The notes under the pieces were generated by a model that worked only from the letters and a program-made list of their open reading frames with translations, was not told where the DNA came from and did not search any database. 36,720 bases of DNA from positions 1 through 36,720 of the forward strand of contig JAGQTE010000099.1 in assembly GCA_020439175.1 (NCBI GenBank). The letters are read 5' to 3'. Of this stretch, positions 1 through 36,720 are shown one piece after another (position 1 is the stretch's first letter; the number at the start of each line of letters is the position of its first letter). The translations under genes were made by a program, and so were the position numbers. The stretch is from Acidimicrobiales bacterium. GTDB taxonomy: Bacteria > Actinomycetota > Acidimicrobiia > Acidimicrobiales > Acidimicrobilacustridaceae.

Positions 1-58
1 CAGCGTGGCGCCGTCGACCTGAGCGTGGCGCCCTCGACCTGAGCCTGGCGCTCCACCT
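1..58. repeat. 20-bp tandem repeat at window edge
   Basis: Two 20-bp units (1-20 and 21-40) differ at two positions. A third, degenerate 18-bp unit (41-58) follows. Each unit carries the core TGGCGC and ends in ACCT. The array may continue to the left of the window. It lies just beyond the 3' end of the SseB-like gene at 95, so it sits in an intergenic region. No hairpin with a T tract was seen. Confidence 0.6.
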
Positions 59-94
59 GCGCTGGGGGGGGGTCGGCCATCGGCCTCGGCGCGC

Positions 95-859
95 TCAGCG
101 CCGGTAGAGCTCGATGGCGCCGCCGCCGTCGAGTTGGCCTCGCAAGTCGGCCTCGGCGGCGACGAAGCCCAGGACGCGGGCGCCGGGCGCCTGCTCGCCG
201 GCGTGCGTCACCACGGCGCGCATCGCCGCCGCCCGGGCATCGTCGTCGAGCGCCTCGTCGAGTGCGACGGCCACCACCAGCTGCGGGTCCGCCGGCGGCT
301 GGTGCAGCACGAACAGCCAGGCGGCGTCGGCATGGCGCTCGGCCGCGAGGGCGGCACGCACCGCGGCGACGACGTCCGGTGCGAGCGGTTCGGACGGCAC
401 GCCGACGCGCACCTCGCTGGCAGCCCGGACGATCTCGCCGTCCTCGGTCGGGAGGTGGCCGCGCGCCAGGGCCGCCACCTCGGCCGGGCCGAGGATGCCG
501 TGCGTCGGCGAGCCGTGATCGATGACCACCCCGGCGACGCCCGCGCCGTCGGCCATGGCGAACAGCTCTCGGGCGGGCATGGCGAGGAAGCACCCGGCCG
601 GCTGACCGAAGCGCAGGATCGCCTGCTCGCTGGTGAACACGGCCAACACGAGGCCGTCGGTCTCGTCGTCGGCGATCGTCACCAGCTCGACCGCCTCGTC
701 CGGCTCGAGCGGCGCGGGCCCGGCCGTCGCCGGGGCCTCCGGGGTGAGGACCAGCAGATCGGCGGCGAGCATCGCCTCGTACAGGTCGGCCCTGTGGGCC
801 GGCGTGTCGTCGGCGGCCACGATGCGCATGGCCTCGGCGAGGCGGTCGTTCGACGGCAT
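95..859 (-). CDS. SseB family protein
   Basis: This 254-aa protein matches the SseB (enhanced serine sensitivity) family in its overall pattern. An N-terminal alpha/beta SseB_N-like half covers roughly residues 20-130, with hydrophobic strands around a segment reading LVTIADDETDGLVLAVFTSE. A C-terminal SseB_C-like half covers roughly 135-254. The family's biochemical role is poorly defined, and no catalytic motif is visible here. I chose the ATG at 857-859 because AAGGATG lies about six bases upstream. The reading frame stays open to 1039, but that extension is low-complexity and overlaps the end of arr. The gene follows arr on the same strand after 86 bp, so the two may be cotranscribed. Family assignment is from overall resemblance only. 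Confidence 0.7.
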   Translation of the reverse strand: MPSNDRLAEAMRIVAADDTPAHRADLYEAMLAADLLVLTPEAPATAGPAPLEPDEAVELVTIADDETDGLVLAVFTSEQAILRFGQPAGCFLAMPARELFAMADGAGVAGVVIDHGSPTHGILGPAEVAALARGHLPTEDGEIVRAASEVRVGVPSEPLAPDVVAAVRAALAAERHADAAWLFVLHQPPADPQLVVAVALDEALDDDARAAAMRAVVTHAGEQAPGARVLGFVAAEADLRGQLDGGGAIELYRR

Positions 860-945
860 CGGCTCATCCTTGCAGCCCGACGATGACGGCATGCCCGCCG
901 CCGCCCGTCCCGACGCCCGCGCTGGGTGCCCTGACGACGGTGGGT

Positions 946-1467
946 TCAGTCGTACACGACGTCGAGGCCCTCGGCCCGCAGGCGAGCGAGGTTGTCGAGC
1001 ATGCCCTGGAGGACCTCCGGCGGGTGGGGGTCCCAGCACTGCACCTCGTCCACGACGCGCATCGGTTGCCGGGTGCGGTACGACCGGGTCACGTTGCCCG
1101 GGAAGCGCTTGTTCGTGACGTTGGGGTCGTCTTCGAACGGGCCGAGCGGCTCCACCACATAGATGCGTGCCGGGCCCCCACCCGTGTGGGCGACCGCTAG
1201 CTCGGCGCCCCAGACGGCGGGCTCCAGCAGGGCGGAGAAGTACACGTGGTTCGCGATCCGGTCCCGGTCGTGGTTCATCGGCTGTCCGGGGCCGATCAGG
1301 TCGCCGACCGCCAACGCCGCCGAGGTGCCGTGGAAGAACGGGCCGACGACGTGCGCGCAGCGGTCGAAGGTGACGGGGACGTGGTCGACGCCGTCGGCGT
1401 CGGCGATCGCCTCGGCGATCGACATGGTCCGGTAGCTGCGCTCCTCATCGTCCACCGTTGGCCCCAT
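946..1467 (-). CDS. arr: NAD+-rifampin ADP-ribosyltransferase Arr
   Basis: The product is a 173-aa member of the Arr family, which inactivates rifamycins in the cytoplasm by transferring ADP-ribose from NAD+ to the ansa-bridge hydroxyl. The family landmarks are all present: an HGT motif (His46), Tyr76 in the NHVYFS segment and Asp113 in FEDDPNVT. These correspond to the H/Y/D triad described in Mycobacterium smegmatis Arr. The SYRTRQP segment and the C-terminal VVYD ending also match. The usual length is about 140-150 aa, and the extra N-terminal ~30 residues depend on the start. I chose ATG 1465-1467 because GAGGAG lies three bases upstream; ATG 1423-1425 is the main alternative. No mobile element is near, so this looks like a resident chromosomal arr. 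Whether rifamycins are the real substrate in this organism is unknown. Confidence 0.93.
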   Translation of the reverse strand: MGPTVDDEERSYRTMSIAEAIADADGVDHVPVTFDRCAHVVGPFFHGTSAALAVGDLIGPGQPMNHDRDRIANHVYFSALLEPAVWGAELAVAHTGGGPARIYVVEPLGPFEDDPNVTNKRFPGNVTRSYRTRQPMRVVDEVQCWDPHPPEVLQGMLDNLARLRAEGLDVVYD

Positions 1468-1643
1468 TCGCTCCTCAGCTGCCCCCGCCATACTGCCGAG
1501 TGGTGCGCCCTTGCGCCGTACGGTCGGCTCGGCGTCGCCGGGACGCTTGCTACGTTGACGCCGTGACGGTGGATACCGGAGCCGCAGCGCACGACCACCC
1601 GCCTCGAGGCCCTGCAGTCCACCGTCCCGATCGACCGGGAGCT

Positions 1644-1803
1644 GTCGATGCGGCACACCACCCTCGGCCGATGCTCCACCCAGAGCCGGGCCGCAGCATG
1701 CGGGTCCCCGCGCCGTCGGAGGTGTCGATGCGGCACAACGCCCTCTGCCGGCCCTGCACCCTGAGCCGGATCGCCGTGTGCAGGTCCCCGCGCCGTCGGC
1801 ACC
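1644..1803. repeat. Imperfect 80-bp tandem repeat, two units
   Basis: Units 1644-1723 and 1724-1803 align without gaps at a period of exactly 80 bp. By direct count 62 of 80 positions are identical. Both begin with GTCGATGCGGCACA, and near their ends both carry GTCCCCGCGCCGTCGG. The best-conserved parts are the two ends and the centre is more variable. A further unit upstream was looked for and not found in register. The function is unknown. Confidence 0.75.
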
Positions 1804-1821
1804 GAATCGGTACCGAATCGG
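1801..1821. repeat. Short direct repeat ACCGAATCGG x2
   Basis: ACCGAATCGG occurs at 1801-1810 and again at 1812-1821, one base apart, so the copies repeat at 11 bp. Related CCGAATTCG sequences recur at 1901-1909 and 1934-1942. The 11-bp phase would place both copies on one face of the helix, as in some regulator sites. No regulator is identified. Confidence 0.5.
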
Positions 1822-1898
1822 CGCCGACGGGCCACGCGACTGTTTGCACCAGCCGTGACCAGGGGTTTCGTCAGCTCATCGCCCCGCCGACCGCACCT

Positions 1899-1912
1899 CA
1901 CCGAATTCGGTG
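1899..1912. promoter_or_regulatory. 14-bp perfect palindrome
   Basis: CACCGAATTCGGTG is a perfect 14-bp inverted repeat about 30 bp past the stop of the flippase-like gene and about 430 bp upstream of arr. With no loop it is a poor terminator and looks more like a dimeric protein-binding site. No partner regulator is visible. Confidence 0.4.
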
Positions 1913-1942
1913 GCCCCCCACGATCACCCGTCGCCGAATTCG

Positions 1943-3157
1943 TCAGCCGACCGATGGGGCGGCATCCAGCCCGGTAGCCGGCTGTGGCTTGCGCCAGCTC
2001 GACTTCGCCGCCCAGATCGCCCAGCCGATCGCCCCGGCCGGCACCTCCAACACATAGGTGAAGGCCCGGAACAGGAACACCGCCGCCAGCGCATCGGCCT
2101 CCGGCGCCCCGAACGCCACCATGATCCCGGCCGATCCTGCCTCGACCAGGCCGACTCCCGACGGCGTCAACGGCACCGTCGTCAACAGCTCGCCGAAGGT
2201 GTACGCCGCCAGCACGTACACCCACCCCAACTCGTCGATGCCCAGCGCCCGCACGCACAGCAGCTGCAGCAAGAACGACGACACCTTGTACAGCCCGATC
2301 CACACGGTCAGCCCGAGCCAGCGGCGCCGCACCAGATCGACGCTCTCGGCACGGAAGTCGAGCACCTTCTGCTTCACCGACTCCTGCGCCGGCCGCCGGG
2401 CGACCCGCAACCCGAACCCCACGACCGCCTGCGCCGCGTCGCCCACCTTCTCGGCGAGCACCTGGCTGCGCATGATCAGCCAGAACACGACGATGGCGCC
2501 GACCAGGATCGCCAGCCCGATCCACGCCGCGATCCCCAGCCCGTGGTCGTCGTCGCCGCGCAGGTTCACCGCCAGCAACGCCAAGATCGGGAACCCCAGC
2601 TTCGAGAAGACGTTCCACACGCCCGACACCAGGATCGACCGCGTCACCTCCACGGGGCGGAAGCCCCACGACATCGTCTGGGCATACGTCGCTCCGATGC
2701 CGACGGCCCCGCCGAACGGCACCACGTTGCTGACCGCCGAGCCGGACAGGTTCAACACGCCCGACTGCGGCACGGTCAGCCCGGGCAGGCTGCGGGCCTG
2801 GAACACCCAGTAGGTCCACATCGACGCGATCCAGAAGGCGAACAGCCCGACCACCGCCAACCCGTCGAGACGGCCGAGCGCCGCGAACACGTCGCGGTAC
2901 TCGGTGTCGAACAGCTTGGGGATGACCAGGGCGAACATCGCCACCGTGACCGCCAGCGACACCAGCGCCTCGACGATCCGTCGTGTCGTCGACTTCGTGT
3001 GCAGCTCCTCCTCGAGGAGCTCGATCGGCGCACCGATCCCGTCGCTCGGACGGTCCGCCACCACGCGGGCACCGACCGCCAGGTGCGGCTCCAGCTCCCG
3101 GTCCAGCTCGCTGGCGCCCTCGCCGTCGTCGGGGGGCGACCCGTCGGCGTCGCTCAC
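1943..3157 (-). CDS. Flippase-like membrane protein (LPG synthase TM / UPF0104 family)
   Basis: This 404-aa integral membrane protein resembles the lysylphosphatidylglycerol-synthase transmembrane-region family (UPF0104, AglD-like). An acidic cytoplasmic N-terminus of about 60 residues is followed by some seven or eight hydrophobic segments. The family signature region reads VPLTPSGVGLVEAG, followed by a final pair of helices, and SNVVPFGGAVG lies near the middle. Members are often found with glycolipid or aminoacyl-lipid genes and are suspected lipid flippases; the catalytic LPG synthase domain is absent here. The GTG start at 3155-3157 overlaps the PIG-L stop codon in a GTGA arrangement, which implies translational coupling. 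I infer a role in moving or completing an envelope glycolipid together with the PIG-L and GT4 genes; the substrate is unknown. Confidence 0.82.
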   Translation of the reverse strand: MSDADGSPPDDGEGASELDRELEPHLAVGARVVADRPSDGIGAPIELLEEELHTKSTTRRIVEALVSLAVTVAMFALVIPKLFDTEYRDVFAALGRLDGLAVVGLFAFWIASMWTYWVFQARSLPGLTVPQSGVLNLSGSAVSNVVPFGGAVGIGATYAQTMSWGFRPVEVTRSILVSGVWNVFSKLGFPILALLAVNLRGDDDHGLGIAAWIGLAILVGAIVVFWLIMRSQVLAEKVGDAAQAVVGFGLRVARRPAQESVKQKVLDFRAESVDLVRRRWLGLTVWIGLYKVSSFLLQLLCVRALGIDELGWVYVLAAYTFGELLTTVPLTPSGVGLVEAGSAGIMVAFGAPEADALAAVFLFRAFTYVLEVPAGAIGWAIWAAKSSWRKPQPATGLDAAPSVG

Positions 3158-3999
3158 GACGTCGACTCCTCCAGCCCGGCGAGGACGTCGTCGATGCCGG
3201 CGCCGGCGGGAGCGGCCGGATCGCGGTACCACTCCGTGCCGAACGCCATGGCGAAGTACTCGTCGGGCAGCGCCAGGAACGCCGCCAGGGTGCGCGTCGA
3301 GCCATCCCCGCTCGTCGCCTGGCTGGCATGGGCCTCCATCGACGCCCGCTTCGCCGCCAGGTGCGCCGACACGTCGATGGCGTGGGTGATCTCGTCGCCC
3401 GGCGTGAACCAGCCGTCGAACGACGTCGGCGCAAAGGTCTCGGGGATCTCATAGCCCAGCGAGCGGGCCAGCTCCACCCCCATCGACATCAGATCCCGGT
3501 TGATGGTCGCCTCCAGGACGCGCGGCGTGCCGGCCAGCGCCGCGGCCCGCGCCCCGACGGCGTGCACCTGCAGGTGGTCGGGATGCCCGTACCCACCGTT
3601 GGCGTCGTACGTGGTCAGCACCTGCGCGCCCTCCTCGACGAGGAGGGCCGCCAACCGCCCCGCCGCCTCGTCGACCTCGACCGCGGCGAACGCCGCCGGC
3701 CCGCCGGCACCGGACAGCCCGGACGCCTCGGCATCGGCGTCCCCCGATCCCGAGTCGCCGTAGCCCAGCACCTCGAGTCGTGCGACGCCGAGCAAGGAGG
3801 CCGAGCGCTGCAGCTCGGCCAGCCGCGTCGTCCCGAGGTCGCCGCCTCGGTACACCTCGGCCGCTTCGCCGACCTCCCCCGCGGTCGCCACCACCAGGAC
3901 CACGCGGTGCCCGTCCGCCGCTGCCTTGGCCATGGTCCCGGCCGTCAGCAAGGCCTCGTCGTCGGGATGCGCGTGGAAGAAGACCAGGGTGCTCGGCAT
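3154..3999 (-). CDS. PIG-L family (MshB/Mca-like) N-acetylglucosaminyl deacetylase
   Basis: The 281-aa protein belongs to the zinc-dependent PIG-L deacetylases. The metal site is clear: AHPDDE (His11, Asp13, Asp14) near the start, and HPDH (His139, His142) inside GGYGHPDHLQVH. The LGYGDSG segment (78-84) and TYDANGGYGHPDH resemble MshB and Mca, the actinobacterial mycothiol-pathway deacetylase and conjugate amidase. Known family substrates are GlcNAc-inositol, GlcNAc-phosphatidylinositol and mycothiol conjugates. The ATG at 3997-3999 has GGGAGG about eleven bases upstream. A CAGAAT -10-like hexamer (4025-4030) lies further up. The stop overlaps the next gene's GTG. A divergent GT4 gene invites comparison with the MshA/MshB or PIG-A/PIG-L pairs, but the exact substrate cannot be read from sequence. 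Confidence 0.9.
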   Translation of the reverse strand: MPSTLVFFHAHPDDEALLTAGTMAKAAADGHRVVLVVATAGEVGEAAEVYRGGDLGTTRLAELQRSASLLGVARLEVLGYGDSGSGDADAEASGLSGAGGPAAFAAVEVDEAAGRLAALLVEEGAQVLTTYDANGGYGHPDHLQVHAVGARAAALAGTPRVLEATINRDLMSMGVELARSLGYEIPETFAPTSFDGWFTPGDEITHAIDVSAHLAAKRASMEAHASQATSGDGSTRTLAAFLALPDEYFAMAFGTEWYRDPAAPAGAGIDDVLAGLEESTS

Positions 4000-4024
4000 G
4001 TGGTGGAGAACCTCCCGACGAGAC

Positions 4025-4030
4025 ATTCTG
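4025..4030 (-). promoter_or_regulatory. Candidate -10 for the PIG-L operon
   Basis: On the minus strand this hexamer reads CAGAAT, matching NANNNT. A start about seven bases on would give a roughly 20-nt leader that contains the GGGAGG ribosome site. No strong -35 was recognised. Confidence 0.35.
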
Positions 4031-4068
4031 GCGCGCCCGGGCGGCTGTGGCGGGCCCATCCGCCGGGC

Positions 4069-4074
4069 TACCGT
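4069..4074 (+). promoter_or_regulatory. Candidate -10 for the GT4 gene
   Basis: TACCGT fits the actinobacterial TANNNT -10. It lies 60 bp upstream of the GTG start, so the transcript would have a leader of about 50 nt carrying the GGAGG at 4125-4129. Confidence 0.35.
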
Positions 4075-4134
4075 GGACGACGCGCCGGCGCCAGCTGCCG
4101 AAGGTCGACCGGGCCGGCGCACCTGGAGGCGGCA

Positions 4135-5298
4135 GTGGCCAGCGACAAGCCCCAACCCGAAGGTGGCGCGCTCAAGATCGGTCTCGTGTCGGACTGCTAC
4201 GTGCCGCGCCTCGGCGGCATCGAGATGCAGGTCCACGATCTCGCCCGTCACCTCCAGGCCGCCGGGCACGAGGTCGTCGTGATCACCCCCACCCCTGGGC
4301 CCGACGTCGTCGACGGCGTGCGGGTCCACCGCATGGACGTCCCGCTGGCGCCGTTCGACATCCCGTACGCGCCGTCGACGTTCGCGCTGGTCAGCGACCT
4401 GCTCGAAGCCGAGCACGTCGATGTCGCGCACTTCCACGGCGGCATCGTGTCGCCGGTGGCGTTCGTCGGCGGCTACGACGCCCAGAAGCGCCACATCCCC
4501 ACCGTCATCACGACGCACTGCCTGTGGAGCTATGCCACGCCGGCGTTCCGCGCCCTCGACCGCACGCTGCACTGGTCACGGTGGAACGCCGTGTTCTCGG
4601 CGGTCAGCGACGTGGCGGCCGAACCGATCCGCAAGATCGCCCCGGGACGCGACGTCGTGATCATCCCCAACGGGATCGAGAACGACACCTGGACGGTCGA
4701 GCCCGTCGAGCGGGACGACGACGAGGTCGTCATCGTGTCCGTCATGCGCCTGGCGCCGCGCAAGCGGCCGCTGCACCTGCTCAAGATGTTCCACGAGGTC
4801 GTCGACCGCATCCCCCGCTCGGCCTCGGCGCGCCTGGTGATCATCGGCGAAGGTCCCGAGCAGTCGAGCATGGAGAAGTACCTGTCGGCGACGCACCTCG
4901 CCGACAAGGTCGAGCTGACGGGGCGCCTCGAGCGAGCCGACATCCGCGAGCGGTTCGCCCGCGCCGACGTCTTCGTGGCGCCGGCGAACCTCGAGTCGTT
5001 CGGCATCGCCGCGCTCGAGGCCCGCTGCGCCGGGCTGCCGGTCGTCGCCAAGTCCCGCACCGGGGTGCGCGAGTTCGTCCGGCACGAGCAGGAGGGCCTG
5101 CTCGCCCGCTCCGACAAGGACATGGTCGACCAGCTCGTGCGCCTGGTCACCGATCCCGCCCTGCGGCGCCGCATCGCCGAGCACAACCGCACCACCCCGT
5201 CGGCCGTCGACTGGACCGAGGTCGTGGCCCACAACGTCGAGGTGTACCGCAAGGCGATCGCCCAGGCGGGCACGCCTCAGATGGGCAGCACGCGATAG
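4135..5298 (+). CDS. GT4-family glycosyltransferase
   Basis: The 387-aa protein is a retaining GT-B glycosyltransferase of family GT4. The N-terminal Rossmann half opens with GLVSDCYVPRLGGIE, with a glycine-rich acceptor loop at 27-30. The C-terminal half carries the nucleotide-sugar motif ESFGIAALE, where Glu287 and Glu295 form the EX7E pair, and the donor-binding segment VVIIPNGIE. Length is typical. GTG 4135-4137 was chosen because GGAGG (4125-4129) sits five bases upstream. It is transcribed divergently from the PIG-L deacetylase. Relatives include PimB-type mannosyltransferases and MshA; the N-terminus does not look like canonical MshA. I infer transfer of a hexose or GlcNAc to a lipid or inositol acceptor. 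The last 22 bp overlap the convergent gene at 5277. Confidence 0.9.
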   Translation: MASDKPQPEGGALKIGLVSDCYVPRLGGIEMQVHDLARHLQAAGHEVVVITPTPGPDVVDGVRVHRMDVPLAPFDIPYAPSTFALVSDLLEAEHVDVAHFHGGIVSPVAFVGGYDAQKRHIPTVITTHCLWSYATPAFRALDRTLHWSRWNAVFSAVSDVAAEPIRKIAPGRDVVIIPNGIENDTWTVEPVERDDDEVVIVSVMRLAPRKRPLHLLKMFHEVVDRIPRSASARLVIIGEGPEQSSMEKYLSATHLADKVELTGRLERADIRERFARADVFVAPANLESFGIAALEARCAGLPVVAKSRTGVREFVRHEQEGLLARSDKDMVDQLVRLVTDPALRRRIAEHNRTTPSAVDWTEVVAHNVEVYRKAIAQAGTPQMGSTR

Positions 5299-6527
5299 AT
5301 CTGGCCTGACGTGGCGAACACCCACAGCTCGCCGTCGTTGTCCGTGCCGAACCCGCCCAGACCGCCCGGCGGCAATGCCGCGCCCAACGACCGCTGATCC
5401 TGCGCCACCCGGTTCGCCACCACCAGGCCCTCGACCACCCCGCTGCAGCCCTCGCCGAAGACGTAGGCGCCTCGCAGCGCCGGGATCGCCGCACCCCGGT
5501 ACACGGCGCCCTGGCGGAGGTCGCAGTGCCCCGGCGGCGTGATCGACACCACCGCGCCGGCCGTGTTCTGCGCCCCCGGATAACCGAGGTTGTCGCCCCG
5601 GCCGGCCTGGCTGTTCTGCCGGGGCAGGTACACGATCGTCTCGCCCGCATCCTGACGGTCGGTCACGTACAGGTCGGCCGAGGCCCGGTCGAAGACCACC
5701 CCACGCGGATCGTGCACCCCCAGGAGCCACACCTCCCCGGCGCCGCCGCCGGCGGCGTACGGGTTGCCGGGCGGCACGGCGTAGGCCTGATCGCCGAGCG
5801 CTCCTTCGGGGTCGAGGCGCAGCACCTTGCCGTACAACGAGTCCGGCCGTTGCGCCGCGCCCGGATCGCCGTCGGGGGTGCCCACGCCCACGTACAGGAA
5901 GCCGTCGCGACCGAACGCCAGGGCCCCGCCCCGCCGCAGGCCGTCGGGCGCCTCGACCCGCAGCAGCTGGAAGCGGCTCGACGTGTCCAGGTCGCCCTCG
6001 CCGGTGCGGTACTGGTCGACGACGACCGCCCCGTCCGAGGAGATGTACGACAGGTACATGCGCCGCCCGTCCGACGAGTAGGTCACGCCGCGCACACCGC
6101 CGCCGTCGCCCTGGTCGACCTGACGGCCGATGTCGAGCATGGTCCACGACTCCACGCGGTAGTCCGCCCCGGCGGGCTGGCCGTCACCGTCGTAGCGATA
6201 GTTCGCCGACAGCTGCCGCAACCGGCCGTTGCGCTCGGCCACCGTCAGGTGCGGCCACCCCGGCCGCGCCGCGATCGCCACCGGGTCATCGAGGGCGCCG
6301 ACCTCCTCGAGCCGCACCCCGACCCCCTCGAGCGTCGTCGGCCGCTCGACCGTCGACGCCGTCACCGCCTCGGCGTCCACCGGGATCGTGATGGTGGTCG
6401 TCGTCGACGGTCGCACCTCGGACAGCTTGCGCCCGTGCACGCAGCCGGCCGCCGGCACGACGATCGCCGCGGCGAGCACGAGGCCGGCGGCGGCGCGTCG
6501 CCGGGTGGTCTGGGGTGGAGTGGTCAC
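5277..6527 (-). CDS. PQQ-dependent sugar dehydrogenase-like lipoprotein (GSDH propeller)
   Basis: This 416-aa protein has a lipoprotein signal peptide: a twin-Arg-like basic run at 9-11, a hydrophobic stretch, and the lipobox PAAGC with Cys29. It should be anchored on the outer face of the membrane. The mature part resembles the soluble glucose/sorbosone dehydrogenase beta-propeller, with repeated blades such as GGALAFGRDGFLYVGVG, LLGVHDPRGVVFD and FGTDNDGELWVF. Propellers of this family bind PQQ and Ca2+ and oxidise aldose sugars, but many lipoprotein homologues are uncharacterised and I cannot confirm cofactor residues. The only plausible start is a GTG at 6525-6527 with a weak ribosome site. 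It follows tesB by 10 bp and is probably cotranscribed. Its 3' end overlaps the convergent GT4 gene by 22 bp. Confidence 0.8.
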   Translation of the reverse strand: MTTPPQTTRRRAAAGLVLAAAIVVPAAGCVHGRKLSEVRPSTTTTITIPVDAEAVTASTVERPTTLEGVGVRLEEVGALDDPVAIAARPGWPHLTVAERNGRLRQLSANYRYDGDGQPAGADYRVESWTMLDIGRQVDQGDGGGVRGVTYSSDGRRMYLSYISSDGAVVVDQYRTGEGDLDTSSRFQLLRVEAPDGLRRGGALAFGRDGFLYVGVGTPDGDPGAAQRPDSLYGKVLRLDPEGALGDQAYAVPPGNPYAAGGGAGEVWLLGVHDPRGVVFDRASADLYVTDRQDAGETIVYLPRQNSQAGRGDNLGYPGAQNTAGAVVSITPPGHCDLRQGAVYRGAAIPALRGAYVFGEGCSGVVEGLVVANRVAQDQRSLGAALPPGGLGGFGTDNDGELWVFATSGQIYRVLPI

Positions 6528-6537
6528 GTGGGCACCG

Positions 6538-7392
6538 TCATCGAGCGATCCGCATCAAGCCTTCTTGCACCACCGACACCGCCAGCTCGCCCGACGGGGT
6601 GTACATCAACCCCCGGGCGAGCCCACGTCCCTGCGATGCCGACGGGGCGTCCTGGTCGTACAGGAGCCACTCGTCGGCCCGGAAGGGCCGATGGAACCAC
6701 ATGGCGTGGTCGAGGCTAGCCATGAACACCTCGTCCTCGAGCGCGCCCACCGCATGCGGCAGCAGCGCCGTGTCGAGCACGGTCATGTCCGATGCATAGG
6801 TCACGACGCAGGCGTGCAGCACCGGATCGTCGGGCAGCACACCGTCGGCACGCAGCCACACCCGCTGGCGCGGCGGCAGCGCCACGGTGCGGTCCCCGGG
6901 CTGCCAGTCGCAGTTGCGGGTGTCGATGGGTCGGTCGCGCGTGTAGTCCTCGCCCATGGCGTCGGCCCAGCGGGCCCAGCGGGTCCGGAAGTCGGGCAGC
7001 GACTCCGGCGACGGGAGATCGGTCGGCATCGGCGCCTGGTGCTCGAAGCCTGCCTCGGGGACGTGGAACGAGGCCTGCAGGTTGAAGATCGGCCGACCGT
7101 GCTGCACGGCGACGACGCGCCGGGTCACGAAGGTGTGCCCGTCGCGTATGCGGTCGGCGGTGTAGAGGATGGGGATCGTCGGGTCACCCGGGCGCAGGAA
7201 GTAGGCGTGCAGCGAGTGCACGGCGTACGCCGCGTCGACGGTGCGCGCCGCCGCCACCAACGCCTGGCCCGCCACCTGCCCGCCGAACACCCGCTGGCGC
7301 TGCACCGACGGCGGGCGACCCCGGAAGACGTTGACCTCGATCGACTCCAGGTCGAGCAGATCCACCAGGTCGTCGACAGCAGGCTGGCCCAT
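6538..7392 (-). CDS. tesB: Acyl-CoA thioesterase II (TesB-like)
   Basis: The 284-aa protein has the double-hotdog layout and the length of TesB (about 286 aa). It hydrolyses medium- to long-chain acyl-CoA to free fatty acid and CoA in the cytoplasm. The N-terminal hotdog carries QRVFGGQVAGQAL. The C-terminal hotdog has the Asp-Thr/Ser-Gln active-site pattern seen in E. coli TesB: an Asp in TYASDMTVLD, Ser in SASQGRG and Gln in VVQEGLMR. The ATG at 7390-7392 leaves only 27 bp to the divergent GH1 gene. A TAGTAG hexamer nine bases upstream may be a weak -10 for a leaderless transcript. The lipoprotein gene follows 10 bp downstream. Confidence 0.93.
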   Translation of the reverse strand: MGQPAVDDLVDLLDLESIEVNVFRGRPPSVQRQRVFGGQVAGQALVAAARTVDAAYAVHSLHAYFLRPGDPTIPILYTADRIRDGHTFVTRRVVAVQHGRPIFNLQASFHVPEAGFEHQAPMPTDLPSPESLPDFRTRWARWADAMGEDYTRDRPIDTRNCDWQPGDRTVALPPRQRVWLRADGVLPDDPVLHACVVTYASDMTVLDTALLPHAVGALEDEVFMASLDHAMWFHRPFRADEWLLYDQDAPSASQGRGLARGLMYTPSGELAVSVVQEGLMRIAR

Positions 7393-7405
7393 GGAGCAGT
7401 TCTAC

Positions 7406-7411
7406 TAGCCT
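7406..7411 (+). promoter_or_regulatory. Leaderless -10 for the GH1 gene
   Basis: TAGCCT (TANNNT) lies exactly 8 bp before ATG 7420, and no Shine-Dalgarno sequence is present between them. This is the spacing seen upstream of several other genes in the window. It overlaps the region that must also hold the divergent tesB promoter. Confidence 0.55.
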
Positions 7412-7419
7412 CCGGCGCC

Positions 7420-8610
7420 ATGACCCGACGCTTCCCTGAGGGCTTCCGCTGGGGGACGGCCACCGCCGCCCACCAGGTGGAGGGCAACAACGTCAACAAC
7501 GACTGGTGGGCCTGGGAGCTCGCTCCGGACACGCCCTGCGTCGAACCCAGCGGGGACGCGTGCGATCAGTACCACCGCTACCCCGCCGACATCGCGCTGC
7601 TGGCCCAGCTCGGCTTCGACAACTACCGGTTCTCGATCGAGTGGAGCCGGATCGAACCCGTCGAGGGCCAGTTCTCACGCGCCGCCCTCGACCACTACCG
7701 CCGGGTCTGCGCCACCTGCCTCGAGCACGGCATCGAGCCCGTCGTGACGTACCACCACTTCACGAGCCCGCAGTGGCTGGCGGCCCAAGGCGGCTGGCAC
7801 GAGCGCGCCACGATCGAGAAGTTCGTGCGGTTCTCCGAGAAGGCCACCGAGCACCTCGGCGACCTCGCCGGACGCATCTGCACCATCAACGAGCCCAACG
7901 TCGTCGCCTTCATCGGCTACATGGTCGGCGCCTTCCCGCCGGGTGCGCTCGGCAAGGAGCACTGGCTGACGGCGCAGGACATCATGCGCGACGCCCACGT
8001 CGCCGCCACCGAGGCCATCAAGAACGTCGCCCCCGACGTGCCGGTCGGCCTCACGGTGTCGATGAGCGACTACCAGGCCGTCCCCGCCGACGACGACCTG
8101 GCCGTCGCCCGCCGCGACCGCATCCGCTTTCTCAGCGAGGACCACTACCTCGAGGCCTGCCGCGACGACGACTTCATCGGGGTGCAGACCTACAGCCGCA
8201 CCCGCATCGGGCCGGAGGGCGAGCTGGGGCCCGAGGACGGCGTGCCGGTGCTGCCGATGGGCTACGAGTACTACCCCGAGTCCCTGGCGGCCACGATCCG
8301 CCGGGCCTGGGAGGTCACGGAGCAGACCCCCGTGCTCGTCACCGAGAACGGCATCGGCACCGACGACGACACGCAGCGCCAGGCGTACCTGCGAGCAGCG
8401 CTCGAGGGCGTGCTCGACTGCATCGACGACGGCATCGAGGTGCTCGGCTACACGTGCTGGAGCCTGCTCGACAACTTCGAGTGGGCGTTCGGCTACGGGC
8501 CCCGCTTCGGCATCGTCGACGTCGACCGCGCCACGCAATTGCGCACCCCGAAACCGTCGGCGCACTGGCTCGGTGGTGTCGCCCGCGCCAACGCCCTCGA
8601 CCGTCCCTGA
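7420..8610 (+). CDS. Glycoside hydrolase family 1 beta-glucosidase
   Basis: The 396-aa protein is a GH1 (TIM-barrel) retaining beta-glycosidase, hydrolysing terminal beta-glucosides, galactosides or related sugars. The N-terminal signature FRWGTATAAHQVEG is present. The acid/base Glu158 lies in TINEPN and the nucleophile Glu309 in VTENGIG. YTCWSLLDNFEWAFGY near the C-terminus supplies the typical aglycone and sugar-binding residues. Members commonly reach 440-460 aa, so this is a compact version, shortened mainly in loops between the two catalytic segments. No signal peptide is seen, so it should be cytoplasmic. The ATG at 7420 is preceded by a leaderless-type -10. No sugar transporter is adjacent, so the substrate is open. 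Confidence 0.95.
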   Translation: MTRRFPEGFRWGTATAAHQVEGNNVNNDWWAWELAPDTPCVEPSGDACDQYHRYPADIALLAQLGFDNYRFSIEWSRIEPVEGQFSRAALDHYRRVCATCLEHGIEPVVTYHHFTSPQWLAAQGGWHERATIEKFVRFSEKATEHLGDLAGRICTINEPNVVAFIGYMVGAFPPGALGKEHWLTAQDIMRDAHVAATEAIKNVAPDVPVGLTVSMSDYQAVPADDDLAVARRDRIRFLSEDHYLEACRDDDFIGVQTYSRTRIGPEGELGPEDGVPVLPMGYEYYPESLAATIRRAWEVTEQTPVLVTENGIGTDDDTQRQAYLRAALEGVLDCIDDGIEVLGYTCWSLLDNFEWAFGYGPRFGIVDVDRATQLRTPKPSAHWLGGVARANALDRP

Positions 8611-8635
8611 ACTGTGTCAGCCACGCGCGCAGCAG

Positions 8636-8666
8636 TAACATCGATCCGTTCGGCCCGGACCGGGCC
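8636..8666 (+). promoter_or_regulatory. Candidate promoter and leader palindrome before gtrA-like gene
   Basis: TAACAT at 8636-8641 fits a TANNNT -10. Just beyond the expected start lies GGCCCGG-A-CCGGGCC (8652-8666), a perfect 7-bp inverted repeat. It could fold in the leader, act as an operator, or serve as a terminator for the GH1 gene that ends at 8610. It has no T tract. Confidence 0.35.
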
Positions 8667-8725
8667 ACATCGGGCACGACACGACCACGTCGTCGCAGAC
8701 CGGATCATGATCGAGGACACCACCA

Positions 8726-9253
8726 GTGCAGACGACACCCGCTGCGGCCCAGGATGCGCCCGTGGAGACTGACCAAGCCGACGCACCGGGCAAGACCATC
8801 GTCCAGTACGTCATGGGGCTCATCAAGCAGAAGGGCTTCAAGTACTCGATGGTGTCGGTGGTCAACGTGCTCTTCGGCGGGGGCCTGCTCCTGCTGCTGC
8901 AGACGCACATGAACCCGACCGAGGCCAACGTGTTGTCGGTGATGGTCAGCTCGGTCCCGGCCTACTACATGAACCGGGCCTGGGTGTGGGGCAAGCGGGG
9001 CAAGAGCCACCTCAAGCGCGAGGTGCTGCCGTTCTGGTTCTTCGTCGTCGCCGGCCTGATCTTGTCGACGATCGCCATCCACTTCGCCGAGGACCACACC
9101 GAGAACAAGTTCGTGATCCTGTTCGTGCAGCTGTGCGCCTTCGGCGTGCTGTGGGTGCTGCGCTTCTTCCTGCTCGACCGGCTGTTCCACCTCGAGGCCG
9201 ACGCCCCGCCCGGCGACGACGAGGACCAACCGGCCGTCGACTCGGCGCGCTGA
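8726..9253 (+). CDS. GtrA-family membrane protein
   Basis: This 175-aa protein matches the GtrA/DPMS-type family: a short polar N-terminus of about 35 residues, four transmembrane helices (roughly 40-60, 66-84, 102-122 and 128-150) and a charged acidic tail. The segment SSVPAYYMNRAWVWGKRGK between helices two and three is the conserved family loop. GtrA proteins are small membrane proteins thought to help move polyprenyl-linked sugars across the membrane for cell-surface polysaccharide. GTG 8726 was chosen because GAGGA lies about eight bases upstream; an in-frame GTG at 8762 is an alternative. The methyltransferase gene follows after 26 bp on the same strand. Confidence 0.88.
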   Translation: MQTTPAAAQDAPVETDQADAPGKTIVQYVMGLIKQKGFKYSMVSVVNVLFGGGLLLLLQTHMNPTEANVLSVMVSSVPAYYMNRAWVWGKRGKSHLKREVLPFWFFVVAGLILSTIAIHFAEDHTENKFVILFVQLCAFGVLWVLRFFLLDRLFHLEADAPPGDDEDQPAVDSAR

Positions 9254-9279
9254 CGCCGGGGACGACCGGCACCGTCGCC

Positions 9280-9909
9280 ATGGACCAGGAGCTGCGCGCC
9301 TTCGCCGAGGCCGCCCGCGGCTTCATGCCCCCCGACGAGGGGCTGGCCTTGCACGAGGCGGCCCTCGGCGTCCCGGCCGGCGGCTCGCCGATGCTCGAGA
9401 TCGGGTCGTACTGCGGCAAGTCGGCGGTGTACCTGGGCGACGCGGCTCGCCAGCGGTCGACGATCCTGTACGCCCTCGATCACCACCGCGGCTCGGAGGA
9501 GAACCAGGCCGGGTGGGAATGGCACGAGCCCGACCTCGTCGACCCGGCGGTCGGCAAGATGGACACGCTGCCGCTGTTCCGGCGCACCGTGCACGACGCC
9601 GGCCTCGAAGGGACGGTCGTGGCGCTCGTCGGCGACTCGATCCCCGTCGCCACCCACTGGGCCACGCCGCTGTCGTTGCTGTTCATCGACGGCGGGCACG
9701 GCGCGGAGCCGGCCCACGCCGACTTCGAGCACTGGACCCCCAAGGTCGAACCCGGTGGCCTGCTGGTGATCCACGACGTGTTCCCCGACCCCGCCGACGG
9801 CGGGCGGCCGCCGTACGAGATCTACTGCCGGGCGCTGGAGTCGGGACGCTTCGTCGAGGAGCGCGCCGTCGGCTCGCTGCGCGTCCTGCGCCGCACCGAC
9901 GCCGTCTGA
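9280..9909 (+). CDS. Class I SAM-dependent methyltransferase (Methyltransf_24-like)
   Basis: The 209-aa protein has the SAM-binding motif I in LEIGSYCGKSAVYLG (about residues 39-53). An acidic segment, LLFIDGGHGAEPAHADFEHW, is typical of the Methyltransf_24 group, and is followed by a WTPKVEPGGLLVIHDV strand-and-loop. It probably methylates a small molecule or sugar hydroxyl; the acceptor cannot be predicted. ATG 9280 was chosen because homologous sequence starts just after it and an upstream extension would overlap gtrA's stop. It lies 26 bp after the GtrA gene, suggesting a two-gene unit, perhaps for surface glycan modification. It converges on the gene ending at 9937. Confidence 0.85.
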   Translation: MDQELRAFAEAARGFMPPDEGLALHEAALGVPAGGSPMLEIGSYCGKSAVYLGDAARQRSTILYALDHHRGSEENQAGWEWHEPDLVDPAVGKMDTLPLFRRTVHDAGLEGTVVALVGDSIPVATHWATPLSLLFIDGGHGAEPAHADFEHWTPKVEPGGLLVIHDVFPDPADGGRPPYEIYCRALESGRFVEERAVGSLRVLRRTDAV

Positions 9910-9936
9910 GCCGATGCCGCAGGCCGGTCTCGGACG

Positions 9937-10470
9937 TCAGTCGCCGGACGCGCCGACGAAGTAGATCTGCGTCGGCGCACCGTCGACATACGCCGTGATC
10001 GCCAGCGCCGTCCAGCGCTGCTCGATCCGCTCCATCAGGTCGTCGATGCGGGCCTCGACATCGGCGGGCGACGGCGTGGCCGAGCCGCACAGCGCCGCCA
10101 CCTCGGCGTCTCCGAGCGGGGCCACGGCGAACAGCTGCGGCTCGGCGGCGACCGCCTGGATGTCGATCAGGCTGTGGGTGCCGTCCTCCTGCGCCCAGAA
10201 CAGCGCCTCCTCGATCGAGCGCGGCTGCCCGCCGGCGGCCAGGTGCTCGATCGAGTCCTCAGGCACCCCCGGGATGGCACCGCCGGCGCCGTCGACCCCG
10301 AGCTCGACCAGCCCCGCCAGGTCCTCGGCCAGCATCCCCCGCAGCACGGGCAGCAGATCCCACCCATGCACGTAGGTACCCGCCTCGAAGACCTCTTGGC
10401 GTGCGCCCGCCAGCGCGTCGGCCAACTCCGGCCGGTACGCCGTGGCGCACCACCAACCCGAACCTCCCAT
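9937..10470 (-). CDS. Uncharacterised protein coupled to FtsX-type permease
   Basis: I do not recognise a characterised family for this 177-aa soluble protein. It is acidic, has no signal peptide or membrane helix, and shows a compact alpha/beta pattern. Notable stretches are GWWCATAYRPELADAL at the N-terminus, YVHGWDLLPVL, the GTHSLIDI motif near the middle and a C-terminal strand TQIYFVGASGD. ATG 10468-10470 was selected because GAGGAG lies seven bases upstream, overlapping the permease stop region. The reading frame is open a little further to 10485. Only 11 bp separate it from the permease stop, so it is very likely cotranslated from the permease message. A role linked to the permease is possible but unproven. 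Confidence 0.75.
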   Translation of the reverse strand: MGGSGWWCATAYRPELADALAGARQEVFEAGTYVHGWDLLPVLRGMLAEDLAGLVELGVDGAGGAIPGVPEDSIEHLAAGGQPRSIEEALFWAQEDGTHSLIDIQAVAAEPQLFAVAPLGDAEVAALCGSATPSPADVEARIDDLMERIEQRWTALAITAYVDGAPTQIYFVGASGD

Positions 10471-10481
10471 CGACCCGCTCC

Positions 10482-13073
10482 TCACTCGTAGGCGATGGAC
10501 TCCAGGATGCCCAACTTGGCGGCGCGGTGCGCCGGGATGAGCGAGGCGAACAGCCCGACGAGCACGCCGAGCACGGCGATCAGCGCCAGCTCACGCCCGG
10601 GGAAGGTGAAGCCGCCGCCGTCGTCGGCGAGGATCACGATCGTCACCGCCCACGCCACGAACAGCCCGCAGACCATGCCCACGACGGTGCCGACGACGCT
10701 GATCAGCACCGCCTCGATGCGGATCGTGGCCCGCACCTGGCCGCGACCCATGCCGACCGCTCGCAGCAGGCCGAGCTCGCGGGTGCGCTCGACCACGGCG
10801 AGCAGCAGCGTGTTGACGATGCCGAACACGGCGACGACGACGGCGATGGCCAGCAGGCCGTTGACCGCCGAGATGATGGCGTTGAAGAAGTCCTTGAAGA
10901 ACGAGGCGAAGGCGTTGCCGGGGAGCACCTCGACCGTGCTGTACGGCTCGATGAGCCGCTCGACCTGGGCCTGCACCTCGGGGACCTGGCCGGGCTCGAC
11001 CTCGAGGGCCAGGTTGGCGGGGCGTAGGTCGGGGGCCGCCTCGCGCACGACGCTGGTGTCGACCGTGGCGATGGCGAACAGGTTGCTCTCGGTGAGCGCC
11101 CCGATCGTGAAGTCGTGGCGGCTCCCGTCGGCGTAGACGACGGTGACCGTGTCACCGAGGCCCAGCCCGCTGAAGTCGGTGAACGCACCCATCAACGCCA
11201 GCTCGTTCGGACCGAGCTCGAGCGTGCCCTGCTCGACCTTGAGGTCGATGGCCGACGCGTCGTCGGGCAGCGACACGCCGGTGAGGAACATGGGGAGCGG
11301 CTCACCCGCCTCGGGACCGCCGATCCCGCCGTCCTGACCGGCCGCCAACGGGATCTCGACGTTGGCGAACCCGAAGTACACGGGCGCGGCCCGGTTGACC
11401 CCCGGCACGGCGGCGATCTCGTCGATCAGCCCGGCGTCGAGCTCGGCGCTGGTCGTGCCGACGAGCAGGTCGGCGCCGCCGAACGACTCGATCTGCGCCA
11501 CGGCCCAGTCGCGGATGGCGCCGCCGGCGGCTGTGGCGAACACCACGAGGAACACGCCGATCACCAGCGCGTTGGCCGTGGTGGCCGCCCGGCGGGGGCT
11601 GCGGGCCAGGTTGGCCGAGGCGATCGACGCCGTCGGGCGGTTGCCGCGTCGGGCGAGGCGCTGCAACAGGGTCGACCACCCCGAGATGATCACCGGTCCG
11701 AGCAGCACCGCCGCCAGGAACAGCAGGAAGGGACCCGGGGCCAGCATGAAGCCCTGCTTGGTGGCGACCGCCGCCAACATGCTCAACACGCCGATGACCC
11801 CGAAGACCAACCCGGCGAGCACACGCGGACGGCTCGCCCGCTTGCCCTCGGCGGCGGTCGAGCGCATCGCCTCCATCGGGCTGATGCGCGCCGCCCGGAA
11901 CGCCGGGATCAGCGAGGACACCAAGGTGACGATGAGGCCTGACAGCAGCACCTGGATGGCGCCGCCGACCCCGAGGGTCAACGACACCTGGTCGCTCGCG
12001 CCGAGCGACAGCAGACCGGGGAACGCGGTCGCCACCACGAACACGACGGCGATGCCGAGCAGGTAGCCGATGGCGCTGGCCACGATGCCGACGACGAGCG
12101 CCTCGAGCTGCACCGCCCGGCGCACCTGTCGTCCCTCGGCGCCGATGGCCCGCAGCAGGGCCAGCTCGCGCTGGCGCTGGGTGACCACGATCGTGAACGT
12201 GTTGTAGACGATGAAGATCCCCACGAACAGCGCCACGTAGGCGAAGATCTGCAGCGCGGTCCCGATGGCGTCGGCGATGCCGGCGGCGTCCCCGGCCTGC
12301 TGGGCGCGGTAGGCGTCACCGGTCAGCACCTGCAGCCGGACGTCCTGGGGCTGTGCGTCGAGCTCGCGCTGCACGGCAGCCGCCACGGTGTCCGGCGAGG
12401 CGTCGGGCTCGGTGGTGGCGAGCACCGACGAGAAGCCCTCGGTGCCGCCGCTGAGCCAGCTGAAGGCGTCGGCGTCGCTCACGACGATGTTCGGTTGCCC
12501 GTCGCGGCGGGGCACCTCGCCGAAGCGCACGATGCCCACCACGGTCGCCTGCTGCTCGCCGACGGCGGTGGCGAGCGGCACCGACGCACCCACGCCCGAG
12601 CCGCCGCTCCCCGTGCGCGCGCCGATCTCGGTACCCGTCTCGGCGTCGACGGCGATCTCGCCCGTCGCCTCGGGGAACCGCCCGTCGACCACCTGGAACG
12701 GGTTGAGCGCCTCGGGGGCGATCATCCGGTACCCCATCCCGCGCAGCTTCGTGCCGCCGAGCACGGCGAGGGATCCGTTGAGGGTGCCGTCCGCCTCACC
12801 GATGCCCTCGGTGGCGCGAACCCTGTCGAGGGCGCTCGGGCGCACGATCGGCTGTTGCAGCAGCGTGTCCTCTGCGGCCTTCGGGTCGACCTGCACGGCG
12901 ACGTCGACGTTGGCGAGGCCGGCGACCGTGTTGGCCTCGATCGTCGAGGCGACCGAGTCGCGCAGGATCAGCGCCGTGGCGAGGAACCCGGTCGCCACGA
13001 TCACGGCGAGCATCGTCGCCACGAAGCGAACGGGGTGAGCCCGCAGGCCCCGCAGGGTGATCGTGCGCATCAT
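10482..13073 (-). CDS. ABC transporter permease, FtsX/MacB type
   Basis: The 863-aa membrane protein has the duplicated FtsX layout. There is an N-terminal helix (about 15-37) followed by a large extracytoplasmic MacB-like domain to about 250. A first three-helix FtsX core spans about 275-400, with the cytoplasmic segment RQRELALLRAIGAEGRQVRR. A further helix pair and a second extracytoplasmic domain lie at about 430-730. A second FtsX core to the C-terminus carries RTRELGLLRAVGMGRGQV. Such permeases normally pair with a LolD/MacB-type ATPase, to export lipoproteins, peptides or drugs or to transduce signals. No ATPase lies on either side here, so the partner must be encoded elsewhere. Tandem ATGs occur at 13073 and 13070, preceded by a leaderless-type -10 at 13083-13088. 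The small gene at 10470 follows. Confidence 0.92.
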   Translation of the reverse strand: MMRTITLRGLRAHPVRFVATMLAVIVATGFLATALILRDSVASTIEANTVAGLANVDVAVQVDPKAAEDTLLQQPIVRPSALDRVRATEGIGEADGTLNGSLAVLGGTKLRGMGYRMIAPEALNPFQVVDGRFPEATGEIAVDAETGTEIGARTGSGGSGVGASVPLATAVGEQQATVVGIVRFGEVPRRDGQPNIVVSDADAFSWLSGGTEGFSSVLATTEPDASPDTVAAAVQRELDAQPQDVRLQVLTGDAYRAQQAGDAAGIADAIGTALQIFAYVALFVGIFIVYNTFTIVVTQRQRELALLRAIGAEGRQVRRAVQLEALVVGIVASAIGYLLGIAVVFVVATAFPGLLSLGASDQVSLTLGVGGAIQVLLSGLIVTLVSSLIPAFRAARISPMEAMRSTAAEGKRASRPRVLAGLVFGVIGVLSMLAAVATKQGFMLAPGPFLLFLAAVLLGPVIISGWSTLLQRLARRGNRPTASIASANLARSPRRAATTANALVIGVFLVVFATAAGGAIRDWAVAQIESFGGADLLVGTTSAELDAGLIDEIAAVPGVNRAAPVYFGFANVEIPLAAGQDGGIGGPEAGEPLPMFLTGVSLPDDASAIDLKVEQGTLELGPNELALMGAFTDFSGLGLGDTVTVVYADGSRHDFTIGALTESNLFAIATVDTSVVREAAPDLRPANLALEVEPGQVPEVQAQVERLIEPYSTVEVLPGNAFASFFKDFFNAIISAVNGLLAIAVVVAVFGIVNTLLLAVVERTRELGLLRAVGMGRGQVRATIRIEAVLISVVGTVVGMVCGLFVAWAVTIVILADDGGGFTFPGRELALIAVLGVLVGLFASLIPAHRAAKLGILESIAYE

Positions 13074-13082
13074 GCCCGGTCG

Positions 13083-13088
13083 ACGCTA
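13083..13088 (-). promoter_or_regulatory. Leaderless -10 for the FtsX-type permease
   Basis: On the minus strand this reads TAGCGT, a TANNNT hexamer, nine bases before the first ATG of the permease. No Shine-Dalgarno sequence is present between them, consistent with a leaderless transcript. Confidence 0.55.
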
Positions 13089-13182
13089 CCGCCCAGGGAA
13101 GGGCGCCATCGGCCCGCCTCCCATCCCCTCGGCGGCGCCGTGCTGCCGCAGCGCCGGGCGGATGGCTCCGGCGGCGGGCGGT

Positions 13183-13701
13183 TCAGCGCAGGTCGTAGCG
13201 GTAGACGTTGGTGTCGCGCGCCACGAAGCCGATGCGCTGGTACAGCCGGTTCGCCGCCTCCCGGCTGGGTCGGCTCGTCAGGTCGACGGTGCGCGCGCCG
13301 ACCGACCGGGCCAACGCCAGCGCGGCCCGGTTCAGCGCCTCACCGACCCCGCGACCGCGCGCCGCACCGTCGACGACCACGTCCTCGATCCAGGCGCGCA
13401 GCCCCGTCGGGATCGGGAAGACGGCCAGGGTGAGGCTGCCGACGATGGCGTCGGGATCGCTCGGCACGGCGCCGCCGGCCGAGCTCCCCGGCTCGACGGC
13501 CAGCAACAACCTGCTCGCCGGCGAGCCCACGATCTCCTCCAGCGCCTCGGCGCTCGGCGGCGGGTTCGACGACGAGAGCTGCGGGGTCAACCGTTCGAAG
13601 GCCTCCACCAGGGCGGACGTGACCTCGAGCGCTTCGATGATCTCGACGATCGCCGCCGGCGCATCGGGTCGTTCGGACGGGACGGCAGCGGGTTCGGACA
13701 C
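13183..13701 (-). CDS. GNAT-family N-acetyltransferase
   Basis: This 172-aa protein carries the GNAT acetyl-CoA fold. The beta4 strand IEDVVVDGAARGRGVGEALNRAAL contains the pyrophosphate-binding R-G-R-G-V-G loop, and the C-terminal GFVARDTNVYRYDLR is the usual last strand. The acceptor is unknown. GTG 13699-13701 was chosen because a TAGGCT hexamer lies eight bases upstream on the minus strand. The frame is open up to 13770, but that extension would cover the divergent promoter. Gene order with the divergent PAC2 gene does not suggest a specific pathway. Confidence 0.88.
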   Translation of the reverse strand: MSEPAAVPSERPDAPAAIVEIIEALEVTSALVEAFERLTPQLSSSNPPPSAEALEEIVGSPASRLLLAVEPGSSAGGAVPSDPDAIVGSLTLAVFPIPTGLRAWIEDVVVDGAARGRGVGEALNRAALALARSVGARTVDLTSRPSREAANRLYQRIGFVARDTNVYRYDLR

Positions 13702-13709
13702 GGGCGGCA

Positions 13710-13715
13710 AGCCTA
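13710..13715 (-). promoter_or_regulatory. Leaderless -10 for the GNAT gene
   Basis: The minus strand reads TAGGCT eight bases before the GTG start, with no ribosome site between. It forms one half of a divergent promoter region with the PAC2 gene. Confidence 0.5.
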
Positions 13716-13756
13716 GCGACGGTCCGGCCCACGTCGATGACCTCGGGGCGCGCCGG

Positions 13757-13762
13757 TAGCGT
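13757..13762 (+). promoter_or_regulatory. Leaderless -10 for the PAC2 gene
   Basis: TAGCGT lies eight bases before ATG 13771. A GGGAG at 13763-13767 would be too close to the start to act as an ordinary ribosome site. This is the same hexamer and near-identical spacing as at the FtsX permease. Confidence 0.55.
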
Positions 13763-13770
13763 GGGAGCAC

Positions 13771-14658
13771 ATGACCCGATCAGCACCTCGGCCGGCACCG
13801 CACGTCCGCTGGCACGGCGAGCCACCGCCGGCGCGAGTGCTGCTCGCCGCGTTCGAAGGCTGGAACGACGCCGGTGACGCCGCCTCGCTGGCCCTCGCCC
13901 ACCTCGACGATGCCTGGAGCGGCACGTCGTTCGCCGACATCGACCCCGAGGAGTTCTACGACTTCTCGACGACCCGTCCGCAGGTGCGCTTCGACGACGA
14001 CGACCGGCGCGAGATCGTCTGGCCGACGAACCGGTGCTCGTTCGCCACGCCGCACGGCAGGTCGGAGACGACGACGGCCGACGACGCCGGGGTCGTGCTG
14101 CTGCGCGGGGTCGAGCCGCAGCTGCGCTGGCGGACGTTCTGCGACCAGGTGCTCGCCGTCGCCGAGGCCACGAAGGTCGACCTCGTGCTGACCGTCGGCG
14201 CCCTGCTCGCCGAGGTGCCGCACAGCCGACCGGTGCCGGTGTTCGGCGCCGCCTACGAGGACGAGGTCGTCGAGCAGCTGGGCCTGCTGCCGTCGCGCTA
14301 CGAAGGCCCCACCGGCATCGTGGGCGTCCTCCACGCCGCCTGCGCCGACGCCGGGCTGCGCTCGGCGAGCCTGTGGGCCGCGGTGCCGTCCTACCTGCCG
14401 TCAGCGCCGTCGCCCAAGGCGGCGTTGGCGCTGGTGCGCAAGATCACCGACGTGCTCGACGTCGGCGTCGATGGCACCGCGCTGGAGATCGCCACCGCCA
14501 ACTACGAGCGGTCGGTCGACGCCGCGGCGCGTGACGACGACGACACCGCCGACTACATCGCCCAGCTCGAGCAGCGCTTCGACGAGGAGGGCAGCTCGCT
14601 CGACGCCGAACCGACCCTCGCCGACGAGATCGAAGCCTTCCTGCGCGACCAGGACTGA
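13771..14658 (+). CDS. PAC2 family protein
   Basis: The 295-aa protein belongs to the PAC2 (proteasome assembly chaperone 2) family, widespread in actinobacteria. Recognisable parts are LLAAFEGWNDAGDAAS near the N-terminus, LLRGVEPQLRWRTF, LVLTVGALLAEVPHSRPVPVFG and GPTGIVGVLHAACADAG, which is the conserved nucleoside-phosphorylase-like core. A C-terminal acidic helical tail ends in EIEAFLRDQD and resembles the coiled tails seen in mycobacterial relatives. Eukaryotic PAC2 helps assemble proteasomes; the bacterial role is not settled, and no proteasome genes are in this window. It converges on the amidase gene. Confidence 0.92.
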   Translation: MTRSAPRPAPHVRWHGEPPPARVLLAAFEGWNDAGDAASLALAHLDDAWSGTSFADIDPEEFYDFSTTRPQVRFDDDDRREIVWPTNRCSFATPHGRSETTTADDAGVVLLRGVEPQLRWRTFCDQVLAVAEATKVDLVLTVGALLAEVPHSRPVPVFGAAYEDEVVEQLGLLPSRYEGPTGIVGVLHAACADAGLRSASLWAAVPSYLPSAPSPKAALALVRKITDVLDVGVDGTALEIATANYERSVDAAARDDDDTADYIAQLEQRFDEEGSSLDAEPTLADEIEAFLRDQD

Positions 14659-14714
14659 CCCGCTCCGGTCGTGGGGTGGCGGTTCGATCGAGAGGTTGGC
14701 GGGCTCGACGTCGA

Positions 14715-16193
14715 TCAGGTCGACGCCATCGGGGCGTGGCGCGGCCAGGGGCGGGCCTGCTCGAGCAACCGGGCCAGCCGCAGCACGACATCGTCCGCAT
14801 GGCGTCGCCCGATGATCTGCAGCCCGATCGGCAGGCCGTCCTCGCTGCTGCCGACCGGCACCGAGCAGGCAGGGTTCCAGCACAGGTTGGCGAGCATCGT
14901 GAAGGGCACGCTCATCGCACCGGCGGCGAGGCCGAACCGTTCGGTCAGGTCGACGCCGGCGATCACGTCGGGGGACGGCCCCTCGGCGGCGAACGCGGGG
15001 ATGGCGGTCGTCGGGGTGATCAGCACGTCGACCTCGTCGAAGATGGCGGCCACCTCCTCCTCGAGCCGCAGCCGCCGCCGCATGCCCGGCACGGTCGTGC
15101 GCAGCGGACGGTCGTAGGTGGCTTCGAGGCCCATCCGCACGTAGCTCGTCAGGTCGCCGAGGCGCGACGGGTAGTGCTGGTGCTCGTCGATCTCGAGCCA
15201 CAGCGTCGCGGCGCCGGCTCCGAGCCACACCTTGACCGGGTCGGTCAGCTCGATGCGGGCGTCGACGAGCGCGCCGGCTCCGGCGGCGGCGGCGAGGTCG
15301 AGCGCGGCGGCGTGCGTCAGCTCGGCGACCACCGGGTCGACGACGGCGAAGCCGAGGTCCATCGACCAGCCGATGCGCAGCCCGGACACGTCGAGCGTCT
15401 CGATGGCCGCCTCGTACGAGCCCGCCGGCGACGGGAGCGACACCCGGTCCCGGTCGTCGGGACCGGCGGTGACGTCGAGGTGCCGCGCCGCGTCGCGCAC
15501 CGTGGTGACCTCCACGCCGAACACGGCGGTCTGCGCCGGGTCGGCGGTGGGGTGCGGGATCCGTCCGTAGCTCGGCTTCATCCCGACGAGCCCGGAGAAG
15601 GCGGCGGGGATGCGCGTCGAACCCCCGCCGTCCGAGGCGGTCGCCATCGGCACCAGACCGGCGCTCACCGCCGCCGCCGACCCGCCCGAGGAGCCGCCGG
15701 GAGTGCGGCTCGTGTCCCAGGCGTTGCGGGTGACCCCGAAGGCCTTGGTCTTGGTGAACTGCAGCGTGCCGAACTCGGGCGCCGCCGTCTTGCCCACCAT
15801 CACCGCGCCCGCGGCACGGAGCCGGGCGAGGTGCACCGAGTCGGCGGCGACCGCCGGCCCACCGGCGTAGAGGAGCGAGCCGTGCGACGTCGGCATCCCG
15901 GCGCAGTCCTCCAGGTCCTTCACCCCGATCGGCACCCCGGCGAAGGGTCCCGGGTCCTCGCCGCGCGCCACGGCGGCGTCGACGGCCGCCGCCGCCGCCC
16001 GGGCACCGTCGACGTCGAGGTGGACGAAGGCGTTGAGCGCGTCGTTGTGCCGGTCGATGCCGGCGAGGCAGCGCTCGAGGAGCTCCGCCGCCGAGCGCTC
16101 ACCGGCGCGCACGGCGTCGGCCGCCTCGCATGCCGAGGGCATCGCCTCGGCGGCCGCTCCTCGACCCGAACCTGTCGTGTCTCCTGCCGCCAT
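14715..16193 (-). CDS. Amidase (amidase signature family)
   Basis: The 492-aa enzyme carries the amidase-signature Ser-cisSer-Lys machinery. The catalytic Lys92 is in GVPIGVKD, the cis-Ser is in TPGGSSGGS (Ser168/Ser169) and the nucleophile Ser192 is in DGGGSTRIPAAFSG. Family members hydrolyse amides or cyclic imides to acid plus ammonia or amine. GatA is one relative, but without gatB/gatC neighbours and with an indole-acetamide-hydrolase-like layout, this is more likely catabolic. ATG 16191-16193 has GGGAGG four bases upstream. It is divergent from the secreted repeat protein. Substrate is not predictable. Confidence 0.93.
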   Translation of the reverse strand: MAAGDTTGSGRGAAAEAMPSACEAADAVRAGERSAAELLERCLAGIDRHNDALNAFVHLDVDGARAAAAAVDAAVARGEDPGPFAGVPIGVKDLEDCAGMPTSHGSLLYAGGPAVAADSVHLARLRAAGAVMVGKTAAPEFGTLQFTKTKAFGVTRNAWDTSRTPGGSSGGSAAAVSAGLVPMATASDGGGSTRIPAAFSGLVGMKPSYGRIPHPTADPAQTAVFGVEVTTVRDAARHLDVTAGPDDRDRVSLPSPAGSYEAAIETLDVSGLRIGWSMDLGFAVVDPVVAELTHAAALDLAAAAGAGALVDARIELTDPVKVWLGAGAATLWLEIDEHQHYPSRLGDLTSYVRMGLEATYDRPLRTTVPGMRRRLRLEEEVAAIFDEVDVLITPTTAIPAFAAEGPSPDVIAGVDLTERFGLAAGAMSVPFTMLANLCWNPACSVPVGSSEDGLPIGLQIIGRRHADDVVLRLARLLEQARPWPRHAPMAST

Positions 16194-16290
16194 TGCGCCT
16201 CCCGCACGCCTGTGTGCTCCGGGCTCGTCTTACCACGACTCGACCGGCCCGGCCCGGGGCGCGAGGAGCGACCCGGGTGCCCGCGCCATC

Positions 16291-18642
16291 ATGGCCACCG
16301 TGTCGTGGCGCACCATCAGCAGCACCCTCGGTCGCGTCGTCGCGCTCGTGCTGGCGCTCGTCGTCGGTGCCGCCGTGGCGACGAGCACCCCCGCGGCGGC
16401 GCAGCAGGCCGGCACCAGCGAGGCGGTCGACCGGGCCGCGCCCACGGGCGCAGGCGAGCAGGCCGGGCCGGCCGAGGTCTCGCCGCTCACCGTCACCGGG
16501 CCCGTGGCGGTCGACGGCGTGCTCTCCGCCATCGAGCGCGACGTCGGCGCCTCGACGGCCCTGTCGGACGGCAACCGCCTGTGGGCGTTCGGTGACTCCT
16601 ACGGCGGCGGCTTCCACACCTCGACGGCTGCGTTCACGACGCCGGGGGCGCCGAACACGCTCGTCGAGCCGTTCGACGCCAACGGCGACCGTTACGAGCT
16701 GATCCCCCACACCGCCGACGAGGCGGCCTTCGACCGCGGGTTGCGCTTCCACGCCATCGACCCGACCCGCCTGGCCGACACCCGCGACGCCACCGGTGAC
16801 CGCTGGCCCGTCGGGCGGGCCGCCGGGCCGCTGACCCCCGCCGACGCCCTCTGGCTCGACCTCGACGCCCATCCGGCCCTGGCCGGCATGGTCGGGGGCG
16901 GTGCGGTCGTGCTCAACATCACGGGCGTCAACACCGTGACCGGCTCGACGTTCACCCATCTCTCGGTGGGCCAGGTCTTCACCGCCTTCACGACCTCGAC
17001 CCTCAACCTGGCACCGGGCGAGGTCGCCGCCAACCTCACGACGCTGTCGCTGGGGCTGGGCGGCATCGTCGGCGTGCGCACGAACAGCGGCGCCACCCAC
17101 GTCGTGGTCGACCTCCTCGGCTGGTACGACGCGGCGCACACCGTGGCGGGGGCGAACGGCGGGACCACCCTGCAGGCGATCAGCCCCCAGCGTGCGATCG
17201 ACACCGGCCACGCCGCGCCCTTGCGGGCCGGCCAGCCCCGGCTGGTGGCGATCGGCGGTGCGGCAGCCCCCGTCGGTGCGACCGCGGCCCTCGTCAACGT
17301 GACGGCGGACGCGCCGACCGCCGACACGCACCTGACGGTGTGGCCCGCCGGCACGGCGCCCCCGCCGACGTCCAACCTCAACCTCCCGGCCGGCACCACG
17401 CGGGCGAACCTGGCGGTGGTTCGGCTCGGCGACGGCGGGGCCATCGCCATGAGCACGAGCAGCGGCGCCACCCGGGCCATCGTCGACGTCGTCGGCTGGT
17501 ACGGCCCTGGCGCCACGGGCGACCTAGTGCCGGTCACCCCGATCCGTCTCCTCGACACCCGCCCGAGCGGCGCGCCGCTCACGACGGCGGGGCGGACGAT
17601 CACCCTCGACCGGCACCACGTCCCGGCCGGGGCGCGGGCGGCGCTGGTCAACCTGACCGCCGTCGGCGCATCGACCGGGATGCACCTCACGGCCTGGGCC
17701 GGTGGGCAGGCCCAGCCGCCGACGTCCAACCTCAACCTCCCCGCCGGCGCCACCCGCCCCAACCTGGCGCTCGTCCCGCTCGACGCCCAGGGACGCGCCA
17801 CGCTGCGCACCTCGGCGGGCGCCGCCCACGTGCTGGTCGATCTGCTGGGCTTCGTCGGCGCCGGCGCGTCCGTGCCCGATCCGTGTCCGACGCGCGCAGC
17901 CGGCGATCCGCGTCCGTACGTCGCGCTGTGGCCTCAGTCCATCGTGGCCATCCCCGCCGGGCCCGGTCACGACGCCGTCCACATCTGGTACGTGCGCGAG
18001 ACCGTGTGCACCTCGACCACGTATGTGCACGGCGACGTCGGCGTGGCCGTGTACGACCACCGTCCGGCGATCGATCCGATCGGCTCGGCGCCGATCGTGG
18101 CCGAGCGTCGCAACGATCACCTGTTCACGACGGCCGAGCGCTACGCCTGGGGCCGCGGCGGCATCCTCGACGGCGGTGCCGTGCACCTGTTCGGGTGCGA
18201 TCCGTCCTTTGACCTGGCGTGCCGCCGCACCGTGGCGCCCGCCGGCGGCGACCTGACGGTCCGCCCCAGCTACGTCGACGACCCGTCCGACCTCGACCTG
18301 CCGCCCAACCTGGCGGCGCAGAACCCACCGGCGGGCATCTCCGTGGAGTGGGTACCCGCACTCGGCCTGTACACGATGCTGTACCTCCCACCGCCGTGGC
18401 CGTCGGACACCGTGCTGCTGCGCACGGCGACCGACCTGGCCGGCCCCTGGTCGGATCCGATCGCCATCACGCTGCCCGGGTGCTCTTCGGGCGACGACGC
18501 CTGCTACACGCCTCGGGTCCGCCCTGACCGCTCGACCGCCACGAGCCTGGCCTTCACCTACTTCGACATGGCGGTGACCGCCGACCCCATCTTCAACGGG
18601 CGTCTGCTCACCGCCCGCCTGCCCGTGGCCGTCGTGCCGTGA
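16291..18642 (+). CDS. Secreted protein: three DTR repeats nested in a DUF4185-like propeller
   Basis: The 783-aa protein has a Sec signal peptide (helix about 15-31, cleavage after Ala37 in PAAA-QQ). Residues about 85-150 look like the opening of a DUF4185-type glycosidase-like propeller, with LSDGNRLWAFGDSYGGGFH. Three repeats of 110-128 aa follow (153-280, 294-404, 411-523). Each has a DTR/DTG-type start, an ALVNVT-like strand, an SNLNLPAG-like loop and an ending such as VVDLLGWY. Such repeats are common in exported actinobacterial proteins. Propeller-like sequence resumes at about 543 with YVALWPQSIVAIPAG and runs to the C-terminus with paired cysteines. The architecture is therefore nested, not tandem. 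No anchor or sorting signal is seen. ATG 16291 has only a distant GAGGAG. The domain name is from pattern memory. Confidence 0.8.
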   Translation: MATVSWRTISSTLGRVVALVLALVVGAAVATSTPAAAQQAGTSEAVDRAAPTGAGEQAGPAEVSPLTVTGPVAVDGVLSAIERDVGASTALSDGNRLWAFGDSYGGGFHTSTAAFTTPGAPNTLVEPFDANGDRYELIPHTADEAAFDRGLRFHAIDPTRLADTRDATGDRWPVGRAAGPLTPADALWLDLDAHPALAGMVGGGAVVLNITGVNTVTGSTFTHLSVGQVFTAFTTSTLNLAPGEVAANLTTLSLGLGGIVGVRTNSGATHVVVDLLGWYDAAHTVAGANGGTTLQAISPQRAIDTGHAAPLRAGQPRLVAIGGAAAPVGATAALVNVTADAPTADTHLTVWPAGTAPPPTSNLNLPAGTTRANLAVVRLGDGGAIAMSTSSGATRAIVDVVGWYGPGATGDLVPVTPIRLLDTRPSGAPLTTAGRTITLDRHHVPAGARAALVNLTAVGASTGMHLTAWAGGQAQPPTSNLNLPAGATRPNLALVPLDAQGRATLRTSAGAAHVLVDLLGFVGAGASVPDPCPTRAAGDPRPYVALWPQSIVAIPAGPGHDAVHIWYVRETVCTSTTYVHGDVGVAVYDHRPAIDPIGSAPIVAERRNDHLFTTAERYAWGRGGILDGGAVHLFGCDPSFDLACRRTVAPAGGDLTVRPSYVDDPSDLDLPPNLAAQNPPAGISVEWVPALGLYTMLYLPPPWPSDTVLLRTATDLAGPWSDPIAITLPGCSSGDDACYTPRVRPDRSTATSLAFTYFDMAVTADPIFNGRLLTARLPVAVVP
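16747..17130 (+). repeat. DTR repeat A of the secreted protein
   Basis: It encodes residues 153-280 and is the most divergent of the three copies. DTR is present (residues 163-165), the SNLN loop is changed to STLNLAPGEVAANL, and the copy ends in VVVDLLGWYD. Confidence 0.7.
17170..17502 (+). repeat. DTR repeat B of the secreted protein
   Basis: It encodes residues 294-404. The DTR position reads DTG. The copy includes TSNLNLPAGTTRANLAVV and ends in VDVVGWYG. The stretch 17362-17387 is identical at DNA level to 17716-17741 in repeat C, which suggests recent duplication or gene conversion. Confidence 0.75.
17521..17859 (+). repeat. DTR repeat C of the secreted protein
   Basis: It encodes residues 411-523 and is the most canonical copy. 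It starts IRLLDTR, includes TSNLNLPAGATRPNLALV and ends LVDLLGFVG. Confidence 0.75.
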
Positions 18643-18654
18643 GCCGGACGCGGA

Positions 18655-18688
18655 ACCGGCCGACCCGATGGGAGCGGGGCCGGCCGGT
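18655..18688 (+). terminator. Hairpin after the secreted-protein gene
   Basis: ACCGGCC (18655-18661) pairs with GGCCGGT (18682-18688) across a 20-nt loop, 13 bp after the stop codon. There is no T tract, so it is a possible terminator or mRNA-stabilising hairpin only. Confidence 0.35.
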
Positions 18689-18714
18689 GTCGCAATCTGG
18701 GGTGAGATTGGGGT

Positions 18715-18729
18715 TGGTCTCGGAGACCA
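18715..18729. promoter_or_regulatory. 15-bp palindrome upstream of response regulator
   Basis: TGGTCTC-G-GAGACCA is a perfect inverted repeat with 7-bp arms and a single central base, about 40 bp upstream of the TAAGGT hexamer. It looks like a dimeric regulator site. It could also fold at the end of the upstream transcript. Confidence 0.45.
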
Positions 18730-18824
18730 TCGGGCACGGTACGGCCGCATCGATATGTTCGTCGTAAGGTGGTCGACCGTCGGGACGACGTGACGCCGTG
18801 CCACACCGCCACCGCCGCCAGGCA

Positions 18825-18841
18825 CATACGGGACTCATACG
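18825..18841. promoter_or_regulatory. Direct repeat CATACG with 11-bp phase
   Basis: CATACG occurs at 18825-18830 and 18836-18841, so the repeat unit is 11 bp. OmpR/PhoB-type regulators typically bind such direct repeats side by side on one helix face. As the next gene encodes an OmpR-type regulator, autoregulation is a reasonable inference. Confidence 0.4.
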
Positions 18842-18862
18842 AAGGACGTGCGAGCGTTCAGC

Positions 18863-18876
18863 GTGACTGCGGTCAC
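18863..18876. promoter_or_regulatory. Crp/Fnr-like inverted repeat
   Basis: GTGAC-TGCG-GTCAC fits the GTG-N8-CAC pattern of Crp/GlxR-type regulators. It lies 107 bp upstream of the response-regulator start. The pattern is short, so chance occurrence in GC-rich DNA is possible. Confidence 0.35.
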
Positions 18877-18983
18877 AGGATGAGCCGGGTGCCACTCGAC
18901 GGCGCCGTCGGCGGTGGAGGTGGGCGGTGCAGGGAACCCGAACGGACGAGCGCCAAGCGACAGCGGAACGGGGGACGGCGAAC

Positions 18984-19673
18984 GTGCGCATCCTGGTGGT
19001 CGAGGACGATGCCGCGCTCGCCGATGTCATCGCACGCGGGCTGCGCCAGGAGGCGCTCGCCGTCGACATCGCCGTCGACGGTGCCGAGGCGCTCGACAAG
19101 GCCGGGTTCACGTCCTACGACGTGATCGTGCTCGACCGTGACCTGCCCGAGGTCCACGGCGACGACGTGTGCCGCAGCATCGCGTCCGCCGGCACCGGCG
19201 AGCGGATCTTGATGCTGACGGCCTCGGGCACGCTCGAGGACCGCGTCCAAGGCCTCGAGCTCGGCGCCGACGACTACCTGGCCAAGCCCTTCGCCATGCG
19301 CGAGCTGGTGGCCCGCGTCCGGGCCCTCGGCCGGCGCGTCGGCACCGTCGTGCCGCCGACGCTGACGTGGGCCGACATCGAGATGGACGTGCCCCGCCGC
19401 GCCGTCACCCGTGGCGGGCGCTCGCTGAACCTCACGCGCAAGGAGTTCGGCGTACTCGAGGTGCTGCTCAGCGGCGACGGGCGGGTCGTGTCGAGCGAGG
19501 AGCTCCTCGAGAAGGTCTGGGACGAGAACACCGACCCCTTCACCAACGCCATCCGCATCACGGTCATGACGCTGCGCCGCAAGCTGGGCGATCCCCAGGT
19601 GATCGAGACGGTCGTCGGCGTCGGCTACCAACTCACCGACGGCGCCTCGACGCCGTCCGGCGACGGGACCTGA
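18984..19673 (+). CDS. Two-component response regulator, OmpR family
   Basis: The 229-aa protein has a receiver domain (1-115) with the acidic pair Asp8/Asp9 in VVEDD, phospho-acceptor Asp51 in VLDRDLP, Thr79 in MLTAS and Lys101 in YLAKPF. A winged-helix DNA-binding domain (about 128-225) contains LNLTRKEFGVLEVLL and the recognition region ITVMTLRRKLGDP, ending VVGVGYQL. GTG 18984 was chosen because the receiver strand VRILVVEDD starts there and GGGGGA lies about nine bases upstream; the frame is open to 18927. The histidine kinase begins two bases after the stop, so the pair is coupled. Targets are unknown, but direct repeats upstream may be an autoregulatory site. Confidence 0.95.
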   Translation: MRILVVEDDAALADVIARGLRQEALAVDIAVDGAEALDKAGFTSYDVIVLDRDLPEVHGDDVCRSIASAGTGERILMLTASGTLEDRVQGLELGADDYLAKPFAMRELVARVRALGRRVGTVVPPTLTWADIEMDVPRRAVTRGGRSLNLTRKEFGVLEVLLSGDGRVVSSEELLEKVWDENTDPFTNAIRITVMTLRRKLGDPQVIETVVGVGYQLTDGASTPSGDGT

Positions 19674-19675
19674 TC

Positions 19676-20938
19676 GTGCGGTCGCGCTCCATCCGCTGGC
19701 GACTCACCCTCTTCTATGGCGTGGTGTTCATGCTCGCCGGGGCCGCGCTGCTGCTGATCAGCTTCCTCGTGGTGCGCGAGACGCTCGTGTCGAGCGAGGT
19801 CGGTGCGGACCGCCTCGTCGTCGACGCCTACGGCTTCAACAAGGAGCAGGTCGACTTCGTCCGCAACATCCCCGTGCCCGAACCCCCCACCGGCCGCGAC
19901 GCGGCCAACGTGGGCCAGGTCATCGAGGGCGTCCAGCAGGACATCCGCACCGAGACCCTGCACTCGCTCGTGTGGTTCACCGGCGCCAGCCTCGTCGGCC
20001 TCGTCGGCATCTCGTTGCTCGTGGGCTGGGTGGCGGCGGGGCGGGCGCTGCGCCCGGTCGGGCAGATCACGGCGCGCGCCCAGGAGATCTCCGAGGAGAG
20101 CCTGCACGAGCGACTCTCGCTCGAAGGCCCCAACGATGAGCTCAAGGAGCTGGCCGACACCCTCGACGGCATGCTGACCCGCCTCGAGGACGCCTTCGAC
20201 GCGCAGCGCGGGTTCGCCGCCAACGTCAGCCACGAGCTGCGCACCCCCCTCGCCGTCATCCAGGGCGAGGCCGATCTCGTGCTCGACGACCCAGGGGCCA
20301 CCACCGGCGAACGCGAGCTGGCGGCGCGGGTCGGGTCGGCGGCGGCGCGCGCCGAGTCCCTGCTCGAGAGCCTGCTGGCGCTGGCCCGGAGCGAGTCGAC
20401 GATGGCGAACCACGAGGCCGTCGACGTCGTCGAGCTCGCCGGCGACGTCGTGGCCGAGCGGGCCGAGGCCGCCGACCTCGCCGGCATCGAGCTCGAGTTG
20501 GCGTTGGGCACCGGCGTGGTGGAGGGCGACCGCTGGCTGCTCGAGCGGCTCATCGCCAACCTGGTCGACAACGGCATCAACTACAACCGCCGCGGCGGCT
20601 GGCTGAGCGTCGAGGTCGACACCTTCGGCCACGACGTGGTGCTGACCGTGTCCAACACCGGCGACCAGCTGACCGCCGCCGAGGTCGACGACATCGTCAA
20701 GCCGTTCCGGCGGGCCGCCGACCGCTCCCGCCCCGGCTACGGCCTGGGGATGGCCATCGCCACCTCGATCGCCACGGCCCACGGCGGGGCCCTGCGGGTG
20801 CAGGCCCGGCGTGAGGGCGGGCTGGACGTCGAGGTGCGGCTCCCCACCCGCGACGCCGACGACCCCTCCCGGGCGCTGCCCGACCCCCGGACGTCCACGC
20901 AACCGTCGCCGCGCGTTCGGGCGCCCGTCGCCGGCTGA
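19676..20938 (+). CDS. Sensor histidine kinase
   Basis: The 420-aa sensor kinase has two transmembrane helices (about 11-33 and 98-120) flanking a small extracytoplasmic domain of about 64 residues. A HAMP domain (about 121-173) and a HisKA domain with His186 in NVSHELRTPL follow. The HATPase domain has an N-box LIANLVDNGINYN (about 293-305) and a G-box GYGLGMAIATSIATAHGG. The final 35 residues are Pro/Arg-rich and probably disordered. GTG 19676 begins two bases after the regulator's TGA. The small sensor domain carries no recognisable ligand motif; the ligand is unknown. Confidence 0.95.
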   Translation: MRSRSIRWRLTLFYGVVFMLAGAALLLISFLVVRETLVSSEVGADRLVVDAYGFNKEQVDFVRNIPVPEPPTGRDAANVGQVIEGVQQDIRTETLHSLVWFTGASLVGLVGISLLVGWVAAGRALRPVGQITARAQEISEESLHERLSLEGPNDELKELADTLDGMLTRLEDAFDAQRGFAANVSHELRTPLAVIQGEADLVLDDPGATTGERELAARVGSAAARAESLLESLLALARSESTMANHEAVDVVELAGDVVAERAEAADLAGIELELALGTGVVEGDRWLLERLIANLVDNGINYNRRGGWLSVEVDTFGHDVVLTVSNTGDQLTAAEVDDIVKPFRRAADRSRPGYGLGMAIATSIATAHGGALRVQARREGGLDVEVRLPTRDADDPSRALPDPRTSTQPSPRVRAPVAG

Positions 20939-20997
20939 GGACGACCGGTGCCGACAGGAGACCCGGCGGACCGTTGCTCAGATCCTCACCGTCAGCA

Positions 20998-21846
20998 TCA
21001 GTAGACGTAGAAGCCGCGGCCGGCCTTGCGGCCGAGGTGCCCCGCCGCCACCATCCGTCGCAGCATGGGCGGGCAGGCGAAGGTCGGATCGCGGTACTCG
21101 TCGAAGAGGGCGTCGAACACCGCCACGCACACGTCGATGCCGATGAGGTCGTAGAGCGCGAACGGTCCCATCGGGAAGTTGCAGCCGCCGACCATCGCCG
21201 TGTCGATGTCCTCCTTGGAGGCCACGCCGCGCTCGAGCATCGACACCGCGCCGCCGAGGTAGCCGAACAGCAGGGCGTTGACGATGAACCCGGTCGAGTC
21301 GCGCACGACCACACCCTGCTTGCCGCACCGTGCCACCACCTCGAGCGCCAGCTGGACGGTCTCGTCGCTCGCCGTCAGCGGTCGCCCGATCTCGACCAGC
21401 GGCATCACCGGCGCCGGGTTGAAGAAGTGCATGCCGACGACACGCTCGGGGTGGAAGGCCGCCACCGCCAGCTCGATGATCGACAACGTCGAGGTGTTGG
21501 TGGCCAGGACGGCGTCGGGCCGGCACAGGTTGCCGAGGTCGCCGAAGAGCTCCCGCTTGAGCTCGAGGTCCTCCGGTGCGGCCTCGATCACCAGATCGCA
21601 GTCGGCGAGGTCCCGCAGCGACGTCGTCGTCCTGACGCGCTCCAGCGTGGCCGCCTTGTCGTCCTCGGTGCAGCGCCCCTTGGTCACCAGGCGGCTCAGG
21701 TTCTTGTCGATCGCCATCACGGTCGTCTCGGCCGTCGTCTCGTGGCGGCTGCGCACGATCACCTCGTACCCGGCGGTCGCCATCACCTCGGCGATCCCTG
21801 CACCCATGATCCCGGTCCCGACGACACCCACTCGCTCACATCGCAT
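20998..21846 (-). CDS. 3-hydroxybutyryl-CoA / 3-hydroxyacyl-CoA dehydrogenase
   Basis: The 282-aa enzyme has the length and motifs of stand-alone 3-hydroxybutyryl-CoA dehydrogenases (FadB2/Hbd type), which interconvert 3-hydroxyacyl-CoA and 3-oxoacyl-CoA. The N-terminal Rossmann motif is GTGIMGAG (10-17). Asn117/Ser119 in TNTSTLS and the catalytic His140 in GMHFFNPAPVMPLVE are present, and the C-terminal helical dimerisation domain ends RKAGRGFYVY. After the second strand the sequence reads VRSR rather than an acidic residue, which hints at NADP(H) preference. The ATG at 21844-21846 lies 8 bp after a TACGGT -10 (leaderless). An AGAAC-GTTCT palindrome sits just upstream. Confidence 0.93.
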   Translation of the reverse strand: MRCERVGVVGTGIMGAGIAEVMATAGYEVIVRSRHETTAETTVMAIDKNLSRLVTKGRCTEDDKAATLERVRTTTSLRDLADCDLVIEAAPEDLELKRELFGDLGNLCRPDAVLATNTSTLSIIELAVAAFHPERVVGMHFFNPAPVMPLVEIGRPLTASDETVQLALEVVARCGKQGVVVRDSTGFIVNALLFGYLGGAVSMLERGVASKEDIDTAMVGGCNFPMGPFALYDLIGIDVCVAVFDALFDEYRDPTFACPPMLRRMVAAGHLGRKAGRGFYVY

Positions 21847-21854
21847 GGGCGACG

Positions 21855-21860
21855 ACCGTA
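21855..21860 (-). promoter_or_regulatory. Leaderless -10 for the hydroxyacyl-CoA dehydrogenase
   Basis: The minus strand reads TACGGT exactly eight bases before the ATG, without a ribosome site between. Confidence 0.55.
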
Positions 21861-21883
21861 GCGGTCGGCATACGACGGCGTCG

Positions 21884-21897
21884 GAGAACACGTTCTC
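21884..21897. promoter_or_regulatory. KstR-like palindrome GAGAAC-AC-GTTCTC
   Basis: Six-base arms with a two-base centre form an inverted repeat whose core AGAACACGTTCT matches the central part of the mycobacterial KstR (TetR family) operator pattern TNNAACNNGTTNNA, though the outermost bases here are G and C. It lies directly upstream of the expected -35 of the hydroxyacyl-CoA dehydrogenase, a lipid-catabolic gene, which makes a lipid-responsive TetR site plausible. Confidence 0.5.
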
Positions 21898-21961
21898 GTG
21901 CATCTGATGCCCCCTCAGGTGACGACGTGTCAGATCCCGACACCGGGACTTCAGGGGAGGG

Positions 21962-21990
21962 TTGCCTTCGCCGCGCCCGCCGTGGATAGT
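21962..21990 (+). promoter_or_regulatory. Sigma-70-type promoter of the SGNH lipoprotein gene
   Basis: TTGCCT (21962-21967) and GATAGT (21985-21990) are separated by exactly 17 bp. The GTG start follows after six bases, implying a leaderless message. Confidence 0.5.
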
Positions 21991-21996
21991 CAAGCG

Positions 21997-22734
21997 GTGC
22001 GGAACCGGTTGCTCGTCGTCGTCGTCCTCCTCGGTCTCGTCGCCGCCCTCGGGTGCGATCCCAAGCCGCGGGCGAACCTGCTGCTGATCGGCGACTCGAA
22101 CTGGCCGCCGACGGAGCTGGTGCAGACCACGCACTGGGTGGCAGAGCAGCCCTACCTCACGGCGGTCGAGTCCTGGACCGGGCTCGGGCTCGTCAACGAC
22201 GACGCGTACGGCGACGGCTTCGCCCGAGAGCGCGTGCGCAACACGGCCCCGGCCTTCGCCGCCGACTACGTCGTGACCAACTTCGGCGTCAACGACGGTC
22301 CGGCAGGCGCAGCGGCGTTCGAGGCCGAGCTCGACGCCTTCCTCGACGCCGTCCCGGCGGGCACCCGGGTCATCTGGATCACGCCAGCCGCCATCGGACC
22401 GGCCGCCACCGAGGTGGCCGCCATCGGCGACGTGCTCGTCGCGGCGCAGGCCGAACGTCCCGACCTGTGGGTGATCCCGTTCGACGCCATCCTCGCCGCG
22501 GTCGGCGGCTGCCCCGCCTTGGGCGGCGCCGGCGTGGTCGTGCTGCCGATCGACGCCTGCTTCGTCGACGCCGCCACCAACGGCCACCTCACCTCCCACG
22601 GCCACCTGGTCCTGGCCACCCTGGTGCGGGTCTACGTCGACGCCGCCGAGGGCGGCCGGTTCCGCGAGGACCCGATGGTCCTCGCCAACGAGATCATCTC
22701 CGCCATCCAGCTCCAGGACACGGCGCCGGCGTGA
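21997..22734 (+). CDS. SGNH-hydrolase-like lipoprotein
   Basis: The 245-aa protein begins with a lipoprotein signal (hydrophobic 5-18, lipobox ALGC with Cys20) and then an SGNH/GDSL hydrolase-like core. Block I is LLLIGDSNWPPTE with the putative nucleophile Ser, block III is VTNFGVNDG, and a C-terminal NGHLTSHGH supplies candidate catalytic His residues. Such enzymes act as esterases, acetyl-hydrolases or carbohydrate esterases; here on the outer membrane face. GTG 21997 was chosen from the lipobox position and the promoter immediately before it; longer readings start before the promoter. Cysteines at about residues 169 and 188 may form a disulfide. Substrate unknown. Confidence 0.8.
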   Translation: MRNRLLVVVVLLGLVAALGCDPKPRANLLLIGDSNWPPTELVQTTHWVAEQPYLTAVESWTGLGLVNDDAYGDGFARERVRNTAPAFAADYVVTNFGVNDGPAGAAAFEAELDAFLDAVPAGTRVIWITPAAIGPAATEVAAIGDVLVAAQAERPDLWVIPFDAILAAVGGCPALGGAGVVVLPIDACFVDAATNGHLTSHGHLVLATLVRVYVDAAEGGRFREDPMVLANEIISAIQLQDTAPA

Positions 22735-22759
22735 GCTCCGGCGCCCGTCGTGCCGGCGG

Positions 22760-25066
22760 TCAGGCCGACACGGCGAAGAGCACGGCGCGCTCGATTTCGC
22801 GCTGGTGCTGCTCGTCGGTGATCTTGGCACCGTCGCGCCCGAGCACGTAGAAGGCGTCGACGACCTCGGCGCCGAGCGTCTGGATCTTGGCCGTGCGGAT
22901 GTCGAGGTCGAGGTCGGCCAGCGCCCGCGTGATGCGGTACAGCAGCCCGATGGCGTCCGGGGCGTGCACCTCGAGCACCGTCGCCGACGCCGACGCCGAG
23001 TTGTCGAACAGCACGCGGGTCGGCGCCAGCGGGGCGGGTGTGCGCACGGCGCGCCGTCCGTAGCGCTCGGCTCGTTCGGCCAGGCGTGCCGCCAGGGCCA
23101 GGCGACCGTCGAGCGCCGCGCCGAGGTCGCGCACCACCCCGTCCCACGGGATCGGCGGGCCGACGTCGCTGGTGACGCGGAAGACCTCGACCGCCATGCC
23201 CTCCTCGCTCGACGCGGCGTTGGCGTCGAGCACGCCGAAGCCGTGCAGGGCCAGCACACCGGTCACCCGGCTGAACAGACCCGGCCGGTCCTCGGCGATG
23301 ACCAACAGCTGGTCGCCGGCCCCCTCCACCACCTGCTCGCGCGCCGCCATCCGCTCGAGCTGGGCGCTGGTCGGGAACCCCTCGGCCGTCACCTCGGAGA
23401 CCGCGCCGCCGGCGAGGACGTGCGCGGCGCGCGCCACCAGCTCGCGCACCAGCTCCGCCTTCCAGCCGTTCCACGCCGCGGGGCCGGTCGCCTGGCTGTC
23501 GGCGACGCACAGCGCGTGCAGCAGGTAGAGCGTGCCGAGGTCGCCGACCTCGTCGGCAACGCTGGTGATCGTCGTGTCGTCGTCCAGGTCCCGGCGGGTG
23601 GCCACGTCGGGGAGCAGCAGATGGTGGCGCACCATCGTCTGCAGCACGGCCGTGTCCTCGGGACCGAACCCCATGCGCGGCCCCATCCGTCCGACGATGT
23701 CGATGCCCACCACGGTGTGATCTCCGGGGTGCCCCTTGCCGATGTCGTGCAGCAAGGCCCCGACCACCAGCAGGTCCGGCCGGTCGACCCGGTCGGCGAG
23801 GGCGGCGGCGTTGGCGGCGGTCACGCACAGGTGCCGGTCCACCGTGTACGTGTGGTACGCGTTGCGCTGCGGCCGGCACCGCACCGGATCCCACTCGGGC
23901 AGGATGCGCACCCACAGGCCCTTGCGGTCCAGGGTCTCGACCACGCCGATCGCCGGCTCGCCGGCCAGCAGGAGCGAGGCGAACAGCTCCCGGATCTCTG
24001 GCGTCCACGGCGTGGGCAGCGGGGCGGCGTGTACCGCCAGGCGCTCGAGGCTCTTGCGTTCGATCCGCGTCCGCTCACGGGCCGCGGCGACGGCGGCGCG
24101 CAGCACCAGGGCCGGGTCCTGCGCCGGGTCGGCGTCGTTGTGCAGGTGCACGTCGCCGTCGCGCAGCACCAGACCGTGCCCGAGGTCCTTGTCGCGCGTG
24201 AGGCGCGCCAGGCGCGGGCCGGCGAGCACGGCATCGATGCGGTGCCACACCTCGTCGCTCGCCCAGGCGATGTCGCGCGCCGCGGCGGCGACGGCGCGCA
24301 TCAGCTCGTCGGCGTCGGTGTGGCCCAACCGCTCGGCCACCGCGTCCTGGTCCTCGAGCGACAGCCGGTCGCCCAGCCGCCCCGTGACGCGATGCAGCTC
24401 GACGCGCACGCCGAGGAGCACCTCGTAGGCCTTGCGCACCGCGGCATCGTCCTCGGGCAGCACGACCAGGTCGGCGGCGTCGGCCCAGGCGATGGCGTGC
24501 GCGTCGCGCAGGCCACCTCGGCCCTGCTTGAGGTCCGGCTCGAGCAGGAACGCCACCTCGCCGGCGTCGACATGCCGCTCGGCGACGGTGCGGGCGAGCG
24601 ACGCCACGAACCGCTTCGCCTTCTTGCGCCACTGCAGCAGCGCCTTGCCCGTCAGCTCGTCGGCGAGGTCGCGGTCGCCGGCGATGAGCCGGCACGACAG
24701 CAGCGAGGTGGCCGTCTCGAGATCGTCGCCGGCGAGCGCCAGCGCCTCCTTGATCGTGCGCACGGCGTGGCCCAGCTTCAGCTTGGCGTCCCAGATCGGG
24801 TACCAGATGCGCTCCGCGATGGGCGCGATGTCGCGCTTGCCGTCGTGCAGCAGCAGCAGGTCGATGTCGCTCTGCGGCGACAGCTCCGCACGGCCGTAGC
24901 CACCGACGGCGACGAGCGCCACGCCGGGCGGCGAGCCGGCGTGGGCGTAGAGGTCGGCGACGAAGCCGTCCATCTGACGCGCCAGGGCCTGGCACAAGGC
25001 CAGGCCGCTGAGCGTGGGATCGGTGACGACCGCGGCGCGGTCGAGCGTGGGGGGCGTCGCGTCCAT
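22760..25066 (-). CDS. glnD: PII uridylyl/adenylyltransferase GlnD
   Basis: The 768-aa bifunctional enzyme modifies and de-modifies the PII protein encoded just upstream, according to glutamine. An N-terminal nucleotidyltransferase domain has GGYGRAELSPQSDIDL, with Gly55-Gly56 and the metal-binding Asp67/Asp69. A helical linker domain follows, then an HD hydrolase domain with ALLHDIGKGHPGDH (around residue 439). Two C-terminal ACT domains (about 605-680 and 705-768) sense glutamine. In Streptomyces and Corynebacterium the orthologue adenylylates GlnK, so AMP rather than UMP transfer is likely. It starts 19 bp after glnK, with GGAG six bases before the ATG. The length is somewhat shorter than the ~890 aa of E. 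coli GlnD, as usual in actinobacteria. Confidence 0.96.
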   Translation of the reverse strand: MDATPPTLDRAAVVTDPTLSGLALCQALARQMDGFVADLYAHAGSPPGVALVAVGGYGRAELSPQSDIDLLLLHDGKRDIAPIAERIWYPIWDAKLKLGHAVRTIKEALALAGDDLETATSLLSCRLIAGDRDLADELTGKALLQWRKKAKRFVASLARTVAERHVDAGEVAFLLEPDLKQGRGGLRDAHAIAWADAADLVVLPEDDAAVRKAYEVLLGVRVELHRVTGRLGDRLSLEDQDAVAERLGHTDADELMRAVAAAARDIAWASDEVWHRIDAVLAGPRLARLTRDKDLGHGLVLRDGDVHLHNDADPAQDPALVLRAAVAAARERTRIERKSLERLAVHAAPLPTPWTPEIRELFASLLLAGEPAIGVVETLDRKGLWVRILPEWDPVRCRPQRNAYHTYTVDRHLCVTAANAAALADRVDRPDLLVVGALLHDIGKGHPGDHTVVGIDIVGRMGPRMGFGPEDTAVLQTMVRHHLLLPDVATRRDLDDDTTITSVADEVGDLGTLYLLHALCVADSQATGPAAWNGWKAELVRELVARAAHVLAGGAVSEVTAEGFPTSAQLERMAAREQVVEGAGDQLLVIAEDRPGLFSRVTGVLALHGFGVLDANAASSEEGMAVEVFRVTSDVGPPIPWDGVVRDLGAALDGRLALAARLAERAERYGRRAVRTPAPLAPTRVLFDNSASASATVLEVHAPDAIGLLYRITRALADLDLDIRTAKIQTLGAEVVDAFYVLGRDGAKITDEQHQREIERAVLFAVSA

Positions 25067-25085
25067 GGACGGCTCCGGCGGTGGG

Positions 25086-26858
<1,773 letters not shown>

Positions 26859-26866
26859 GATCCGGA

Positions 26867-28225
26867 TCAGGCGTCGGCGGCCTCGGCCGCCTTGCGGGCG
26901 GCGATGAGCACCGGGTCCCACACGGGCGAGAAGGGCGGGGCGTAGGAGAGGTCCGTCTCGGCCAGCTGGGCTGCGGTCATGCCGGCGGTGATGGCCGTGG
27001 CGACGACGTCGATCCGCTTGGCCGCCCCCTCGCCGCCGACGATCTGGCCACCGAGCAGGCGGCCGGTGCCCCGCTCCGCCACGAGCTTGACCCGCAGGTC
27101 CTCGGCACCCGGGTAGTAGTGGGCCCGGGTCTTGGCGGTGATGGTGGCGGCGGCCGGCTCGAACGATGCGGCGCGCGCCTCGGCCTCGGTCAGGCCCGTG
27201 CGCCCGATCTCGGTGGAGCACAGCTTGGTGACGGCGCTGCCGATCACGCCCGGGAAGCTGGCGTACCCGCCGCCGATGTTGATGCCGGCCACGCGCGCCT
27301 GGCGGTTCGCCACCGTCCCCAACGCCACGTGCACCCGCTGCTGGGAGACCAGGTGCACGGACTCGCAGCAGTCGCCTGCCGCCCAGACACCCTCGGCCGT
27401 CGTGCGTTGGCGGCGGTCGACCCGGATGGCGCCACGCACGCCGGTCTCGATGCCGGCGGCGGCCGCCAGCTCGCCGTTGGGCTGCACGCCGATGCCGAGC
27501 ACCACCACGTCCGCGGGCACCGGCCCCTCCGAGGTGAGCACCCGATCGGGCTCGAACCCCTCGACGGCGACGCCGGTGCGCACCTCGATGCCGTGCCGGA
27601 CCATGGCGTCGTGCACGAGCGCGCCCATGTCGTCGTCGAGGGTGCGCATGACCTGCGGCGCCGCCTCGACGACGATCACCTCCATCCCCTGCATGCAGAA
27701 CGCCTCGGCCATCTCCAGCCCGATGTAGCCGCCGCCCACCACGACCACGCGCCGGCACCCGCTGCTGGCATGGCCCAGGAGGTGCTCGGCATCGTCGAGG
27801 TTCTGCACGCCGTGCACGAGGTCGAGGTCGATGCCGGGCAGCGGCGGCCGGATCGGGCGCGCGCCCGTGCCGATCAGCAGCTGGTCGAACGGCTCGACGA
27901 GCGTCTCGTCGCGCTCCAGGTCGCGCACCTCGACCGTGCGGGCGTCGAGGTCGATCCCCAGCACGTCGTGGCGGGTGCGCACGTCGATCTGGGATCGGGC
28001 CCGGTGCTCCTCGGGCGAGCGCGCCACCAGGTCGTCGAGCTCGGGCACGAGCCCGCCGACGCGAAACGGGATGCCGCAGGCGGCGAAGCTGGTGCGCGTC
28101 CCGCGCTCGAAGGCGACGATCTCGAGGTCCGTCGCGTCGGGTCGCATGCGGCGAGCCTGCGCTGCGGCCGCCATGCCGCCGGCGTCGCCACCGATGACCA
28201 CCAATCGTTCAGACGCTGTTCCCAT
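26867..28225 (-). CDS. FAD-dependent pyridine nucleotide-disulfide oxidoreductase (CoA-disulfide reductase / NADH oxidase type)
   Basis: The 452-aa flavoprotein has an N-terminal FAD motif VVIGGDAGGMAAA (9-21) and a single active-site Cys50 in SFAACGIPF. These are the signature of the single-cysteine CoADR/NADH oxidase/peroxidase group. The NAD(P)H motif VVVVGGGYIGLEMAEAF lies in the middle and the second FAD motif in GVWAAGDCCE, with a C-terminal dimerisation domain. Such enzymes reduce CoA-disulfide, oxygen, peroxide or polysulfides; sequence alone does not decide. No rhodanese domain is fused. The ATG at 28223-28225 follows a TACGGT -10 by seven bases. It is divergent from the ABC substrate-binding gene. 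Confidence 0.9.
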   Translation of the reverse strand: MGTASERLVVIGGDAGGMAAAAQARRMRPDATDLEIVAFERGTRTSFAACGIPFRVGGLVPELDDLVARSPEEHRARSQIDVRTRHDVLGIDLDARTVEVRDLERDETLVEPFDQLLIGTGARPIRPPLPGIDLDLVHGVQNLDDAEHLLGHASSGCRRVVVVGGGYIGLEMAEAFCMQGMEVIVVEAAPQVMRTLDDDMGALVHDAMVRHGIEVRTGVAVEGFEPDRVLTSEGPVPADVVVLGIGVQPNGELAAAAGIETGVRGAIRVDRRQRTTAEGVWAAGDCCESVHLVSQQRVHVALGTVANRQARVAGINIGGGYASFPGVIGSAVTKLCSTEIGRTGLTEAEARAASFEPAAATITAKTRAHYYPGAEDLRVKLVAERGTGRLLGGQIVGGEGAAKRIDVVATAITAGMTAAQLAETDLSYAPPFSPVWDPVLIAARKAAEAADA

Positions 28226-28232
28226 GATCGTG

Positions 28233-28238
28233 ACCGTA
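28233..28238 (-). promoter_or_regulatory. Leaderless -10 for the flavoprotein
   Basis: The minus strand reads TACGGT seven bases before the ATG. It is the same hexamer as at the hydroxyacyl-CoA dehydrogenase promoter. Confidence 0.5.
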
Positions 28239-28334
28239 ACGGCTCAAGCCCGGGACCAGGGCGTCCGACAACTGGAAGGTCATTTCAGGCCCACGGCACC
28301 TTCGCGTGCCTCGGCACAGGGGTAGGGGAACCGC

Positions 28335-30011
28335 ATGAGGCGTACGGTCGGGCGCGCATTGGCGACGTTGGCGATGATCGGCTTGGCGGCGGGCGCGTGC
28401 AGCAGCACGCAGGACGCGTCCACCGACACGACCGCCAGCGCCACGAAGTCCCAGAGCGGCGAGATCACCGAGTACACGGTCCCGGCGGGCAGCGACGTGC
28501 CCCAAACCGGCGGCAGCCTGGTGTACGGGCTCGAGGCCGAGACCGACGGCTACAGCCCGATCGCCAACCGCATGGCCCCCGCCGGCCAGATCGTGGCCAA
28601 CACCCTGTTCGACCCGCTCGCCGCCTGGGGTGCGGACGGCAAGGTCTATCCCTACCTGGCCGAGTCGTTCGAGTCCTCGGAGCTGTTCACCGAGTGGAAG
28701 ATCACGCTGCGACCGGACGTGCGCTTCCACGACGGCACGCCTGCCGACGGCGCCGCGGTGCAGAAGTTCCTGCTGGCGCTGCGGGACGCCCCCCTCACCG
28801 GCGCGGCGGCAGCACCCATCGAGGACGTCACCCTCGTCGAGGGCGAGCCGCTGGCCGCGGTGGTGCACCTCGATCAGCCCTGGGTGGTGTTCCCCGCCGT
28901 GCTGACCAACCAGGGCGGCATGCTCATGGCGCCGAGCCAGCTCGACGCCGGGCCCGCCGGGTCGCGCCAGCCCGTCGGCACCGGACCGTTCCGCTTCGTC
29001 GACTGGGTGCCGGACGCCAAGCTCAACGTGGTGCGCAACGACGACTACTGGCAGGACGGCCTGCCCTACCTGGACGAGATCGAGTTCCAGCCGATCACCG
29101 ACCTCCAATCCCGGGTCAACGCCCTCGAGACCGGCAGCATCGACGTCCTGCACATGGCGCAGCAGCAGTTGCGGCCGAAGCTCACGCAGCTGGCCGAGGA
29201 GGGCAAGATCCAGCTCTGGTTCGGCACCGGTGAGGAGGACGAGGCCCTCATCCTGCTCAACAACTCGACCGAGCCGTTCAACGACGTGCGTCTGCGCAAG
29301 GCGCTGGCACAGGCGACCGAGCACAACGAGTACTTCGAGGCCACCTCCACCCCGCCGTCACGCAAGGCCGACAGCTTCTTGAGCAGCGACTCGCCGTGGT
29401 ACGCCGCCGACAACGGCTGGCCCACCTACGACCTCGACGCCGCCAAGCAGCTCGTGGACGAGTGGAAGGCCGATCACGGCGGCGAGACGCCGACCTTCGT
29501 GTTCCGCACCACGCCGGCGCCCGAACAGCAGAGCGTCGGTCAGCTGCTCGAGCGGCAGTGGGAGGCGGCGGGCTTCGACGTCACGCTCGAGACGATGGAG
29601 CAGACCCAGCACATCGCCACCGGCCTGTCGGGCAACTACCAGGCGAACCTGTGGCGGCAGTTCTCCTCGCCCGATCCCGACGGCGAGTTCCACTGGTGGA
29701 TCTCGACGGCCATCGCCGGCGAGGGCTCGACCGGGCTGAACTTCGCCCGCCTCGACGACCGGCAGGTCGACGAGGCCCTGCGGACCGGCCGGACGAACCT
29801 CGACCCGGTCGAGCGCAAGAAGGCCTACGCCGACCTGCAGCGACGGATGAGCGAGATCGTGCCGTGGGTGTACCTGTCGCACCTGCAGTGGATGCTCGCC
29901 GCCGACCTCGACGTCCGCGACCTCACCAACACCACGCTGCCCGACGGCACGCCGGCGATGCCGATGGTGGCCGGCGTGCACCGCATGACCCAGACCTGGC
30001 TGGAGAGCTGA
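28335..30011 (+). CDS. ABC transporter substrate-binding lipoprotein, family 5 (peptide/nickel type)
   Basis: The 558-aa protein starts with a lipoprotein signal and lipobox AGAC (Cys22), then a Ser/Thr-rich linker of about 35 residues. The mature domain is an SBP_bac_5 (DppA/OppA-like) fold, shown by GGSLVYGLEAETDGYSP, the LRPDVRFHDGTPADG segment, VGTGPFRFVDW and RNDDYWQDGLPYLDEIEF. These proteins capture oligopeptides, dipeptides or other solutes for an ABC importer. No permease or ATPase gene is adjacent, so it is an orphan binding protein in this window. ATG 28335 is preceded by AGGGGA with six-base spacing. Ligand unknown. Confidence 0.93.
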   Translation: MRRTVGRALATLAMIGLAAGACSSTQDASTDTTASATKSQSGEITEYTVPAGSDVPQTGGSLVYGLEAETDGYSPIANRMAPAGQIVANTLFDPLAAWGADGKVYPYLAESFESSELFTEWKITLRPDVRFHDGTPADGAAVQKFLLALRDAPLTGAAAAPIEDVTLVEGEPLAAVVHLDQPWVVFPAVLTNQGGMLMAPSQLDAGPAGSRQPVGTGPFRFVDWVPDAKLNVVRNDDYWQDGLPYLDEIEFQPITDLQSRVNALETGSIDVLHMAQQQLRPKLTQLAEEGKIQLWFGTGEEDEALILLNNSTEPFNDVRLRKALAQATEHNEYFEATSTPPSRKADSFLSSDSPWYAADNGWPTYDLDAAKQLVDEWKADHGGETPTFVFRTTPAPEQQSVGQLLERQWEAAGFDVTLETMEQTQHIATGLSGNYQANLWRQFSSPDPDGEFHWWISTAIAGEGSTGLNFARLDDRQVDEALRTGRTNLDPVERKKAYADLQRRMSEIVPWVYLSHLQWMLAADLDVRDLTNTTLPDGTPAMPMVAGVHRMTQTWLES

Positions 30012-30036
30012 GCCCGAGCGGGCAGACTGGTGCGCC

Positions 30037-30255
30037 ATGGGCGTGCGCAAGGACTGCCGGCACTACTCGACCCGGTCGGAGGGTGCCGACCTCATCCAGC
30101 GGTGCCGGCTCGACATGAACGAGCCGGTCCCGTTCGGGTGCCCGGAGGACTGCCTCTTCTTCGAGCCCCGATCGATCTCGAACGCGGGGTGGCAGCGCTT
30201 CGAGCAGGCCGACGACGGCGACCTGTGGGGCGAGGGCGGCGCCGACGAGGGGTGA
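30037..30255 (+). CDS. Small four-cysteine protein, probable metal binder
   Basis: This 72-aa protein has four cysteines, Cys7, Cys23, Cys35 and Cys39, in the segments DCRHYSTR, QRCRLD and GCPEDCLFFEPR. The spacing and surrounding aromatics suggest a small zinc ribbon-like or Fe-S-binding fold. It is not a canonical rubredoxin, because the CxxC knuckles are missing. The C-terminal third is acidic and Gly-rich. A CAGACT hexamer eight bases before the ATG may be a weak leaderless -10. It starts 25 bp after the substrate-binding gene. I recall similar short proteins being common in this part of the actinobacteria, but know of no function. Confidence 0.75.
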   Translation: MGVRKDCRHYSTRSEGADLIQRCRLDMNEPVPFGCPEDCLFFEPRSISNAGWQRFEQADDGDLWGEGGADEG

Positions 30256-30286
30256 CGAGCCGCCTCGGCCGGTCGCCTGGTCGTGC

Positions 30287-30757
30287 TCAGGCGTGCCGGC
30301 GCAGGTGGATCCACGCCTTGGCCGCGCCCCACGCCAGACCGAGCTCGGCCAGCGCCGGATCGAGGTCGCCGAACGACGCCGGCACGAGGTCGTAGACGTC
30401 GTCCGGGAAGACGCTCGCCGCCTGCGCGTCGCGCTCGACCGGGGCCACACCGGCCTCGGCCAGCACGGCCGTCGGCAACGCCGTCGCCACCCGCACGATG
30501 GCCAGCGGGTTCGACGCCTGGTCGTCGGGGTCCTGCGCCAGCAGGCGACGCAACGGCGGCATGACGGCCTCGACGGCGGCAGCGCCGGCGGCGGCAGCCC
30601 GTGCCGGGTCGACGGCGGCACCGTCGGCTCGCGCCGCCAGGGCACGGTCGACCCACCCGGGCAGGGCGGCTTCGATGCCGTCGGCGAGGGCGTCGCTCAA
30701 CTCGGCGAAGCGCGCCAGCCCGGCGGCGAGCTCGGGATCGGACGGGAGGTCGCTCAC
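30287..30757 (-). CDS. Conserved actinobacterial protein of unknown function
   Basis: The 156-aa protein is helical, Ala-rich and soluble. Its C-terminal third carries the pattern VFPDDVYDLVPASFGDLDPALAELGLAWGAAKAWIHLRR (positions about 116-154). That block looks strongly conserved in actinobacterial homologues I remember, but they have no assigned function. The GTG start at 30755-30757 overlaps the stop of the DUF427 gene as GTGA, so the pair is translationally coupled. No cofactor or nucleic-acid-binding motif is seen. Confidence 0.8.
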   Translation of the reverse strand: MSDLPSDPELAAGLARFAELSDALADGIEAALPGWVDRALAARADGAAVDPARAAAAGAAAVEAVMPPLRRLLAQDPDDQASNPLAIVRVATALPTAVLAEAGVAPVERDAQAASVFPDDVYDLVPASFGDLDPALAELGLAWGAAKAWIHLRRHA

Positions 30758-31251
30758 CAGTGCAGCGTCCCCGGCGCGCCCTTGAACGGGCCCACCACCT
30801 CGGTGGTGATCCATCCGCCGTAGAAGTCGCCGTCCATGCGCACGACCTCCTCGCCGTCGACGAGGCAGCGGTCGACGCGCTGCGGGTAGAAGGCGACGTG
30901 CCCGGCGAGCGGCGCGTAGCGGTCGGCCGGGACGTCGTAGGACCAGGCGGCGTCGACACGCTCGTCGTCGCCCACGCGGATCGACCAGTAGCGCGCCTCG
31001 CCCTTCCACTCGCACCACGAGCGTCGCGCCGAGGGCACGACGAGGTCGGCGCGCACGTCATCGGGCGGGAGGTAGAACGCCGGCGCCTGCGAGGTCTCGC
31101 AGAGGCGGAACCCGCCGGTCGTGTCGGCGACGGTCACGCCCGCCACCTCCACCACCAGGTGGCGGTGGTTCGGCTCGAGCCGGGGCGGTCGCGGGAAGTC
31201 CCACACCGACTGCTGCCCCGGTCCGGGTTCGATGCGCTGTGGCCGTCGCAT
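30754..31251 (-). CDS. DUF427 domain protein
   Basis: The 165-aa protein fits the DUF427 family. Recognisable parts are VVVEVAGVTVADT (family core strand), ETSQAPAFYLPPDDV, CEWKGEARYWSI and an AWSYDVPADRYAPLAGHVAFYP segment. DUF427 proteins are small beta-rich soluble proteins, common in actinobacteria and fungi, without an established function. ATG 31249-31251 was selected; the frame is open to 31290. Its stop overlaps the GTG of the next gene. It is divergent from the short gene at 31298. Confidence 0.9.
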   Translation of the reverse strand: MRRPQRIEPGPGQQSVWDFPRPPRLEPNHRHLVVEVAGVTVADTTGGFRLCETSQAPAFYLPPDDVRADLVVPSARRSWCEWKGEARYWSIRVGDDERVDAAWSYDVPADRYAPLAGHVAFYPQRVDRCLVDGEEVVRMDGDFYGGWITTEVVGPFKGAPGTLHW

Positions 31252-31297
31252 CCCCCCAGCATGGCGTCGGGGGGCGCCGATGCCACACAATCGCGGG

Positions 31298-31597
31298 GTG
31301 CGGATCCGGGCGGTGTCGGTCTTCGAGGGGGTGATCTACAACTCCCACGTCATGGACTGGTCGCACCCGGAGCGACCGACGCTCGAGGTCGACGCCGTGC
31401 TGCGCCCCGGCGACGCCGACGCCACGAGCGGGCCGCTGCTGCTCCCCGTCGCCGAGTTCATCGTGATGGTCGGCGGGGTCGACGTCGCCCGACCCATCCT
31501 GCTCGACCTGGCGGCGCGCGGGCGCGTCACGACCCATCAGGGCGTCGACCACCTGGTCTTCCCCACGTGGACGACGATCGACGCGTCGGGCACCTGA
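31298..31597 (+). CDS. Short uncharacterised protein
   Basis: This 99-aa protein is not recognised. It begins VRIRAVSVFEGVIYNSHVMDW, has a central hydrophobic strand LLLPVAEFIVMVGGVDVA and ends with VFPTWTTIDASGT. No signal peptide or metal motif is present, and an all-beta or alpha/beta fold is likely. I start it at GTG 31298, which follows a CACAAT hexamer by six bases; the in-frame ATG at 31280, preceded by a G-rich run, would add six residues. It converges on the acyl-CoA ligase gene. Confidence 0.6.
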   Translation: MRIRAVSVFEGVIYNSHVMDWSHPERPTLEVDAVLRPGDADATSGPLLLPVAEFIVMVGGVDVARPILLDLAARGRVTTHQGVDHLVFPTWTTIDASGT

Positions 31598-31616
31598 GCC
31601 CCGCTCCGCCCGCGCC

Positions 31617-33176
31617 TCAGATGCTGCGGCCGGTGCCTTCCCAGTACGGGTCGCGCAGCTGGCGCTTCAGCAGCTTGCCGGTCGGTGTGCGCGGCAGGCT
31701 GTCGACCACCTCGACGGTGCGCGGCACCTTGTACCCGGCGAGGTGCTGGCGCACGTGCGCCCGCAGCGCCTCGGCCAGGTCGTCGGGCACGTCGCCGCCG
31801 TCGATCAGCTCGACGGCGGCGAGCACGGACTCCCCCATCTCGTCGTCGGGGATCCCGAACACGGCGGCGTCGGCCACCGCGGGATGCGTGACGAGCACGC
31901 CTTCGATCTCGGCGGGATAGATGTTGACGCCGCCGCTGATGATCATGTCGATCTTGCGGTCGGACATGAACAGGTAGCCGTCGTCATCGAGGTAGCCGAT
32001 GTCGCCGAGCGTCCCGAAGCCGTCCGTCGTGTGGGCGGACGCCGTCTTGTCCGGCGCGTTGTGGTACTCGAAGTCGTTGCCCAGCTTCGACCGGAACCAG
32101 ATCTGCCCAGCCGTACCCGGCGGGCAGTCGACGCCGTCGTCGTCGAGGATGCGCAGCTCGACCGTGTCGAGTGCTCGGCCGAGGCTGCCGGGGCGCTCGA
32201 GCCACTCGTCCCCCGGGATCATTGCCAGGAACCCGCCCTCGGTCCCGCCGTAGTACTCGGTCACCACCGGGCCCCACCAGGCGAGCATGTCCCGCTTGAC
32301 CTGCGGGGCGCACGGCGCGGCGCCGTGCATCACGGTCTCCAGCGAGCCGCCGTCGAAGCGCTCGCGGACGTCGTCGGGCAGCTTGAGCAACCGGATGAAC
32401 TGCGTGGGCACCAGGTGGATGTTGGTCACGCCGTAGCGATCGATCAGGTCGAGGGTCTCGGCCGGATCGAACCGGTGCCGCATGACGATGGTCGACGCCG
32501 CTCCGTAGAGCGGGAACATCGAGAACACCCACTGTGCGGAGTGGTAGGCCGGACCCTCGAGCAGCGTCACGCCGTCGGGTGGGGTCTGCAGCGTGCCGGC
32601 GAACGACGCCGCGATCAGCGACAGCACCGCCACGTCGATGCCCGTCGAGGTCAGCGCCGACCGCACGCCCTTGGGGAACCCGGTCGTGCCCGACGTGTAG
32701 AACATCGGCCCGCCCATCAGCTGGCCATCCGGTTCGGCCGGGTCGCCGGCCGCCAGGAGCTCGTCGTAGGTGCGCCAGCCGTCGGGTGCCGTGTCGCCGA
32801 TGACGATCCGCACCGGGCAGTCGTCGAAGGACTCGGCGGCGGCCAGCGCCACATCGGCGAACTGGTCCTCGACGATGAGGGCCTTGGCGCCGGCGTCGCC
32901 GACCACGTAGGCGAGCTCCTCGGCCGACCAGTGCCAGTTGACCGGGACGCCGACCCAGGAACCGTGTCCGTAGGCGCAGGTCACCTCGAACAGCTCGCGC
33001 CGGTTGCCCGACATGACGGCGACGGCGTCACCGTCGGCCAGGCCGGCGGCGCGCAGCCCGCTGATCAGCCGGTTGACCCGCGTGTTCAGGTCCGCCCAGG
33101 TCGTCTCGCCCCGCTCGTCGATCAGCGCGGCCACCTCGGGCTTGCGCTGCGCGATCTCGGCGATGAGCTGCGCCAT
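31617..33176 (-). CDS. Acyl-CoA synthetase (AMP-forming, FadD-like)
   Basis: The 519-aa enzyme is an ANL-superfamily acyl-CoA ligase that activates a fatty or other carboxylic acid with ATP and CoA. The phosphate-binding loop YTSGTTGFPKG spans 160-170. YYGGTEGG binds the adenylate, and the hinge Asp lies in GYLFMSDRKIDMIISGG. The catalytic Lys501 is in PTGKLLKR. Length is typical. GGGAG sits seven bases before the ATG. A promoter with an operator-like palindrome lies 65 bp upstream. The acid substrate cannot be set; the thioesterase and hydroxyacyl-CoA dehydrogenase elsewhere in the window suggest fatty-acid-type metabolism. Confidence 0.95.
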   Translation of the reverse strand: MAQLIAEIAQRKPEVAALIDERGETTWADLNTRVNRLISGLRAAGLADGDAVAVMSGNRRELFEVTCAYGHGSWVGVPVNWHWSAEELAYVVGDAGAKALIVEDQFADVALAAAESFDDCPVRIVIGDTAPDGWRTYDELLAAGDPAEPDGQLMGGPMFYTSGTTGFPKGVRSALTSTGIDVAVLSLIAASFAGTLQTPPDGVTLLEGPAYHSAQWVFSMFPLYGAASTIVMRHRFDPAETLDLIDRYGVTNIHLVPTQFIRLLKLPDDVRERFDGGSLETVMHGAAPCAPQVKRDMLAWWGPVVTEYYGGTEGGFLAMIPGDEWLERPGSLGRALDTVELRILDDDGVDCPPGTAGQIWFRSKLGNDFEYHNAPDKTASAHTTDGFGTLGDIGYLDDDGYLFMSDRKIDMIISGGVNIYPAEIEGVLVTHPAVADAAVFGIPDDEMGESVLAAVELIDGGDVPDDLAEALRAHVRQHLAGYKVPRTVEVVDSLPRTPTGKLLKRQLRDPYWEGTGRSI

Positions 33177-33226
33177 CGTCCGCTCCCCCTCTCGAGCCGG
33201 CGTGGGGCCGGCGACCGAACGCCGGG

Positions 33227-33255
33227 AGTGTAGCCCGCCGGTGAACAGCGTTCAC
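33227..33255 (-). promoter_or_regulatory. Promoter with overlapping operator for the acyl-CoA ligase
   Basis: On the minus strand TACACT (33232-33227) fits a TANNNT -10. Seventeen bases upstream lies GTGAAC (33255-33250) at the -35 position. GTGAAC-AGC-GTTCAC (plus strand 33241-33255) is a perfect inverted repeat with a three-base centre, covering the -35 and half of the spacer. A TetR-type repressor bound here would block polymerase. The regulator is not in the window. Confidence 0.55.
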
Positions 33256-33418
33256 TCGTGGCGGCGGGCCCGCCGGGCGGCGCACCCGGCTCCTCATGGT
33301 TCCATCACGGACTTCTTGCGCCTCTCTTGCCCGGGCCTTCGAGGGTTCTTGGGCACACCCCGGATGGTGGGTCCTGCCGCACCGGCACCCCTTACCACCA
33401 CGAACGAGGAGTTCGACC

Positions 33419-34036
33419 ATGCAACCACGCAAGCCTTCGCGCACCACCACCCGCCTGCTGGCGGCGGCAGGGCTCACGGCGGCCATCGCCGGGGTGGCCG
33501 CGGCCCCCGTCCTCGCACAGGACGACGCCGGCACCGGCACGTCGCAGCCGGCCGCCGAGGCGGCGCCGTCGTCGGAGCACCAGCGCCCGACCGCCGAGGA
33601 GCGTGCAGCGCGTCGCACCGAGATCTCCGCTGCGCTCGCCGCCCAGCTCGGCATCTCGGTCGACGAGCTGACCGCCGCCCGCGAGACCGCGCACGACGCC
33701 GTCGTGGCACAGCTCGGCGAGGTGACGCGACCCGAGCGCGATCCCGACGCCACCGCCGAGGAGCGAGCGGCGGCCCGTGAGGCCATGCAGGCCCAGCGCG
33801 CCGAGCGCAAGGCGGCGTTCGATCAGGCGATGGCCGACGCCCTCGGCATCTCGGTCGACGAGCTCACCGCCGCCCGGCAGGAGGTCGCCATCGACCGGGT
33901 CGAGGCCAAGGTGGCGGCCGGCGAGCTCACCCAGGAGCAGGCCGACGCCGTCATCGAGCGCATCCGCAGCGGCGAGGCCCCCGAGGGCGGACGCGGCGGC
34001 ATCCGCGAGCGGCTGCGCGAACGTCTCGGCGACTGA
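33419..34036 (+). CDS. Secreted helical protein with duplicated LGISVDELTAAR motif
   Basis: The 205-aa protein has a Sec signal peptide (hydrophobic 12-30, cleavage near AVLA-QDD). The mature chain is rich in Ala, Glu and Arg and predicted to be helical. The motif LGISVDELTAAR appears twice, 65 residues apart, encoded by near-identical DNA (33647-33681 and 33842-33876, one mismatch in 35). The C-terminal part reads LTQEQADAVIERIRSG, a helix-turn pattern like that seen in other small secreted LG-x-S/T-x-x-E-L proteins. I know of no function. GAGGAG lies eight bases before the ATG. A hairpin follows the stop. Confidence 0.82.
   Translation: MQPRKPSRTTTRLLAAAGLTAAIAGVAAAPVLAQDDAGTGTSQPAAEAAPSSEHQRPTAEERAARRTEISAALAAQLGISVDELTAARETAHDAVVAQLGEVTRPERDPDATAEERAAAREAMQAQRAERKAAFDQAMADALGISVDELTAARQEVAIDRVEAKVAAGELTQEQADAVIERIRSGEAPEGGRGGIRERLRERLGD
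33647..33876 (+). repeat. Intragenic 35-bp direct repeat at 195-bp spacing
   Basis: The copies at 33647-33681 and 33842-33876 differ at one synonymous third-codon position. They encode the motif LGISVDELTAAR and mark an internal duplication of about 65 codons. Confidence 0.8.
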
Positions 34037-34072
34037 CCCCATCCCGGACACCGACGCCACGAGGGCTTGTGA

Positions 34073-34100
34073 CGCTGAGCCGACACACCGCGGCTCAGCG
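34073..34100 (+). terminator. Hairpin terminator after the secreted helical protein
   Basis: CGCTGAGCC (34073-34081) and GGCTCAGCG (34092-34100) form a perfect 9-bp stem with a 10-nt loop, 36 bp after the stop codon. There is no T tract. A weaker 13-bp palindrome, ATGTCG-A-CGACAT at 34203-34215, lies 30 bp past the convergent LarE-like gene. The rest of the 34037-34245 gap holds nothing else that I recognise. Confidence 0.55.
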
Positions 34101-34245
34101 CCACACGCGTCGTCGGCCAACGGGTCAGCGGTGCCAGCTCGGCCGATGTCCTGGTCGCGGGCGGCACGATCGCGCCAGGAACGACCCGGCAGATCCCGCG
34201 CCATGTCGACGACATCTGCACACTCGATCGCTGCCGGCGCCTCGA

Positions 34246-35082
34246 TCAGCGCAGGGCGAGGTTCAGGTTGCCCGAGCGCAGACCAGCAGGGTCGAGGTCG
34301 ACCTCGGCGAAGCCTGCCGAGCGCACGGCATCGACCACCGCGGCCTGCGCCTGCGGCTCGAGTCCGCTGAGCACGTCGAGCGGCAGCTCCACGCGCGCAC
34401 GGGCGCCGTAGTGACGCACGCGCAGGTCAGCGATCCCCAACGCCCGCACCGCCGCCTCGGCGCGTTCGACCTGTGCCAGCGCGTCGCGCGTGACCTCGGT
34501 GCCGTACGGCAGGCGGGACGCCAGGCACGGCGCCGCCGGCTTGTCCCACACCTCGAGGCCCAGCCGCCGGGCCGCGGCGCGCACCAGCGCCTTGTCGAAC
34601 CCGGCATCGACCAGGGGGAACACCGCACCCCGACCGGCGGCGGCATCTTGGCCCGGGCGGTGATCGTCGAGGTCGTCGAGGTTGACGCCCAGCACGATCG
34701 TGGCGCGCCGGGCCGCGGCCACCGGGACCAGCACGTCCATCAGGGCCGACTTGCACCAGTAGCAGCGGTCGCCGGCGTTGGCCTGGTAGCGGGGGTCGGC
34801 CAGCTCGTCGGTCGCCGCCTCCTCCCAGGCCAGACCCCACGCCGCCGCCAGCTCGGCGCAGCCGGCGCGCTCGGCGGCCGCCAACGACGGCGACACCGCC
34901 GTGACCGCCAGGGCATCGGCGCCGAGCACCGCATGCGCCTGGTGAGCCACGAGCGCCGAGTCCACGCCGCCGCTGAAGGCCACGACCACGCGATCGAGCG
35001 CCACCAGCTCGCCGGCGAGCCGGTCCAGCGCCGCATCGACAGCTCGCGCCGGAACGTCGGCCGAAGCCGGGCCGGTGCTCAC
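34246..35082 (-). CDS. larE: LarE-like ATP-dependent sulfur transferase
   Basis: The 278-aa protein matches LarE, the PP-loop enzyme that adenylates and then sulfurates the nickel-pincer nucleotide precursor in lactate-racemase cofactor synthesis. The PP-loop SGGVDS is at 37-42. CYWCK (Cys107, Cys110) follows, and Cys186 in APCLASRLPYG aligns with the sacrificial cysteine (Cys176) of Lactiplantibacillus LarE, so a one-turnover sulfur donor is possible. LarB, LarC and LarA are not in the window. The GTG start at 35080-35082 overlaps the stop of the coproheme decarboxylase gene (GTGA). The actual sulfur acceptor here is therefore open. Length is normal for the family (about 270-280 aa). Confidence 0.9.
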   Translation of the reverse strand: MSTGPASADVPARAVDAALDRLAGELVALDRVVVAFSGGVDSALVAHQAHAVLGADALAVTAVSPSLAAAERAGCAELAAAWGLAWEEAATDELADPRYQANAGDRCYWCKSALMDVLVPVAAARRATIVLGVNLDDLDDHRPGQDAAAGRGAVFPLVDAGFDKALVRAAARRLGLEVWDKPAAPCLASRLPYGTEVTRDALAQVERAEAAVRALGIADLRVRHYGARARVELPLDVLSGLEPQAQAAVVDAVRSAGFAEVDLDPAGLRSGNLNLALR

Positions 35083-35765
35083 GACGACACGCCGACCTCG
35101 TCGAGCACCTCGTCGAGGGTGCCGACCATGCCGGTCACGAACGGCCCGAACTCGGCGTAGATGGCGGACGCCCGGTCGAAGCGCATCGTGTAGACGACCT
35201 CCTTGAGGTCGTCGAGGCGTTGCCCGAACAGGGTCACGCCCCACTCGTAGTCGTCGAGGCCGGTGGAGCCCGTGACGACCTGCAGCACCCGTCCGGCGAA
35301 GGTTCGGCCCGACGCGCCGTGCTCGTACATCAGGTCCTTGCGCTCGTCGAAGGGCAGGGCGTACCAGTTGCCCTCGACCGTGCGCCGCTTCGACATCGGG
35401 TAGAAGCACCAGGCCGGCTTCCCCTCCGGCGGGAGCTGCGGGTAGAGCCGGGCCTCCTTCATGGCGTCGGGCACGCCCTTGGCGTACTCGGACAGCTCGG
35501 TCATCGACACGTAGCTGTCCACCACGATCAACCCTGCCGCCGCGACGTCGGTCTGCAGCCGCCGCAGACGCCACGCATCGTCGCTCATCGCCATGAGGGC
35601 GACGTCCGCCTTGTGCCCGAGCACCGCCACCGCCACGACCTGATCGCCGCCGGTGGTGGCGCGCTCGACCGCCGCGACGATCTCGGCTCGGTCGGCCAGC
35701 GGACCGACCTCGCAGAACAGGTGCAGGACGTGACGTCCTTCGGCGGGGGTCAGGGGCGCAGGCAC
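35079..35765 (-). CDS. hemQ: Coproheme decarboxylase (chlorite dismutase-like, HemQ/ChdC)
   Basis: The 228-aa protein is of the Cld family, actinobacterial HemQ/ChdC type. It converts Fe-coproporphyrin III to heme b by two oxidative decarboxylations, the last step of the coproporphyrin-dependent heme pathway. Landmarks are YPMSKRR, NWYALP with the candidate catalytic Tyr135, MYEHG with the candidate heme-ligand His149, and the strong signature GLDDYEWGVTLF. RFDRASAIYAEFGPFVTG follows near the C-terminus. GTG 35763-35765 was chosen because a TAGACT -10 lies exactly eight bases upstream, indicating a leaderless transcript. Other heme genes are not in view. LarE follows by translational coupling. 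Confidence 0.94.
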   Translation of the reverse strand: MPAPLTPAEGRHVLHLFCEVGPLADRAEIVAAVERATTGGDQVVAVAVLGHKADVALMAMSDDAWRLRRLQTDVAAAGLIVVDSYVSMTELSEYAKGVPDAMKEARLYPQLPPEGKPAWCFYPMSKRRTVEGNWYALPFDERKDLMYEHGASGRTFAGRVLQVVTGSTGLDDYEWGVTLFGQRLDDLKEVVYTMRFDRASAIYAEFGPFVTGMVGTLDEVLDEVGVSS

Positions 35766-35773
35766 GGTCGCCG

Positions 35774-35779
35774 AGTCTA
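35774..35779 (-). promoter_or_regulatory. Leaderless -10 for the hemQ-larE pair
   Basis: The minus strand reads TAGACT eight bases before the GTG start. The same geometry occurs at five or more other genes in the window, which helped fix this start. Confidence 0.55.
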
Positions 35780-35859
35780 CGGGGGCATCTGCGCCGGCAT
35801 CGATCTGGACCCGGACCAGAGGGGGCCCCGACCGCCGTCGAGAAAATCTCCGCCAACCG

Positions 35860-35885
35860 GGAACCAATCGCCAGGGCGGGGCGTT
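35860..35885 (+). promoter_or_regulatory. ECF-sigma-type promoter of the DUF4397 gene
   Basis: GGAAC (35860-35864) and GTT (35883-35885) are separated by exactly 18 bases, matching the GGAAC/T-N18-GTT pattern of SigE/SigR/SigH-type ECF promoters. The expected start would give a leader of about 37 nt ending in the GGAGGAG ribosome site at 35920-35926. An AT-rich TGCTAAATA patch (35897-35905) in the leader could instead be an extended -10, so both readings remain possible. Confidence 0.5.
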
Positions 35886-35928
35886 CGGATGATTAGTGCT
35901 AAATACCCGCCGACCATCTGGAGGAGAC

Positions 35929-36720
35929 ATGCGGCGCATCCGACCCGCGGTGGCCACGGCCGCCGCCCTCGCCTTGGGGCTGGCCTTCGTAGGCAGCGGC
36001 TCCCCCGCCGGCGCCCAGGACCCGCCGAGCAACGTGCGCATCGTCCACGCGCTCGACCTGACCGGCGACGGCGTCGGCGGCACACCCGTGACCGTCTGCC
36101 TCAACGACGCCATCGTCGACAGCGACTTCCGGGTCGGCGAGTCCATCGGCCCCGTCGCGCTGGATCCGGGCACGTACAACGTCGAGATCTTCGGCGGCGG
36201 TGCGCCCAACTGCGACGGCACGCCCGTCCTGGCAGCCCAGCCCTCCGTGCCGTCGGGCGCAGACCTGACGGCGATGGCGGCGTGGGACGTCACCGCCGAT
36301 GCAGCCACGATCGCCGTGGTGAGCGACGACGTCGCCTGCGTCGAGGACGGCAGCGGTCGGGTCACCGCCCGTCACGCCGCCGACGTCGGCACCGTCGACG
36401 TGCTCGCCGACGGCGGCGTGCTCTTCGCCGGCCTGCCCAACCTCGGCCAGGCCAGTGGCGACGTGCCCGCCGCCACGTATGCCGTCGGCATCGCACCCAC
36501 CGGGTCGTTGACCCCGGTGATCGGTCCGGTCGACCTGCCGGTCCCGGCCGCCATCGACACCCAGGTGTACGCCTACGGCGGCGTCGAAGGCCCGGCCGGC
36601 GTGTTCATCGTCGAGGCCCCGCTCACGGTGTGCGCCGTGCCGATCCAGACCACGACGACCACCGCACCCACGCCGACCACCACGGCGGCGGCACCGGCCA
36701 CGGTCACGCCCTCGTTCACC
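35929..36720 (+). CDS. Secreted DUF4397 domain protein (3' end outside window)
   Basis: The gene is open from ATG 35929 to the window end, 264 codons without a stop, so the C-terminus is missing. A Sec signal peptide (basic MRRIR, hydrophobic 8-22, cleavage near AGA-QDP) is followed by two DUF4397-like beta-sandwich units. The first starts SNVRIVHALDLTGDGVGG and carries a LDPGTYNVEIFGGG strand. The second starts at about residue 144 with GRVTARHAADVGTVDVLADG and carries a PAATYAVGIAP strand. A Thr/Pro-rich linker begins at about 242, typical of a spacer before a cell-wall or membrane anchor. GGAGGAG lies just before the start. An ECF-type promoter upstream suggests envelope-stress or similar control. 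Function unknown. Confidence 0.88.
   Translation, partial: MRRIRPAVATAAALALGLAFVGSGSPAGAQDPPSNVRIVHALDLTGDGVGGTPVTVCLNDAIVDSDFRVGESIGPVALDPGTYNVEIFGGGAPNCDGTPVLAAQPSVPSGADLTAMAAWDVTADAATIAVVSDDVACVEDGSGRVTARHAADVGTVDVLADGGVLFAGLPNLGQASGDVPAATYAVGIAPTGSLTPVIGPVDLPVPAAIDTQVYAYGGVEGPAGVFIVEAPLTVCAVPIQTTTTTAPTPTTTAAAPATVTPSFT

Follow-up and report, generated by a model that had tools for sequence, protein, structure and literature searches.

What do a GT4 glycosyltransferase, a PIG-L deacetylase and a flippase-like membrane protein make when their genes stand side by side in a member of the Acidimicrobiales? The window, that is the whole stretch of 36,720 nucleotides that was analysed, carries such a trio. 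The original prediction proposed that its product is a de-N-acetylated envelope glycolipid rather than mycothiol. We have compared the three proteins with profile families, structures and relatives, and have looked for the mycothiol genes in the rest of the genome.

Layout of the locus and the three proteins

The three genes lie where the original prediction had put them, with refined coordinates, and their domain scores exceed the cut-offs. The features are as follows.

1943-3157, minus strand: LPG_synthase_TM / UPF0104 MprF-flippase-like membrane protein, 404 aa (PF03706, TIGR00374)
3154-3157, minus strand: GTGA, 4 bases shared by the PIG-L stop and the flippase start, read from the sequence
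3154-3999, minus strand: PIG-L (LmbE-like) N-deacetylase, 281 aa (PF02585)
3574-3594, minus strand: GYGHPDH motif, PIG-L residues 136-142, with Tyr, His and the third zinc ligand His
3955-3975, minus strand: HAHPDDE motif, PIG-L residues 9-15, with zinc His/Asp and catalytic Asp
4000-4134, no strand: gap between the divergent start codons, 135 bp
4135-5298, plus strand: GT4 retaining glycosyltransferase, 387 aa, GTG start (PF00534, PF13439)
4993-5019, plus strand: E-x7-E motif ESFGIAALE of the GT4, conserved in the alignment

The overlap between the PIG-L and flippase genes was confirmed as GTGA (3157-3154), and suggests that the two may be translationally coupled. The divergent orientation of the GT4 gene also held, while the divergent promoter claimed with it gained no support. 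A search of 1500-5500 for sigma-70-type sites gave none, with a consensus that is poorly suited to GC-rich actinobacteria. The locus comparison revealed that the GT4 and PIG-L start codons are almost in contact in many relatives, so that conservation does not extend to a shared promoter between the genes. A single shared promoter was rejected on these two grounds.

The GT4 protein matches Glycos_transf_1 (PF00534, 118.1 bits, cut-off 26.4) and PF13439 (84.6 bits) in the profile search. The E-x7-E motif is a characteristic functional motif of GT4 enzymes, and E287, S288, F289, G290, A292, A293, L294 and E295 are invariant across 17 aligned GT4 rows. This alignment left out L071, L076, L088 and L121, and that of the flippase left out L057, L088, L112 and L121; L088, L057 and L112 have stop codons within the coordinates taken, and L071, L076 and L121 were left out by choice.

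PF02585 was the sole match of the PIG-L protein in the profile search (89.2 bits, gathering cut-off 28.2), and with the zinc His/Asp/His and the catalytic Asp present the protein belongs to this family. It matches MshB in the PDB (7e-20). Both motifs are invariant in a 19-row alignment of trio PIG-Ls, including H11, D13, D14 and H142; according to passages of PMC4101496 their zinc and catalytic roles are known from MshB. The same passages name His13, Asp15, Asp16, Arg68, Tyr142, His144 and His147 of MshB as binding or acting on GlcNAc-Ins, and the counterparts of all seven are invariant in the 19 trio PIG-Ls. By inspection, MshB Asp95 also matches an invariant residue.

The membrane protein exceeds the cut-offs of LPG_synthase_TM (PF03706, 76.4 bits, gathering cut-off 33.4) and TIGR00374 (46.4 bits, cut-off 43.2). 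All five probability-1.00 PDB matches of its AF2 model (pLDDT 79.5) are MprF, with E values of 2e-4 to 8e-3, TMq of 0.50-0.51 and rmsd of 7-8; the sixth match has a probability of 0.23. Gathering score and predicted fold place the protein with MprF-type flippase domains, and it looks like a putative lipid flippase.

Conservation and distribution of the trio

Among the named loci (best 80 of 350 matches), whose PIG-Ls are 52-58% identical, a divergent GT4 is found at 79/80 and a co-directional flippase at 76/80. The trio is present in 31 of the 37 genomes of the window's family. In the Nonomuraea family all 38 checked loci (38 of 179 matches) are linked; these are the 30 nearest (L135-L164), 19 of them on the same contigs as named loci and 11 new, and 8 weaker ones, also new. 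The Streptoalloteichus family gave 27 matches, 5 of which are named loci as well, and 23 of the 27 have both partners. Since the same layout recurs in several lineages, the arrangement is not due to chance, and the linkage on which the original prediction depended is strongly conserved.

No co-directional adjacent flippase was found at 5 of 111 loci (80 named and 31 of the family), namely L061, L086, L116, L027 and L120, the last of which has the flippase on the opposite strand. GT4 and PIG-L look like the core of the trio, with an adjacent flippase absent in a few carriers. Across 43 loci the distances of each trio protein follow those of the other two (r 0.83-0.93), to which shared species history contributes.

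Within the phylum the trio is not common: at 1e-60 it was recovered from at least 7 of the 396 genomes sampled, and 162 of 341 Nonomuraea-family genomes gave no match at this threshold. We found 41 unlinked PIG-L loci, which are not an independent control set: 12 (L173-L184) and 4 (L216, L226-L228) were selected, blind to their neighbours, because they were second or lower-scoring copies, and 25 (L188-L212; flanks inspected over 1.5 kb or to the contig end) are the remainder of 28 matches after L185-L187, which have partners, were set apart. At class level outside the family, 22 of 38 matches were checked and all 22 were unlinked.

Clustering the open reading frames of 49 chosen loci, with clusters judged by an example sequence and partial annotation, returned GT4 (42 loci), flippase (37) and PIG-L (33) as recurring across lineages. 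The trio counts were taken from tblastn because false reading frames in GC-rich DNA lowered these cluster counts. In these 49 loci no additional gene accompanied the trio over a wide range of lineages. GSDH, GtrA, beta-glucosidase and methyltransferase genes recur beside it within the window's family only, which fits ordinary chromosome synteny, and a PAP2_3 gene lies near the trio in four relatives of that family. A plasmid search gave one match, an 11.85-Mb Nonomuraea gerenzanensis record that is evidently a chromosome, and hence no sign of plasmid spread.

The predicted product and its acceptor

Two described systems follow a similar logic. The gpgSDF operon of Pseudomonas aeruginosa makes GlcN-PG, GlcNAc being added and then de-N-acetylated, as shown by mutants and by expression in E. 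coli, with a putative flippase step (PMC12713373). Like the trio it joins a GT4, an N-deacetylase and a UPF0104/COG0392 flippase; unlike the divergent trio genes it is one operon, and GpgD is a COG3233 deacetylase (PMC12713373 Table 2) whereas the trio uses PIG-L, PF02585. The hexSDF genes of Clostridioides difficile, as described in passages of PMC10128005, combine a synthase, a deacetylase and an MprF-like flippase, and their aminohexosyl lipid HNHDRG is linked to daptomycin resistance; there, HexS is annotated as an MGDG synthase, HexD as a polysaccharide deacetylase, and the acceptor is a neutral glycolipid. The window has the same linked glycosyltransferase, N-deacetylase and MprF-like flippase, and by analogy a PIG-L enzyme here takes the place of the other deacetylases.

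What we observe is that the genes are there and encode the catalytic motifs, that they keep occurring together, and that they are distinct from the mycothiol genes. With a probability of roughly two in three, the trio synthesizes and exports a membrane phospholipid that bears glucosamine, most likely on phosphatidylinositol. We infer this lipid product from the domain logic and the gpgSDF and hexSDF precedents, and donor, acceptor, sidedness, flipping direction and physiological role are conditional in the same way. In a first step the GT4 would act on the cytosolic side, with UDP-GlcNAc as donor, and attach GlcNAc to a phospholipid of the membrane at its head group, phosphatidylinositol being the most likely acceptor. 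The zinc-dependent PIG-L would then strip the acetyl group and leave a free, positively charged amine. Finally the MprF-flippase-like protein would carry the GlcN-lipid to the outer leaflet, where it would make the surface charge less negative.

The AF2 model of the GT4 (pLDDT 87.3) matches MshA first in the PDB (Z 36.9, rmsd 2.5, 355 aligned), tied with BshA (Z 36.4, rmsd 3.0, 348 aligned) and sucrose-phosphate synthase (Z 36.3). PimA, which glycosylates phosphatidylinositol, follows at rank 12 (Z 33.1, rmsd 3.7, 349 aligned). Since the top matches MshA and BshA use soluble acceptors, the fold cannot name the acceptor, and the model comparison appears compatible with every GT4 acceptor class and excludes none. 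MshA and BshA both use UDP-GlcNAc. Indirect clues that touch on phosphatidylinositol are the structural kinship with PimA and the kept residues of an MshB-type inositol-glycoside deacetylase.

The same chemistry on phosphatidylglycerol, with the trio making GlcN-PG in convergence with gpgSDF, is an unlikely alternative that draws on the identical three-function logic. The window GT4 scores only 38.6 bits against the GpgS equivalog NF053787 (cut-off 480), which no protein of the genome passes (best 78 bits), and the deacetylase family differs; both mismatches are compatible with the same product. A passage of PMC8049491 describes a type-IV Microbispora without PG, yet one of PMC11091084 reports PG in one Nonomuraea.

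Slightly less probable again is a neutral glycolipid or diacylglycerol as acceptor, giving a HexSDF-like aminohexosyl-glycolipid. Beyond the hexSDF precedent, the GT4 matches alpha-monoglucosyl-DAG synthase at 89.5 bits, but this is far below the cut-off of 400, and the lack of an extra gene recurring across lineages in the 49 clustered loci speaks against it. We consider it improbable that the GT4 acts on a polyprenyl-linked or polysaccharide intermediate, with PIG-L and flippase processing an exported glycan: polysaccharide GT4 families score similarly low (84-88 bits, far under their cut-offs), but the same 49 loci, judged by cluster examples, argue against this too.

A route by which GT4 and PIG-L would yield a low-molecular-weight thiol, MshA/MshB- or BshA/BshB-like, with the membrane protein as bystander, is already largely refuted and deserves very little credence. 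The closest named relatives by profile or fold are indeed of this kind, with zinc and substrate residues in common: MshB for the PIG-L (TIGR03445, 142.6 bits, cut-off 224.35), BshA as best NCBIfam model of the GT4 (TIGR03999, 117.9 bits, equivalog cut-off 273.7) and MshA as its top structure. All these scores stay under the family cut-offs, and the trio differs in its separate PIG-L clade, its separate loci in the same genomes and the additional flippase, a conserved partner that makes no sense for a soluble product. As the original prediction had proposed to check, we looked for msh genes outside the window and found a far better MshA on C463 (TIGR03449, 386.3 bits; the window GT4, tenth of 22 matches in the genome, reaches 72.9, and both are below the cut-off of 462.5), an mshC-like gene (416 bits, cut-off 485), mshD over its cut-off and Mca over its cut-off (320 bits). 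The window GT4 is thus not the sole MshA candidate of the genome, and the trio enzymes are not clear orthologs of MshA/MshB. All seven PIG-L matches of the genome fall short of the 224 bits required for MshB, a point in favour of a thiol, but the Mca gene (204) and C373 (180) outscore the window gene (143), which ranks third; the others score below 50 or nothing, one being a contig-end fragment. Nonomuraea typhae has a separate PIG-L over the MshB cut-off (339.3) while its trio PIG-L fails (138.1), and a second trio relative also stays under it (143.6). We take the acceptor pocket of MshA to include Lys78, Tyr110, Thr134 and Arg154. Aligned with the genome's own MshA, the window GT4 has a gap in place of the segment with Lys78, which is a hint only.

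In a tree of 101 chosen rows (midpoint root, bootstrap not fully settled) the trio PIG-Ls group in a clade of their own (100/100), apart from 21 MshB/Mca rows (100/99). Of the 52 rows labelled trio, L125 is without divergent GT4 and L116 without flippase; row L027 also has no flippase, and L120 has it on the other strand. Six unlinked PIG-Ls are nested inside the trio clade, which counts against the glucosamine-phospholipid reading, as do the five loci with no co-directional flippase next to them and the rarity of the trio in the phylum. With the better mshA, the separate clade and the over-cut-off MshB of Nonomuraea typhae, mycothiol synthesis was rejected as very unlikely, as the original prediction had held.

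Type-IV phospholipids and the meaning of the trio

The phospholipid type IV scheme, with GluNu as a marker for classifying actinomycetes, goes back to Lechevalier 1977 as cited in a passage of PMC8049491. Streptosporangium, Nonomuraea and Microbispora are described with type-IV lipid in passages of PMC3035251, PMC10694255 and PMC8049491, and all three are among the named trio loci (best 80 of 350). GluNu, or the ninhydrin-positive phosphoglycolipid of the Streptosporangiaceae, is a lipid phenotype and not a gene family, and three such genera have the trio. Actinomadura (type I) is absent among the best 80 of 350 named matches. Saccharothrix counts as a carrier genus through a single MAG that bears its name (L094), and the lipids reported for the genus speak against the link: passages in PMC12983401 list PE, PI, PIM, DPG and OH-PE for S. 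camelliae, with no lipid that contains glucosamine, and PE and DPG only for S. longispora. In the Iamiaceae (class Acidimicrobiia), a table in PMC12263773 gives aminophosphoglycolipids for Actinomarinicola tropica and DPG, PI and PIM for Iamia. Titles, abstracts and passages among the literature matches listed gave neither genes nor structure for GluNu, and no bacterial GlcN-PI genes were among these matches.

PIG-A is the GT4 GlcNAc-transferase of the GPI pathway. There, PIG-L deacetylates GlcNAc-PI to GlcN-PI, as stated in a passage of PMC4101496. The eukaryotic pair resembles the predicted trio pathway, in which a GT4 would likewise add GlcNAc to a membrane lipid before a PIG-L enzyme removes the acetyl group, while the GPI pathway uses a multi-subunit transferase and the trio two small proteins, with no later GPI step seen. 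It is a tentative and rather doubtful suggestion that the trio is the GluNu/type-IV pathway, that its lipid is flipped GlcN-PI, corresponding to the first two GPI steps, and that the window's lineage makes the same.

If this were true, a lipid marker that classifies actinomycetes would gain its genes, and with them a direct test by knockout. Should the acceptor be phosphatidylinositol, the trio would give bacteria a way of making GlcN-PI, the eukaryotic GPI intermediate. The trio would also extend the gpgSDF/hexSDF route to cationic glucosamine lipids by a variant built on PIG-L; in C. difficile this route influences how susceptible the cells are to daptomycin and bacitracin.

Locus and conservation of the trio

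The gene group proposed by the original prediction at positions 1943-5298 of the window is borne out by coordinates and Pfam assignments:

1943-3157, minus strand: MprF-flippase-like membrane protein (PF03706, 76.4 bits, well above cut-off)
3154-3999, minus strand: PIG-L deacetylase (PF02585, 89.2 bits, well above cut-off)
4135-5298, plus strand: GT4 glycosyltransferase (PF00534, 118.1 bits, well above cut-off)

The 3' end of the PIG-L gene overlaps the membrane-protein gene in a GTGA motif, and 135 bp separate PIG-L from the divergent GT4 gene. For the claimed divergent promoter, a search of 1500-5500 turned up no sigma-70-type site, although this consensus fits GC-rich actinobacteria poorly. 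The window is contig 498 of a 3.83-Mb assembly (562 contigs, 94% complete). An Arr-type rifampin ADP-ribosyltransferase gene (946-1470, minus strand; NF033144, 178.6 bits, cut-off 130) adjoins the flippase gene and is presumably an ordinary neighbor. On the other side, as in family relatives, lies a gene for a glucose/sorbosone dehydrogenase-like protein (GSDH, PF07995; 5277-6527, minus strand). It overlaps the GT4 gene end to end, while in four family relatives a PAP2_3 membrane protein gene (PF14378) stands between the two (L214, 9602-10417; L215, 5238-6080; L218, 9421-10332; L223, 9326-10150).

The trio is a conserved unit. It occurs in 31 of the 37 genomes of the window's own family; of the remaining six, four have an unlinked PIG-L only, and in two nothing matches at 1e-40. 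A divergent GT4 is found at 30 of these 31 family loci, the remaining one (L037) ending at a contig edge, and a co-directional flippase also at 30, with none at L027. The scan of named genomes, from which the best 80 of 350 relatives were kept, returned Streptosporangiaceae, Pseudonocardiaceae, Actinopolymorpha, one Streptomyces and five MAGs (one labelled Acidobacteria). Here the GT4 is a divergent neighbor at 79 of 80 loci, the exception being Lentzea (L125); by script, 46 loci have strictly divergent starts and in 33 more the starts, which are extrapolated, overlap by 2-9 bases. The flippase lies downstream in the same direction at 76 loci and on the opposite strand at L120, while L061, L086 and L116 lack an adjacent one.

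The trio PIG-L has matches at 1e-60 in 179 of 341 Nonomuraea-family genomes, and all 38 matches checked (the 30 nearest, 19 of them on contigs also in the named set, and 8 weaker ones) carry the trio. The Streptoalloteichus family yielded 27 matches among 390 genomes at 1e-70, with a GT4 within 1.5 kb in 24 and both partners in 23; five of the 27 are also in the named set. A phylum sample gave 15 matches in 396 at 1e-60, eight unlinked and seven trios, four from the window's family and three from one other family. Between loci, the pairwise distances for each of the three proteins follow those for the other two (r = 0.83-0.93 over 43 loci), an agreement to which common species descent contributes. 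Neither GT4 nor flippase accompanies another 41 PIG-L loci, whose proteins have roughly 50% identity to that of the window; since part of this set was sorted after its neighbors were seen, it describes a separate unlinked group and is not an independent control. The overlaps between sets reduce the number of independent loci, but neither they nor the status of the unlinked group bears on the linkage seen among named and family loci, so that the probabilities given below are unchanged. GT4 and PIG-L are paired without an adjacent flippase at L027/L214, L061, L086 and L116; these two genes may form the module's core.

Protein assignments and the mycothiol question

In the trio PIG-L, the zinc-binding residues typical of the LmbE-like superfamily and its catalytic Asp are retained, and so are three residues that serve the substrate in MshB, Arg68, Tyr142 and His144 (residue roles as described in the available part of PMC4101496). 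Judged from these residues, the enzyme should deacetylate a GlcNAc glycoside, perhaps one in which the sugar sits on inositol. The best NCBIfam model for the GT4 is BshA (117.9 bits, below cut-off), and its structural model (pLDDT 87) lies nearest to MshA, BshA and sucrose-phosphate synthase, which are tied (Z 36.9, 36.4 and 36.3); PimA, which glycosylates phosphatidylinositol, reaches Z 33.1. MshA and BshA use UDP-GlcNAc, so this modelled closeness favors GlcNAc as the sugar and does not identify the acceptor. For the membrane-protein model (pLDDT 79.5), all five PDB matches with probability 1.00 are to the lipid flippase/synthase MprF, at E values from 2e-4 to 8e-3.

Mycothiol synthesis, which also combines a GT4 with a deacetylase, is very unlikely to be the task of the trio, and the original prediction was right to set it aside. 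The same genome has a far better MshA on contig C463, with 386 bits where the window GT4 has 73 (neither reaches the cut-off of 462.5). C92 carries an MshC-like gene (416 bits, cut-off 485), and MshD on C341 (178 bits) and Mca on C171 (320 bits) are each above their cut-offs. All seven PIG-L matches of the genome, one a contig-end fragment, were scored against MshB and stay below its cut-off of 224: 204 bits for the Mca gene, 180 for the copy on C373, 143 for the window's, and less than 50 or nothing for the others. The trio carrier Nonomuraea typhae has, apart from its trio PIG-L (138 bits), a separate PIG-L above this cut-off (339 bits). In a maximum-likelihood PIG-L tree of 101 chosen rows, whose bootstrap is not fully settled, one clade (100/100) unites 52 rows labelled trio with six unlinked copies, and 21 MshB/Mca rows stand apart from it (100/99).

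The unlinked rows fall outside the trio clade in 22 of 28 cases. The six nested ones (L174, L175, L177, L178, L179 and L194) may be copies that moved out of the cluster and may have acquired another substrate. Within the window's class, an unlinked PIG-L paralogue occurs in many of the families sampled (C373, as L003 and L180; L181-L184; L188-L212), and this C373-type PIG-L may be the MshB of the genome.

Precedents and the predicted glycolipid

The same three functions are found in the gpgSDF operon of P. aeruginosa, where a GT4, a COG3233 deacetylase and a UPF0104 flippase lead to GlcNAc-PG and then GlcN-PG; this was shown with transposon mutants, gpgD complementation and expression in E. 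coli, the activity of the flippase being putative (PMC12713373, available part). An analogous system in C. difficile, hexSDF, serves an aminohexosyl glycolipid and influences resistance to daptomycin and bacitracin (PMC10128005, in part). However, the window GT4 scores only 38.6 bits against GpgS (cut-off 480), a cut-off that no protein of the window's genome passes, and the deacetylase belongs to PIG-L instead of COG3233. By analogy, the trio would be functionally like gpgSDF, yet not a member of it.

The proposal of a de-N-acetylated envelope glycolipid thus holds up as a prediction, and we regard the trio as a putative GlcN-phospholipid pathway with a probability of roughly two in three. 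Phosphatidylinositol is the leading, unproven candidate for the acceptor. That the product is GlcN-PI and equals GluNu, the glucosamine-containing phosphoglycolipid that marks phospholipid type IV in actinomycetes, is a tentative and rather unlikely extension. Streptosporangium, Nonomuraea and Microbispora have trio loci among the best 80 of 350 relatives. In the excerpts available, phospholipids positive for ninhydrin and sugar are given for S. roseum and type IV for its genus (PMC3035251), ninhydrin-positive phosphoglycolipids for Nonomuraea (PMC10694255), and for Microbispora type IV together with glucosamine-containing compounds listed as unknown (PMC8049491). Actinomadura, absent from these best 80, is given as type I, non-nitrogenous, A. 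graeca also with a phosphoglycolipid (PMC8631618, in part). About half of the 341 Nonomuraea-family genomes have no trio PIG-L match at 1e-60; these may or may not include type-I genera. Saccharothrix speaks against the link, since the genus is a carrier by one MAG (L094) and the available part of PMC12983401 reports S. camelliae and S. longispora without a glucosamine lipid.

The three-function logic is already known from gpgSDF and hexSDF; what is new in the trio is that it is PIG-L-based, divergent and actinobacterial.

Follow-up and report, generated by a model that had tools for sequence, protein, structure and literature searches.

The DUF4185 proteins form CAZy family GH183, the members of which are retaining endo-D-arabinanases (PMC10509167, PMC10115798). 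In EndoMA1, D33 is the nucleophile and D51 the acid/base, mutants of the third carboxylate, E243, are nearly inactive, and a putative D-arabinan-binding CBM forms a separate domain past the propeller (PMC10509167). The Glu mutant of DgGH4185b was largely active, whereas the two Asp mutants were not (PMC10115798). Glycosidase propellers with a domain inserted between their blades are known from the GH33 sialidases. In RgNanH (PMC4747158) and NanC (PMC4646021), the inserted domain protrudes between two propeller blades, and NanA, NanB, and NanL also carry this I-domain. Engineered single-chain trimers of C1q, adiponectin, and TNF-family proteins (C1q-scGR, 4zch) consist of three tandem beta-sandwich units with very short linkers; in single-chain C1q, linkers of 3 aa suffice because the chain termini come together at the base of the trimer (PMC4774423). 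In Bdellovibrio, the tip of the MAT fibre Bd2133 (8ok3) is also a trimer, a homotrimer of three chains at the fibre end (PMC10769870).

In the present study, we analyzed P0001, which is encoded in a window of 36,720 nucleotides (the whole stretch of DNA examined). P0001 is a secreted GH183-like propeller with a three-repeat DTR module between blades I and II, and we consider it probable that this module is a closed pseudo-trimer with a binding role. Similar to the GH183 endo-D-arabinanases EndoMA1, DgGH4185a, DgGH4185b, and Rv3707c, P0001 is modeled as a five-bladed propeller; its best fold match is EndoMA1, the catalytic pair of which (D33/D51) aligns with D84/D102. Similar to the GH33 sialidases, it carries a domain inserted between two blades. 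However, the GH33 propeller is six-bladed and its beta I-domain is smaller (residues 403-498 in NanC), whereas P0001 combines a GH183-like propeller with a three-repeat module. This module is located inside the propeller, in contrast to the CBM of EndoMA1. The features of P0001 in the window are listed below.

16291..18642, + strand: whole gene of the secreted nested protein P0001 (783 aa; ATG at 16291, stop at 18642; high GC3 frame)
16291..16404, + strand: Sec-type signal peptide, residues 1-38 (hydrophobic helix, then TPAAAQQ; AF2 helix 11-26)
16528..16740, + strand: N-terminal propeller segment, residues 80-150 (positions 2-72 of the uninterrupted-relative profile; blade I in the AF2 model)
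16540..16542, + strand: D84, aligned with the EndoMA1 nucleophile D33 (alignment to 8hhv)
16594..16596, + strand: D102, aligned with the EndoMA1 acid/base D51 (alignment to 8hhv)
16747..17130, + strand: DTR repeat 1, residues 151/153-280 (E 5.7e-42)
17170..17508, + strand: DTR repeat 2, residues 294-406 (E 4.4e-44; motif Arg replaced, DTG)
17524..17859, + strand: DTR repeat 3, residues 412-523 (E 3.3e-43)
17884..17886, + strand: C532, aligned (alignment A5) with the conserved CP motif immediately past the insert
17899..18639, + strand: C-terminal propeller segment, residues 537-783 (profile positions 76-339, E 1.4e-33; DUF4185 E 4e-4; blades II-V of the AF2 model)

The leader is of the Sec type and ends in PAAA-QQ. 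The list of Cys residues makes a C532-C573 disulfide possible. A Pfam search with P0001 yielded two weak matches, one to DUF4185 near the C-terminus (E 4e-4) and the other to DUF5005 at residues 87-114, and nothing useful was obtained from NCBIfam or PDB sequences. P0001 did not match phage records and DTR repeats were not found in viral contigs; there was no sign of a phage origin for either. Elsewhere in the window, 949-1656 (- strand) encodes a protein with a Rifampin ADP-ribosyltransferase (Arr-ms) domain, and 6229-8607 (+ strand) contains a Glycosyl hydrolase family 1 match inside a longer open frame with a putative TTG start.

The original prediction was that propeller-like ends surround three DTR repeats, which form a module inserted in a glycosidase-like propeller. 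We searched P0001 with a profile of ten uninterrupted relatives only, and both nested proteins were left out to avoid circularity. Residues 80-146 matched profile positions 2-72 (E 4e-11) and residues 537-782 matched positions 76-339 (E 1e-33), with 3 profile positions unmatched over a 390-residue gap. The same profile matched the nested homologue L023 in two parts, 5-72 and then 65-317. Because the profile was covered in this split manner in both proteins, the two ends are consecutive parts of one domain; separate domains, or ends from different families, were rejected. These results confirmed that a single propeller in P0001 is interrupted by approximately 380 residues holding three DTR repeats. 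The open reading frame, the repeat matches, and the split profile bore out the predicted layout.

The alignment placed the insert after '...TADEAAFDRG' (approximately residue 150) and before 'DPCPTRAAGDPRPYVALWP' (approximately residue 530). Since the motif 'CPxDAPRxGMWP' of the uninterrupted relatives is matched by 'CPTRAAGDPRPYVALWP' (532-548) in the alignment, the insert is best set at approximately 151-529, a refinement of the 153-523 initially proposed. The nested homologue (L023/L050; L018/L023), from a second Microthrixaceae genus (g4), is 39% identical to P0001 and carries the insert at the same point, with the same order and junctions. Uninterrupted relatives, for which a search had been recommended, were found within the same family (L019, L021, and L022 in the family search) and the same order. 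Many more were obtained in a class-wide search and alignment scan (84,980 species genomes), and a scan of genome contigs with the C-terminal half alone confirmed no relatives. P0001 carries the motif P.R..DTR ... N.T ... P..SNLN ... N ... D..G three times, and the DTR-motif Arg is absent from repeat 2 in both nested proteins (window 17170-17508; L023:3732-4109). This Arg is kept in 219 of 222 repeats, and only one repeat outside the nested proteins lacks it. The shared absence fits one ancestral insertion.

Other additions were observed among the relatives. In L022 (G036:C7), the uninterrupted propeller continues into a long tail, which consists of Calx-beta-like repeats. In L034:1-1788 (G309:C39), a DUF4185-like propeller contains a different insert, consisting of SCxSxxxCYAxG repeats, in the loop past 'VTYNDVC' in blade II. 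This insert had no match in Pfam and looks like a second propeller nested within the first.

The AF2 model of P0001 (mean pLDDT 71, pTM 0.64) supported the glycosidase-like assignment. Its first Foldseek match was 8hhv (EndoMA1; probability 1.00, E 1.4e-5), the GH43 and GH62 five-bladed enzymes ranked shortly after it, and the whole-chain TM to 8hhv was low (0.22), as expected for an insert-interrupted model. Similarly, the profile of relatives matched 8hhv and 8ic1, structures of the endo-alpha-D-arabinanase EndoMA1 (E 2.8e-12). In the model, the strands of blade I are 83-90, 96-103, 109-117, and 120-125, and those of blade II are 543-557, 560-572, 578-590, and 605-612. The insert is located between strand D of blade I and strand A of blade II, an outer-to-inner connection. 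The module had been envisaged as projecting from one blade; the strand order places it instead where blade I passes into blade II. Connections of this type in propellers of this class are on the face where the inner strands start. From this topology, the DTR module appears to overhang the catalytic face, where D84 is located.

The core of the DTR repeat is near-invariant (P.R..DTR, VP, N.T, P..SNLN, N, and D..G), and its first R and last D were invariant in 222 repeats. The repeats did not match Pfam, NCBIfam, or PDB sequences, and the annotations of DTR proteins in public plasmid records are hypothetical, PKD-domain, or cutinase-family protein. We sampled 80 unique array-bearing ORFs from Microthrixaceae and across the phylum. 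Exactly three repeats were present in 74 unique ORFs. L131 contains three repeats and a spurious fourth match (E 0.26), and the three-repeat array of L097 (G033:C15) extends over two reading frames (two ORFs), which is probably due to a frameshift or pseudogene. One genuine two-repeat array was found, in L135 (- strand ORF, 1070 aa). The remaining array ORFs are fragments or are cut by contig ends and lie outside the complete-array count. Three repeats were also present in three Streptomyces proteins and one Curtobacterium protein. Exactly three repeats were thus present in 80 of the 81 complete arrays sampled across Actinomycetota (loci L096-L135, L164-L183, and L194-L197, and L002-L014 of the genome of P0001). 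The linkers between repeats have a median length of 5 aa. Identity within an array reached 87%; since the three copies are 70-87% identical in some arrays, homogenisation or re-amplification has probably occurred without a change in number. The constant count of three suggests a structural constraint, with the array folding as one unit.

AF2 predicted eight strands per DTR repeat. A single repeat matched the beta-sandwich at the tip of the Bd2133 fibre (8ok3; TMt 0.68, 3.3 A, probability 1.00), a similarity in fold at 11% sequence identity. The whole array matched single-chain APRIL-BAFF-BAFF, viral C1q/BclA-like proteins, and an entry for the C1q trimer of Cbln1 in Foldseek, although these matches were weak (TM 0.19-0.25). 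From the constant count, the short linkers, and these matches, we infer that the DTR array may form a pseudo-trimer within one chain and serve as a binding head. The engineered single-chain trimers are laboratory-made, whereas the DTR module is natural, has no sequence relation to them, and is only predicted to close into a trimer. A full-text literature search of open-access papers, which is weak evidence of absence, found no paper on DTR repeats or on a natural single-chain C1q-like trimer.

Alternatively, the three repeats may be independent beads on a string, as in other tandem beta-sandwich modules, such as CBM pairs, with three being merely a common copy number. AF2 did not confidently pack the repeats against each other (pTM 0.52 for the module alone, from a two-sequence alignment), and Foldseek also matched tandem CBM22 and other multi-sandwich proteins. 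However, we consider this arrangement less likely because the count of three holds over several orders. Arrays with high internal identity also hold three repeats, whereas recent duplication is expected to vary the count. Furthermore, an extended string of approximately 370 aa would part its ends and be a poor fit to insertion in a propeller loop. A closed pseudo-trimer would bring its ends together and would, therefore, fit this loop.

D84 and D102, which align with the catalytic pair of EndoMA1, both precede the insert, and alignment A5 shows no variation at R83, D84, G86, and F100-G101-D102. In contrast to EndoMA1, P0001 has Gly at the position of E243, which is not conserved in the clade. 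P0001 also missed the cut-off of PF13810 (GH183/DUF4185; 20.2 vs 39.5 bits), and the scores of nested L023 and uninterrupted L046 were 42.7 and 50.1 bits, respectively. We refer to P0001 as GH183-like, a superfamily relative and not a member, because it missed both the Pfam cut-off and the third carboxylate. Given this Gly and the score below the cut-off, the activity or substrate of P0001 may differ from those of GH183. The same two observations, together with the near inactivity of the E243 mutants of EndoMA1, are compatible with a catalytically dead propeller that now serves as a binding or scaffold protein bearing the DTR module. However, the invariance of D84, D102, and the residues around them makes this less likely, and the behavior of the DgGH4185b mutants, in which the two Asp residues and not the Glu were required, also argues against it. 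We favor an active GH183-like propeller.

A D-arabinan gene cluster was not found around P0001 within the window. An Emb-type arabinosyltransferase was not found in the genome of P0001, and the control genome was positive. We infer from these two results that any D-arabinan substrate would originate from other bacteria. A GH172 partner is typical of D-arabinan loci, but is not strictly defining. PF11175 (DUF2961; the GH172 partner) had no match in the genome of P0001 and none in the control genomes either. A Pfam search of the genome of P0001 for DUF4185 missed even P0001 and was of no use for counting paralogues.

DTR repeats were initially described as usually forming tails or stand-alone arrays. 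This description holds for the majority: the array ends within 10 residues of the stop in 56 of the 74 unique three-repeat arrays and within 35 residues in 4 more. However, 14 of the 74 are N-terminal or internal, and the module is near the N-terminus, shortly past the leader, in L103, L174, L175, L178, and L180. The hosts include an M23 peptidase with fn3, as well as CAP, GSDH, RCC1, PD40, and RHS-like proteins. The module is common to unrelated secreted proteins, in which it is C-terminal, N-terminal, or internal. In L114:40-2775 (G035:C26), we counted five PD40-type blades before the array and two after it by eye, and the PD40 match was strong before (E 4e-15) and weak after (E 0.047) the array. 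L114 is probably a second, independent nesting of DTR repeats, in which the array separates blade 5 from blade 6 of a PD40-type propeller. The predominance of C-terminal arrays would also be expected if the DTR module were a sorting or export tail and not a binding head. However, this is highly improbable because the module is internal in P0001 and L023, is apparently within the propeller in L114, and is N-terminal in the five proteins above, and a C-terminal sorting signal would be unworkable inside a propeller. The nested layout as an assembly or gene-fusion artefact of a metagenome bin (the window is a 36.7 kb contig in a bin of 562 contigs) was ruled out because two independent assemblies from different genera share its order and junctions, and both proteins lack the same Arg.

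We propose the following explanation for P0001 as a GH183-like propeller with a DTR binding head. The gene product is a secreted GH183/DUF4185-like five-bladed propeller and probably a glycanase, retaining and endo-acting, that targets a cell-wall polymer of the furanose type. Blade I carries the Asp residues aligned with the nucleophile and the acid/base, and an ancestor probably gained the DTR module, with all three repeats, between this blade and blade II. The three jelly-roll-like repeats would pack as a closed one-chain pseudo-trimer, similar to engineered single-chain C1q/TNF heads. The module would project from the active-site face and, similar to a carbohydrate-binding module, may dock the enzyme on a polymer of the cell surface or the extracellular space, a role close to the surface or glycan binding suggested in the original prediction. 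More tentatively, we speculate that the DTR array represents a single-chain trimer that is both natural and widespread, with three C1q/TNF-like sandwiches and meeting ends, a plug-in binding head for the tail, front, or propeller loop of secreted actinobacterial proteins, which in P0001 may present or dock a cell-wall glycan at the catalytic face.

In the original prediction, this nested layout was not known to have been described. A domain between propeller blades has a precedent in GH33; the new elements are a GH183-like host, an insert made of DTR repeats, and the strict rule of three repeats. The GH183-like identity and the fixed three-repeat unit were not part of that prediction and were added by the present analysis. 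An uncharacterised module of many Acidimicrobiia secreted proteins, patchy in other Actinomycetota, is now tied to a recognisable enzyme, and its constant number of three provides a testable rule on the nature of the module. Moreover, the nested case is informative as a natural experiment, because a C-terminal sorting tail could not work from within a propeller and the module must have its ends close to each other. If the pseudo-trimer is correct, many secreted proteins now labelled 'hypothetical' would be explained by a single structure.
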